Shown here: positions 1-49,447 of the stretch, in pieces | Layout: every line of letters begins with the position of its first letter | How positions within the stretch are numbered: the stretch's first letter is position 1 | Assembly: GCA_018882735.1 (NCBI GenBank) | Contig: VERH01000005.1 | Location: forward strand, 1 to 49,447 | Length of the DNA stretch: 49,447 nucleotides | Reading direction: 5' to 3' | From: Candidatus Nanopelagicaceae bacterium | GTDB lineage: Bacteria > Actinomycetota > Actinomycetes > Nanopelagicales > Nanopelagicaceae | Translations under genes and position numbers: made by a program | Notes under the pieces: model-generated | Databases searched by the model: none | The model's input: only the letters and a program-made list of their open reading frames with translations | Told to the model about the DNA's origin: nothing

Positions 1-333
1 GCCATGGCTACCGGCCAAGCAGCCGGAGTAGCACTACTCCTAGCAGCAAAGAGTGGCTTGCCCATCGCATTACACACTCCTACAGAAGTAAAGGCAGCAG
101 TCACCGGATCCGGTCGAGCTGATAAAGCCCAAGTCGCCCAGATGGTTGTCAAAATTCTTGGATTGAAAGAGGCGCCAAAACCAGTCGACACTACCGATGC
201 GCTGGCCCTTGCAATCTGCCATCATTGGCGTGGTTCATCTTCAGAGTTTCTTGCAAGCGCAGCGAAGAAGGAGCGAGCCCGGTTGGGAAAGCTAAAGGAA
301 GCGAATTTGCGAAAAAGTCGGAGTAGAAATTGA
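1..333 (+). CDS. ruvC: Holliday junction resolvase RuvC, C-terminal part (5' end outside window)
   Basis: RuvC is the dimeric endonuclease that cuts four-way DNA junctions during recombinational repair, working with RuvAB. The window opens inside the gene, so about the first third is missing; the frame is open from base 1. The visible 110 residues match the RuvC C-terminal half: a glycine/alanine-rich helix, then GRADKAQV, then DTTDALALAICHHW, which carries the last two acidic metal-binding residues of the RNase H-like active site. A short Lys/Arg-rich tail follows. Its stop overlaps the ruvA start in a TTGA junction, giving the classical ruvC-ruvA-ruvB operon. The identification is secure from sequence and context; the start cannot be seen. 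Confidence 0.95.
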   Translation, partial: AMATGQAAGVALLLAAKSGLPIALHTPTEVKAAVTGSGRADKAQVAQMVVKILGLKEAPKPVDTTDALALAICHHWRGSSSEFLASAAKKERARLGKLKEANLRKSRSRN

Positions 334-923
334 TAGCTCAAATTTCAGGTCGAATTCTTGAGGTGCGCCTCACCTCTGTCGTGGTGAGCGTTTCCGGGAT
401 GGGATACGAGATAAATGTTGCCCCCGAAATCACGAGTAGAGCGAGAGTAGGGGAAGAGATTGAGCTCTTCACCTCACTTGTAGTCAGAGAAGATTCATGG
501 AAACTCTTTGGATACAAGGACGCCTCGGCAAGAAATCTCTTTGAAGAATTACAGAGCGTGACCGGCATTGGTCCAAAAGTCGCGCACTCATTATTAAATG
601 CCTTTTCACCGGAAGAACTTCAGAGCATCATCGGAAGTGGAGACCAATCAGCGCTTGAACAGGTTCCGGGAATTGGTAAGAAAGTCGCTTCAAGAATTAT
701 CTTGGAACTACGAGAGCGTTATAACACCGGCAAATCAAAGGGAACAACAAGTGGGCGTTGGAGAGATTCATTGATGGATGCCCTCACTTCGCTTGGCTAT
801 TCAACAAAGGATGCCGAGCGTAGTATCGAGCAGACGCTAAAGAGTTTGGATGTTGATCCAGCATCGGTCGAGTTATCAGAATTGCTTCGAAGGACTCTTG
901 CGAATTCACGGAATTCACGATGA
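330..923 (+). CDS. ruvA: Holliday junction branch-migration subunit RuvA
   Basis: RuvA binds the four-way junction as a tetramer and loads the RuvB motor. The 197-residue product has the usual family length and order: an N-terminal OB-fold starting MIAQISGRI, two helix-hairpin-helix motifs (VTGIGPKVA at residues 77-85 and VPGIGKKVA at 112-120), and a C-terminal helical domain (about 145-192) that contacts RuvB. The start is a TTG that overlaps the ruvC stop (TTGA). This is chosen because the N-terminus then matches the family exactly, and translational coupling explains the weak codon. The stop overlaps the ruvB ATG in the same way. Confidence 0.97.
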
Positions 924-1960
924 CAGAGCCAGACTTCCTCGATGAGAATTTGAGCGCGGAGGAATTCTCTGCCGAACAGGCGCTACGACCACAGGATTTA
1001 TCTGAATTTATCGGACAGCATCGAGTCCGTGAACAAGTAAGTCTCCTTCTCAGAGCTGCGCGAGAAAGGGGAGCGCCCGCAGATCACATCCTGCTTTCTG
1101 GGCCTCCCGGTTTAGGAAAGACAACTCTGGCAATGATTGTTGCCCAAGAAATGGGAGCTCCGATACGAGTAACAAGTGGCCCTGCTATTACACATGCCGG
1201 GGATTTAGCATCCATCCTCTCGTCACTTGTTGAAGGGGAGATTCTCTTTTTAGATGAGATTCATCGACTTGCACGGCCAGCCGAGGAGATGCTCTACATG
1301 GCGATGGAAGATTTTCGCGTTGATGTTGTTGTTGGAAAGGGGCCGGGAGCAACTGCAATCCCTTTATCTCTTCCGCACTTCACACTTGTTGGTGCAACTA
1401 CTAGGGCGGGACTTCTTCCCGCTCCGTTGCGCGATCGTTTTGGATTTACCGCCCATCTTGATTACTACGAATCTGACGAAATCGAATTGATTGTTAAGCG
1501 AAGTGCTTCATTACTCGGTGTAAGTATTGATGAACCGGCGGTAAGCGAATTAGGTAAACGCTCACGAGGCACTCCGAGAATTGCTAATCGATTACTTCGA
1601 AGAGTACGAGACTATGCCCAAGTACATGGCGATGGAACAGTCTCTGGCGCCATGACTTTAAGCGCGCTTGATATTTATGAAGTAGATCAAAAAGGTTTGG
1701 ACCGATTGGATTTAGCAATTTTAAGAGCGTTGATTGAGCAATTTGCTGGCGGACCTGTTGGTTTAAACACCCTCGCCATGGCTGTTGGAGAAGAGCGAGA
1801 AACTGTTGAATCCATGGCTGAACCATTTCTGGTTCGATCAGGTTTTATGGTTCGCTCACCAAGGGGGCGAGCGGCCACAGCGCTTGCTTGGAAACACCTC
1901 GGTAAATCTCCGCCACCCCAAAGCCCGGGGCTTTTCGACAGCGAAGAATTAGAAAAGTAG
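920..1960 (+). CDS. ruvB: Holliday junction branch-migration ATPase RuvB
   Basis: RuvB is the AAA+ hexameric motor that drives branch migration with RuvA. In the 346 residues the Walker A motif GPPGLGKT lies at 61-68, Walker B LFLDEIH ends near 115, sensor 1 GATTRAG is at 158-164, and the arginine-finger region DRFG is near 172. The C-terminal winged-helix domain follows, ending in a short acidic tail. The ATG overlaps the ruvA stop by four bases (ATGA). In many actinobacteria yajC follows; here only 11 bases separate ruvB from secD, so yajC is not in its usual place. The TAG stop codon forms the first half of a possible -10 box for secD. Confidence 0.98.
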
Positions 1961-1963
1961 ACT
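1958..1963 (+). promoter_or_regulatory. Possible leaderless -10 element for secD
   Basis: TAGACT begins with the ruvB stop codon and ends 8 bases before the secD ATG. No Shine-Dalgarno sequence is present in the 11-base gap. The spacing is longer than the 6-7 bases seen at other heads in this window; the overlapping GACTCT (1960-1965) would give 6. No -35 box is recognisable. This is inference from the pattern shared with other starts here. Confidence 0.35.
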
Positions 1964-1971
1964 CTCGCCCC

Positions 1972-3504
1972 ATGTCCTACGGAACCCCCCAGCGCACTTC
2001 TGGCGATGCCAAAAAAGCGCGCCCAGGCAGAACCCTCTTCATAACTCTCCTTCTTACAGCGATACTCGGTGGGGTTGCACTCTCACTAGGAGCTACTTCA
2101 ATCAATCTTGGTCTGGATCTTCGCGGCGGAACAAGCGTGACCCTCCAGCCCAGAATTCAGGATGGGGATACTGGTCAAGTCACGCCTGAGGCTATTAACC
2201 AGGCGGTATCAATCATTCGTCAGCGCGTAGATTCATTGGGCGTTGCTGAGAGCGAAGTAACCGCAGAAGGAACCGGAACAAATCGCCAGATCGTTATTGC
2301 GGTACCAGGGGAGACAGGTAGACGTATTGTTGATTTAGTTGGCCAGACCGCGGAGTTACGTTTCCGCCAAGTTTTAGTTGAGGCGGGATCAGTTCCGACT
2401 CCTAACGATGGCGAATTGCTTGCCGGATTAAATATCTCAGCTGAAGAGCAAGCTCGATTTACCGCTCTAGATTGCACAGCTTTTGATTCAAACGCTACGG
2501 TTGATCAACCGGAATCGGTTCTCGTGACTTGCGATCGCAATGGCGTAGCAAGGTACGTCTTGGCACCAGCCGTTGTAATAGGTCGGGATGTAAGTGGCGC
2601 TACCGCCGCTATTGATCCACAAAGCCTAAGTGGTTGGTTTGTTTCGCTTGACTTTACTGGCGATGGTACTAAGAAATTTGGAGAGCTAACTCAAAGTGTT
2701 GTAAATCTTCCAGCTCCACAGAATCAAGTAGCAATTGTTCTCGACGGAGTCGTTGTTTCGGCCCCGCGAATCAACGAAGCAATCTTGGGTGGACAGGCTC
2801 AAATCACAGGATCGTTCTCTCAGGTTGAAGCACAGGATTTGGCTAATGTCCTCAAGTACGGTTCTCTACCGCTGGCTTTTGATCGCGGCGAAGTACAGCA
2901 AGTTTCACCAACTCTAGGCGGCGATCAACTCCGCGCTGGATTATTGGCTGGCGGACTCGGATTGCTCCTGGTGATTCTTTATTCAATTCTCTACTACAGA
3001 GCGCTCTCGCTTGTCGTTATTGGCTCCCTCGCGTTGGCTGCGGCGCACGTGTTACTCAGTCTTGCTCTTTTGACAGAAACCGTGGGTTACACGCTCACGC
3101 TCGCTGGAATTGCCGGAACGATTGTTGCAATCGGAGTAACAGCCGACTCATTTATTGTTTATTTTGAACGTATCAAAGATGAGATCCGAGAAGGCAAACC
3201 GCTTCGCGTAGCAGTAGAAACGGGTTGGCAGCGCGCACGGCGAACTATCGTGGTGGCTGACTTGGTATCTGGAATCTCGGCAATCGTTCTTTATGTGGTC
3301 TCGGTAGGAAGCGTCCGCGGGTTTGCTTTCACGCTAGGGCTTACAACGATTATCGACTTGATAATCATCTTCTTCTTTACCAAGCCGTTAGTCTCTCTAT
3401 TGGCGAAATCAAATTACTTCCAGAAGGGTTCGAAATATTCGGGCGTCTCTTCAAAGAGCGTTGGCATTGTCAAAGAAGCTATTACGGCGGAGGTTAAGTC
3501 ATGA
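1972..3504 (+). CDS. secD: Protein translocase subunit SecD
   Basis: SecD pairs with SecF in the membrane and uses the proton gradient to pull secreted proteins out of the SecYEG channel. The 510-residue protein has a first membrane segment at about residues 21-41, the hallmark LGLDLRGG at 46-53, a large extracytoplasmic P1-type region, and five more membrane helices in the C-terminal third (about 322-490). These contain the conserved AGTIVAIGVTADSFIVYFERIKDE-like helix-4 region. Length is somewhat shorter than in high-GC actinobacteria, mostly at the tail. It overlaps secF by ATGA, so the two are co-translated. yajC is missing between ruvB and secD. Confidence 0.97.
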   Translation: MSYGTPQRTSGDAKKARPGRTLFITLLLTAILGGVALSLGATSINLGLDLRGGTSVTLQPRIQDGDTGQVTPEAINQAVSIIRQRVDSLGVAESEVTAEGTGTNRQIVIAVPGETGRRIVDLVGQTAELRFRQVLVEAGSVPTPNDGELLAGLNISAEEQARFTALDCTAFDSNATVDQPESVLVTCDRNGVARYVLAPAVVIGRDVSGATAAIDPQSLSGWFVSLDFTGDGTKKFGELTQSVVNLPAPQNQVAIVLDGVVVSAPRINEAILGGQAQITGSFSQVEAQDLANVLKYGSLPLAFDRGEVQQVSPTLGGDQLRAGLLAGGLGLLLVILYSILYYRALSLVVIGSLALAAAHVLLSLALLTETVGYTLTLAGIAGTIVAIGVTADSFIVYFERIKDEIREGKPLRVAVETGWQRARRTIVVADLVSGISAIVLYVVSVGSVRGFAFTLGLTTIIDLIIIFFFTKPLVSLLAKSNYFQKGSKYSGVSSKSVGIVKEAITAEVKS

Positions 3505-4523
3505 GATTTAGTGGACTAGGTGGTCGACTCTATCGAGGCGAAACTTCACTCGAAATCATCGCTGGCCGCAAAAAGTGGTATCTACTCTCCACGGTCTTTA
3601 TCTTGTTGTCGATGTTTGCTCTAGGCGTAAGGGGAGTTGAGCTCTCCATTGAATTCAAGGGCGGCTCGTCATTTACCGTCACTGCTCCAAATGGAACTAT
3701 AGATCAAGCAAGGTCGGCGGTAGAGCGGACCGGATATACCGACGAGCTGCGCATTCAAACAATCGGTGAGAATAAGATCAGAATTCAAACTGGTGTTATT
3801 GAACAGTCGCTATCTAATTCGATTCAAGATTCACTTGCCGCACAATTCGGCGTCACAGTGGAATCGATTGATACTCAAAATGTTGGTCCTTCTTGGGGTG
3901 AGGAGATCTCCCGAAAAGCGTTACAAGGATTGATTGCATTCCTTGTGATCATCATGATCTATCTGGCACTGACCTTTGAACCGAAGATGGCACTTGCTGC
4001 GATTGTTGCTCTAATTCATGATGTTTTCATTACCGTTGGAATCTATGCGCTCGTGGGCTTCGAGGTATCGCCTTCTACCGTAATTGGATTCTTAACTATT
4101 CTGGGGTATTCCCTTTACGACACTGTGGTCGTCTTCGACAAAGTTAGGGAGAACACAAGGGCAATTACCGCAACTGGTCGTTACACCTACGCTCAGGCCA
4201 CAAATCTTGCAGTTAACCAGACCATCGTACGTTCCCTAAATACATCTTTAATTGCGCTTCTTCCTGTTGCGGCGATTCTCTTTGTAGGAGCTGGGCTACT
4301 TGGAGCCGGAACTCTAAAGGATCTCTCACTCGCACTCTTTATCGGGCTAATCGCCGGAACTTATTCTTCGATATTCATTGCCTCTCCCGTCTTGGTGCAA
4401 CTACGCGAGCGCGAACCCGCGATTAAAGCGCTAAATCAACGAGTTCTAGCCAGAGGCGGCGGCTCTGCGACACCAAGTCAGAGAATCCAGAATCGACGCG
4501 ATAAGCGGAAAAAGCGCAACTAG
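3501..4523 (+). CDS. secF: Protein translocase subunit SecF
   Basis: SecF is the partner of SecD in the SecDF export motor. The 340-residue protein has an N-terminal membrane helix (about residues 27-45), the signature region GVELSIEFKGGSSFTV just after it, a small periplasmic-side domain (to about 135), and five further membrane helices. These include the STVIGFLTILGYSLYDTVVVFDKVREN region typical of the family. The tail after residue 310 is basic. The ATG lies within the secD stop (ATGA). Fourteen bases later the (p)ppGpp enzyme begins; in many actinobacteria apt sits between secF and rel, and here it does not. Confidence 0.97.
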   Translation: MRFSGLGGRLYRGETSLEIIAGRKKWYLLSTVFILLSMFALGVRGVELSIEFKGGSSFTVTAPNGTIDQARSAVERTGYTDELRIQTIGENKIRIQTGVIEQSLSNSIQDSLAAQFGVTVESIDTQNVGPSWGEEISRKALQGLIAFLVIIMIYLALTFEPKMALAAIVALIHDVFITVGIYALVGFEVSPSTVIGFLTILGYSLYDTVVVFDKVRENTRAITATGRYTYAQATNLAVNQTIVRSLNTSLIALLPVAAILFVGAGLLGAGTLKDLSLALFIGLIAGTYSSIFIASPVLVQLREREPAIKALNQRVLARGGGSATPSQRIQNRRDKRKKRN

Positions 4524-4525
4524 CG

Positions 4526-4531
4526 GATAAT
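4526..4531 (+). promoter_or_regulatory. Putative leaderless -10 element for rel
   Basis: GATAAT lies in the 14-base gap after secF and ends exactly 6 bases before the ATG of rel, so transcription could start at the A of the start codon. No Shine-Dalgarno sequence is present. The -35 region would lie inside secF and shows no clear match. An rel-specific leaderless promoter is inferred. Confidence 0.55.
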
Positions 4532-4537
4532 CGGCGC

Positions 4538-6706
4538 ATGAGCGCGCTACTTGCACCAGTTGCAGAGCGGGTCCGTCATGCCAACCCTGATGCTGACATC
4601 GCAGTTATCGAACGCGCTTTTCAGCGCGCTGAGGAAGCTCATGAGGGGCAACTAAGAAAGAGCGGTGCTCCATATATAACGCACCCCGTTGCCGTTGCTG
4701 AAATTCTTGCTGATCTAGGTCTAGATCCAAGCACGATAGCAGCAGCGCTTCTTCATGACACAGTCGAGGACACTCCATATTCAGCCGAACTTCTTCGCAA
4801 AGAATTTGGCGAGGAGATTGCAAATCTCGTTGATGGCGTAACCAAACTTGATCGCCTTACATATGGTCCAACCGCTGAAGCAGAAACTGTCCGCAAGATG
4901 GTTGTGGCAATGGCCAAAGACATCCGCGTTCTAGTCATCAAGTTGGCAGATCGTCTTCACAATGCGCGCACCTGGCAGTACGTTTCACCAGAGAGCTCAG
5001 CTCGGAAAGCGCGCGAAACCCTAGATATATATGCGCCGCTAGCGCACCGGTTAGGCATGAATGCAGTCAAGTGGGAGCTCGAAGATTTGTCATTCAAATT
5101 CTTAGAGCCGAAGAAGTTTGAAGAGATTGAACGGCTCGTCGCAGAGCGATCACCTTCGCGTGAGAAGCTTACAAACGAGGTTATCAAGGCGGTTGAGCAA
5201 GATTTAAATTCAGAGGGAATTACTGCAAAAGTTACTGGAAGACAGAAACATCTTTTCAGCGTCTACCAAAAGATGGTAGTCCGCGGAAGAGAGTTCAATG
5301 ATATTTATGACCTCGTTGGAATTCGAGTCTTAGTGAATGACGTGCGCGATTGTTATGCGGTATTGGGCGCTATTCACGCCCGCTGGAGTCCAGTCCCGGG
5401 AAGATTCAAGGATTACATAGCGATGCCTAAATTCAATCTCTATCAATCACTACACACCACCGTCATTGGGCCGACTGGAAAAGCTGTAGAGATTCAGATA
5501 CGCACCCATGAAATGCATCGTCGAGCTGAGTACGGTATTGCTGCGCATTGGAAGTACAAGCAAGGACAGAAGTCGGGGGTAGATACTCCGGATGTTTTAT
5601 GGCTCAAGCAACTCCATGAGTGGCAGCAAGAAACTACCGATGTAGCGGAATTTCTTGATGCTCTTCGATTCGATTTAAGAACTCCTGAGGTCTTCGTTTT
5701 TACTCCCAAGGGCAGCGTAATCGCACTTCCACAAGGCTCTACTCCAGTTGATTTTGCATACGCCGTCCATACCGAGGTTGGGAATAAGTGCGTCGGTGCC
5801 AAAGTAAACGGGAAGCTCGTCTCACTTGAAGCCCCGCTAGCAAATGGTGATGTCATTGAAGTGGTCACAAATAAGGGGGATAACGCCGCCCCAAGTAGAG
5901 ATTGGTTGAACTTTGTTAAATCTCAACGAGCGCGTTCCAAGATCAAAGCTTGGTTTACTCGCGAACGGCGCGAAGAAGCAATCGACGCAGGCAAGGAGTC
6001 CATTGCACGACAGATGCGAAAAGCCGGACTTCCTATCCAAAAGATTCTTGCCGGACAGACGCTCTTACAACTGGCGCATGATCTTAATTATCCGGATATA
6101 GAGAGTCTTTACGCCGCGGTCGGAGACGGTCATATCTCATCCTCCTCCGTAGTTGAGAAATTGATCGCTTCGATTGGGACTGAAGAAACTCATGAGACTC
6201 CTTTGACAGAGATGCTTACTTCAGGCGCTTCTCCAAGAATCGCAAGACGGAGCGCATCTGGAGTAAATGTTGAAGGCGTCGATGATGTACTGATAAAGCT
6301 TGCTCGATGCTGTACGCCCGTTCCCGGTGATCCAATCGCTGGATTCATAACGCGGGGCAGTGGCGTGAGCATCCACAGAAGTGACTGTGTAAATGTTGCA
6401 GATTTGAAATTCCACCAAGGCGACCGGATCGTGAAAGTCTCATGGGATCCCGGTGCAAAAACCATCTTCTTAGTCAATATTCAAATAGAGGCGCTTGATC
6501 GAGCACGACTTCTTTCTGACATCACAAGAGCGCTCTCTGACCAAGAGGTAAATATCTTGCATGCGGCTGTAAATACGACCAAGGATCAAACAGCAATCTC
6601 TCGATTTACCTTTGAGATGGCAGATGCTTCACATCTAGATGTTGTCCTCGCCTCAATTCGAAAAATTGATGGCGTTTACGATGTCTATCGAATAACAAAC
6701 AACTAG
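4538..6706 (+). CDS. rel: Bifunctional (p)ppGpp synthetase/hydrolase Rel
   Basis: Rel makes and degrades the stringent-response alarmone (p)ppGpp on the ribosome and in the cytosol. The 722 residues carry the full long-RSH order. The HD hydrolase domain has H49, HD at 73-74 and ED at 77-78, all intact, so hydrolysis is expected. In the synthetase domain RFKD is at 289-292 and YQSLHTTV at 302-309, followed by EIQIRT. A TGS domain lies near 383-445, a Cys-containing zinc-finger/helical region (ARCCTPVPGD) near 588, and a C-terminal ACT domain in the last 75 residues. RXKD rather than EXDD indicates a bifunctional, magnesium-type enzyme. Its stop shares CTAG with the convergent gene downstream. 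Confidence 0.97.
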   Translation: MSALLAPVAERVRHANPDADIAVIERAFQRAEEAHEGQLRKSGAPYITHPVAVAEILADLGLDPSTIAAALLHDTVEDTPYSAELLRKEFGEEIANLVDGVTKLDRLTYGPTAEAETVRKMVVAMAKDIRVLVIKLADRLHNARTWQYVSPESSARKARETLDIYAPLAHRLGMNAVKWELEDLSFKFLEPKKFEEIERLVAERSPSREKLTNEVIKAVEQDLNSEGITAKVTGRQKHLFSVYQKMVVRGREFNDIYDLVGIRVLVNDVRDCYAVLGAIHARWSPVPGRFKDYIAMPKFNLYQSLHTTVIGPTGKAVEIQIRTHEMHRRAEYGIAAHWKYKQGQKSGVDTPDVLWLKQLHEWQQETTDVAEFLDALRFDLRTPEVFVFTPKGSVIALPQGSTPVDFAYAVHTEVGNKCVGAKVNGKLVSLEAPLANGDVIEVVTNKGDNAAPSRDWLNFVKSQRARSKIKAWFTRERREEAIDAGKESIARQMRKAGLPIQKILAGQTLLQLAHDLNYPDIESLYAAVGDGHISSSSVVEKLIASIGTEETHETPLTEMLTSGASPRIARRSASGVNVEGVDDVLIKLARCCTPVPGDPIAGFITRGSGVSIHRSDCVNVADLKFHQGDRIVKVSWDPGAKTIFLVNIQIEALDRARLLSDITRALSDQEVNILHAAVNTTKDQTAISRFTFEMADASHLDVVLASIRKIDGVYDVYRITNN

Positions 6707-8001
6707 GAGCTGAACTCAGCCAATCCTCGTTGAGCTTCGGCTAACCAGATCGACCTGGCTGAGGCAGCTTCGCGAAGATCGGCAGCTTTACGAGAATCGC
6801 CCGCGGCTTCGGCGCGCGCCGCCTTTGCTTCATAATCCGCGACGGCAGTAATTAATTGGTTTACAACCTCCATGGCACGAGACTTTGCGCCTGGATCGGT
6901 GCGTCGCCATTGCTCTTGCTCAGCCTCTTTCAAGCTCAGTTCTACATTCTCAATCTTTCGATCGAGTTGGGCTTTCTTGTTTCGCTCAACCATTCCAGCC
7001 TTTGCGTACTTGGATTTGAGATCACGGAACTTGCGTTTCGCATCATCAAGATTTGAGATAGGAAGCAACGCTTCGATCTCAGCAACCAGCGCCTCCTTCT
7101 TCACCAGGTTCTCAGCAAAGGATTCAGATCGCTTCTCTAGATCTGAGCTCTTTGCTGCGAAGAAAGTGTCTTGAGCCGATTTAAACCTATCCCAGAGTTT
7201 CGCATCCTCATTCTTTTTGCCGCGACCGGAGGCCTTCCATTGATCCATAAGCGCCTTGTATCGACGGGCTGTAGCCACCCAATCAGTTGAATTGGCGAGC
7301 GCTTCAGCCTCTTGGACAATCTTCTCTTTAACGCTCTTTACTTCGTTCTGTTTCTTTGAGAGTGAGGCGAAGTGGGTTCGTCGTTTCTTATCAAAGTGAT
7401 TACGGGCGGCCGAGAAGCGCTTCCAGAGTTCGGTATCCGATTTCTTATCAAGACGAGGCGCCTTCTTCCACTCCTCTAGCAAATCCTTTAACCGATCACC
7501 AGTCACCTTCCATTGCTCAGAATCCTTTAATGATTCTGCCTCGATGACAATCTTCTCTTTACCTTCCAGCGCCGCAGCGCGCTTTGCAGCTTTCGCTTCG
7601 AGTTCTGATTGACGTTTCGCTTCGTATGCCGAGCGGTGTTCATCAATAAGAGATGGAATTTGCTCTAAAGAAGACTTAAGGGCGGCGATATTTCCAACGC
7701 CATTGAGGTGTTCAACCTGGTTTCTCAACTTGTTTACCGCTTGTAGTGCGCTATCGGGCACCATCGCTCCAGAAACAATGCGAGCGGCAAGGAGCGCTAC
7801 CTCGGCGGCTACTACTTCAAATTTACGTACGAAATATGCGAGAGCTTCTTCTGAAGTTTTACCAGGGTAAGAACCGACAACCCGCTCGCCTTCAGGGGTT
7901 TGTACATAAACCATTCCTGCTTCATCGACGCGACCATATTTTGCAGGATCTCCGATTAAAGCGGCGGCGGCGGAATTGATTGGTAAATCTTGAGTGCTCA
8001 T
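6703..8001 (-). CDS. DUF349 domain protein
   Basis: This is a 432-residue soluble, strongly helical and charged protein with at least three successive DUF349-type repeats (roughly residues 150-215, 220-290 and 295-370). Each is recognisable by a W-x-x-x-x-x-x-x-L-x-x-x-W pattern followed by LW-x-RF and a Lys-rich helix. The N-terminal 130 residues look like a separate cap. No catalytic motif is visible and I do not know the function. The gene is widely found beside rel in actinobacteria, and that position is kept here. It is convergent with rel and both stop codons come from one CTAG. GTGAGG lies ahead of the ATG. Confidence 0.85.
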   Translation of the reverse strand: MSTQDLPINSAAAALIGDPAKYGRVDEAGMVYVQTPEGERVVGSYPGKTSEEALAYFVRKFEVVAAEVALLAARIVSGAMVPDSALQAVNKLRNQVEHLNGVGNIAALKSSLEQIPSLIDEHRSAYEAKRQSELEAKAAKRAAALEGKEKIVIEAESLKDSEQWKVTGDRLKDLLEEWKKAPRLDKKSDTELWKRFSAARNHFDKKRRTHFASLSKKQNEVKSVKEKIVQEAEALANSTDWVATARRYKALMDQWKASGRGKKNEDAKLWDRFKSAQDTFFAAKSSDLEKRSESFAENLVKKEALVAEIEALLPISNLDDAKRKFRDLKSKYAKAGMVERNKKAQLDRKIENVELSLKEAEQEQWRRTDPGAKSRAMEVVNQLITAVADYEAKAARAEAAGDSRKAADLREAASARSIWLAEAQRGLAEFSS

Positions 8002-8188
8002 CGGTTTACTACCTCACTTCTCATTGCGCGGCCATGGGCCGTTGCGGGTTCAGCGGTTTAGAGGGCTCAAGGTACCCCCGGGGGGAGAATCTGTAAAAGG
8101 TGGGCGCGGTTTTCCCGCTCAGAAGCGTAAAAAAGGGAGAATTCGAAGCCGCAAGTTGAGTTCATTTCGGAAGGGTCAGGGGAGAGGT
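8002..8188. other. GC-rich intergenic gap, function unknown (possible structured RNA or divergent control region)
   Basis: This 187-base gap between two divergent genes is the longest non-coding stretch in the window and is richer in G and C than its surroundings. It contains a 5-bp hairpin CGGCC-ATG-GGCCG (about 8029-8041) and the palindrome CCCCCGGGGG (about 8076-8085), plus GCGG/CCGC pairing near 8106-8118. One frame is open through it, but the translation is Arg/Gly-rich with no family resemblance. It does not match tmRNA, RNase P RNA, SRP RNA or a tRNA by eye. In many actinobacteria a cyclophilin gene occupies this place; I see no trace of it. Confidence 0.4.
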
Positions 8189-8890
8189 TTGGGAGTTTTC
8201 GTAGAGCGGGTCGTAGCAGATTTCTTTGGGACCAACTGTTGGATTCTCGCCCCAGGCAAGAACTCGGAATGTTTGATTGTAGATCCTGGTATTGCACTCC
8301 CTGATTTAGTGGGAAAGATAAAAGAGAAGCTTCAAGCTGCAAATTTAAAACCCGTTGCAATACTAATTACTCATGGTCACCTAGACCATCACTTCTCTCT
8401 CTTGCCGTTACAAAGAGATTGTGGAGCGGGAGTTCTGGTACATAAGCTTGATCGCGACTTATTAGAAAAACCAGAGCGCGGAATGGGAGCCCAAGGTCTT
8501 GCGCTAATGGAAGAGTTAGTCAATAAATACGGCGCGCATGAATTTGAGGAGCCGGAAGATGTAACAGAACTCAGCGAGCGTAACGACTTAAGCATCGCTG
8601 GTTTGAAAATCGAAATTGAATCATCTCCGGGGCACACGCCTGGATCGATTATTGCCCGAGTGGAAAACGAGATTCTAATTACGGGAGATACCCTTTTTAA
8701 GGGAGCAATAGGGAGAACCGACCTGCCACGTGGCTCAATCTCCGACATGGAGCGCACTCTCCGTGAGAAAATTGCTACTCAGCCAGGCCATTTAGAAGTT
8801 CTACCTGGCCACGGGGAGAGGACTCGAATGGAGATTGAAATTGCGAGCAATCCTTACATTCAGGCCGCGCTCGAAGGGCGTCTTAGATGA
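8189..8890 (+). CDS. Metallo-beta-lactamase-fold hydrolase (glyoxalase II-like)
   Basis: This soluble hydrolase of about 233 residues has the binuclear-metal signature THGHLDHH (HxHxDH), a later SPGHTPGS histidine, the GDTLF aspartate and a C-terminal PGHGE histidine. The fold is that of glyoxalase II and related thioesterases. The true substrate is unknown. The frame is open further upstream, but homologous sequence begins at VERVVADFFGTNC. The TTG at 8189 preceded by AGGGGAG (8178-8184) is therefore the preferred start. It is followed by hisS with an ATGA overlap, a pairing conserved in actinobacteria. The identification as family member is secure; the start is moderately so. Confidence 0.85.
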   Translation: MGVFVERVVADFFGTNCWILAPGKNSECLIVDPGIALPDLVGKIKEKLQAANLKPVAILITHGHLDHHFSLLPLQRDCGAGVLVHKLDRDLLEKPERGMGAQGLALMEELVNKYGAHEFEEPEDVTELSERNDLSIAGLKIEIESSPGHTPGSIIARVENEILITGDTLFKGAIGRTDLPRGSISDMERTLREKIATQPGHLEVLPGHGERTRMEIEIASNPYIQAALEGRLR

Positions 8891-10167
8891 GCGGAGATTT
8901 CCAAGCCCCTAAAGGCGTTTCAGAGTATTTCCCTCCACGCTCGGGAATCTTTGAGAAAGTTGTTCGAAAACTTGAACAAGTATCCCTCGCTGCGAACTAT
9001 CACTTAATTGAGCTCCCTGTCTTTGAAGATACCCAACTTTTTACGCGCGGAGTCGGCGAGAGTACGGATGTAGTAACGAAGGAGATGTACACCTTTGAAG
9101 ATAGAGCTGGAAGATCCTTAACCCTTAGACCTGAAGGCACCGCTGGAGTGATCCGCTCAATCATTGAACATGGGTTGGATCGCGGACAACTACCAGTGAA
9201 GCTCTATTACAGAGGGCCTTTCTTCAGAGCTGAGCGTCCGCAAGCCGGGAGATATCGCCAGTTTTATCAATTTGGAATTGAAGCAGTTGGCCTAGACGAT
9301 CCCTACCTGGATGCAGAAGTCATTTCGATTGCACATAGAGGATTTCTTTCATTAGGACTTAAAAATTTCGATTTGCAAATCACCTCACTTGGCGACGAGG
9401 AGAGTAGAAGTAAGCATCGCGTGGAGTTCTTGAAATTCTTGTCGACCTTGGATTTGGATGGCGAGACTTTAGAGAAAGTTAAGAAGAATCCACTTCGAAT
9501 TTTCGATGACAAGCGATCTGAAATTCAAGCCCAACTGAAAGGGGCCCCTGTCCTTTTGGATTTCCTGACCGCGGAAAGCTCTATGAAATTTGCAGCGGTG
9601 AAAGGAGCCTTAACTGAACTTGGTATTCCTTTTGTTGTTAACACCACAATGGTTCGCGGTTTGGACTATTACACGGGGACTGCCTTCGAGTTTGTTCATA
9701 AGGGTCTCGGTGCACAAGCAAGCATTGGTGGGGGAGGGCGCTACGACAGATTGATGAGAACTTTAGGTGGCCAAGACTTATCTGGAATTGGATTTGGACT
9801 TGGAATAGATCGGATCATTCTTGCCCTGGAAAGTGAAGGTTTGGTCGATAGCTCTAATGAGAATTCAAAGCTTAATGGTGGGTATCTTGACCTATTCATA
9901 ATTCCAATTGGAGATGCTGCGAAGTTACGCGCCATTAACCTCATTGAAAACGTTCGAAAAAGTGGCTTTGTTGCCGACATGGGATTTGGAGATCGCTCCC
10001 TGAAAGGCGCTATGAAGGCGGCGGACAAATTGAGCGCACGCCATGTGTTGGTGCTAGGAGATGCTGAACTTCAATCTGGTCAAGGACGGCTAAAGCGAAT
10101 GAGCGACGGAGTTGAAGAATCCATTACTCTTGACTCCATAGTTGCGACTCTAAAGAACTCACTATAG
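8887..10167 (+). CDS. hisS: Histidyl-tRNA synthetase
   Basis: HisRS charges tRNA(His) with histidine in the cytosol. The 426-residue class II enzyme shows the motif-1/active-site strand TLRPEGTAG at 79-87, motif 2 FRAERPQAGRYRQF beginning at 113, the histidine-specific loop RGLDYYTG at 257-264, GGGGRYDRL near 281-289 and motif 3 GIGFGLGIDR near 300-309. A C-terminal anticodon-binding domain follows. The start ATG overlaps the upstream hydrolase stop (ATGA). Length is normal. The next gene, aspS, follows after 37 bases, as in many bacteria. Confidence 0.97.
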   Translation: MSGDFQAPKGVSEYFPPRSGIFEKVVRKLEQVSLAANYHLIELPVFEDTQLFTRGVGESTDVVTKEMYTFEDRAGRSLTLRPEGTAGVIRSIIEHGLDRGQLPVKLYYRGPFFRAERPQAGRYRQFYQFGIEAVGLDDPYLDAEVISIAHRGFLSLGLKNFDLQITSLGDEESRSKHRVEFLKFLSTLDLDGETLEKVKKNPLRIFDDKRSEIQAQLKGAPVLLDFLTAESSMKFAAVKGALTELGIPFVVNTTMVRGLDYYTGTAFEFVHKGLGAQASIGGGGRYDRLMRTLGGQDLSGIGFGLGIDRIILALESEGLVDSSNENSKLNGGYLDLFIIPIGDAAKLRAINLIENVRKSGFVADMGFGDRSLKGAMKAADKLSARHVLVLGDAELQSGQGRLKRMSDGVEESITLDSIVATLKNSL

Positions 10168-10204
10168 ATAGCGCTTCAACCGCTCGTTACTCGAAAGGTG
10201 GCTC

Positions 10205-11965
10205 ATGCTCCGTTCACATCTCGCAGGTGAACTTCGCTCCTCCCAAGTCGGCGAGAGAGTACGTCTTGCCGGTTGGGTGGCGCGCCGTAGAGATCACGGT
10301 GGCGTAGCTTTTATCGATCTAAGGGATTCAAGCGGAAGCGTTCAAGTCGTAATTTCAGATGAGAAGGTTGCTGGCTCGCTTCGGGCCGAGTGGTGCGTTC
10401 TTGCAGTTGGAACTATCGCCAAGAGGCCAGCCGGGAATGAAAATCCCAATATCCCTACTGGTGAAATTGAAGTGATCTGTGACGAATTGGAAGTTCTAAG
10501 TGAAGCCGCTGCGCTACCTTTCCCGGTCGATTCGGGAGAGAAAGTAAATGTAAGTGAAGAAATTCGCCTCAAATATCGATATCTGGATCTGCGTCGTGAG
10601 GAGCAATCGAAGGCGCTGAGATTACGCTCGAAGGTCACAAGCGAAATTAGAAGTGCGATGGACGAACTTGATTTCTTGGAAATTGAAACCCCATATCTGA
10701 CACGGTCCACACCGGAAGGGGCGCGAGATTTCTTAGTTCCGGTCCGACTCCAGCCTGGTTCGTGGTACGCGCTACCTCAATCACCTCAGCTCTTTAAGCA
10801 ACTCTTGATGGTCGCAGGCATGGAGCGTTACTACCAGATTGCTCGCTGCTTCAGAGATGAAGATTTTCGTGCTGATCGTCAACCGGAGTTCACCCAACTT
10901 GATATTGAAATGTCATTTGTAGATCAAGAAGATGTCATCAAAGTTGCAGAATCGATTCTGGCGCGCGTTTTCAAAGCCACAATCGGTTATGAGATTTCCG
11001 CTCCCATAGCCCGTATGACTTACCACGAGGCGATGCGTAGATTTGGCTCAGATAAACCAGATATGAGATTTGCAACCGAGTTGGTTGATGCCACCGATTT
11101 CTTCAAAAATACATCTTTTAGATTATTTCAAGCGCCACATGTTGGAGCGGTCGTCATGCCAGGCGGAGCAAATTCGCCACGTCGAGAATTGGATGCTTGG
11201 CAGGATTGGGCTAAAGCTCGTGGCGCAAAGGGTCTTGCGTACATCTTGGTAGGTGAGGACGGAGCTCTCTCTGGACCGGTGGCTAAGAATCTCTCGGCCG
11301 AGGAGAGTGCAGGTATCGCCCAATTTGTTGGCGCTAAGAATGGAGACGCAATCTTCTTTGCTGCGGGTGAACGGGTTGCATCATTAGCACTTTTAGGAGC
11401 GGTCCGTCTTGAAATTGGCGAGCGTTGTAATCTAATCGATAGAACTCGTTGGGAGTTTCTTTGGGTAGTGGATGCGCCGATGTTTGAGAAGACAGATGAC
11501 GGTGGCTGGACCGCAGTCCATCATCCTTTCACTGGCCCCAAGCCAGAATACGAGAAAACTTTTGCAGCAAACCCTGAGAGCGCGCTCGCTTATGCCTATG
11601 ACATTGTCCTTAATGGAAATGAGATAGGTGGCGGTTCTATCCGTATTCATAAACGTGATGTACAAAAAGAAGTGTTTAAGGTAATTGGCCTTAGCGATGA
11701 GGAAGCCCAGAGCAAGTTTGGCTTCCTACTTGAAGCGTTTAACTATGGACCACCACCACACGGCGGTATCGCATTGGGATTAGATCGACTCTGTGCATTG
11801 CTGGCAGGAGCCGAATCCATTCGTGAGGTAATTGCGTTTCCTAAGACAGCAAGTGGTGGAGACCCATTGACTGGCGCTCCAACACCAATCACCCCGGCGC
11901 AACGAAAAGAGAGTGGCGTTGATGCGGTTGTCGAGGTCAAGAGGAAGGAAGATGAACACGGGTAG
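10205..11965 (+). CDS. aspS: Aspartyl-tRNA synthetase, probably non-discriminating
   Basis: This bacterial-type class II AspRS of 586 residues has an N-terminal OB anticodon domain, motif 2 RCFRDED at 214-220, the bacterial GAD insertion (about 290-410), HHPFTGPK and motif 3 GIALGLDRL. The anticodon domain reads RRRDHGG with histidine at position 31 and RPAGNENPN near 74-82. These match the His/Gly pattern of non-discriminating AspRS, which also charges tRNA(Asn) for later amidation by GatCAB. That functional reading is inference. A strong AAGGTG lies 4 bases before the ATG. The TAG stop forms the start of the next gene's -10-like box. Confidence 0.96.
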
Positions 11966-11968
11966 GCT
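11963..11968 (+). promoter_or_regulatory. Putative leaderless -10 element for the DUF948 gene
   Basis: TAGGCT is built on the aspS stop codon TAG and ends 6 bases before the next ATG. There is no Shine-Dalgarno sequence in the gap. The -35 position lies in the aspS end and has no obvious consensus. This fits the TANNNT rule for leaderless transcripts. Confidence 0.5.
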
Positions 11969-11974
11969 TACCCC

Positions 11975-12397
11975 ATGTTCGTAAGCGGAATGAGCGCATC
12001 TGGAATCGCAGCGATTATTGCTGCATCGGCTTTTTTCATCATCTCCATCTCAATTGCTTACGCCGTATTTCGTCTCGGAAGAGCGATAGATGAGGTAGGG
12101 ACCGCAGTAAAGAACATTTCCAGCGAAACCACGCCACTTCTAAATGAAGTTACAACAACTGTTGAATTAGTGAATGGTCCCTTGGAGAGCATAAACAAGG
12201 TCACTCGGACTATTGACGAGATGAGCAGCAAGATTGCGGAGTCCACCTCATCATTCTTAGATAAGAACCAAATTGCGATGAAAGCGGCTGGCGCAGTACT
12301 CACGGCCGCTCAGTTGCGGAAAAAGGGCAAGAAGAAGAAAAAGGGGTCTAAGAAGAGAGCGGAGCGTTCTCAATACGTCGATGATGAGGAGTTCTAG
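11975..12397 (+). CDS. DUF948 membrane-anchored protein
   Basis: This 140-residue protein has one N-terminal membrane helix (about residues 8-32, AAIIAASAFFIISISIAY), then an amphipathic helical stretch rich in Thr/Ser/Val/Ile (35-100) typical of DUF948 proteins. It ends in an extremely basic tail (KKGKKKKKGSKK) closed by an acidic tip. The function is unknown; the family is often called general-stress-like but this is not established here. It sits directly ahead of alaS, a conserved actinobacterial position. The small partner gene often found next to it is absent. The first ATG is chosen because it lies at leaderless distance from TAGGCT; a second ATG at 11990 is possible. Confidence 0.8.
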   Translation: MFVSGMSASGIAAIIAASAFFIISISIAYAVFRLGRAIDEVGTAVKNISSETTPLLNEVTTTVELVNGPLESINKVTRTIDEMSSKIAESTSSFLDKNQIAMKAAGAVLTAAQLRKKGKKKKKGSKKRAERSQYVDDEEF

Positions 12398-12403
12398 AAG
12401 AGC

Positions 12404-15079
12404 GTGAACTCCGCCGAGATTCGAAAGCGCTGGCTCAACTTTTTTGAGAACGGCAACTCCCTAGGTCTTACCCACACCGTTGTTCCGTCTGCCTCGCTGG
12501 TCCTTAATGATCCAAACCTGCTCCTTGTGAACGCGGGAATGGTGCCCTTCAAACCTTATTTTTTAGGCGAGATGAGCGCTCCTTACCCAAGAGCTACCTC
12601 CGTGCAGAAATGCGTGCGAACTCTCGATATCGATGAGGTTGGGAAAACAACTCGACACGCATCCTTCTTCCAAATGTGTGGCAATTTCTCTTTTGGTGAC
12701 TATTTTAAAGAAGGCGCCATCGAATTAGCTTGGGAATTATTGACGAAACCACAATCTGCTGGTGGGTATGGTTTTGAGGAATCAAAACTCTGGGTAACTG
12801 TTTATCTAGATGATGATGAGGCTGCCGATATATGGCATAAGAAAATTGGAGTTCCTAAGGAGAAGATCCAACGCCGCGGCATGGCCGACAATTTCTGGTC
12901 TATGGGCGTTCCTGGACCTTGTGGCCCGTGTTCTGAGATTTATTTCGACCGGGGACCGGAGTATGGAAGAGAAGGCGGACCTATTGCTGATGAAGATAGG
13001 TATCTGGAAATTTGGAACTTAGTGTTTATGCAAAACATCAGAGGAGATGGACCAGGAAAAGAAGGCTATCCAATCCTCGGTGAATTACCCGCTAAGAATA
13101 TTGATACCGGTCTGGGACTTGAGCGGACTGCGGCACTGCTTCAAGGCGTTGAAAATATCTACGAGATTGATACTACGGCGATGATTTTAAAACGCGCGAG
13201 CGAACTCTCTGGAGTCAAATATGGAGCTAGCGAAAAAGATGATGTTTCTTTAAGAGTAGTAGCTGATCATGCAAGAACTGCAACTATGTTGATTGGTGAT
13301 GGCGTTATTCCAGGAAATGAGGGGCGTGGTTATGTGCTTCGCCGGATGATGCGGCGAACGACTAGAAATATGCGGTTACTAGGCGCAGACGATCGAAACA
13401 TCAAGGAGTTGATTTCAGCTTCGATTTCAGCGATGGGAGCCCAGTATCCAGAATTGGAGAAAGATCAGGAACGAATCTCGAAAATAGCCGAGGCAGAAGA
13501 GGATGCCTTTCTCTCTACCTTAAAGAGCGGAACCCTAATTTTTGATCAAGCTCGCTCTAACGTGACCTCAAAGGGAAGCAAGCTAATTTCGGGCGAAGAT
13601 GTATTTAAACTTCATGATACTTATGGATTTCCTTTTGATCTCACGCTAGAAATGGCAACCGAAAGCGGATTACAGATCGATGGCGAAGGCTTTAAACGGC
13701 TTATGAAGGAACAGAAAGAGCGCGCAAAGGCCGATGCCAAAGCGAAGAAGACCGGCCATACAGACTTAAGCGAGTACCGAAATATCGCGGAGAAAGCGAA
13801 GTCTCTGGAATTTATTGGGTATGAACATCTCTCTGCTGAAGCCTCAATCGTTGGGGCGCTCGTGGATGGAAAATCCGAAAAATCAGTCTCGGTCGGAAGT
13901 GAGATTGAGATAGTTCTAGATAGAACTCCTTTCTATGCCGAAGGTGGTGGTCAACTTGCCGATGGTGGTGTAATCCGAACTTCAGATGGCGCCTTAATAG
14001 AAATTGACGATGTCCAATCCCCACTGCCAGGCTTATTTGTCCATCGAGGAAGAGTTAGCGATGGCGAAGTAAGAATTGGCGCGAAGGTTTTCGCTGAAAT
14101 TGATCGCGAGCGTCGCGCTGGAATTTCAAGGGCTCATACAGCAACGCATATGGTTCATAAAGCGTTCCGGGAAATCCTAGGCGAAACTGCAACCCAAGCA
14201 GGATCTGAAAATGCTCCAGGAAGGTTCCGGTTTGACTTTCCTTCTACCGGCGCGGTCCCGAAATCTTCTCTTGATGAGGTCGAGTTACGGGTGAATACCT
14301 TGCTAGCTGATGATCTTGAAGTTACTGCCCAGGAAATGTCGATTGATGAGGCGAAGTCAATTGGGGCGATGGCGCTTTTCGGCGAGAAGTACGGTGAACG
14401 AGTTCGGGTAGTAAGTGTTGGTGATTGGGCTCGTGAGCTCTGTGGTGGAACCCATGTGCATCGCTCCGGACAACTTGGTTTGATAAAACTTCTATCAGAA
14501 TCCTCTATTGGATCGGGTGTTAGACGCGTGGAAGCGCTCGTGGGGGTAGATGCGTTTTCATATCTTGCGCGCGAACACGTCATTCTCAACTCTTTAACTG
14601 AATTAATAAAAGGGACTCGTCCCGAAGAGTTGCCTGAACGAATCTCCAAACTTCTTGCGAAGATGAAAGAGATGGAGAAAGAATTTAAGGTCATAAAGTT
14701 AGCTCAAGCGCGAGAGAAGATTCCAGGGCTTATCGCATCAGCTGAGAAGTTTGGCGAGCTCTCGCTTGTGATGAGTAATTTCGACGGTGAACTTGGTGGC
14801 GATGAATTGCGAAATCTTGCCTTAGAGCTTCGCGAAAAAATGAAGGGTGCGGTCGTAATACTCTCTTCGGTAGTTGATGATCGAGTTGTTCTAGTTTGTG
14901 CCACTGATGAACTCTCGCGGAAGGCTGGAATCAAAGCTGGAGAATTGGCGAAGCGAGCCTCACAAATCCTGGGTGGTGGTGGTGGTGGAAAAGATGATTT
15001 CGCACAAGGGGGCGGAAGCGATGTAGCCCAACTTAAGGAAGCCTTCGCAGCCCTTAGATCTGATCTCCAGAAAAAATAA
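12404..15079 (+). CDS. alaS: Alanyl-tRNA synthetase
   Basis: AlaRS charges tRNA(Ala) and clears mis-charged Ser/Gly. The 891 residues show the class II catalytic core ([36 protein letters not shown]), the tRNA-binding region and the editing domain. The editing zinc ligands are HTATH (near residue 578) and CGGTH (near 679). A coiled-coil and the C-Ala domain end in the Gly-rich [16 protein letters not shown] segment. The start is GTG, needed because [15 protein letters not shown] matches the family N-terminus; only a weak AGAAGAG precedes it. The TAA stop overlaps the ruvX ATG by one base, so ruvX, mltG and aroE are probably translationally linked. Confidence 0.97.
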
Positions 15080-15513
15080 TGAATCTGAAAACCGGTCATC
15101 GGATAGCGATTGACTACGGTGATAAATGGATTGGGATAGCTATCTCTGATGAGACTGGGCTAATTGCTTCTCCAGTTGGAACAATTGCCGCGGCGAATCT
15201 ACATGAAGAGTTGCTGAATCTCGCCCACGAGAACTCGATTTCCACCATATATGTCGGACTTCCAATGCATCTATCCGGGGAAGAAGGTCAATCAGCAGCT
15301 CGCGCAAGATCGCTGGCAGAGCTCATAGCGAAGTTAAATATCGCGCCAGTCCGTCTTGTTGATGAGAGACTTTCAACCACGTCTGCATCTAACGATAAAT
15401 CTTTAATTGCAAAATTCGGCATTGACGCCCTTGCCGCGGTAGAGATTTTAAAATTCGCACTCGACGGGGAACGCGCCCTAGGTAGACCATTCGGAAGTTC
15501 TCTAGATGATTAA
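15079..15513 (+). CDS. ruvX: RuvX/YqgF family pre-16S rRNA nuclease
   Basis: This 144-residue RNase H-fold protein has the family signatures AIDYGDKWIGIA (first catalytic Asp), YVGLPMHLSGEEG and LVDERLSTTSA (catalytic Glu region), then a C-terminal helix with IDALAAVEIL. In E. coli this enzyme matures the 5' end of 16S rRNA; a role in junction resolution has been proposed for other bacteria. The position between alaS and mltG is conserved in many phyla. It overlaps alaS by 1 base and mltG by 8. Confidence 0.92.
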   Translation: MNLKTGHRIAIDYGDKWIGIAISDETGLIASPVGTIAAANLHEELLNLAHENSISTIYVGLPMHLSGEEGQSAARARSLAELIAKLNIAPVRLVDERLSTTSASNDKSLIAKFGIDALAAVEILKFALDGERALGRPFGSSLDD

Positions 15514-16525
15514 TAGCTACGGTCTAAGAAGGCTGGGCTTGGCGCTCGCCTTCATATTCTTGCTGACGCTAGGACTTCGGGAAATTGCTCCTGGGACGCG
15601 CGCTGCGCCCGATTTTGATGGGAGTAACCCTGGTCCAGAAGTAATAGTTCATATAGATCCAGGTATGACCGGATCACAAGTCGGAGAAGTTTTAGAACGT
15701 GAACAAGTCGTGAAATCTGCACTGGCTTATTTTCGAGCAGCTGTAGCGAACCCCGATAGTCAACGTATTGCCCCGGGTGAGCATCGAGTAGAGACACGGA
15801 TCTCAGCATCAGAAGCAGTTCTGCAACTATTAGATCCGGATCGAATCGTAAATCTAGTCCGAGTGCGTGACGGCGCACGCATGAGTGAAATAGTAGATGC
15901 GTTGGTTGAGGGTGGATTTGAGCGAAATAAAATCTCCATGGCGCTCGCCAAATTGAAACCGCCCCGAGAATTCAAACTGGCAAGCGTTGAGGGCTTTCTC
16001 TATCCCGCCTTTTACTCTTTTCCACGCGGGACAACGGAGGAAGATGCGCTCTTAGCAATGCTTTCGCGTTTCCAACAAAGTACGGGCGATCTGAGTTGGA
16101 ATTTTGAGGAGTTTACAGAAGAAGAGTTGATGACAATCGCTTCCTTGGTTGAATCAGAAGGGACGCCCGATGTTTTTGCAAAAGTTGCCCGAGTGGTTTA
16201 CAACCGACTGAGCAAGGGAATGAAACTGCAATTCGATTCAACGGTTCACTACGTCTTTGATAGACGTGGAGAGATTGCGCTTTCTATAAAAGATACTCAG
16301 GTACGTAATAGATACAACACATTTATGTATGAGGGACTGCCTCCCGGACCGATAGGAAGTCCAACTCGCGCAGCTATCGAAGCTACATTAAATCCGGCCG
16401 AAGGGGATTGGTTGTATTTTGTTACGGTGCTTCCTAATGAGACTCGGTTCACCTCGTCTTATGATGAATTCTTGAAGTTTAAGGCTGAGTACAAGAGAAA
16501 TTATGCAAATGGAGCTTTTGAATGA
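15506..16525 (+). CDS. mltG: Endolytic murein transglycosylase MltG
   Basis: MltG cleaves nascent glycan strands at the membrane and sets glycan length. The 339-residue protein has a single N-terminal membrane anchor (about residues 8-26), an extracytoplasmic LysM-like region (HIDPGMTGSQVGEVL) and the YceG catalytic domain. The catalytic glutamate in SLVESEG is near residue 216. LQFDSTVHYVF and YNTFMYEGLPPGPIGSP follow, all diagnostic. The long cytoplasmic N-terminal extension found in some actinobacteria is lacking. It overlaps ruvX by 8 and aroE by 4 bases. Confidence 0.94.
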   Translation: MINSYGLRRLGLALAFIFLLTLGLREIAPGTRAAPDFDGSNPGPEVIVHIDPGMTGSQVGEVLEREQVVKSALAYFRAAVANPDSQRIAPGEHRVETRISASEAVLQLLDPDRIVNLVRVRDGARMSEIVDALVEGGFERNKISMALAKLKPPREFKLASVEGFLYPAFYSFPRGTTEEDALLAMLSRFQQSTGDLSWNFEEFTEEELMTIASLVESEGTPDVFAKVARVVYNRLSKGMKLQFDSTVHYVFDRRGEIALSIKDTQVRNRYNTFMYEGLPPGPIGSPTRAAIEATLNPAEGDWLYFVTVLPNETRFTSSYDEFLKFKAEYKRNYANGAFE

Positions 16526-17313
16526 GTCGATACGCGGTTCTGGGTTCCCCCATAGAACATAGCCTGTCACCGGCTCTCCACAATTTTCTCTACAGAAAAC
16601 TAGCTGTAACTGCCGCTTATGAGCGATTTGAAGTAAAGCAGGGCGAGTTGGGTAATTTTTTGGATAAGCACCGCTCTAATGAATGGCAAGGATTCTCACT
16701 CACCATGCCATTAAAGGAAGAAGGTTTAAGGCACTGTGAGTCCTTGGCAAGAGAAGCTATCGAGACAAATTCAGTAAATACTTTGAAGCGAGAGCAGAAC
16801 GGTTGGATGGGCTACAACACCGACGTTTTTGGCTTTAAGTTTCTTCTCGAGCGAATTTCTGAAACCAGCCTTGCTCAAGTGAAAAACAGAAGCCTCGCGA
16901 TTCTTGGCGCCGGTGGAACGGCGCGAGCTGCGCTAGTAGCCTTGAGAGATAGCGGATGGGAAATAAGAGTTTTTCGTAGAAGTATAGAGCGCGACCAATC
17001 ACTGGTGCGCGCTAATCCAGATATAGAAATCGTGGATTGGAGCGAAAGTTCTTCTGCTTTCGATAGCTCCCTTCTTATAAATTGCGCTCCCATCGATGCT
17101 ATGAAATCCATCCCTAGAGTTAGTAGCTTCACTGGCGTCCTTTTTGATTCTCTCTATAACCCTTGGCCGACCCCGCTAATGGAGGTTGCGACAGCTAATT
17201 TCTTTTCCGGTAAAGATCTTTTGGTAGCACAGGCAATGCGCCAGTTTGAAATCTTCTTCGATTGCTCTTTGGATTATGTCCCATTATTTACAGAATTGCG
17301 GGCGCTCCTTTAG
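16522..17313 (+). CDS. aroE: Shikimate dehydrogenase
   Basis: AroE reduces 3-dehydroshikimate to shikimate with NADPH in aromatic amino-acid synthesis. In 263 residues the substrate domain begins YAVLGSPIEHSLSPALHN, with the Lys of SLTMPLKEE (usually NVTxPLK) as catalytic base and the NTD aspartate in GYNTDVFGF. The NADP domain carries AILGAGGTARAA. The C-terminal QAMRQFEIF helix is typical. The ATG overlaps the mltG stop (ATGA). It starts the aro gene series of this region. Confidence 0.95.
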   Translation: MSRYAVLGSPIEHSLSPALHNFLYRKLAVTAAYERFEVKQGELGNFLDKHRSNEWQGFSLTMPLKEEGLRHCESLAREAIETNSVNTLKREQNGWMGYNTDVFGFKFLLERISETSLAQVKNRSLAILGAGGTARAALVALRDSGWEIRVFRRSIERDQSLVRANPDIEIVDWSESSSAFDSSLLINCAPIDAMKSIPRVSSFTGVLFDSLYNPWPTPLMEVATANFFSGKDLLVAQAMRQFEIFFDCSLDYVPLFTELRALL

Positions 17314-17368
17314 ATATCCACAGATCTTTTTGCTTCTCCGAAAGACGTCACAAACTCATTAACCTCTT

Positions 17369-17764
17369 GTGGTGTTTCTGTACCTGCTCGCTCTTCTGCT
17401 CATCAGTGTCACAGATATCAAATTTAGAGTAATTCCAAAGGGTTTGAACTTAGCCCTATTGGCGACGACATCTTCTTTCCTCATGCTAAGTGGAAAGGTT
17501 GCGGTTGTATTAGCCTCGCTATTCGCCTTTCTACTTTATGCCGGGCTATATCGATTAACCAAAGGAGGAGTCGGATATGGCGATGTCCGACTCGCTGCGG
17601 TAGCAATTGATTTTCAAACCCTCGCCCCAATCGGTTCACTTTCCATCCATTGCATGGCCTGGGTGATTGCGGGCCTCGTTCTGTTAGTCAAAAAAAGCCC
17701 CTCAAGATCCTTACCCTTTGCGCCTTTTCTCTTGTCAGCGACCATAATCGTCAACCATCTCTAG
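17369..17764 (+). CDS. Minimal A24-family prepilin peptidase
   Basis: This membrane aspartyl protease cleaves type IV pilin-like leader peptides. At 131 residues it is much shorter than PilD and lacks its N-terminal methylase domain. Both catalytic aspartates are present: D16 in TDIKFRVIP and D72 in GGVGYGDVRL. About four membrane helices are predicted by eye. An in-frame stop at 17360-17362 limits the start to the GTG pair at 17369/17372. No Shine-Dalgarno is visible; CATTAA lies 6 bases upstream but is a poor -10. A short A24 gene between aroE and aroC is common in actinobacteria, so the gene is probably functional, with pilins or competence pseudopilins elsewhere as substrates. Confidence 0.82.
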   Translation: MVFLYLLALLLISVTDIKFRVIPKGLNLALLATTSSFLMLSGKVAVVLASLFAFLLYAGLYRLTKGGVGYGDVRLAAVAIDFQTLAPIGSLSIHCMAWVIAGLVLLVKKSPSRSLPFAPFLLSATIIVNHL

Positions 17765-17775
17765 CGTAGAACTGA

Positions 17776-17781
17776 GATAAT
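17776..17781 (+). promoter_or_regulatory. Putative leaderless -10 element for aroC
   Basis: GATAAT ends 5 bases before the aroC ATG in a 22-base gap that has no Shine-Dalgarno sequence. The one-base shorter spacing still allows a start within the ATG. No -35 match is evident. Confidence 0.45.
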
Positions 17782-17786
17782 GAGCC

Positions 17787-18968
17787 ATGCGTTGGCTCAC
17801 TGCAGGCGAATCTCATGGACCAAGCTTGGTCGGAATAATTGAAGGGCTGCCCGCTCATATCGAGATCACTTCAGAAGAGATTAAGACACATTTAGCAAGA
17901 CGGCGCCTTGGATTTGGACGAGGCGCGCGCCAGAAGTTTGAAGCTGATGAACTGAGAATTTTGGGTGGCATTCGCCATGGCAAATCCCAAGGTGGACCGA
18001 TCTGCTTGGAAATTGCTAATAGCGAATGGCCAAAATGGCAGAAAGTAATGTCGGCCGACCCAGTGTCGAAAGATGAGTTAGCAGAGTTAGCTCGCAATGC
18101 CCCGCTTACGAGACCAAGGCCGGGACATGCTGACTTAGTTGGTATGCAGAAATATGATTTTGATGATGCGCGGGCAATTCTGGAGCGAGCATCCGCACGA
18201 GAGACCGCTACGCGAGTCGCACTTGGTGCAGTAGCGCGAGCGTTTCTCAAACAGGTAGCAAATATCGAAGTGCTTAGCCATGTCGTGCGAATCGGCTCTA
18301 TTGCGTTACCGGAGAACCACAAACTTCCTCTGGCGAGTGAGCAAGAATCCATTGATGAAAGTCCAGTCCGATGTAGCGATAAAGAAGTTAGTGATCAAAT
18401 GGTCGCTGAAATTGAAACGGCTCATCGCGAGGGGGATACGTTAGGCGGAGTAGTGGAGGTACTCGCCTTTAACTTGATGCCCGGACTTGGTTCGCATGTG
18501 CATTGGGACCGAAGGCTTGACGCTCGACTAGCGGGTGCACTTATGGGCATTCAAGCGATTAAAGGGGTTGAGGTTGGAGATGGATTCCTAAGCGCGGCGC
18601 GGCGAGGATCAATCGCACATGATGAGATTGAGAGAAGTGCAGCCGGTGAAATTACCCGTCGGACGCATCGAGCCGGCGGTACCGAAGGCGGAATGAGCAC
18701 TGGTGAAGTGCTCCGCGTGAGAGCGGCCATGAAACCAATTTCAACAGTTCCAAAATCATTAGACACAATTGATATGAGCACCGGAGAGGCTGCGAAGGCT
18801 ATCCATCAGAGATCAGATGTCTGCGCGGTTCCTGCGGCGGGAGTGATCGCTGAAGCAATGGTTGCGTTAGTGCTTGCCGAAGCTGTTCTTGAGAAATTTG
18901 GGGGCGATAGCGTTGCTGAAACAAAGCGAAATATCACCTCATACCTAGCAAATCTACCCAAGTTCTGA
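17787..18968 (+). CDS. aroC: Chorismate synthase
   Basis: AroC converts EPSP to chorismate with reduced FMN as catalyst. The 393-residue protein starts with the signature [20 protein letters not shown], continues with [15 protein letters not shown] and the phosphate-binding RPGHADL, and includes the [12 protein letters not shown] helix and [17 protein letters not shown]. Length is typical of actinobacterial AroC. It is the first of three closely spaced shikimate genes (aroC, aroK, aroB). Confidence 0.97.
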
Positions 18969-18971
18969 GGC

Positions 18972-18977
18972 GATATT
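18972..18977 (+). promoter_or_regulatory. Putative leaderless -10 element for aroK
   Basis: GATATT is followed by six bases (TTTTTC) and the aroK ATG. The 15-base gap holds no Shine-Dalgarno sequence. The T-rich gap makes a chance match somewhat more likely than at other sites. Confidence 0.42.
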
Positions 18978-18983
18978 TTTTTC

Positions 18984-19487
18984 ATGAGTTCAAAAATTGT
19001 ATTAATCGGACCGCCTGGATCGGGCAAAACTAGCGTGGGCAAGATTCTTGCCGAAGAACTTGATCTTCAAGCTATCGACACTGATCGGGAGATTGAGAAA
19101 AAGAGTGGGAAGAAAATCGGAGACATTTTTTTGGAAGTAGGCGAGTCTGGATTTCGTAAGATTGAACGAGAGGTCGTCTTGGATGCCCTAAAAAGGGATG
19201 GCTCGGTTATATCCCTTGGCGGTGGTTCGATTCTTGACTCAGAAGTATTCGAGCAATTATCGGGCGAGCCTCAGGTGGTCTACCTTGAAGTCTCAATCTC
19301 AAATGCAGCTCCGCGCGTCGGCTTCAATACCGATCGCCCACTTCTTCTTGCGAACCCGCGTCAACAGTGGCTCAAACTCTTTGAAGAGCGAAAAGATCGT
19401 TATGAATCTCTTGCTCGCTATCGCATCAAGACGGATAACAAAAAAGCAAAAGAGAGCGCCCTAGAGATAAAGGAGATGCTCTCTTGA
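18984..19487 (+). CDS. aroK: Shikimate kinase
   Basis: AroK phosphorylates shikimate at the 3-OH with ATP. The 167-residue NMP-kinase fold has the P-loop GPPGSGKT at 9-16, the DTD magnesium/shikimate motif at 32-34, the FRKIEREV shikimate-binding arginine near 58, the GGGS loop near 77-80, and the lid Arg in TDRPLL. The P-loop differs from the more usual GxxGxGKS only in its last residue, which is Thr. It overlaps aroB by TTGA, so the two kinases and synthase are co-translated. Confidence 0.95.
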   Translation: MSSKIVLIGPPGSGKTSVGKILAEELDLQAIDTDREIEKKSGKKIGDIFLEVGESGFRKIEREVVLDALKRDGSVISLGGGSILDSEVFEQLSGEPQVVYLEVSISNAAPRVGFNTDRPLLLANPRQQWLKLFEERKDRYESLARYRIKTDNKKAKESALEIKEMLS

Positions 19488-20506
19488 AAGCGATAGAAGT
19501 TAGTGCTGAACGGAAATATCAGATCACGTTCACAGACTCTTGGTCGCGAGAACTTAAGTCCTTGATTGGCGGGCGCCAATTCGTCATTCTCACCCAAACC
19601 TCGCTTCGGGATCGAGTAGTAGCTGCTTTTTCTGAAGATTCAATTGTCGTCACCGCCGAGGGCGAGCAACAAAAAACTTTGGCAAACTTCACGACTTTGC
19701 TAGAGGAGTTAGCTCACCGAGGGCTGGATCGAAACTCGTTGATCATCGGAATAGGTGGGGGAGCCACCACTGATTTGGCTGGATTCTTGGCGGCCACCTA
19801 CATGCGGGGGATTGATTGGGTAGCCGTGCCAACTTCAATCGCCGGGATGGTGGATGCTGCAATTGGCGGTAAGACTGGAGTTAACCTATCTTCTGGCAAG
19901 AATCTTGTTGGAGCATTTCATTCACCGGCGGAGGTAATTATCGACTTCGATTGGTTAAAAACACTACCCAATCGTGAACTTCGGGCAGGATTAGCAGAAA
20001 GCGTCAAATGCGGCTTCATCTCCGACTCCAGGATTTTAGAGTTGTTTCAAGATGGTTATGAAAGAAATCTTGCGGCGATCATCCATCGCTCCGTAGCCGT
20101 TAAAGCTTCGGTGGTCACGAAGGATTTCAGAGAAAGTTTCGAACGAGAAGTTCTTAATTATGGCCATACTCTCGGACATGCAATCGAGCAGGATTCGAAC
20201 TACCAGCTAGCTCATGGCGAAGCAGTCTCAATTGGGATGGTCTTCGCAGCCGAAATATCTCACATCACAAGTGGTCTTTCTCGCGATTTAGTTGATCTCC
20301 ATTATGCAATTCTCAAAGGCTTGGATTTGCCCTGCTCTTATAAGAAGGATTCGTGGGAGAACTTGATTAGCTTGATGGGTCGAGATAAGAAGCGTCGCGG
20401 TCAAGCGATTCGATTTGTTTCGCTTCTTGCGGTAGGAAAGACTGATCGAATAGAAGTCGAATCGGCAAAGTTAAAAGAGATCTATGAAGCAACGGTGGGA
20501 AGGTAG
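19484..20506 (+). CDS. aroB: 3-dehydroquinate synthase
   Basis: AroB converts DAHP to 3-dehydroquinate using NAD and a divalent metal. The 340-residue protein has the NAD-binding GGGATTDLAGFLAATYMRG, PTSIAGMVDAAIGGKTGVN and the metal ligands in NYGHTLGHAIE. The TTG start overlaps the aroK stop (TTGA). It is preferred because MKAIEVSAERKYQITF gives a normal N-terminal domain and coupling explains the weak codon. The TAG stop lies within the next gene's -10-like box. Confidence 0.95.
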   Translation: MKAIEVSAERKYQITFTDSWSRELKSLIGGRQFVILTQTSLRDRVVAAFSEDSIVVTAEGEQQKTLANFTTLLEELAHRGLDRNSLIIGIGGGATTDLAGFLAATYMRGIDWVAVPTSIAGMVDAAIGGKTGVNLSSGKNLVGAFHSPAEVIIDFDWLKTLPNRELRAGLAESVKCGFISDSRILELFQDGYERNLAAIIHRSVAVKASVVTKDFRESFEREVLNYGHTLGHAIEQDSNYQLAHGEAVSIGMVFAAEISHITSGLSRDLVDLHYAILKGLDLPCSYKKDSWENLISLMGRDKKRRGQAIRFVSLLAVGKTDRIEVESAKLKEIYEATVGR

Positions 20507-20509
20507 AAT
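20504..20509 (+). promoter_or_regulatory. Putative leaderless -10 element for aroQ
   Basis: TAGAAT begins with the aroB TAG stop codon and ends exactly 6 bases before the aroQ ATG (20516). No Shine-Dalgarno sequence exists in the gap. This is one of the cleanest examples of the stop-codon/-10 fusion in the window. Confidence 0.6.
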
Positions 20510-20515
20510 TTGGCT

Positions 20516-20959
20516 ATGCGAGCGCTAATACTCAACGGTCCCAACCTAAAGAGACTGGACCTTCGCGAGAAGGGTATTTACGGCGATTTCGATTACGCCG
20601 CCTTGGAAAAGTTCGTCACAAATGCAGGCCAGGATTTAGGGATCGAGACTGAGATACGACAGACGGATGATGAAGCCGAACTTATTGGCTGGCTTCATGA
20701 AGCGGCCGATAAAAAACTGCCTGTAATCATTAACCCAGCTGCGTTCACCCATTACTCCTACGCAATTAGAGATGCGGTTGTAATGTTAAAAGCTCCGGTG
20801 ATCGAGGTTCATCTTTCCAACCCGCTCTCCCGAGAAGAGTTCCGCCACACCTCAGTAGTTTCAGGAGTTGTCAATGGCACAATTTCTGGCTTTGGTTTGA
20901 ACTCCTACCGGTTGGCACTCATTGCGATGAAGAATCTGCTCGCAGATTTAGCGAATTAG
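20516..20959 (+). CDS. aroQ: Type II 3-dehydroquinate dehydratase
   Basis: AroQ dehydrates 3-dehydroquinate to 3-dehydroshikimate as a dodecamer. The roughly 147-residue product has the type II signatures: LILNGPNLKRLDLREKGIYG with the lid arginine and catalytic tyrosine, NPAAFTHYSYAIRDAV with the active-site Asn/His, and the EVHLSNPLSREEFRHTSV strand. The ATG at 20516 is chosen over an in-frame TTG at 20510 because it sits 6 bases behind TAGAAT and fits the family N-terminus. The Xaa-Pro peptidase often found between aroQ and efp in actinobacteria is absent. Confidence 0.93.
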   Translation: MRALILNGPNLKRLDLREKGIYGDFDYAALEKFVTNAGQDLGIETEIRQTDDEAELIGWLHEAADKKLPVIINPAAFTHYSYAIRDAVVMLKAPVIEVHLSNPLSREEFRHTSVVSGVVNGTISGFGLNSYRLALIAMKNLLADLAN

Positions 20960-20970
20960 CATTCAACAGG

Positions 20971-20976
20971 TACTCT
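20971..20976 (+). promoter_or_regulatory. Putative leaderless -10 element for efp
   Basis: TACTCT ends 7 bases before the efp ATG in a 24-base gap without a Shine-Dalgarno sequence. This would give efp and nusB a promoter of their own. The -35 region shows no clear consensus. Confidence 0.58.
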
Positions 20977-20983
20977 GCGCATT

Positions 20984-21544
20984 ATGGCAACCACAAATGA
21001 TTTGAAGAATGGAATGACCCTCGATATCGAAGGTCAACTCTGGAATGTAGTCGAATTTCAACATGTAAAGCCGGGAAAGGGGCCCGCCTTTGTTAGAACC
21101 AAGTTGAAGAACGTACTTTCTGGCAAAGTGGTTGAAAGAACTTTCAACGCTGGCGTCAAAGTAGATGTTGCCATTCTGGAAAAGCGTGAGATGCAGTTTC
21201 TTTATAAGGATAATGCTGGGTATGTATTCATGGATTCGACGACTTTTGATCAGATAACTATTTCAGAAGAGACTGTCACTGAAGCCTCAAAGTATCTTCT
21301 TGAGAATATGGAAGTTATTGTTGCTATTCATGAAGGCAACCCGCTATACATCGAACTGCCACCATCTGTTGCGCTGCGCGTCACTTACACCGAACCAGGT
21401 CTGCAAGGCGATCGTTCTTCAGCCGGATCGAAGCCCGCAACGGTAGAAACGGGTATCACTGTTCAAGTGCCGCTCTTCATAAAACAGGATGAGATGATTC
21501 TTATAGATACCCGCTCAGGTGATTATCTCGGCCGAGCAAACTAA
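20984..21544 (+). CDS. efp: Translation elongation factor P
   Basis: EF-P relieves ribosomes stalled at polyproline. The 186-residue protein has the three-domain layout: the KOW-like domain with the functional loop [10 protein letters not shown] near residues 27-36, the OB domain ([26 protein letters not shown]) and the C-terminal OB domain ending [23 protein letters not shown]. Length and sequence are typical. The loop lysine is in the PGKGP context. No modification enzyme gene is nearby. nusB follows directly at the stop codon. Confidence 0.97.
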
Positions 21545-21955
21545 GTGAGCGCTCGCTCTAAAGCGCGAAAGGCTGCGCTGGATTTTCTCTACGAAGGCGA
21601 TATACGAGGAAAGTCAGCCGCTTCGATTCTTGGGATTAGAAAGTCAGAGTTGGACTATCTCATTCGAGAGTACACGGAGCTTCTTGTCAATGGCGTCGAA
21701 AGTAAGCGAAGTCGGATTGATGAGATCATTTCGATGCGAGCAAAAGATTGGGATCTCGATCGAATGCCGGTCGTAGACCGTAACATCCTCAGAGTCGGTA
21801 CTTTTGAATTGCTCTGGGGGGAGCAAATACCCGAAGAGGTTGCAATCTCGGAATCAGTAGAGCTCGCTAAGACGCTCTCAACTGAAGATTCAGCGACATA
21901 TATAAATGGAGTTCTAGCCTCTATCCGCGAGATTAAGAAAGACTTATCGCTTTAA
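21545..21955 (+). CDS. nusB: Transcription antitermination factor NusB
   Basis: NusB binds boxA of rRNA leader transcripts with S10 and prevents premature termination. The 136-residue all-helical protein shows SKARKAALDFLYEGDIRG at the N-terminus and the diagnostic C-terminal VVDRNILRVGTFELLWGEQIPEEVAISESVELAK. The start is GTG immediately after the efp TAA, preferred because it opens the family-like MSARSKARKAAL. Its last 12 bases overlap the 3' end of the convergent bldD gene. Confidence 0.93.
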   Translation: MSARSKARKAALDFLYEGDIRGKSAASILGIRKSELDYLIREYTELLVNGVESKRSRIDEIISMRAKDWDLDRMPVVDRNILRVGTFELLWGEQIPEEVAISESVELAKTLSTEDSATYINGVLASIREIKKDLSL

Positions 21956-22423
21956 GCGATCGCTTTGGAGCAAAAGATCTCTTAGACGGAGAGCCCCAAT
22001 AAGTTCTGATCTGCTCATATCAGTTAGAAATTGAAGATTATCCAGATCCTGTTTTCTAATACTTAAGACTTCTCCGTTTTGATCATTACGCATACTTGTG
22101 ATCCGTCCCGCTAATCTAGAGATAGTTCTACTCAGATCATCGGGAAGAGTTCGAGCCATAGCCAGCCGCTTAAGATCCAAAATGGTTTGCAAACTGTCAA
22201 CTTCACTACGTGCTACTCCGAGCTCTGAGAGATCTGCGCCGTAGAACTCACAGAGTTCAACCGCGCGCATCAAACTTAGATGCCTAGTGCCACGCTCGTA
22301 GGAGCCAACTACGACTGCCTTCCATTTTCCTCGGCTTTTAATCTCGACTTGCCTGAGGGTAAGTCCGGCAGCTACTCGAATCGCACGTAACCGGGCAAGT
22401 GATCGCTTGTAATTGGAATCCAT
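21944..22423 (-). CDS. bldD: BldD-family transcriptional regulator with c-di-GMP signature
   Basis: This 159-residue regulator has an N-terminal XRE-type helix-turn-helix (about residues 8-66) containing KWKAVVVGSYERGTR, nearly the same as Streptomyces BldD. In the C-terminal domain R112-x-D114, eight residues, then R123-x-x-D126 reproduces the RXD-X8-RXXD motif through which Streptomyces BldD binds tetrameric cyclic-di-GMP. In Streptomyces it represses development genes. Here, in a presumably unicellular plankter, the targets are unknown. AGCGGAG precedes the ATG. It is divergent from pyrR and convergent with nusB, and the shared 3' region holds the inverted repeat 21946-21960. Confidence 0.9.
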   Translation of the reverse strand: MDSNYKRSLARLRAIRVAAGLTLRQVEIKSRGKWKAVVVGSYERGTRHLSLMRAVELCEFYGADLSELGVARSEVDSLQTILDLKRLAMARTLPDDLSRTISRLAGRITSMRNDQNGEVLSIRKQDLDNLQFLTDMSRSELIGALRLRDLLLQSDRLKR

Positions 22424-22519
22424 AACGCTCCGCTCAAGAAACTAGTCGGGGTGAAGGAGGCGAGGCTAGGAGAATTTGCCCCGCTCGTATTGCGTTATAC
22501 ACAAGCCGAGCCGGTGCGC

Positions 22520-22525
22520 TAACAT
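22520..22525 (+). promoter_or_regulatory. Candidate -10 element of the pyr operon
   Basis: TAACAT would start transcription near 22531-22533 and give a leader of about 40 bases that opens just ahead of the PyrR hairpin. An alternative -10, TTATAC, is at 22495-22500. Neither has a good -35. The intergenic region (22424-22572, 149 bases) also carries ATAACGC at the bldD start and its inverse GCGTTAT at 22492-22498. Confidence 0.35.
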
Positions 22526-22543
22526 TCACCAACCTTTAAAAGG

Positions 22544-22559
22544 CCGTCCAGAGAGGCGG
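22544..22559 (+). promoter_or_regulatory. PyrR-binding RNA hairpin controlling pyr operon translation
   Basis: The RNA can form a 5-bp stem CCGUC/GGCGG capped by the hexaloop CAGAGA. The core GUCCAGAGAGG (22546-22556) equals the conserved PyrR recognition sequence first defined in Bacillus. No U-run terminator follows; instead the ribosome-binding site AAAGGAAG (about 22561-22567) lies directly after the stem, 14 bases before the pyrR ATG. This layout matches the translational repression described for mycobacterial PyrR rather than attenuation. UMP-bound PyrR would be expected to hold the hairpin and block initiation. The site is seen directly; the mode is inferred. Confidence 0.85.
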
Positions 22560-22572
22560 AAAAGGAAGTGTT

Positions 22573-23103
22573 ATGTCTATTGTTTTAGATCAAGCCGAGA
22601 TAGCCCGGGCACTTAAGCGCATTGCCCACGAAATTATTGAACGAAATAAAGGCGTCTCAAATTTAGTAATACTCGGAATCCCAACTCGTGGCTCATTCCT
22701 CGCCGCTCGTTTAACCACGATCCTCAGCTCTCTCGAAGGGGTTGAAATCCACTCAGGTTCTTTAGATACGACCATGTATCGAGATGATTTGAGAAACTCT
22801 GCGCCTCGTTCACTAGGAAAAACTGAGATTCCGCTTAGTGGCATTCACGATAAAGATGTGGTTTTAGTTGATGACGTTCTTTTCTCAGGGCGCACTATCC
22901 GCGCCGCTCTCGATGCCTTATCTGAACATGGAAGACCGAAGACCGTGCAGCTAGCTGTTCTTATCGATAGAGGACACCGCGAACTACCTATTAGGGCTGA
23001 TTACGTCGGCAAAAATTTACCAACTAGTCGAAGTGAACGGGTACGCGTATGTCTAACTGAAATTGACAACCTAGACGAAGTGAAGATTGAAGGACGTTCA
23101 TGA
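22573..23103 (+). CDS. pyrR: Bifunctional pyr operon regulator / uracil phosphoribosyltransferase PyrR
   Basis: PyrR binds pyr mRNA in response to UMP and has weak uracil phosphoribosyltransferase activity. The 176-residue PRTase fold has [16 protein letters not shown] near the N-terminus, the DTTMYRDDL hood segment and the PRPP loop [21 protein letters not shown]. Length is normal. Its target hairpin lies just upstream, so it autoregulates the whole operon. The stop overlaps pyrB (ATGA). Confidence 0.96.
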
Positions 23104-24029
23104 ACAGACACCTTCTCTCTATCAATGACTTGAGCAAAGAAGAGGCGATTAACCTCCTAGATACCGCGGCTGAATTGGCACGCGTTACTGAGACACCAGT
23201 CAAAAAATTGCCTACTCTTAGAGGGCGCACAATCGTCAACCTATTCTTTGAGGACTCCACGCGAACACGAATCTCATTTGAAGCTGCTGCCAAGCGACTT
23301 TCCGCTGATGTAATTAACTTTTCTGCGAAAGGTTCATCCTTGAGTAAGGGTGAGAGTCTTAAGGACACTGCGCTGACTCTGCAAGCCATGGGGGCCGATG
23401 GCGTCGTGATCCGCCATCCAGCTTCCGGTGCGGCCCACCGACTAGCGTCACAAAAGTGGATGAGTGGTTCAGTAATAAATGCTGGTGACGGCACTCACGA
23501 ACATCCGACGCAGGCTTTACTTGATGCATTTACTATTAGAGAGAGCCTAAAAGATTCATCCGGCGATTTGTCAGGTTTGCATGTTGCTATTGTGGGAGAT
23601 GTCTTGCATAGTCGAGTTGCTCGTAGCAATGTTCTTCTGTTGCGAAAACTTGGGGCAAAAGTGACGCTTGTTGCTCCGCCCACCTTACTTCCAGTCTCGG
23701 TCTCATCCTGGGGTTGCAGTGTTCAATATGACTTCGACTCTGGCCTCCATAGTTTCGATGTCGTAATGATGTTGCGCGTCCAGCGGGAGCGCATGGAAGA
23801 TGCTTTCTTCCCCAGCGAGCGAGAATATGCCCGCCGATACGGCTTGAATGCTGCACGTCTTTCGCAATTAAATTCAAGCTGCATTGTTATGCATCCAGGA
23901 CCCATGAATCGAGGGCTAGAGATTTCTGCAGATTCTGCGGACAGTGAGAAGTCCGTGATTGTTGACCAGGTTAAAAATGGTGTGGCAGTGCGTATGGCCG
24001 CTTTGTATCTACTACTGGGGGGCGAGTGA
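23100..24029 (+). CDS. pyrB: Aspartate carbamoyltransferase catalytic subunit
   Basis: PyrB joins carbamoyl phosphate and aspartate. The 309-residue enzyme has the carbamoyl-phosphate motif FEDSTRTR near residue 58, the [10 protein letters not shown] loop, the [11 protein letters not shown] strand of the second domain and HPGPMNRG near the C-terminus. No regulatory chain PyrI is present, as in other Gram-positive operons. The start overlaps the pyrR stop, and pyrC follows after one base. Confidence 0.97.
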
Positions 24030-24030
24030 G

Positions 24031-25299
24031 ATGTCTAGAAATCTTTTGTTCAAGAATTTAAAAAGTGCGGCCGGTAAACCACTGGAACTCGCAATAGCGA
24101 ATGGTCGATTCACCAATGTTGATGGCCTTTCACAGACCGCTGAAATCATTGATGGCAAAGGGCTTACCGCAATTCCAGGCCTGGTAGATCTGCACACGCA
24201 TCTGCGTGAACCTGGAAAGGAAGATGCTGAGACGGTGCTTTCTGGATCCAAAGCAGCTGTGGCTGGTGGCTTCACAGCAATTTCAGCGATGCCCAACACC
24301 AGTCCAATTGCCGATACCGCCGGAGTTGTCGAACAAGTTTTCCGACTCGGGAAATCTCATGACCTTTGTGATGTATTTCCAATTGGGGCTGTGACTCTAG
24401 GACAGCAAGGCAAAATTCTCTCGGAGATGGGTGCGATGCACTCATCTGAAGCGAAGGTCCGAATCTTTAGTGACGATGGACATTGCGTCTGGGATTCACT
24501 TGTGATGAGACGAGCCCTTGAGTATGTGAAAGCCTTTGGTGGAGTTATTGCGCAACATGCACAAGATCCTCGGTTGACTCAAGGTTCCCAAATGAACGAA
24601 GGAGAAATTTCAGCGGCGCTTGGCCTGAAGGGGTGGCCAGCAGCGGCCGAAGAGTCAATAATCGCTCGAGATTTGCTTTTAAATCAACATGTCGGAAGTC
24701 GCCTGCACATCTGTCATCTCACAACGGCTGGTGGCGTTGAGTTAGTTCGTTGGGCGAAGAAGCGAGGGATACAAGTTACCGCTGAAGTTACTCCGCATCA
24801 TCTGCTATTAACTGATGATTTAGCGCGCTCCTATGACCCCGTGTATAAAGTGAATCCGCCACTTCGTACTGAGGCGGATGTAATGGCGCTGCGCGAAGGG
24901 GTAGTCGATGGAACGATTGATGTAATAGCTACCGATCACGCGCCTCATCCCGCAGAAGATAAAGATTGCGAGTGGGCAGCTGCTGCTTTTGGAATGATTG
25001 GGCTGGAGACTGCGCTCTCTGTTTCCTATAAAGCCCTTGTCGAATCAGGTCTGATGAAGCTTGAAGAATTGGTCGAGCGAATGTCGGGCGCTCCTGCTCG
25101 AATTGGGCGCTATGAAGGTCATGGTTCCCTTTCGATCGGAAACGAAGCGAATTTCACACTAATAGATACCGACGCTAACTGGCGGGTCGAGACCCTAGGA
25201 ATTCGCTCCAAGAGTAAGAATTCGCCTTACCTTGGAATGGAATTGCCGGTCACGGTAAGACATACATTTTTGCGCGGCAAGGAGGTTTTCTCGCAATGA
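24031..25299 (+). CDS. pyrC: Dihydroorotase
   Basis: PyrC cyclises carbamoyl aspartate to dihydroorotate. From the ATG at 24031 the protein is 422 residues, the usual type I length. The metal motif DLHTHLREPG is near residue 60; the carboxylated-lysine/histidine region follows, with CHLTTAGGVELVRWAK and the catalytic TDHAPH. The frame is open 24 codons further upstream inside pyrB. The ATG one base after the pyrB stop is preferred because it gives the family N-terminus. It overlaps carA at ATGA. Confidence 0.95.
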   Translation: MSRNLLFKNLKSAAGKPLELAIANGRFTNVDGLSQTAEIIDGKGLTAIPGLVDLHTHLREPGKEDAETVLSGSKAAVAGGFTAISAMPNTSPIADTAGVVEQVFRLGKSHDLCDVFPIGAVTLGQQGKILSEMGAMHSSEAKVRIFSDDGHCVWDSLVMRRALEYVKAFGGVIAQHAQDPRLTQGSQMNEGEISAALGLKGWPAAAEESIIARDLLLNQHVGSRLHICHLTTAGGVELVRWAKKRGIQVTAEVTPHHLLLTDDLARSYDPVYKVNPPLRTEADVMALREGVVDGTIDVIATDHAPHPAEDKDCEWAAAAFGMIGLETALSVSYKALVESGLMKLEELVERMSGAPARIGRYEGHGSLSIGNEANFTLIDTDANWRVETLGIRSKSKNSPYLGMELPVTVRHTFLRGKEVFSQ

Positions 25300-26423
25300 T
25301 GGTTAATGCTTCATCGGGATACCTCGTATTGGATGATGGCACTATCTTCGAAGGTGAAGCCTGGGGCGCGAGCGGCGAATCTTTTGGCGAGATTGTCTTC
25401 ACCACGGGGATGACTGGATATCAAGAGACCCTCACGGATCCCTCTTACTTCAACCAAGTAGTTGTGATGACTGCGCCACACATTGGCAATACCGGCATGA
25501 ACAAGAGCGATGAAGAGTCCAAAAGGATTTGGGTGAGTGGATTTGTCGTAAGAGATCCTTCACCGCTTGTATCTAATTGGCGCTCGGAGAGATCCTTAGA
25601 AGATGAACTGATGAAGTACGGCGTCATTGGTCTATCTGGCGTAGACACGCGCGCAATTACTCTCCACATACGTGAGCGTGGTGCGATGCGCGTAGGAATC
25701 TTCACCAAAGCTAATTTGACTCGAGAAGAAATGGTCACTCGAGTCCGAAATACGCCACAAATGGCAGGTTCTTACCTCGCAGATTCGGTGTCAATTCAAA
25801 ACAGTGAAGTTGTACCCGCGGAAAATGGGAAGAAGTTTCGTATTGCAGCCCTGGATCTTGGTATCAAGGCAGCAACGCCTCGAAATTTTGCTAGACGCGG
25901 GGTCGAAACAGTTTTGCTTCCCGTCACCACCCACTTTAGTGAGATAGAGAGTGGTGGCTTTGATGGCATCTTCTTATCTAACGGTCCTGGTGATCCATCG
26001 AGCATGAACGATGTGGTCGCAAATGTGAGAAAAGTGTTAGATGCTGAGATTCCTATCTTTGGTATCTGCTTTGGTCACCAAATCCTTGGGAGAGCGCTCG
26101 GATTTGATACCTACAAGTTGCGCTTTGGACATAGAGGGATAAATCAACCGGTATTGAATCGCCTGAAGGATCGAGTAGAGATCACGGCTCATAACCATGG
26201 ATTCGCGGTGGAGGCACCGACTGAAGGAGAGTTCTCAACTGTTTACGGTCCAGGAGTTGTCTCGCATATTTCCTTAAATGATGGCGTGGTAGAGGGTCTA
26301 AAACTTGTGGATCGACCCGCCTTCTCTGTGCAGTATCACCCTGAAGCAGCAGGTGGTCCTCATGATGCAAATTATCTCTTTGATGAGTTTGTAACAATGT
26401 TAGGTAGATATGCCAAAAGATAA
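25296..26423 (+). CDS. carA: Carbamoyl-phosphate synthase small subunit
   Basis: CarA hydrolyses glutamine and passes ammonia to CarB. The 375-residue protein has the N-terminal small-subunit domain ([33 protein letters not shown]) and a class I amidotransferase domain. The nucleophile is in [10 protein letters not shown] and the His-Glu pair in [10 protein letters not shown]. Two adjacent ATGs (25296 and 25299) straddle the pyrC stop; either gives essentially the same protein. Its end overlaps carB by 14 bases. Confidence 0.96.
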
Positions 26424-29400
26424 CTCGATTAAAAGCGTTCTGGTTATCGGAAGCGGACCGATCGTTATCGGTCAAGCATGCGAGTTTGATTACTCGGGCA
26501 CCCAGGCTTGTCGTGTTTTGCGAGCCGAGGGGGTACGAGTAGTTCTGGTAAATAGTAATCCGGCAACAATTATGACCGATCCCGAATTCGCAGATGCCAC
26601 CTATGTCGAGCCAATCACACCCGAATATTTAGAATCGATAATTGCAAAGGAGCGGCCTGATGCAATCTTGGCAACGCTCGGGGGACAGACCGCCCTTAAT
26701 GCCGCGATGAAATTGGATGAGCTAGGAATTCTTACAAAACATAAGGTTCGTTTGATCGGCGCGGACATACCGGCCATAAAACGGGGCGAAAATCGTGAAG
26801 AATTTAGAACTATCGTCGAGAAGGTAGGCGGGGAATCAGCTCGTTCGGTTATTTGCCACAAGATAGAAGAATGCCTTGAGGCTGCCCAGAAGCTAAATTA
26901 TCCAGTTGTTGTCCGCCCCTCATTCACTATGGGTGGACTCGGAAGCGGAATTGCTTTTAATGAAGCGGAATTGCGACTTATCGCCGGGGCGGGTCTCCAA
27001 TACAGCCCAGTAACCGAAGTCCTTTTAGAAGAATCAATTATCGGTTGGAAAGAGTATGAACTCGAAGTGATGCGCGATCACAAAGATAACGTGGTGATCG
27101 TCTGCAGCATTGAGAACGTGGACCCGATGGGAGTGCACACGGGAGATTCCATAACTGTTGCTCCAGCGCTCACGCTTACAGATGTCGAATTTCAGAAACT
27201 CAGAGATTTAGCTATCTCTATCATCCGCGAAGTTGGAGTGGCCACAGGAGGCTGCAATATCCAATTTGCCGTAAACCCCCGCGATGGACGGATCGTTGTT
27301 ATCGAGATGAATCCCCGAGTTTCGCGGAGCAGCGCTCTCGCGTCTAAGGCAACCGGATTTCCCATCGCCAAGATTGCCACCAAGCTCGCTATTGGTTACT
27401 CGTTGGATGAGATCCCAAATGACATTACAGAGAAAACTCCCGCCTCATTTGAACCAACTTTGGATTACATAGTAGTGAAGATCCCACGGTTCGCTTTTGA
27501 GAAATTCCCAGAAGCTGATCAAAGACTTACAACAACGATGAAGAGTGTGGGCGAAGCAATGGCGATGGGGAGATCTTTCCCAGAAGCCCTCCAAAAAGCG
27601 CTTCGCTCCCTTGAGAAAAAGGGATCGGAGTTCAACTGGGAATTCTCGAGAACAAAAGAAGAGCTCTTGGAGTCGATGAAGGTTCCAACCGAATTTAGGT
27701 TGCAAGAGGTACAACAAGGCATGGCTCTCGGAGCGTCGATTGAAACGGTTCATGCCGCCACCGGGATAGATCCTTGGTTTCTTGCTCAGATCCAGCGCAT
27801 CAATCAACTAGCGGATGAATTGAAGAATTGCCCCGATCTCAACCTTGAAATTCTCCGTCGAGCTAAACGTTTGGGCTTCTCAGATCGCCAGATCGGTCAG
27901 CTTCGCGGTATCGATGAGAGCGAAGTTAGAGCTCTGCGATGGCGCCTTGCACTTCGTCCTGTTTATAAGACTGTCGATACATGTGCCGGAGAATTCGAGG
28001 CATTTACGCCGTATCACTACTCATCATATGACTTAACAAGTGAGATAAGACCCCGAACAAAGCCGGCGATCATTATTTTGGGAAGCGGCCCTAATCGAAT
28101 TGGCCAAGGTATCGAATTTGATTATTCATGTGTTCATGCATGCTTTGCGCTTAGCGAGGCAGGCTATGAAACCATAATGATTAACTGCAATCCGGAAACA
28201 GTATCCACTGATTACGACACTTCTGACCGACTCTATTTTGAACCTTTAACACTTGAGGATGTTTTAGAGGTATTTCATGCTGAAACCTTAGCCGGACCAG
28301 TACTTGGAGTTATCACTCAACTGGGTGGGCAAACGCCGCTTGGATTAGCAGCCGGCCTTGCTAAAGAGGGCATTCCAATCATTGGTACTTCGGTAGCTGC
28401 GATTCATAAGGCTGAAGATCGTGGTGAGTTCGGACAGGTCCTTAAGGAGACGGGATTGAATGCGCCCGCTTTTGGAACGGCTTTCTCTTATCTAGAGGCA
28501 AAGCAAGTCGCTAATTCGATTGGTTATCCCGTGCTTGTACGTCCCTCATTTGTACTAGGTGGCCGTGGAATGGAGATTGTCTATGACGAGGAGTCGCTAC
28601 AAGGCTTCATAGAGAAAGCTACTGAAATAAATCCGGATCACCCGGTACTGATTGATAGGTTCCTTGATAACGCGATTGAAATTGATGTAGATGCACTATT
28701 TGATGGGGAGAGCGTTTATCTTGCAGGCATCATGGAGCATATTGAAGAAGCGGGTGTTCATTCAGGGGATTCTGCCTGTGTTATTCCACCCCAATCCATT
28801 GCACCACCAATGATTCTTGAAATATTGGCAACTACCGAGAAGCTAGCGCGAGCCATCGACGTAAGAGGATTGCTCAATGTTCAGTACGCAATAAGCGAAG
28901 GTAAATTGTTTGTGATTGAAGCTAATCCACGCGCATCTCGCACAGTTCCCTTTGTGAGTAAGGCCACCGGAGTTTCGCTCGCAAAAGCAGCAGCGCTTAT
29001 TGCTTCTGGGAAGAGCATTAGTGAGTTGCGCGAACTTGAGATCTTGCCGAAAGCTTCTATCGGGACTAGTTACGGGATTGCTGTAAAAGAAGCGGTACTG
29101 CCTTGGAATCGATTCCGTCGCATTGATGGAAAGAATGTGGATTCAACTCTCGGGCCGGAGATGAAATCAACTGGCGAGGTGATGGGAATTTCACCGGACT
29201 TTGGTAGCGCATTTGCCAAATCACAGATAGCGGCATTTGGGCCACTCCCAAAGAGTGGCAATGTATTCATCTCTCTCGCAGATAAAGATAAAACCCAAGC
29301 TGTTGAATCAGCCCGCGCACTTTACGAACTCGGATTTAAGCTTTATGCCACAGCTGGAACTAAATCCACTTTGTCTATTGAAGGGATAGAAGCGGAATTA

Positions 29401-29664
29401 GTTATGAAGCACTCCGAGAAGTCAGAAATGGCGAATAAGTCAGCGGTTGACCTCATCGAAAGCGGTGAGATCAATCTGGTGATAAACACCCCCTTTGGGC
29501 GAGATTCAAAGAAGGATGGTTGGTTTATAAGGAGTTCGGCGATTGCTAGAGGAATTCCATGCATAACTACGATTCCGGGGCTCAAGGCTGCCGTTTCTGG
29601 TATCAGAGCCCTAAGAAGTGGCCCTATTTCTACCAAGTCACTCCAAGAATGGACGCGCAAATGA
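26410..29664 (+). CDS. carB: Carbamoyl-phosphate synthase large subunit
   Basis: CarB makes carbamoyl phosphate from bicarbonate, ammonia and two ATP, feeding both pyrimidine and arginine synthesis. The 1084 residues form two homologous ATP-grasp halves, starting at [22 protein letters not shown] and [21 protein letters not shown] (near residue 555). Each has a PSFxxGGxG motif, and ExNPR metal ligands occur in both halves. The C-terminal MGS-like allosteric domain (last 140 residues, [19 protein letters not shown]) binds effectors in relatives. Length is standard. Confidence 0.98.
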
Positions 29665-30539
29665 ATATTAATCCGCGGGCTATTCAAAAGAGCGTAGAGG
29701 TTCTCTCAAATAAAAAAGTCGGCTCGTATCACCACATGGTTTTTTCAGTTGGCGAAATGGCACTTCATGCAAAGCCGGGAAACTTCGTTGCCATAGCCGT
29801 CGGTGGGAACTCCTCGGCGATGGTTTTACGAAGAGCCTTTGCCATATATAGAGCAAGTGATCGCGGGAATTTTGGTGGCACAATCGAATTGGTCGTGGCC
29901 GCTCATGGTTCAGGAAGCAGATGGTTAAGTGAGCGCGCAATTCACGATCGAGTGGACATGGTTGGGCCACTAGGCACTGCTTTCGGAATTCCTACGGAGC
30001 CAGTTAGCGCGCTTCTTGTTGGCGGCGGATATGGATCTGCTCCGCTCTTTGGGCTCGCTGAAGTTCTAAAGCAACGTGGCTGCCGAGTCGATATCGTTTT
30101 AGGGGCGTCAAATGCAAACAAGATTTATGCCCCATTAGAAGGAAAACGTTCAGTGAATACTATGACTCTGACGACTGAGGATGGTGGCGCAGGCGTAAAG
30201 GGGCGAGTAACGGATGTTCTTCCACAGCTCATCGAGAAGCACAACACAGAGATTATCTACTCCTGTGGCCCGATGGCGATGCTTGAAGCGGTAGACATCA
30301 TTGCCCAACGTTTTGAAATTCTTCATCAATGCGCAGTTGAAGAATCGATGGCTTGTGGAATCGGCGTCTGCATGACCTGCGTCATTCCGCTAAAAAATGA
30401 TGCTGGAGTAATTAAGATGCAACGAAGCTGTATCGAAGGGCCAGTCGTTGATGGAAGTAAAGTGATTTGGGGGAGCAGCCGTCAAATCCCATCAGGCACT
30501 TGGGGCCACCAGTCACTAGGGGTACAAAACCATGAGTGA
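29661..30539 (+). CDS. pyrK: Dihydroorotate dehydrogenase electron-transfer subunit PyrK
   Basis: PyrK passes electrons from PyrD to NAD through FAD and a 2Fe-2S cluster. From the ATG at 29661 it has 292 residues: a ferredoxin-reductase FAD domain ([11 protein letters not shown]), an NAD-binding domain ([29 protein letters not shown]) and the cluster cysteines in the pattern C-x4-C-x2-C with a fourth after about 15 residues. The upstream open frame lies within carB and is rejected. The ATGA junction with the carB stop fixes the start. It overlaps pyrD by 8 bases. Confidence 0.93.
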
Positions 30540-31467
30540 CTTCCAATCCTTTGACTTCCGAACGAAATTTGGAAGTAGATATTTTCCATCTCCAATTTTC
30601 ACCGCTAGCGGCTGTGCCGGCTCCGGCAAGGAGCTCTCTCAATTTTTCGATCTCGACGAATTGGGTGCCGTCGTAACCAAGTCCATAGCGGTAAAGCCGA
30701 GGAGCGGTAGAGCCACTCCAAGAATGGCTGAAACTCCATCTGGAATGCTCAATTCCATCGGGTTACAAGGCCCAGGTATTGACCAGTTTCTTGCAGACGA
30801 TATTCCCTGGTTACAAAGTAAGGGCGCTCGAGTTATTGTCTCCATTTCCGGTGAAACGATTGAGGAATACGCAACCCTGGCGCGCAAATTAAGAGGAATC
30901 AATGCGTTGTTCGGGATTGAAGTAAACATCTCATGTCCAAATGTGGAAAATCGAGGTTTGGTATTTTCATGTGATCCGGTTGCTTCACGGGCGGTAATTG
31001 AAGCGGTTCGTCGCAATATCGGAGGCGATTACCCGATCATTGCGAAGTTGTCACCGGATGTTACTGACATCGTATCAATTGCCAAAGAAGTAGTTTCCGC
31101 AGGCGCTGATGGTTTGGCTCTGATAAATACTCTTCTTGGAATGGTTATTGATATCGATGCTGCGCGTCCAAAGTTAGCTGGAGTGACTGGAGGGCTATCA
31201 GGCCCAGCAATTCGCCCAGTAGCCGTCCGAGCGATATTCCAAGTTCATGCAGCGCTTCCTAATATTCCAATACTTGGTATGGGTGGGGTAACGAGCGGGC
31301 GAGATGCACTTGAAATGATTTTTGCCGGAGCATCTGGTGTTTCCATTGGGACCGCAACTTTTGGAAATCCAACTGCAGCCATCAGGGTTAAAGAGGAACT
31401 TTTAGGTTTACTGCAATCAAAGGGTTTCAAATCCCTCAAAGATGCTATTGGTGTCGCACATGGCTAA
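30532..31467 (+). CDS. pyrD: Dihydroorotate dehydrogenase, class 1B catalytic subunit
   Basis: PyrD oxidises dihydroorotate to orotate with FMN; the 1B form works with PyrK and NAD. The 311-residue TIM barrel has FTASGCAGSGKEL at the N-terminus, the catalytic-loop motif NISCPNVENRG, and the FMN-phosphate sites GLALINTLLGM and GMGGVTSGRDALEM. Pairing with pyrK confirms class 1B. Mycobacteria and Streptomyces mostly use the membrane-bound class 2 enzyme, so this class is a lineage difference. Confidence 0.94.
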   Translation: MSDFQSFDFRTKFGSRYFPSPIFTASGCAGSGKELSQFFDLDELGAVVTKSIAVKPRSGRATPRMAETPSGMLNSIGLQGPGIDQFLADDIPWLQSKGARVIVSISGETIEEYATLARKLRGINALFGIEVNISCPNVENRGLVFSCDPVASRAVIEAVRRNIGGDYPIIAKLSPDVTDIVSIAKEVVSAGADGLALINTLLGMVIDIDAARPKLAGVTGGLSGPAIRPVAVRAIFQVHAALPNIPILGMGGVTSGRDALEMIFAGASGVSIGTATFGNPTAAIRVKEELLGLLQSKGFKSLKDAIGVAHG

Positions 31468-32140
31468 CTCACCAATCATTCTTGCCTTGGATTCTCAAGA
31501 GGTTGAACGATGCCAAGAACTTATCGAACAAACCGCGGAATATGTAGGAGTCTTTAAAGTAGGCCTGGAATTCTTCTCTGCTAATGGCCCCATGGGGGTC
31601 GCGACTCTCAAGAGCAAATTCCCTGAGATCGCGATTTTTCTGGATTTAAAACTTCATGACATTCCCAACACAGTTGGAAAAGCCAGTGCGAGCCTTGCAC
31701 AGCTCGACGTAGAGTATTTAACCGTTCATGCTCAAGGTGGTCCGGAGATGATAAAAGCTGCTGCATTAGCGCTACCTGATACTCGAATCACCGCCGTAAC
31801 TGTTCTCACCTCTTTAGACCAGGGCACCCTTAACTCATTAGGAATAGAAGAACCGGTGGAGGAATTGGCATCGCAGTGGGCCAAACTTGCGGTTAATGCC
31901 GGCGCTAGAGCCATTGTCGCCTCTCCACTTGAAGTAAGAGCCTTGCGAGCGGCGTTGCCTAGAGAGATTTCCTTGATTACTCCAGGAATTAGGCCAAGTG
32001 CTACTGATGATGATCAGAAGCGCACAATGTCTCCTAAAGATGCACTTCTTGCGGGCGCGGACTTTCTTGTGATTGGCAGGCCCATTACCGAAGCTAAAAA
32101 CCCACGGAGCGCAGCTAGAAGTATTTTTGAATCTCTCTAA
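31460..32140 (+). CDS. pyrF: Orotidine 5'-phosphate decarboxylase, type I (short bacterial form)
   Basis: PyrF decarboxylates OMP to UMP, the last step of the pathway. From the ATG at 31460 it has 226 residues. The catalytic Lys-Asp network is in FLDLKLHDIPNTV near residue 60, and the phosphate loop is TPGIRP near 178. This is the E. coli/Bacillus-like short type. Mycobacterium and Streptomyces carry the unrelated-looking longer type (about 270 residues). An upstream open frame inside pyrD is rejected in favour of this ATG. It overlaps pyrD by 8 bases. Confidence 0.94.
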   Translation: MANSPIILALDSQEVERCQELIEQTAEYVGVFKVGLEFFSANGPMGVATLKSKFPEIAIFLDLKLHDIPNTVGKASASLAQLDVEYLTVHAQGGPEMIKAAALALPDTRITAVTVLTSLDQGTLNSLGIEEPVEELASQWAKLAVNAGARAIVASPLEVRALRAALPREISLITPGIRPSATDDDQKRTMSPKDALLAGADFLVIGRPITEAKNPRSAARSIFESL

Positions 32141-32148
32141 TAAGTAGG

Positions 32149-32156
32149 TTTAATTA
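32149..32156 (+). promoter_or_regulatory. Putative leaderless -10 element for mihF
   Basis: Two overlapping hexamers fit: TTTAAT (32149-32154, 7 bases before ATG) and TAATTA (32151-32156, 5 bases before ATG). No Shine-Dalgarno sequence is present in the 21-base gap after pyrF. A promoter here would separate mihF-gmk-rpoZ from the pyr operon. Confidence 0.42.
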
Positions 32157-32161
32157 GCCTT

Positions 32162-32476
32162 ATGCACCAGCCGCCCCTTCTCTCGCACGAAGAGAGGCGT
32201 GCTGCGCTATATAAAGCGGCGGAGCACCGAAAAACACGAGCAAGATTTAAAGAAGAGGTGCGAGAGGGAAAGCGCGATTGGCGTGAAGCACTTGAAAGTT
32301 CTGATGTCGCGATTCGAAAGATGCGCGTTAAAGAGTTAATTGAATCGCTACCAGGTTTTGGTAGCGTTCGAGCGATTGCGATACTTGATCGCGCTGGCAT
32401 TTCTCACTCGCGGAGGGTGCAAGGCCTTGGAGTTAGTCAACGCGAGAAACTCCGAAGAGAATTGAAGGGAAGGTAG
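32162..32476 (+). CDS. mihF: Integration host factor MihF (actinobacterial IHF)
   Basis: MihF is an actinobacteria-specific nucleoid protein, first found as the host factor for phage L5 integration and unrelated to E. coli IHF. The 104-residue basic protein has a charged N-terminal helix (EERRAALYKAAEHRKTRARFK), then the conserved core IRKMRVKELIESLPGFGSVRAIAILDRAGI with a helix-two-turn-helix-like DNA-binding element, and RRVQGLGVSQREKL. The position before gmk is conserved in actinobacteria. No base separates its stop from the gmk start. Confidence 0.9.
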   Translation: MHQPPLLSHEERRAALYKAAEHRKTRARFKEEVREGKRDWREALESSDVAIRKMRVKELIESLPGFGSVRAIAILDRAGISHSRRVQGLGVSQREKLRRELKGR

Positions 32477-33037
32477 ATGCAAGGTCAGCTTCTAGTTCTT
32501 TCCGGACCTGGCGGAGTTGGAAAGAGCACAATCGTTAACGAACTTAAGAAGTACCCCGAGTTCTTCTTCTCTGTTTCGGCGACAACTCGTGCACCGCGAA
32601 ATGGGGAGATTGATGGCGAGGCCTACCACTTCGTTTCCGAAACCGAATTTCAAAGAATGATCGAAGATGGTGAATTTCTCGAGTGGGCAAATTTCGCAGG
32701 ACATAAATACGGGACTCCAACGATGCCTGTAGAAGCAGCCCTGGCTTCTGGAAAACATGTACTCCTTGAAATTGAGATTGAGGGCGCAAGACAGATCCGA
32801 AGTGCGCGTCCGGAAGCCCTTTTGATCTTTCTTAAACCACCATCCTTCGAGGAGCTAGAGGGACGGATAAGAGGTCGCAAGACTGACTCCGAGGAACGGA
32901 TACAGGCCCGGCTCGCTTTAGCCCGCGAGGAGATGGCGGCTGCATCGGAATTCGACCATGTAGTCGTTAATCACCAAGTCGAAGAGGTGGTAGCTGCGCT
33001 GGTATCCTTAGCGGCTCGCAAAGCAAAAGAGTCATAA
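32477..33037 (+). CDS. gmk: Guanylate kinase
   Basis: Gmk phosphorylates GMP to GDP. The 186-residue protein has the P-loop SGPGGVGKST near residue 8, the GMP-binding YHFVSETEFQRMIEDGEFLEWANFAGHKYGTP region and the lid RIRGRKTDSEERIQARL. The ATG follows the mihF stop directly. Linkage of gmk with rpoZ is widespread and ties nucleotide pools to transcription. Confidence 0.97.
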   Translation: MQGQLLVLSGPGGVGKSTIVNELKKYPEFFFSVSATTRAPRNGEIDGEAYHFVSETEFQRMIEDGEFLEWANFAGHKYGTPTMPVEAALASGKHVLLEIEIEGARQIRSARPEALLIFLKPPSFEELEGRIRGRKTDSEERIQARLALAREEMAAASEFDHVVVNHQVEEVVAALVSLAARKAKES

Positions 33038-33056
33038 CCGCTAACAAGGAGAGATT

Positions 33057-33320
33057 GTGCCGAATCTTGATGGAATTACGAATCCACCAATCGATGATTT
33101 ACTAGACAAGAGTGGCTCCAAGTACAGTCTCGTCCTTTACGCAGCAAAGCGCGCCCGCCAAATAAATGCTTACTATTCACAACTTGGCGAGGGACTTCTT
33201 GAGTATGTTGGTCCGCTAGTTGAAACCCATGTTCATGAGAAGCCTCTTTCGATTGCGCTTCGTGAGATCAACGACAATCTACTTACCATTGAGAATTTAG
33301 AGCCACAGTCGGATAAATAA
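33057..33320 (+). CDS. rpoZ: RNA polymerase omega subunit
   Basis: Omega helps assemble RNA polymerase around beta-prime. The 87-residue protein has [34 protein letters not shown], typical of actinobacterial omega, and the C-terminal [11 protein letters not shown]. The GTG start is supported by AAGGAGAG 4 bases upstream, the best Shine-Dalgarno in this area. Its TAA stop is directly followed by coaBC. Confidence 0.95.
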
Positions 33321-34529
33321 ATGATTACCTTCCCACGCGGCCGTCAGGTTGTACTAGGCGTAGGGGCGGGAATAGCTGCATATAAAGCTTGTGACCTGCT
33401 TAGACGCCTCCAAGATGATGGTTTCGAAGTGACTGTAGTTCCCACTAGTTCGAGTTTAAATTTTGTTGGTAAAGCAACCTGGGAAGCGCTTTCGGGGCAA
33501 GAAGTAAAAACCGAAGTATGGGAAGGGACTCAATCCGTTTCGCATGTAGCGCTGGCGGATGCAGCCGACTTAGTTGTTATAGCCCCCGCGACTGCTGATT
33601 TGATCGCGCGTATCGCTAGTGGCCGTGCTGATGATCTGTTAACAACAACTGTTCTAGCGACTACATCTCCAGTTTTGATAGTTCCTTCGATGCATCCAGG
33701 TATGTACTTAAATCTGGCTACGCAAGCCAACCTTGAAACGCTAAATGCTCGAGGCTTTCATATCCTTGAACCGGACACAGGTCGTCTCACCGGTAAAGAT
33801 TCCGGTATCGGACGTTTCCCTGAGACCGCTCGAATCATTGGCAAGGTGCGTGAGATTAAAGAGCGCGCCGCCCGTCTCAAGGGTAGAAAGGTAGTTGTAA
33901 CTACCGGCGGAACCATGGAATCTATAGATCCAGTTCGTTTTATCGGAAATAGATCGAGCGGACGCCAAGGCCTAGCAATCGCCTTTGAAGCGCTTAGAGA
34001 AGGCGCAGAAGTTACGGTAATAAGTGGAATAACTGAGGAATATGAATTAAGTGGGATTAAACGAATTGATGTGAAAACCGCCGAAGAGATGCAAAACGTT
34101 CTTGAGGTGGAGATGAAAGATGCTGATGCGCTTGTTATGGCTGCGGCCGTCGCCGATGCTCGCCCGGATAAATTCGCTGCCGAAAAGATTAATAAGGGGG
34201 AGCTAAGTGAGATTTCTCTTGTAAAGAACCCGGATATTTTGGCCGGCGCAACCAAAGTCAAGAAGAGCAACCAAATTTTTGTTGGATTCGCTGCGGAAAC
34301 TGGCGATGGAATCCGAGAAAAGGGCCTTAAGAAATTGCATAACAAAGGCGTTGATTTGCTCTATGTCACCGATGTTTCACATGGAAAAGTATTTGGAGAA
34401 ACCGAAACAAGTGGAGTATTGCTTTCCAAACGGGGTGCAGAATGGGGCTTTACAAGCGCCGATAAATTTGAAGTCGGGCGACGCATCGTGGCGGAGGTCA
34501 TCGAAGAGTTAGGGTTAGTAAATGGCTAA
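33321..34529 (+). CDS. coaBC: Bifunctional phosphopantothenoylcysteine decarboxylase/synthetase CoaBC
   Basis: CoaBC adds cysteine to 4'-phosphopantothenate and decarboxylates the product in coenzyme A synthesis. In 402 residues the N-terminal FMN-binding CoaC domain (about 1-185) shows [18 protein letters not shown], the catalytic His in [13 protein letters not shown] and VPSMHPGMY, where the classical motif is PAMNxxMW. The loop that carries the classical catalytic Cys reads [13 protein letters not shown] without Cys, a variant I believe is shared with other actinobacteria. The CoaB domain has [26 protein letters not shown] and [18 protein letters not shown]. It overlaps metK by 8 bases. 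Confidence 0.94.
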
Positions 34530-35715
34530 GCGGCTATTCACCTCAGAGAGCGTTACCGAAGGCCATCCGGACAAGATCGCGGATGCGATATCAGACTCAG
34601 TTCTCGATTCACTCCTTTCGCAGGACCCAAAGAGTCGAGTCGCATGTGAAACCCTGATAACGACTGGCCAAGTCCATGTAGCCGGTGAAGTCACAACTAA
34701 TGGCTATGCAGACGTGATGTCTTTGGTGCGAGAGACTGTTTTGGAAATTGGATACGACAGCTCAGAAAAAGGTTTTGATGGCAACAGCTGTGGAGTTTCA
34801 GTCTCACTCGGTTCTCAGAGTGGTGATATCGCGGCCGGTGTCGATCACGCAGTCGAGGAACGAGTTACGAAATCTGTTGATCCATTTGATCTTCAAGGCG
34901 CTGGTGACCAAGGCTTAATGTTTGGGTATGCAGTAAAAGATACGAAAGAGTTGATGCCGCTACCGATCGCTATTGCGCACCGCTTGGCAGAACGGCTAAC
35001 CCAAGTCCGTAAGAACAGTTCCTTGCCCTATCTTCGCCCCGATGGCAAAACTCAGGTCACAATTGAATATGACGGCTTCAAGGCACTCGCGGTAGATACC
35101 GTAGTCATTTCCTCTCAGCACGCCCCAGACATTGATATTGAAAAGAAGATGACGCCGGAGATTATTGAACAGGTCATTAAGCCGGTTCTATCAACCTTCG
35201 ACATCCCATTTGCTTCGATGAAAACTTTGATTAATCCAACTGGGAGATTCGTAATCGGTGGACCTATGGGAGACGCTGGTTTGACTGGACGAAAAATTAT
35301 TGTGGATACCTATGGTGGAATGTCTCGACATGGCGGCGGTGCTTTTAGCGGCAAGGATCCATCAAAAGTCGATAGGTCAGCGGCGTACGCGATGCGCTGG
35401 GTTGCCAAGAATGTTGTTGCCGCTGGGTTAGCTGATCGTTGTGAAGTGCAAGTTGCTTACGCAATCGGAAAAGCGCATCCGGTTGGGTTATTTGTAGAAA
35501 CCTTTGGGACTGAATCAGTTCCCGTATCACAGATTTCGGATGCGGTGTTATCGGTTTTTGATCTCCGACCTGCGGCCATCATCAAGGATTTGAATCTGCT
35601 CCGTCCGATTTACCGTAAAACAAGCGCTTATGGTCATTTTGGCCGTGAATTAAGTGAATTCACTTGGGAGAAGACTGACCGTTCTGCTGCACTTGCTAAC
35701 GCTGTTAAAGGTTAG
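34522..35715 (+). CDS. metK: S-adenosylmethionine synthetase
   Basis: MetK makes SAM from methionine and ATP. The 397-residue enzyme has the three family signatures: [17 protein letters not shown] near residue 13, [12 protein letters not shown] near 119, and the glycine-rich [19 protein letters not shown] near 270. The start overlaps the coaBC end by 8 bases. The order coaBC-metK-priA-def-fmt-rsmB is conserved in actinobacteria. Confidence 0.98.
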
Positions 35716-35720
35716 AGGAA

Positions 35721-37481
35721 ATGGCGGCGAAACCGCTAAAGCTCAAACGAGAGCGGGCTAAAACAGTAGTTCGTGCTGCTCGCTTCACGACTAGCGCGCT
35801 TGTCCTGATTGATCATGACATTGCACATCTTGATCAGCCCTTTACTTATGGTCTGCCAGAAGATCTAAAGGGTGAGGTGAGGATTGGATCAAGAGTCTTA
35901 GTGCCCTTCAAGAGCGAGGAACGAGAAGGAATTGTTCTCGAGCTTGTTGAGAATCAATCCTCACCAAGCAAGCCCATCGTCAGAGTTTTAAACCAGAACG
36001 CCTTTTCCCAGCGCTCGCTCAAATTGGCAACCGAAGTTGCTTCGCGGTACGCGACATCTATTGTAAAGATTCTGCGGTACATCCCTGAAACTCAGCTTAA
36101 AGAAGATTGGCATCATGCCGACTTGAGAGAACGTCGCACCGAGCGAGTCTTTGAGCAAATCTCATCAAATACAACGAAAAGGTTGATGGAAACTCTCTCT
36201 TCGCATTCGAGCGCAACTCTGATTCTTACGCCTACTGAGCGAGAGGCTGCGCAACTATTTGCGGAATTGGAGCAGAAGATTCAGAGTCGCTTGGTCAAAG
36301 CTTTCGGCCGTTCGAAGCAACCTAAGATTTTCCCGGAAGCGCCTATTGTGATTGGAACGAGAGCCGCTATTTTCTGGCAGATTCCTTACCTATCAGCGGT
36401 TCTGATTTTTCATGAGAATTCAGAGCATTATTGGAGTGATCGGAGCCCGTTCTGGAATGTAAGGGATGTAGCTTTAATAAGGTCGCGTATCGAAGGAACC
36501 GACTTGCACTTTTATAGTGGGTTTCCTTCGATGGAGCTCCTTAGATTGCTTGAACTTGGATATTTAAAAATGGCGAAGCCCTACCGAAAGAGTTTTTTTC
36601 AACGCAGAAAGATTCGCTCTAAGCCAGAGTCCTACCATCAAACCATTCGCGATGGATTGAAGAATGGGGTGGTGGCCGTTCAAGTCGCCACCAAGGACTA
36701 TTCAGCGCTCGTAATTTGTAAAACTTGTCGTACTCGACCAACTTGCCAGTGCGGTTTCCAATTGAAAATGGTTGGCAAGGATCTCTTTGCATGCGTCGTA
36801 TGCGGTTTCTCTACTTCAGAATGGAAGTGCAATTTTTGTGGCGGTAAAGAGAAGCTCCTTTTGTCGCGTGGAGCTAGGCGGATCGAGGAGGAACTCGGCA
36901 AAGCCTTCCCCTCGACTCCCATCTATTTATCCACTGCAGACAAAGAGATTGAAACAGCGCCGAAAGACGGAATCGTGATCTCAACTCCTGGCATGGAGCC
37001 TCGCGGTGGAAAATTTTCCGCGCTAGTCCTATTAGATGGGGAGTTGCAAGTAAATCGACCCACTTTGCGAGCTGAAGAACGCCTGATGGACAATTGGTTC
37101 TCTCTGTTGTCTTCGGCGAGAGAAGACGCACCCGTATTTATTGACCTAAACCATAATAACCCCATAACTCAGGCAATCACAGCAGAGAATCCTCTCCGAA
37201 TAGCTAAATCTCTTCTGTCGGAGCGAAAGAGGGTCAAATTACCTCCGTGGTATCGGATTGTGATTATTGAAGGCGAAGAACTTGGGGCTATGCAGGAACA
37301 ATTGAAGTTGCAATTTCCAAACATCGAGGTATCGAAATCTAAGGATTCTCATAAATATGTATTACGCATACCAGTAGAGGAGTCCGATCAGGTTATCCAA
37401 GGAATTCATGCCTTTGTTAAGTATCGCTCCGCAAGTAGGAAGGCGCTGGTATCGGTCCAGATCGACCCGTATGATCTATAA
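35721..37481 (+). CDS. priA: PriA-like primosomal protein lacking helicase motifs
   Basis: This 586-residue protein aligns with PriA: an N-terminal DNA-binding domain (DQPFTYGLPEDLKGEVRIGSRVLVPF), a zinc-binding insertion with Cys pairs (CKTCRTRPTCQC, CVVCGF, CNFCG near residues 335-378) and the PriA C-terminal domain (RVKLPPWYRIVIIEG). The ATPase parts are degenerate. There is no GxxGxGKT; a simple SATLILTPTE strand stands there, and the DEEH box is replaced by FHENSEHYW. Actinobacterial PriA proteins are known for this loss, so it probably marks forks structurally rather than unwinding DNA. AGAGGA precedes the ATG. Confidence 0.9.
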   Translation: MAAKPLKLKRERAKTVVRAARFTTSALVLIDHDIAHLDQPFTYGLPEDLKGEVRIGSRVLVPFKSEEREGIVLELVENQSSPSKPIVRVLNQNAFSQRSLKLATEVASRYATSIVKILRYIPETQLKEDWHHADLRERRTERVFEQISSNTTKRLMETLSSHSSATLILTPTEREAAQLFAELEQKIQSRLVKAFGRSKQPKIFPEAPIVIGTRAAIFWQIPYLSAVLIFHENSEHYWSDRSPFWNVRDVALIRSRIEGTDLHFYSGFPSMELLRLLELGYLKMAKPYRKSFFQRRKIRSKPESYHQTIRDGLKNGVVAVQVATKDYSALVICKTCRTRPTCQCGFQLKMVGKDLFACVVCGFSTSEWKCNFCGGKEKLLLSRGARRIEEELGKAFPSTPIYLSTADKEIETAPKDGIVISTPGMEPRGGKFSALVLLDGELQVNRPTLRAEERLMDNWFSLLSSAREDAPVFIDLNHNNPITQAITAENPLRIAKSLLSERKRVKLPPWYRIVIIEGEELGAMQEQLKLQFPNIEVSKSKDSHKYVLRIPVEESDQVIQGIHAFVKYRSASRKALVSVQIDPYDL

Positions 37482-37498
37482 AGGATAGTAATCACGAG

Positions 37499-37504
37499 TA
37501 GAAT
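37499..37504 (+). promoter_or_regulatory. Putative leaderless -10 element for def
   Basis: TAGAAT ends 6 bases before the def GTG (37511). No Shine-Dalgarno sequence lies in the 29-base gap after priA. It is identical in sequence and spacing to the element before aroQ. No -35 match is evident at 37476-37481. Confidence 0.6.
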
Positions 37505-37510
37505 ACACAG

Positions 37511-38071
37511 GTGTCGATTCAACCCATTCGTTTCTTCGGAGATCCAGTCTTAACGACCCCGGCATCGCCAGTACAAGATTTCGATAAAGAATTGCGTGTT
37601 CTCGTGAAGGATTTAATTGACACAATGATTGATGCTCCTGGGGCTGGACTCGCTGCGCCCCAAATTGGTGTTCCACTCCGAGTTTTCGTTTGGGATGTAG
37701 ATGAGCAGATCGGCCATTTGGTCAATCCCTCTTTAGATCTAAGTGATGAGTTGCAAGAAGGTGATGAAGGTTGCCTTTCCTTCCCAGAGCTCCGTTATGA
37801 AACTCCCAGATCGATGCGCGCAGTCGCTAAAGGTTTCAACATGTATGGTGAACCAGTTACTGTTGAGGGAACCGCGTTTCTTGCTCGGGCTCTGCAACAT
37901 GAAACAGACCACTTAAATGGAATCGTCTTCATTGACCGCCTTTCCGCAGAGTTGCGTAAACAGGCCATGAGAGATATCCGGAATTCAGAATGGTTCTTAG
38001 CTTCACAGGAAGCCGGTTCGGCCCCGGAGATACGAGTTTCCCCTCATAGCACCTTTGGAAAAGGTATTTAG
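37511..38071 (+). CDS. def: Peptide deformylase
   Basis: Def removes the formyl group from nascent proteins. The 186-residue metallohydrolase has all three motifs: GAGLAAPQIGV near residue 44, EGCLSFP near 93 (metal Cys) and QHETDHLNG near 135 (metal histidines and catalytic Glu). The GTG start gives MSIQPIRFFGDPVL, the family N-terminus, and lies at leaderless distance from TAGAAT. The next gene, fmt, begins at the base after its stop, pairing formyl removal with formyl addition. Confidence 0.96.
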   Translation: MSIQPIRFFGDPVLTTPASPVQDFDKELRVLVKDLIDTMIDAPGAGLAAPQIGVPLRVFVWDVDEQIGHLVNPSLDLSDELQEGDEGCLSFPELRYETPRSMRAVAKGFNMYGEPVTVEGTAFLARALQHETDHLNGIVFIDRLSAELRKQAMRDIRNSEWFLASQEAGSAPEIRVSPHSTFGKGI

Positions 38072-38974
38072 TTGAAGATTCTGTTGGCCTCAACGTCGAG
38101 GCTTGCTCTTCCAACTCTTGAGCTGTTAACAAAGAACAAGCATCAAATCCTAGGCATTCTAACCAAGCCGGAAAAGCTCGCAGGAAGAGGATTAGAGAGC
38201 AAGGCCCAAGAATTAGTTTCTGAGATAGAGGGATTGTTCCCAATTTTCACCGTTTCAAGCCAAGAGGAATTGGTGGAAACGCTACGGCAGAAGCAACCAG
38301 ATTTAGTAATCGCGATCTCTTTTGGGATGTTGGTTAAGAAAAAATCATTGACGTTACCCAAACACGGTTGGATCAATCTGCATTTCTCACTTCTTCCTAA
38401 ATTTCGCGGGGCCGCTCCTGTCCAACACGCGATTCTCGCTGGAGCGGACCTATCTGGAGTAACTGTATTCGCACTTGATGAGGGCATGGATACTGGGCCG
38501 GTCTATACGAAAAAAGAGCTCTCGATTGCTGGCATGAGTTCGGGCCTTGCTTTAGCAACGATGGCAGAACTAGGAAGTGCAGCCGTTCTAGAGGCGGTAG
38601 AACATATTTCAAAGGGTATCGAACCGATTCCTCAAACTGGTGAACCTTCTTTAGCTCCAAAGATTTCGAATGAAGAACTACGAATCTCCTTTGATAGCAA
38701 AGCTGAACAGATTGAGCGACAAATTCGGGCTTTCGCGCCAAAGCCCGGAGCATGGTGCACATTTCGAGGCAACCGCGTGAAGTTCTTTGCTGCTGAAATT
38801 GCCCAAAACGCCTCCGGTGAAAATGGTGAGGTGTTGAATACTTCGCCGCTTGTCGTGGGCGTTAGGGATGGAGCGCTGCTTGTCAGTTCACTTCAAGAAG
38901 CAGGCAAGAGAGTCATGAATAGTGATGAGTGGGCGCGCGGAGCTCGGTTAAAAATTGGCGAGAAATTTGAGTAA
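38072..38974 (+). CDS. fmt: Methionyl-tRNA formyltransferase
   Basis: Fmt formylates initiator Met-tRNA using 10-formyl-THF. The 300-residue protein has the catalytic Asn-His in WINLHFSLLPKFRGAAPVQHAI near residue 106 and the catalytic Asp in LDEGMDTGPVY near 142. A linker and the C-terminal OB-like tRNA-binding domain follow (IRAFAPKPGAWCTFRG). The TTG start is immediately after the def stop and yields MKILLASTSRLALPTLELL. Only TTG fits, and coupling to def is likely. Confidence 0.95.
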   Translation: MKILLASTSRLALPTLELLTKNKHQILGILTKPEKLAGRGLESKAQELVSEIEGLFPIFTVSSQEELVETLRQKQPDLVIAISFGMLVKKKSLTLPKHGWINLHFSLLPKFRGAAPVQHAILAGADLSGVTVFALDEGMDTGPVYTKKELSIAGMSSGLALATMAELGSAAVLEAVEHISKGIEPIPQTGEPSLAPKISNEELRISFDSKAEQIERQIRAFAPKPGAWCTFRGNRVKFFAAEIAQNASGENGEVLNTSPLVVGVRDGALLVSSLQEAGKRVMNSDEWARGARLKIGEKFE

Positions 38975-40250
38975 CAAAGTTGCCAAAGCGAAGGGGCCGC
39001 GCCAACTAGCCTGGGAATTACTTTACGAGGTCGACAATTCTGAGCTTTATAGCAACCTCATAGTTCCAAAAGCTCTTGCATCCTCAACTCTTGAAGTGCG
39101 AGATAAAGCGCTGGTCACAAATCTGGTCTACGGAACGCTCCGTATGCGGGGGTTGCTTGATGGCGCCATTCGTAGGCAATTAGATCGAGAAATCGCTTCT
39201 ATTGATTTGAAAACGCTCACAGTGTTGCGAATGGGAGCTTATCAATTGCTGATTTTGAAGACACCAGTTCATGCCGCGGTAAATGAGATCGTGGACCTAG
39301 CAAAAATCGTTTGCGGAAAGAGCGCCGCCAGCTTCGTGAACGCTGTCATGCGCAGGCTTTCTGAGAATCTTGATTTCAAGCCAGCTTCAATATCGGAGGA
39401 ATTTTCTCACCCAGATTGGGTGATCAACGCTTTCCAGGATGCCCTAAAAGATTCTGAACTTGTTAAACATCAATTGCAAGCTGATAATGAAATTGCTCTT
39501 CCAACTCTGGTTTGCTGGCCCGATAGATCAAACCATAAAGAATTAACAGAAGCTGGGGCCGAAATTATCCCCGGCGCCTTAAATGCCTTTTCATTTAAGG
39601 GAAACCCTGGAGACATACCCGCAATCAGGGAGCGAAGAGCCGGAGTTCAAGATCTTGGTTCTCAAATTGTTGTTGAAACATTTGTCGCAACCAAATCAGA
39701 AGATCGACACCTGCGATGGCTAGACCTATGTGCCGGCCCCGGTGGGAAAGCAGCCTATATGGAATCACTTTTGCCCGACGACGAGTTGATCGCAAATGAG
39801 CCAACCCAAGTTCGAGCAAAACTGCTATCGCAAGTTGTGAAACGTTCGAAAGTTAAATCATTTGACGGTCGGGATATTCCAATTGAACTTGGTGAATTTG
39901 ATCGAATTTTAATCGATGCACCATGCACGGGATTAGGAGCGCTACGAAGAAGACCAGAAGTTCGCTGGCGCCGCAAGCCGAGTGATTTACGTTCATTAGT
40001 CGAGCTTCAGCGAGAACTCTTGGAGAGTGCTGCCGCGCGAATCAAGGTAGGAGGCATCATTGGCTATGCAACATGTAGCCCGCACATTGCAGAGACTAAG
40101 ATGCAGGTAAATGATTTTCTTAAGAAACACGTGAATTTCGCGCGCATGAAAGTCGTTGCTAGAAGTGATAGCGATGGTGATTTGCAGCTTTGGACGTTCC
40201 GAGATGGCACGGACTGCATGTATCTCGCCTTATTCGAACGCAAAAGCTAG
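38967..40250 (+). CDS. rsmB: 16S rRNA (cytosine-C5) methyltransferase RsmB
   Basis: RsmB methylates C967 (E. coli numbering) of 16S rRNA with SAM. The protein of about 427 residues has an N-terminal NusB-like RNA-binding domain (ARQLAWELLYEV-type start, ending near 140), then a Rossmann methyltransferase domain. SAM binds at LDLCAGPGGKAAYM; the two cysteines are in DAPCTGLGALRRRPEVRW and YATCSPHIAETK. The start is TTG at 38967 or 38955; the former is nearer the fmt stop and is preferred. The overlap with fmt is 8 bases. Confidence 0.92.
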   Translation: MSNKVAKAKGPRQLAWELLYEVDNSELYSNLIVPKALASSTLEVRDKALVTNLVYGTLRMRGLLDGAIRRQLDREIASIDLKTLTVLRMGAYQLLILKTPVHAAVNEIVDLAKIVCGKSAASFVNAVMRRLSENLDFKPASISEEFSHPDWVINAFQDALKDSELVKHQLQADNEIALPTLVCWPDRSNHKELTEAGAEIIPGALNAFSFKGNPGDIPAIRERRAGVQDLGSQIVVETFVATKSEDRHLRWLDLCAGPGGKAAYMESLLPDDELIANEPTQVRAKLLSQVVKRSKVKSFDGRDIPIELGEFDRILIDAPCTGLGALRRRPEVRWRRKPSDLRSLVELQRELLESAAARIKVGGIIGYATCSPHIAETKMQVNDFLKKHVNFARMKVVARSDSDGDLQLWTFRDGTDCMYLALFERKS

Positions 40251-40256
40251 ACGAGG

Positions 40257-40262
40257 TATGGT
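40257..40262 (+). promoter_or_regulatory. Putative leaderless -10 element for rpe
   Basis: TATGGT ends 6 bases before a GTG at 40269 that also gives the family-like N-terminus of Rpe. There is no Shine-Dalgarno sequence. The element supports GTG 40269 over the in-frame TTG at 40263. Confidence 0.5.
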
Positions 40263-40268
40263 TTGCAG

Positions 40269-40931
40269 GTGATCCGGATTTGTCCCAGTATTTTGAACGC
40301 AAATTTCGATGAATTGCCAAACGAGATTGCTAAGGTTGCCCAAGTCAGCGATCTACTTCATCTTGATGTGATGGATAACAAGTTCGTCCCAAATTTCACC
40401 TTCGATTTTGAGCGCGCCACGGAGATTATCGAGGGTTCACAGCTTCCCGTTGATGTCCATTTGATGATTGCTAACGCCGATACGGAGGCGCTTCCATATC
40501 TAGACACCAGCGCGGCGAGTATTACCGTGCATCTTGAAGCTTGTGAAAATCCTTTGAAATTGCTCTCGGAGATACGCGCCCGCGGTAAACGCGCTGCTAT
40601 CGCAATAAAACCAGCCACCGCAATCGATGAGATAAAGGAACTTCTACCAGCTCTGGACATGATCTTGGTGATGACAGTCGAACCGGGATTCGGCGGTCAG
40701 AAGTTCATGGATGACATGATGCCTAAAGTGGAAACCGCTAGGAGATGGCTTGATGAAGAAGGCTTTGGTGCTACCTGGCTCCAAGTAGACGGAGGCGTAA
40801 ACCTTGAGACAATTTCTAAAGCAAAGCGCGCCGGTGCAGACACTTTTGTGGCGGGTTCGGTTGTATTCAAATCTCCTGATCCTGCAGGTGTGATAGAAAA
40901 TCTTCGACGGCTGGCCATGGCTGTGAAGTAA
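40269..40931 (+). CDS. rpe: Ribulose-phosphate 3-epimerase
   Basis: Rpe interconverts ribulose-5-phosphate and xylulose-5-phosphate in the pentose-phosphate pathway. The 220-residue TIM barrel has CPSILNANFDEL, HLDVMDNKFVPNFTF (metal His/Asp), VDVHLMI, the VEPGFGGQKFM phosphate loop and LQVDGGVN near the end. The GTG start at 40269 is chosen because it removes an unusual extension and lies at leaderless distance from TATGGT. It follows rsmB as in many bacteria. Confidence 0.94.
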   Translation: MIRICPSILNANFDELPNEIAKVAQVSDLLHLDVMDNKFVPNFTFDFERATEIIEGSQLPVDVHLMIANADTEALPYLDTSAASITVHLEACENPLKLLSEIRARGKRAAIAIKPATAIDEIKELLPALDMILVMTVEPGFGGQKFMDDMMPKVETARRWLDEEGFGATWLQVDGGVNLETISKAKRAGADTFVAGSVVFKSPDPAGVIENLRRLAMAVK

Positions 40932-40943
40932 ACTTCACGCACT

Positions 40944-41207
40944 ATGAAAACCTTTGATGAATTGTGGTTTGAACTTTCTTCAAAAGCCCTTGCAAGAGAC
41001 CCGTCATCAAGAACGGTTGAATCACTTTCCCTGGGAACGCATGCGATAACAAAGAAGGTGCTGGAGGAAGCTGGAGAAGTACTTTTGGCGGCCGAAGCCC
41101 AAGGAGATGAGGCGCTTGCTTTGGAGATCTCACAATTGCTTTATTGGGTTCAAGTTTTAATGCTGGATAAAGGCCTAACCCTCGAAGACGTATATCGGAG
41201 GTTGTAA
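40944..41207 (+). CDS. hisE: Phosphoribosyl-ATP pyrophosphatase
   Basis: HisE removes pyrophosphate from PR-ATP, the second step of histidine synthesis. The 87-residue all-alpha MazG-like protein has [27 protein letters not shown] with the metal-binding ExxE pair, and [16 protein letters not shown] with the third acidic ligand (here EIS rather than the usual EaaDLlYh). It is not fused to HisI. TAAACT, made from the rpe stop, lies 9 bases upstream, too far for a confident -10. hisG follows after 2 bases. Confidence 0.9.
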
Positions 41208-41209
41208 AT

Positions 41210-42067
41210 ATGACACTCTCAGTCGCTCTGCCGAATAAAGGCGCCTTGGCAGAAGATGCCACTCAGATATTTCGCGAGGCTGGTTACCGATTACGTAATG
41301 ATTCAAAAGAACTTTCATTCCTCGATTCAAGCAACGACGTCGAATTCTTCTATTTAAGACCGCGGGATATCGCTACCTATGTTGCTTCGAGCCAGATTGA
41401 TCTTGGAGTCACCGGACGCGACCTCCTTCTCGATAGCGGTAAGGGCGCTGATGAAAAATTGAGACTTGATTTCGGACATAGCGAATTTCGTATGGCAGCA
41501 ACAGCCAAGCAGCTGGACTCGGGGGAGATTGGCGAAAATCAGCTCACAGGAAAGCGAATCGCGACCGCATATCCAGGATTAGTGCGAGATTTCCTAATTA
41601 GTAAGAACATTAAGGCTGAGGTAGTCACTTTAGATGGCGCGGTTGAAGGCGCAATTAAGCTCGGAGTTGCAGATGTGATTATTGACGTGGTCGCAACTGG
41701 CAACACCATTAAACAAGCGGGGCTGCGAATATTTGGACCGGCGATTTTAAAGAGCGAGGCGCTGTTGATTGCTCGCCCCAATTTCCCAAATCCTCAGGTA
41801 GATACCCTGGTCCGCAGAATTTCTGGCGTTGTGATAGCTCGTCAATATGTCCTAGTTGACTACGACATTGAGAAGAAGAATTTAGAGAGCGCCTGCGAAA
41901 TCACCCCAGGACTTGAATCTCCCACAATTTCGCCGTTGGCAAAGCCCGATTGGGTCGCAGTACGGGCCATGGTCAAGCGAAGCGAAGTTCATCTTGCGAT
42001 GGATAAGTTATGGGCAATCGGAGCACGCGGAATCCTCGTGACTGATATCCATTCTTGCCGTCTCTAG
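41210..42067 (+). CDS. hisG: ATP phosphoribosyltransferase, long form
   Basis: HisG starts histidine synthesis from ATP and PRPP and is feedback-inhibited by histidine. The 285-residue protein is the long (HisZ-independent) form. It has MTLSVALPNKGALAEDA at the N-terminus, YVASSQIDLGVTGRDLLLD, the PRPP loop region VADVIIDVVATGNTIKQAGL and a C-terminal regulatory ACT-like domain from about residue 210. The ATG is 2 bases after hisE. It converges on serB with only 2 bases between the stops. Confidence 0.95.
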   Translation: MTLSVALPNKGALAEDATQIFREAGYRLRNDSKELSFLDSSNDVEFFYLRPRDIATYVASSQIDLGVTGRDLLLDSGKGADEKLRLDFGHSEFRMAATAKQLDSGEIGENQLTGKRIATAYPGLVRDFLISKNIKAEVVTLDGAVEGAIKLGVADVIIDVVATGNTIKQAGLRIFGPAILKSEALLIARPNFPNPQVDTLVRRISGVVIARQYVLVDYDIEKKNLESACEITPGLESPTISPLAKPDWVAVRAMVKRSEVHLAMDKLWAIGARGILVTDIHSCRL

Positions 42068-42069
42068 CC

Positions 42070-42702
42070 TCAAGAACTTTTCAAGATTGGTATTAATTCG
42101 GCTAAATTCTCATTTATCGTTAGCTTCGCGGCCTTGCTAAGAATGGGTTTTGCTTTATAAGCAACTCCATAACCTGATTGCTCGACCATTAACAAATCAT
42201 TTGCTCCATCGCCTATAGCTATCGTCTCTGAGATCTCGACGCCATGGGATTGGGCAAAGAGCTTAAGGTGAGCGGCCTTTGCCTCTCGATCAATGATCGG
42301 CTCGCTAACTAACCCAGTCAATTTTCCATTATCAACTTCTAGCGAGTTCGCTACTAAATAATCTAGGTCGTCAAAAAATGGAACTCTTTTCAATACCTGA
42401 AGAAAACCTCCGCTTACAGCGCCAAACTTGATCTGATTATCTCGACAAAATCTGCGCAATTCGATAGCGCCCGGAGAGAGGGTGATCCTTGAAGCGACCT
42501 TTTCAAAAATTGAGTCGGATAATCCTTCTAGGAATTTCACCCGTGTTAAAAGTGCACCTCGGAAATCCAGCTCGCCAGCCATAGCTTTCGCGGTGATTGC
42601 AGAAACTTCGCTAGCGAAACCTGATTCTGCTGCTAAGAGGTCGATGACCTCCTGCTGGATGAGCGTTGAATCTACATCTGAAAGTATTAGTCTGAATCTC
42701 AC
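42070..42702 (-). CDS. serB: Phosphoserine phosphatase, catalytic HAD domain only
   Basis: SerB hydrolyses phosphoserine to serine. The 210-residue HAD protein has the nucleophile motif LSDVDSTLIQQEVIDLLA (D9, D11), motif II in FGAVSGGF, a conserved Lys region and motif III AIGDGANDLLM. Actinobacterial SerB normally carries N-terminal ACT domains in the same chain. Here the protein begins, with a GTG start, right at the HAD domain, and an ACT-like protein is encoded just upstream in another frame. There is no good Shine-Dalgarno, so translation may depend on coupling. Confidence 0.92.
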   Translation of the reverse strand: MRFRLILSDVDSTLIQQEVIDLLAAESGFASEVSAITAKAMAGELDFRGALLTRVKFLEGLSDSIFEKVASRITLSPGAIELRRFCRDNQIKFGAVSGGFLQVLKRVPFFDDLDYLVANSLEVDNGKLTGLVSEPIIDREAKAAHLKLFAQSHGVEISETIAIGDGANDLLMVEQSGYGVAYKAKPILSKAAKLTINENLAELIPILKSS

Positions 42703-42707
42703 GAGAA

Positions 42708-42974
42708 CTATTCTGCGATCTCTAGCATGGCGATATCTAGGTTCTTGTCTGGGCCTTTTTTCTCTAGATCTAATCGAATCGCTTCACTGTGTGCGCGATC
42801 ATGAGCGATAAGTAGAGCGAGGATTGTTCGACCGCCAAGATCTATCCGTTGCAGTTCGAGGAGTTCATAAACAAACTCGCTCAAAGCCTTTTTTACAATC
42901 TCATCCGCCGCCGGATTTTCGGGGCCGGAGGCGAGAATGAGCGCTCGAGCTGTTAAATTCGAATTTGCAATCAC
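42708..42974 (-). CDS. Small ACT-like protein, probable detached regulatory domain of SerB
   Basis: This 88-residue protein ends 5 bases before serB on the same strand, in a different frame. The pattern ARALILASGPENPAADEIVKKALSEFVYELLELQRIDLGGRTILALLI matches the beta-alpha-beta opening of the ACT domain found at the N-terminus of actinobacterial SerB (typically xTxTGPDRPGVTxxLF...VELLDxxQVVIxGRLxLxxLV). A second strand-helix unit follows. The GTG start lies exactly 6 bases after TAAGAT, supporting it as a real gene head. It may act in trans as the serine-sensing partner of SerB. The function is inferred. Confidence 0.72.
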   Translation of the reverse strand: MIANSNLTARALILASGPENPAADEIVKKALSEFVYELLELQRIDLGGRTILALLIAHDRAHSEAIRLDLEKKGPDKNLDIAMLEIAE

Positions 42975-42980
42975 CGAGGA

Positions 42981-42986
42981 ATCTTA
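42981..42986 (-). promoter_or_regulatory. Putative leaderless -10 element for the ACT-serB operon
   Basis: Read on the minus strand, TAAGAT ends 6 bases before the GTG of the ACT-like gene. No Shine-Dalgarno sequence lies between. The match supports both the small gene and its weak start codon. Confidence 0.58.
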
Positions 42987-43062
42987 GAGGGCTATCTTCA
43001 TGACGCTCCGCATAACCTCATTTTCCAACTTTGTAGAAGCGCGGCGGGTATCTTTCTCGGTC

Positions 43063-43851
43063 ATGAGCGCCCTATTGAAGCTGGAGGACGTTTCGGTAGT
43101 TCGGGACGGAAAGGTCATCCTCGGACCAATCACTTGGAGCCTCTCTACTGGTCAGCGTTGGGTAATCATTGGGCCAAATGGCGCTGGTAAAACAACTTTG
43201 TTGGCGCTCGTTGGAGCGCTAATTCATCCAAGTTCTGGCGTAGTGGAAATTTTGGGAAATCGAATGGGCAGCGTGGATGTCTTTGAGTTACGTCCACGGA
43301 TAGGCATGTCATCAAGCGCATTGCAGGATTCACTACCTAGCGAAGAGCGCGTGGTCGACTTGGTTCTGACTGCCGCATATGCAATCACTGGCCGCTGGTT
43401 AGAAGATTACGACCTTTGGGACGAATCAAGGGCAAAAGCGCTCTTGGATATTTTCGGGGTAAGAGAATTGGCCGAACGAAGCTTTGGAACACTTAGTGAG
43501 GGTGAACGAAAGCGCGTACAAATTGCTCGTTCGCTAATGGCTGACCCGGAAATTCTCCTTCTTGATGAACCAGCGGCTGGTTTAGATCTGGGCGGACGGG
43601 AAGATATTTTGGAACGGATTTCCCGCTACCTTGATGAAGATGGCGCGCCTGCCTCAGTAATTGTTACTCACCATATCGAAGAGATCCCAAGAGGCACGAC
43701 CCATGCCCTCCTTCTAAGCTCCGGCGGAGTCTTTGCTGCTGGTGAAATCAATTCCGTGTTGACTGAATCTAATCTAAATCAACTCTTTGGGGTTGATATT
43801 GCTCTATCTCACGATGGTCGTCGGTATTCTGCGATCTCACGAAGAGCGTAA
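43063..43851 (+). CDS. ABC transporter ATP-binding protein without adjacent permease
   Basis: This 262-residue ABC ATPase has Walker A GPNGAGKTT near residue 37, signature LSEGERKRVQIARSL near 146, Walker B ILLLDEPAAGLDLGG and the switch histidine in VTHH. Between Walker A and the signature it has the VDVFELRPRIGMSSSAL segment. This type, paired with serB and lacking a permease, recurs across actinobacteria; the substrate is unknown. The ATG at 43063 gives a normal N-terminus. An in-frame ATG at 43000 would add 21 unrelated residues. TATCTT (43049-43054) lies 8 bases upstream and could be a -10. The 88-base gap to the ACT gene shows nothing else. Confidence 0.85.
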   Translation: MSALLKLEDVSVVRDGKVILGPITWSLSTGQRWVIIGPNGAGKTTLLALVGALIHPSSGVVEILGNRMGSVDVFELRPRIGMSSSALQDSLPSEERVVDLVLTAAYAITGRWLEDYDLWDESRAKALLDIFGVRELAERSFGTLSEGERKRVQIARSLMADPEILLLDEPAAGLDLGGREDILERISRYLDEDGAPASVIVTHHIEEIPRGTTHALLLSSGGVFAAGEINSVLTESNLNQLFGVDIALSHDGRRYSAISRRA

Positions 43852-43854
43852 TTT
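43849..43854 (+). promoter_or_regulatory. Putative leaderless -10 element for ung
   Basis: TAATTT starts with the TAA stop codon of the ABC ATPase gene and ends 6 bases before the ung ATG. The 9-base gap has no Shine-Dalgarno sequence. It is another stop-codon/-10 fusion. Confidence 0.55.
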
Positions 43855-43860
43855 TTACAA

Positions 43861-44511
43861 ATGCTCTTTGAATCCATTCCGGAGAGTTGGAGACGACATC
43901 TTGAAGCGCACCGGGATGTAGTGAATGAGATTGGGGCAAGGTTACAAAATCTGGCCAATTCCGGGGAACGAATCTTGCCGGACAAGAAATGGGTTTTTCG
44001 CGCGCTAGATTTGAAACCGGAAGATGTGAAAGTGCTCGTGATTGGGCAAGATCCATATCCAAATGCCCAAGATGCTTGCGGCCTCGCCTTCTCAGTTCAC
44101 CCGAGAAAATCTGGGTTACCGGGTTCGCTCATGAATATTCAGAAAGAGATACTTACCGATATCGGCTCTACCAACACCGCTGATGGCGACCTTACTAGGT
44201 GGTCAGAACAGGGCGTGATGTTGTTAAACCGCGTTCTAACGGTGAGTGCGGGAGCTAGCGGCTCGCATTCCAAATGGGGTTGGGAAGCCTTAACGGAGAC
44301 GATTGCACGAGTGTGTGGCCAGAACGGGGCAATTGGGTTGCTCTGGGGAAATTCCGCTCGGGAATTGGCAAGTTTTTTTCCATCTGACAGATTGGTTGAA
44401 GGCGTTCATCCAAGCCCACTCTCTGCGCACCGTGGCTTCCTTGGATCTAAGCCTTTTTCAAGGGTTAATTTGCTTTTGCAATCTATGGGCAAGGATGCGA
44501 TTTCTTGGTGA
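43861..44511 (+). CDS. ung: Uracil-DNA glycosylase (family 1)
   Basis: Ung removes uracil from DNA after cytosine deamination or dUTP incorporation. The 216-residue enzyme has the water-activating loop VIGQDPYPN near residue 61, the PPSxxN-like region GLPGSLMNIQKEI, the uracil-binding Asn in GVMLLNRVLTV and the DNA-intercalating loop HPSPLSAHRG near 183. Length is normal for the family. A strong bidirectional terminator follows directly. Confidence 0.96.
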   Translation: MLFESIPESWRRHLEAHRDVVNEIGARLQNLANSGERILPDKKWVFRALDLKPEDVKVLVIGQDPYPNAQDACGLAFSVHPRKSGLPGSLMNIQKEILTDIGSTNTADGDLTRWSEQGVMLLNRVLTVSAGASGSHSKWGWEALTETIARVCGQNGAIGLLWGNSARELASFFPSDRLVEGVHPSPLSAHRGFLGSKPFSRVNLLLQSMGKDAISW

Positions 44512-44549
44512 AATAAAGAGAGGCCCAGTTTCCTGAGCCCCTCTTTATT
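44512..44549. terminator. Bidirectional rho-independent terminator between ung and the purine permease
   Basis: The arms at 44512-44524 (AATAAAGAGAGGC) and 44537-44549 (GCCCCTCTTTATT) pair over 13 bp with one mismatch and a 12-base loop. GC pairs lie at the top and A/T tracts at the base on both sides, so the hairpin works for both converging transcripts. It begins one base after the ung stop. It is the only clear intrinsic terminator I can see in the window. Confidence 0.85.
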
Positions 44550-44568
44550 GGCTTACTGCTTTTAGAAC

Positions 44569-45999
44569 TTATCCCACCCAGGTATTGATTGGGTCGCTCA
44601 AGAAATAGATCATGAAGAGACCAGCAACCAAAAGTAGAAGTGGATGAATGTCTTTTCTCCGTCCCTGGAGGAGTCGGATTACAACGTAGGAAACAAATCC
44701 TGCACCAATTCCTACTGAGATGTTGTAGGTAAATGGCATCAAGATGATTGTTAAGAAGGCTGGAATCGCAATTCCATAATCTTCCCAATCAATCGCCTTG
44801 ATCTGGGTCATCATCAAGAAACCGACGATGATTAGAGCAGGTACAGCTGCTTCATAAGGAATGATTGCAACAAGCGGGGATAAGAAGGTTGTAAGAAGGA
44901 AGAGGACTCCGGTCACTACTGAAGCAAGACCGGTTCGCGCTCCTTCGCCAACGCCTGATGCAGATTCGATGTACGAAGTATTGCTGGAGACTGAAGAAGC
45001 TCCACCAGCGACGGCAGCGAGTGAGTCGACAAGAAGAATACGTTCAGCGTTCGGCGGTGTTCCGTCTTTATCGTTGAGGCCAGCTTCTTGACCAATTGCA
45101 GTCATAGTTCCCATGGTGTCGAAGAAGTCCGCCAAGAGAAGTGTGAATACAAGCAAGAGAGCTGTTATTAGCGGAACTCTCTCGAAGGACCCAAAGAGAT
45201 TGAACTGTCCGAGGAGGCTGAAGTCTGGAGTAGCGACGATATCCGTAGGCACCGCAGGAACATTTAGTCCCCAGCCCTTTGGATTTACATTTGTACCGTC
45301 GAAGTTTGGACCAATTTTGAAGGCATTTTCAATTGCAACTGCGAGCGCAGTAGAAACTACGATTCCGAGGAGAAGCGCAGCTTTAACTTTTCTGACCATC
45401 AAGCCGATGGTTAGGAAGAGTCCAAATGAGAAGACGACGATTGGCCAACCTACGAGCTCGCCACCATCACCAAGAGTGACTGGTACCGGGCCGGCAGCTG
45501 TTCTCCGGACGAATCCGGCATCAACAAGCCCGATGAGAGCGATGAAGAGGCCGATACCTACAGAGATTGCGATCTTTAGCTGGGTAGGTACAGCGCGAAA
45601 TACCGCGGTACGGAAACCAGTTAAGACCAAGATTGTGATGATGATGCCTTCAAGGACAACAAGTCCCATAGCATCTTGCCAGGTCATTTGTGAGGCGATA
45701 GCTACTGCCACGAAGGTGTTCAATCCGAGTCCAGTTGCGAGCGCCAGTGGGAAATTGGCAACTACGCCCATAAGAATTGATAGAACGCCCGCGACTAGCG
45801 CAGTTGCAGCAGCGATTAGAGCGAGATTTGGAGCATCTCCGCCGCCTATGTATTTTCCATCGGCATCTTTTGCAAGTCCGATAATCAATGGGTTAAGCGC
45901 GACGATGTAAGCCATCGTAAAGAAGGTAACAACGCCGCCGCGAATTTCCTGACCTACGGAAGATCCACGCTCTGAGATTTTGAAGAAGGTATCCAGCAT
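44569..45999 (-). CDS. NCS2 family purine permease (AzgA/PbuG-like)
   Basis: This 476-residue membrane protein of about 13 helices takes up purine bases by proton symport in characterised relatives (adenine, guanine, hypoxanthine). AzgA-type signatures are visible: GVVTFFTMAYIVALNP near the N-terminus, GLGLNTFVAVA, ADFFDTMGTMTAIGQEAG and VSSNTSYIESASGVGEGARTGLASV. A polar extracytoplasmic insertion lies near residues 165-180 and 225-255. The ATG has AAAGGCAG upstream. The exact substrate cannot be read. It fits the salvage genes tdk and probable apt at the window end. Confidence 0.9.
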   Translation of the reverse strand: MLDTFFKISERGSSVGQEIRGGVVTFFTMAYIVALNPLIIGLAKDADGKYIGGGDAPNLALIAAATALVAGVLSILMGVVANFPLALATGLGLNTFVAVAIASQMTWQDAMGLVVLEGIIITILVLTGFRTAVFRAVPTQLKIAISVGIGLFIALIGLVDAGFVRRTAAGPVPVTLGDGGELVGWPIVVFSFGLFLTIGLMVRKVKAALLLGIVVSTALAVAIENAFKIGPNFDGTNVNPKGWGLNVPAVPTDIVATPDFSLLGQFNLFGSFERVPLITALLLVFTLLLADFFDTMGTMTAIGQEAGLNDKDGTPPNAERILLVDSLAAVAGGASSVSSNTSYIESASGVGEGARTGLASVVTGVLFLLTTFLSPLVAIIPYEAAVPALIIVGFLMMTQIKAIDWEDYGIAIPAFLTIILMPFTYNISVGIGAGFVSYVVIRLLQGRRKDIHPLLLLVAGLFMIYFLSDPINTWVG

Positions 46000-46112
46000 C
46001 TTCTGCCTTTCATCTCAACACTGAAGTGAGAGATCGCTAATTTTTTAACGGTGGTGGTTGCGACACCGCGTGGAGGCAGTCCACGGGCTGAGGGAAGACC
46101 CAAACCTAATTG
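46000..46112 (-). promoter_or_regulatory. Leader/intergenic region of the purine permease with competing hairpins
   Basis: This 113-base gap follows the upstream membrane-protein gene on the same strand. Two hairpins overlap: CGTGG/CCACG (46069-46085, extendable by CC/GG with one bulge) and CGGTG/CACCG (46049-46053 with 46064-46068). Both need bases 46066-46068, so they are mutually exclusive. An A/T-rich stretch TTAAAAAATTAG (minus strand) follows and may hold a promoter. The region does not match the purine riboswitch core I know. Regulatory function is a guess. Confidence 0.35.
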
Positions 46113-46775
46113 CTACCGAGTAGTAAGGCGGGAAACGACACCGAAAGAGATTGCCACCGAATAACCGATAAAGAGCGCGAAAAGCGCTGTTCCGAGGCCA
46201 ACGGTGCCGCCAAGAAACCACCCCAGGGTGAGAACAGTTAGTTCAATACCGAGACGGACCCGTCCAACTCGAACCCCAGTTCGCTTATGGAGCGCGGTCA
46301 TCCAGCCATCGCGCGGACCAGGGCCTAGCCCACAAGTTATATAAAAGGCCGAACCAGCGCCAACCATCGCGATACCAACTAGGACATATGCAAGTTGGGA
46401 TGGAAATGCGGTGGGTGATGGAAAAAGCCAGATACCAATATCAATCGCTCCGGCAATAATCAAAATATTCATTATCGTCCCAAAACCGGGACGTTCCCTC
46501 AAGGGAAGCCACATTGCAAGGACAATTGCGCTCACAAGAAGAGTTGCAGTACCAATTGAAATATCCAATTGTCCCGAGATGCCTTGTGCGAGCACCGACC
46601 ATGGAGCATTTCCAAGCGTGGATTGGATAACCAGGGAATCACCTAGTCCGAATACGAATAGACCCAGCGAGAGAATAACTACTCGCATTGGAGCTAAATC
46701 CCATGGATGCGATCCAGTCCAAGGTGTTTTCGGTACTGTTTTATGAGGACGAAAGAAGTTCATCCAAGAAACCAT
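46113..46775 (-). CDS. YitT/YczE-like integral membrane protein
   Basis: This 220-residue protein has about five or six membrane helices after a short basic/proline-rich cytoplasmic N-terminus (about 30 residues). The segment ITCGLGPGPRDGWMTALHKRTG near residue 150 is the hallmark of YczE-type proteins; GLGDSLVIQSTLGNAPWSVLAQG near 44 is also typical. The biochemical role of the family is not known. The ATG at 46775 lies 6 bases from a TAGAGT element on the minus strand, with no Shine-Dalgarno. It is divergent from the DUF554 gene with only 27 bases between. Confidence 0.82.
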   Translation of the reverse strand: MVSWMNFFRPHKTVPKTPWTGSHPWDLAPMRVVILSLGLFVFGLGDSLVIQSTLGNAPWSVLAQGISGQLDISIGTATLLVSAIVLAMWLPLRERPGFGTIMNILIIAGAIDIGIWLFPSPTAFPSQLAYVLVGIAMVGAGSAFYITCGLGPGPRDGWMTALHKRTGVRVGRVRLGIELTVLTLGWFLGGTVGLGTALFALFIGYSVAISFGVVSRLTTR

Positions 46776-46781
46776 TACGGC

Positions 46782-46787
46782 ACTCTA
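46782..46787 (-). promoter_or_regulatory. Putative leaderless -10 element for the YitT-like gene
   Basis: On the minus strand TAGAGT ends 6 bases before the ATG. It lies 3 bases from the -10-like element of the divergent gene, so both promoters share one 27-base gap. Confidence 0.55.
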
Positions 46788-46790
46788 CTC

Positions 46791-46796
46791 TAAGAT
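46791..46796 (+). promoter_or_regulatory. Putative leaderless -10 element for the DUF554 gene
   Basis: TAAGAT ends 6 bases before the ATG at 46803; no Shine-Dalgarno sequence is present. The same hexamer and spacing occur before the ACT-serB operon. Confidence 0.58.
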
Positions 46797-46802
46797 ACTC
46801 AT

Positions 46803-47546
46803 ATGTTTGTTGGCGTGGGAACGTTAATTAATGTCATAGCGATTCTCATAGGAACTTTCCTTGGGCGACTCTTTGGAGATCGAATCAAATTGCGAACGAG
46901 GGAGTTACTAACCGATGTTCTTGGGGCGGTGACATTAATTGGTGCAGCATCCGCCGTCACTTCTCTATTTAAAGACGAACTTCTTTCGGCGGTCCCAGAT
47001 GGGTTTCCGATTTTGATAGTTCTTACTTCGCTAATCCTGGGCGGACTTATAGGCTCGTGGCTGAAAATTGAAGATCGCTTAAATACTCTTGGCGAAAAAC
47101 TCAAAGATCGCTTCGCCGCTTCTGAAACCGCCGCCTCTAATGAAGATTTCGTGGTGGGATTTGTAACTGCCTCTTTAATTTTCGTCATTGGCCCGCTTGC
47201 AATCCTTGGAAGCATCAGCGATGGGATGTCGACTGGAATCGATCAACTAATGCTCAAAAGCATCCTAGACTTCTTCGCTTCCATTGCATTCGCAGCTAGT
47301 TTGGGATGGGGCGTGGCGTTCTCAGCAATTCCAGTAGGGATTTATCAAGGCCTATGGACAATCGTTGGACTGGGCCTAGGCAATGTTCTAAATGATTATC
47401 AAGTACAGGCCATGACCGCTACCGGAGGAGTGCTCTTACTTGGAATAGCTTTCAAACTATTGAGAATCAAAGAAATCGCTATCGGCGATTTACTACCGGC
47501 TCTTGCTTTTGCGCCACTATTTGCACTTCTCGCCGCGAGAATCTAG
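46803..47546 (+). CDS. DUF554 family membrane protein (YdfK/YqgA-like)
   Basis: This 247-residue hydrophobic protein has about seven membrane helices. The N-terminus GVGTLINVIAILIGTFLGRLFGDRI and the segments ILGGLIGSWLKIEDRL, FVIGPLAILGSISDG and TATGGVLLLGIAFKLL are characteristic of DUF554. The function is unknown; transport has been suggested for relatives. A 25-residue charged loop sits near residues 90-115. The stop shares CTAG with the convergent alcohol dehydrogenase. Confidence 0.85.
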   Translation: MFVGVGTLINVIAILIGTFLGRLFGDRIKLRTRELLTDVLGAVTLIGAASAVTSLFKDELLSAVPDGFPILIVLTSLILGGLIGSWLKIEDRLNTLGEKLKDRFAASETAASNEDFVVGFVTASLIFVIGPLAILGSISDGMSTGIDQLMLKSILDFFASIAFAASLGWGVAFSAIPVGIYQGLWTIVGLGLGNVLNDYQVQAMTATGGVLLLGIAFKLLRIKEIAIGDLLPALAFAPLFALLAARI

Positions 47547-48616
47547 AAAGTTTTTCCATCGATTACAAAGCGATATTTCACATCGCTAGCAACCGTCCGC
47601 ATATAGGCCTCATTGACGTACTCCGCATTGATAACCTCGACATCGCTCACTATTTCATGTTCGCCACAGAAATCGAGCATTTCTTGCAATTCAGGCATGC
47701 CTCCGATCATGGAGCCAGCAACGGAGCGACGACCATCTAGGAGAGTCCCGGCGCTAACCGCATATGGTTTACCGGGAAGGCCAATAACCACAAGGGTTCC
47801 ATTGGTGTCTAGAAGTTGTAAATAAGGTTCTAGATCAATTTCAGCAGAGACAGTATTCAGGACGAGATCGAAGCTCTTCTTCAAACTCTTGTTCCAGTCA
47901 TCTCCATTCGTGTGGATGAATCGCGTAGCGCCCATCCCAATTGCATCTCTCTCTTTGGAGGGGGAGTGGCTAAGGACTGTTACCTCAGCTCCAAGTGCAG
48001 CGGCAAACTTAACTCCCATATGCCCCAAGCCTCCAAGGCCCATTACGGCTACTCGGCTTCCTTTCCCAACCTTCCAATAGCGGATTGGCGAATAAAGGGT
48101 GATTCCGGCGCATAGAAGCGGGGCAACACCGGCAGGATCTAAATTATTCGGCACTGTGACGGCATAGCGTTCGTTAATTACGAAATAGTTTGAATACCCG
48201 CCGAAGGCGATTGTTTTTCCATCTCGTTCATAGCCATTGTAAGTGCCAGTCATTCCTTCGGAACAGTACTGTTCTAAACCAGCGTTGCAATTGCGGCACT
48301 TACGACAAGAATCAATAAAAACCCCAACCCCGATTCGATCACCCACCTTAAACTTCCGGACGTTAGAGCCAATCTCCGTAACAACCCCCACAATCTCATG
48401 GCCAGGCACCATCGGGTAGAGAGCGGGACCCCACTCCTGCCGTACTTGATGAATGTCAGAGTGGCAGATTCCGGCATACAGAATTTCAAAACCGATGTCA
48501 TCATCTTTTAGGTCGCGCCGTGAAAATTCAAAGGGAGTCAAGCCAGAATGTGGATCCAAAGCTGCGTAGCCGCGAACTTTTTTTGAAGCTGATTCACTCT
48601 GTCTTGAATTGCTCAT
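47543..48616 (-). CDS. Zinc-dependent NAD(P) alcohol/aldehyde reductase (YahK/CAD-like)
   Basis: This 357-residue medium-chain dehydrogenase has catalytic zinc ligands in AGICHSDIHQ and PGHEIVG, a structural zinc site with four Cys in CRKCRNCNAGLEQYC, and the cofactor motif GLGGLGHMGVKFAAALG. The layout matches YahK-type aldehyde reductases of the cinnamyl-alcohol dehydrogenase group, usually NADPH-dependent; the natural substrate is unknown. The ATG at 48616 is preferred over an in-frame TTG at 48622 because it lies 7 bases from TAAACT. The stop shares CTAG with the DUF554 gene. Confidence 0.9.
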   Translation of the reverse strand: MSNSRQSESASKKVRGYAALDPHSGLTPFEFSRRDLKDDDIGFEILYAGICHSDIHQVRQEWGPALYPMVPGHEIVGVVTEIGSNVRKFKVGDRIGVGVFIDSCRKCRNCNAGLEQYCSEGMTGTYNGYERDGKTIAFGGYSNYFVINERYAVTVPNNLDPAGVAPLLCAGITLYSPIRYWKVGKGSRVAVMGLGGLGHMGVKFAAALGAEVTVLSHSPSKERDAIGMGATRFIHTNGDDWNKSLKKSFDLVLNTVSAEIDLEPYLQLLDTNGTLVVIGLPGKPYAVSAGTLLDGRRSVAGSMIGGMPELQEMLDFCGEHEIVSDVEVINAEYVNEAYMRTVASDVKYRFVIDGKTF

Positions 48617-48623
48617 GGGCAAC

Positions 48624-48629
48624 AGTTTA
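48624..48629 (-). promoter_or_regulatory. Putative leaderless -10 element for the alcohol dehydrogenase gene
   Basis: On the minus strand TAAACT ends 7 bases before the ATG, within the 35-base gap after tdk. There is no Shine-Dalgarno sequence. Confidence 0.52.
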
Positions 48630-48651
48630 CGGTGCTGTTAAAGAAGTAGCA

Positions 48652-49293
48652 CTACGAAAAGGGGAGAGGATCAGTCGATTGATGTGCCTCACCGCTTGCG
48701 CGAGCAGTCACTTTCCTCATGTGATGTCGCCGGCATAAAACTTCATAGGCAACAACATCACGGCCACCAGTATCTCCAACGACAACTTGTTCACCTTCTG
48801 TGACCATTACGCCATCCAAGGTTCGCGCATTATGAGTAGCTCGCTCGCCGCACCAACAGAGCGCCTCAACTTGGAGTGTCTGAACTCGATCAGCTAACTC
48901 CACCAATCGAGCAGAACCTGGGAAAAGTCTTGTGCGAAAGTCAGTGAGAATCCCAAAGGCGAATACATCGATTCCAAGACCGTCTGCGATACGCGCCAAT
49001 TGTTCAATCTGTTCTGGCGCATAGAACTGTGCTTCATCGCAAATTACGTAATCGATTCGCACGCCTAATGAGAGTTGTTCTACGACGAACTTATGAAGAT
49101 CCATCTCCTCAGTTACTTCCAACGCTTCTGAGGTAAGACCTAGGCGTGAAGAAATCTTGCCACTTCCGGCTCGGTCACGATTGGTGAAAAGCAGGCCCGT
49201 CCGTCCACGACTTTGATGGTTATGCGCCGTTTGCAGAGCAAGAGTTGATTTTCCACTGTCCATCGTTCCGCAGTAATAAACAAGTTCTGCCAT
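48652..49293 (-). CDS. tdk: Thymidine kinase (type II)
   Basis: Tdk phosphorylates thymidine for salvage. The 213-residue protein has the P-loop GTMDSGKST at 9-17, a TNRDRAGSGKISSRLGL segment, the CDEAQF Walker B-like motif, the flexible lasso and a C-terminal zinc site (CWCGE and CRRHH). The usual P-loop Cys is Ser here. The ATG at 49293 matches the family N-terminus (MAELVYYCGTM). An in-frame TTG at 49314 forms a TTGA junction with the preceding stop and could be the true coupled start, adding 7 residues. It fits the nucleoside-salvage context. Confidence 0.95.
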   Translation of the reverse strand: MAELVYYCGTMDSGKSTLALQTAHNHQSRGRTGLLFTNRDRAGSGKISSRLGLTSEALEVTEEMDLHKFVVEQLSLGVRIDYVICDEAQFYAPEQIEQLARIADGLGIDVFAFGILTDFRTRLFPGSARLVELADRVQTLQVEALCWCGERATHNARTLDGVMVTEGEQVVVGDTGGRDVVAYEVLCRRHHMRKVTARASGEAHQSTDPLPFS

Positions 49294-49310
49294 GGTTTTC
49301 GCCGAGTTTC

Positions 49311-49447
49311 TCAAGTCCTAAGTAGCGAGATGATTTCAACTTCAGGATGTGTTTTATTGATTAGCGTTCGTCCTTGAAGGAAAGTGATCTCGAGCAGGAA
49401 AATGTGAGCAAAGGTCTTTGCACCGGTGTAGCCGACCAATTCATGAC
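49311..49447 (-). CDS. C-terminal end of a probable adenine phosphoribosyltransferase (5' end outside window)
   Basis: The minus strand is open from the window edge to a TGA at 49311, encoding 44 residues. ELVGYTGAKTFAHIFLLEITFLQGR resembles the last helix-strand unit of Apt (in Bacillus, GIAFLIELSYLDGRNKL), followed by a closing EVEIISLL strand. No catalytic motif is inside the window, so another purine PRTase is possible. It overlaps a TTG in frame with tdk. If it is apt, it has moved from the secF-rel interval where many actinobacteria keep it. Confidence 0.5.
   Translation of the reverse strand, partial: HELVGYTGAKTFAHIFLLEITFLQGRTLINKTHPEVEIISLLRT

Follow-up and report, generated by a model that had tools for sequence, protein, structure and literature searches.

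A BldD orthologue with invariant c-di-GMP-reading residues in the streamlined planktonic Nanopelagicaceae

BldD is discussed as a master regulator of sporulating actinomycetes. The bldD gene considered here belongs to a Candidatus Nanopelagicaceae bacterium (assembly GCA_018882735.1, of 1.23 Mb and 90% complete; contig VERH01000005.1, positions 1 to 49,447, this whole stretch of 49,447 nucleotides being called the window below), a host which is expected, like its group, not to sporulate. The locus raises the question of whether such a protein can still read c-di-GMP and, if so, what it would report. A literature search on c-di-GMP or BldD in the Nanopelagicaceae lineage found nothing relevant in the collection of papers covered. 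The reading that we consider likely is that the protein is a BldD orthologue working at its core as in Streptomyces, fed by one cyclase, and reporting the growth or membrane state of the cell.

The identification of the gene product as BldD, proposed in a preliminary description of the locus, is borne out by domain matches to BldD structures at the level of both sequence and fold. At the N-terminus lies a helix-turn-helix domain whose homologue is the DNA-binding domain of BldD (2ewt, E=2e-17), and the helix-turn-helix signature that had been reported as kept aligns to that of 2ewt (Table 1). The C-domain aligns to 4oaz (E=5e-7), each motif residue falling on its counterpart, and is recognised by the Pfam family BldD-like_C (PF21179; 44.5 bits for a cut-off of 27). 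NCBIfam BldD is the sole family match in the NCBIfam library, at 121 bits, which lies under an equivalog cut-off of 250 bits that appears to have been set on close homologues. The AlphaFold model has a mean pLDDT of 83 and a pTM of 0.46, a low value attributed to a presumably flexible linker, and its best PDB matches in Foldseek are the BldD DNA-binding domain (4ob4 and 2ewt, TM 0.87-0.88 by target length) and complexes of the BldD C-domain with c-di-GMP (5khd, TM 0.88 by target length). The secondary structure predicted for the C-domain (E80-83, H84-90, H96-112, E119-122, H124-134, H138-147) follows the two beta-alpha-alpha repeats of the BldD-like_C fold. The gene neighbourhood is also shared with filamentous actinobacteria, by way of pyrR: of 75 filamentous relatives, 52 have a divergent pyrR within 1.5 kb of bldD and only four a convergent nusB. 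By sequence, the window protein thus reads as a vertically inherited BldD orthologue, an expected orthologue in an unexpected host.

Table 1. Coordinates of the bldD locus in the window and of the c-di-GMP genes of the same genome
Feature	Sequence	Positions	Strand	Remarks
bldD ORF, 159 aa	window	21944-22423	minus	HTH domain about residues 1-70; C-domain about residues 80-147
KWKAVVVGSYERG, helix-turn-helix signature, residues 33-45	window	22289-22327	minus	alignment to 2ewt; common to Streptomyces BldD
Motif 1, R112-N-D114	window	22082-22090	minus	Streptomyces R114/D116; alignment and conservation; codons R112 22088-22090, D114 22082-22084
Motif 2, R123-K-Q-D126	window	22046-22057	minus	Streptomyces R125/D128; alignment and conservation; codons R123 22055-22057, D126 22046-22048
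D128, equivalent of phosphate-contacting Streptomyces R130	window	22040-22042	minus	charge reversed
nusB	window	21545-21955	plus	convergent with bldD, 12-base overlap with bldD end
pyrR	window	22573-23103	plus	divergent from bldD
TTATACACA, DnaA-box-like element in bldD-pyrR intergenic region	window	22495-22503	plus	only TTATNCACA in the 49-kb window
GTCCAGAGAGGCGG	window	22546-22559		just upstream of pyrR
Core cyclase	locus L296	3168-4538	plus	full-length, membrane-anchored GGDEF protein
Saccharopine-dehydrogenase-like gene	locus L296	4634-6067	plus	after core cyclase; Pfam
Short degenerate GGDEF protein	locus L297	3497-3940	plus	convergent with orn, overlapping
orn	locus L297	3929-4480	minus	convergent with short GGDEF gene, overlapping

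In Streptomyces BldD, the ligand is bound by R114, D116, R125 and D128, and binding is abolished when either motif is mutated (PMC4151990). The preliminary description had placed an RXD-X8-RXXD motif at R112-x-D114 and R123-x-x-D126, offset by about two positions from Streptomyces, and both the residues and the offset are found exactly as described, the eight residues between the two halves being QNGEVLSI. The bare pattern is by itself weak evidence: R.D.{8}R..D arises in 1.5% of shuffles of the window protein, so that the claim must rest on homology. A chance motif is ruled out by the alignment to BldD C-domain structures and by the conservation across relatives.

All four motif residues are present in 200 of 200 BldDs (about 120 from Nanopelagicaceae and about 80 others, mostly filamentous), a sample drawn by similarity to a Nanopelagicaceae profile, which says little on more remote BldD-like proteins. 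Among 112 non-redundant Nanopelagicaceae BldDs, whose median pair identity is 51% in the DNA-binding domain and about 31% in the C-domain, strict invariance in the C-domain is confined to the columns of R112, D114, R123 and D126; G117 and N116 (the latter in 110 of 112) come next. The further nucleotide contacts of Streptomyces BldD, I110, N118 and S123 (PMC4151990), are kept in the window protein as I108, N116 and S121; position 121 is S or T in all 112 proteins and position 108 is I, L, V or F. The invariant and fully populated columns of the N-domain are R16, G40, Y42, E43, R44 and R47. Frequent loss of the four residues in close relatives, named beforehand as an outcome that would count against a c-di-GMP-binding BldD, is not seen, since all 20 readable congeneric C-domains keep the motif. 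Loss of the motif where a cyclase is missing is likewise not seen, as the BldDs of genomes without a GGDEF match (three of them, for example) keep it; the missing GGDEF matches beside an intact BldD can be explained by fragmentary metagenome-assembled genomes (MAGs).

Retention of the motif is a property of the whole BldD family, expected and not a local curiosity. Tschowri et al. found it equally strictly conserved among sporulating actinomycetes (PMC4151990), a strict conservation that now extends to streamlined plankton, where selection falls on precisely the guanine-reading residues. Such invariance in an otherwise so divergent domain is strong evidence, from the alignments, of selection for reading a guanine dinucleotide, and suggests that c-di-GMP reading is independent of sporulation.

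The contacts to the phosphates of c-di-GMP, which are made by K84 and R130 in Streptomyces BldD (PMC4151990), follow another course. All 75 filamentous relatives carry R at the R130 position, versus none of the 112 Nanopelagicaceae proteins, which have one K and usually E, S, T, D or A. At the K84 position, K or R is found in all 75 filamentous relatives as opposed to 58 of the 112, and the window protein has Q79. The K120 position is mostly E or Q in Nanopelagicaceae instead of K or R, and E in the window. Neither K84 nor R130 is thus kept by the window BldD, and these two residues are a detail of contact in Streptomyces and do not define membership of the family. Base reading would be retained and phosphate holding relaxed in Nanopelagicaceae BldD, and affinity or stoichiometry may differ from Streptomyces because these contacts are not maintained. 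One could go further and propose that the C-domain reads guanines without a tetramer cage, binding a dimer of c-di-GMP or some other guanine dinucleotide, at a changed affinity. The eroded phosphate contacts would fit this proposal, as would the available structures of Streptomyces BldD at an assembly intermediate with two nucleotides (5tzd, 5tzf, 5tzg), but all four base-reading residues are invariant, among them R112, the counterpart of a residue in contact with both nucleotide dimers of the tetramer, and we regard it as quite unlikely.

A reader of c-di-GMP supposes a source. The genome contains one full-length GGDEF protein (456 aa from the first ATG, 123 bits), with several hydrophobic segments and the intact GG(D/E)EF active-site sequence ARLGGDEFGAL. 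A GGDEF match is found in 22 of the 24 genomes of the genus and in 235 of 251 relatives, and all 58 cyclases read across the family have an intact active site. The absence of any cyclase, which would have spoken against the functional circuit suggested in the preliminary description, is therefore not observed, and the suggestion of a live c-di-GMP circuit holds as far as gene content can indicate. In many genera the cyclase adjoins a saccharopine-dehydrogenase-like gene (recognised by Pfam) and/or a Rieske-type-like gene (named from its sequence), and these recurring neighbours support the orthology of the cyclases. The saccharopine-dehydrogenase-like gene, which follows the cyclase as a pair in many Nanopelagicaceae, possibly encodes a homospermidine synthase. 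The genome also encodes a short degenerate GGDEF protein without active-site residues, similar to short GGDEF proteins of several congeners, and an oligoribonuclease (orn), an enzyme that clears pGpG in other bacteria.

No recognisable phosphodiesterase accompanies the cyclase in the genome. EAL domains are missing from all 24 congeners and occur in 12 of 251 relatives, HD-GYP domains are found in none of 121 relatives, and PilZ domains, sought as another effector, in none of 61 genomes. The EAL-bearing relatives mostly have genomes of 1.5-1.9 Mb, and several of them encode GGDEF-EAL composite proteins. As many of the genomes are incomplete MAGs, single absences carry little weight, and the firm part of this evidence is that phosphodiesterases are consistently missing from the complete genomes. 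The canonical I-site is moreover missing from 57 of the 58 cyclases read, and the one that has it is a larger composite protein. With a core cyclase devoid of an I-site, almost no EAL and no HD-GYP, the c-di-GMP circuit looks, on gene content, to be one-way. These same absences, extending to 239 of 251 family members for EAL, could mean that c-di-GMP is always high and that BldD is a permanently loaded housekeeping repressor, for which c-di-GMP would be a structural cofactor and no switch would exist. This is an unlikely alternative: the N-terminal membrane region of the cyclase is conserved, with 6-8 predicted hydrophobic segments, which suggests regulated synthesis, and a hydrolase of unknown type is possible.

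We return to a BldD that most likely works at its core as in Streptomyces. R112, D114, R123 and D126 of two C-domains would read the guanines of c-di-GMP, an oligomer of which would bridge two BldD subunits, and the bridged dimer would then bind and repress promoters. The single membrane-anchored GGDEF cyclase, which lacks an I-site, would supply the input. Because neither EAL nor HD-GYP turns up in most members of the family, the c-di-GMP level would probably be set by the rate of synthesis and by dilution through growth, or else by an unknown hydrolase. BldD would in this way report growth or membrane state and not development.

The bldD gene is not present everywhere. In several genera no BldD match is obtained although the pyrR locus is assembled, and there, in nine genomes for example, bldD is cleanly gone and nusB stands directly before pyrR. 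Nearly all bldD-deleted relatives keep a GGDEF protein, with an intact cyclase wherever one was read; a cyclase is also kept by ten high-quality genomes in which BldD has no match. It follows that there is at least one further use or target of c-di-GMP, and that BldD is dispensable in some niches. A statistical coupling between the presence of BldD and that of the cyclase was looked for and rejected (Fisher p=0.35). The deletions might be taken to mean that BldD is a relic in the course of being lost, but where present it is intact, with ligand residues and key DNA-domain residues strictly invariant over deep divergence, and a relic is accordingly very hard to believe in.

The region between bldD and pyrR differs from that of filamentous relatives. 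Upstream of bldD, 32 of 75 filamentous relatives have a canonical BldD box (TNACN5GTNA; 1.1% in shuffles) versus two of 120 Nanopelagicaceae, which is at chance level (3.1% in shuffles). None is present near bldD in the window, and nine BldD boxes elsewhere in the window are discounted, their number being at chance level. In its place, 91 of 120 Nanopelagicaceae have a TGTGGATA-like element (1.8% in shuffles), which none of the 75 others has. In 69 of about 100 cases this element starts 47-49 bases before an ATG that coincides with the bldD start or is close to it. Its conserved form is TGTGGATA / TTATNCACA (loci L003-L021, L198-L257). In the window, TTATACACA sits 80 bases from the bldD ATG, as compared with about 48 in most relatives. 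The element at the usual 47-49-base spacing, before TANNNT and an ATG, occurs at 53 places in 61 genomes, 25 of them, by our reading of the coordinates, at bldD, and a TGTGGATA-like element is found in none of 11 nusB-pyrR spacers without bldD. Around dnaA, five complete genomes have further copies of the same word, TGTGGATAA, which suggests that the element is a DnaA box, and DnaA may bind this putative box upstream of bldD. BldD could then have been rewired to serve growth or the cell cycle, with a single cyclase, loss of c-di-GMP by dilution only, and control of bldD by DnaA through a conserved box replacing the BldD-box autorepression suggested for filamentous relatives; we mention this as a long shot. 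Closer to pyrR, GTCCAGAGAGGCGG resembles a PyrR-binding RNA loop, and a similar TCC..GAGGCGG precedes pyrR in the relatives read; an Rfam scan of the bldD-pyrR locus gave no match.

That the regulon must be different from that of Streptomyces, as had been asserted, is plausible, and it would be non-developmental: what passes for a developmental switch appears to have another purpose in a streamlined host. What seems new here is the one-way-looking circuit, the altered phosphate contacts, the deletions of bldD with the cyclase kept and the putatively replaced upstream element. One conserved cyclase, one known effector and no recognised phosphodiesterase make a minimal c-di-GMP system, in which one can test what BldD did ancestrally and how a signal is turned off without a phosphodiesterase.

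The closest known systems are the BldD proteins of Streptomyces venezuelae and S. coelicolor, with which the window protein shares the two-domain architecture, the RXD-X8-RXXD spacing, the helix-turn-helix signature and the C-domain fold, as well as the divergent pyrR that adjoins bldD in most filamentous relatives examined. It differs from them by a C-domain only about 40% identical, by the replacement of K84, R130 and K120 described above, by the residue after motif 1 (Y in Streptomyces, W in Nanopelagicaceae and Q in the window), by the missing BldD box upstream of bldD and by a host not known to sporulate. S. venezuelae moreover has ten chromosomal c-di-GMP turnover proteins (PMC6205966), whereas Nanopelagicaceae have a single core cyclase and lack a recognised phosphodiesterase. 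Another comparison is offered by the RsiG-WhiG switch, which responds to c-di-GMP and serves type IV pili in the unicellular Rubrobacter (PMC8325347). There too, a c-di-GMP regulator of Streptomyces development is put to other use in a unicellular actinobacterium, but through a different protein and a different ligand-binding motif, which makes it a parallel of the Nanopelagicaceae BldD and not a relative.
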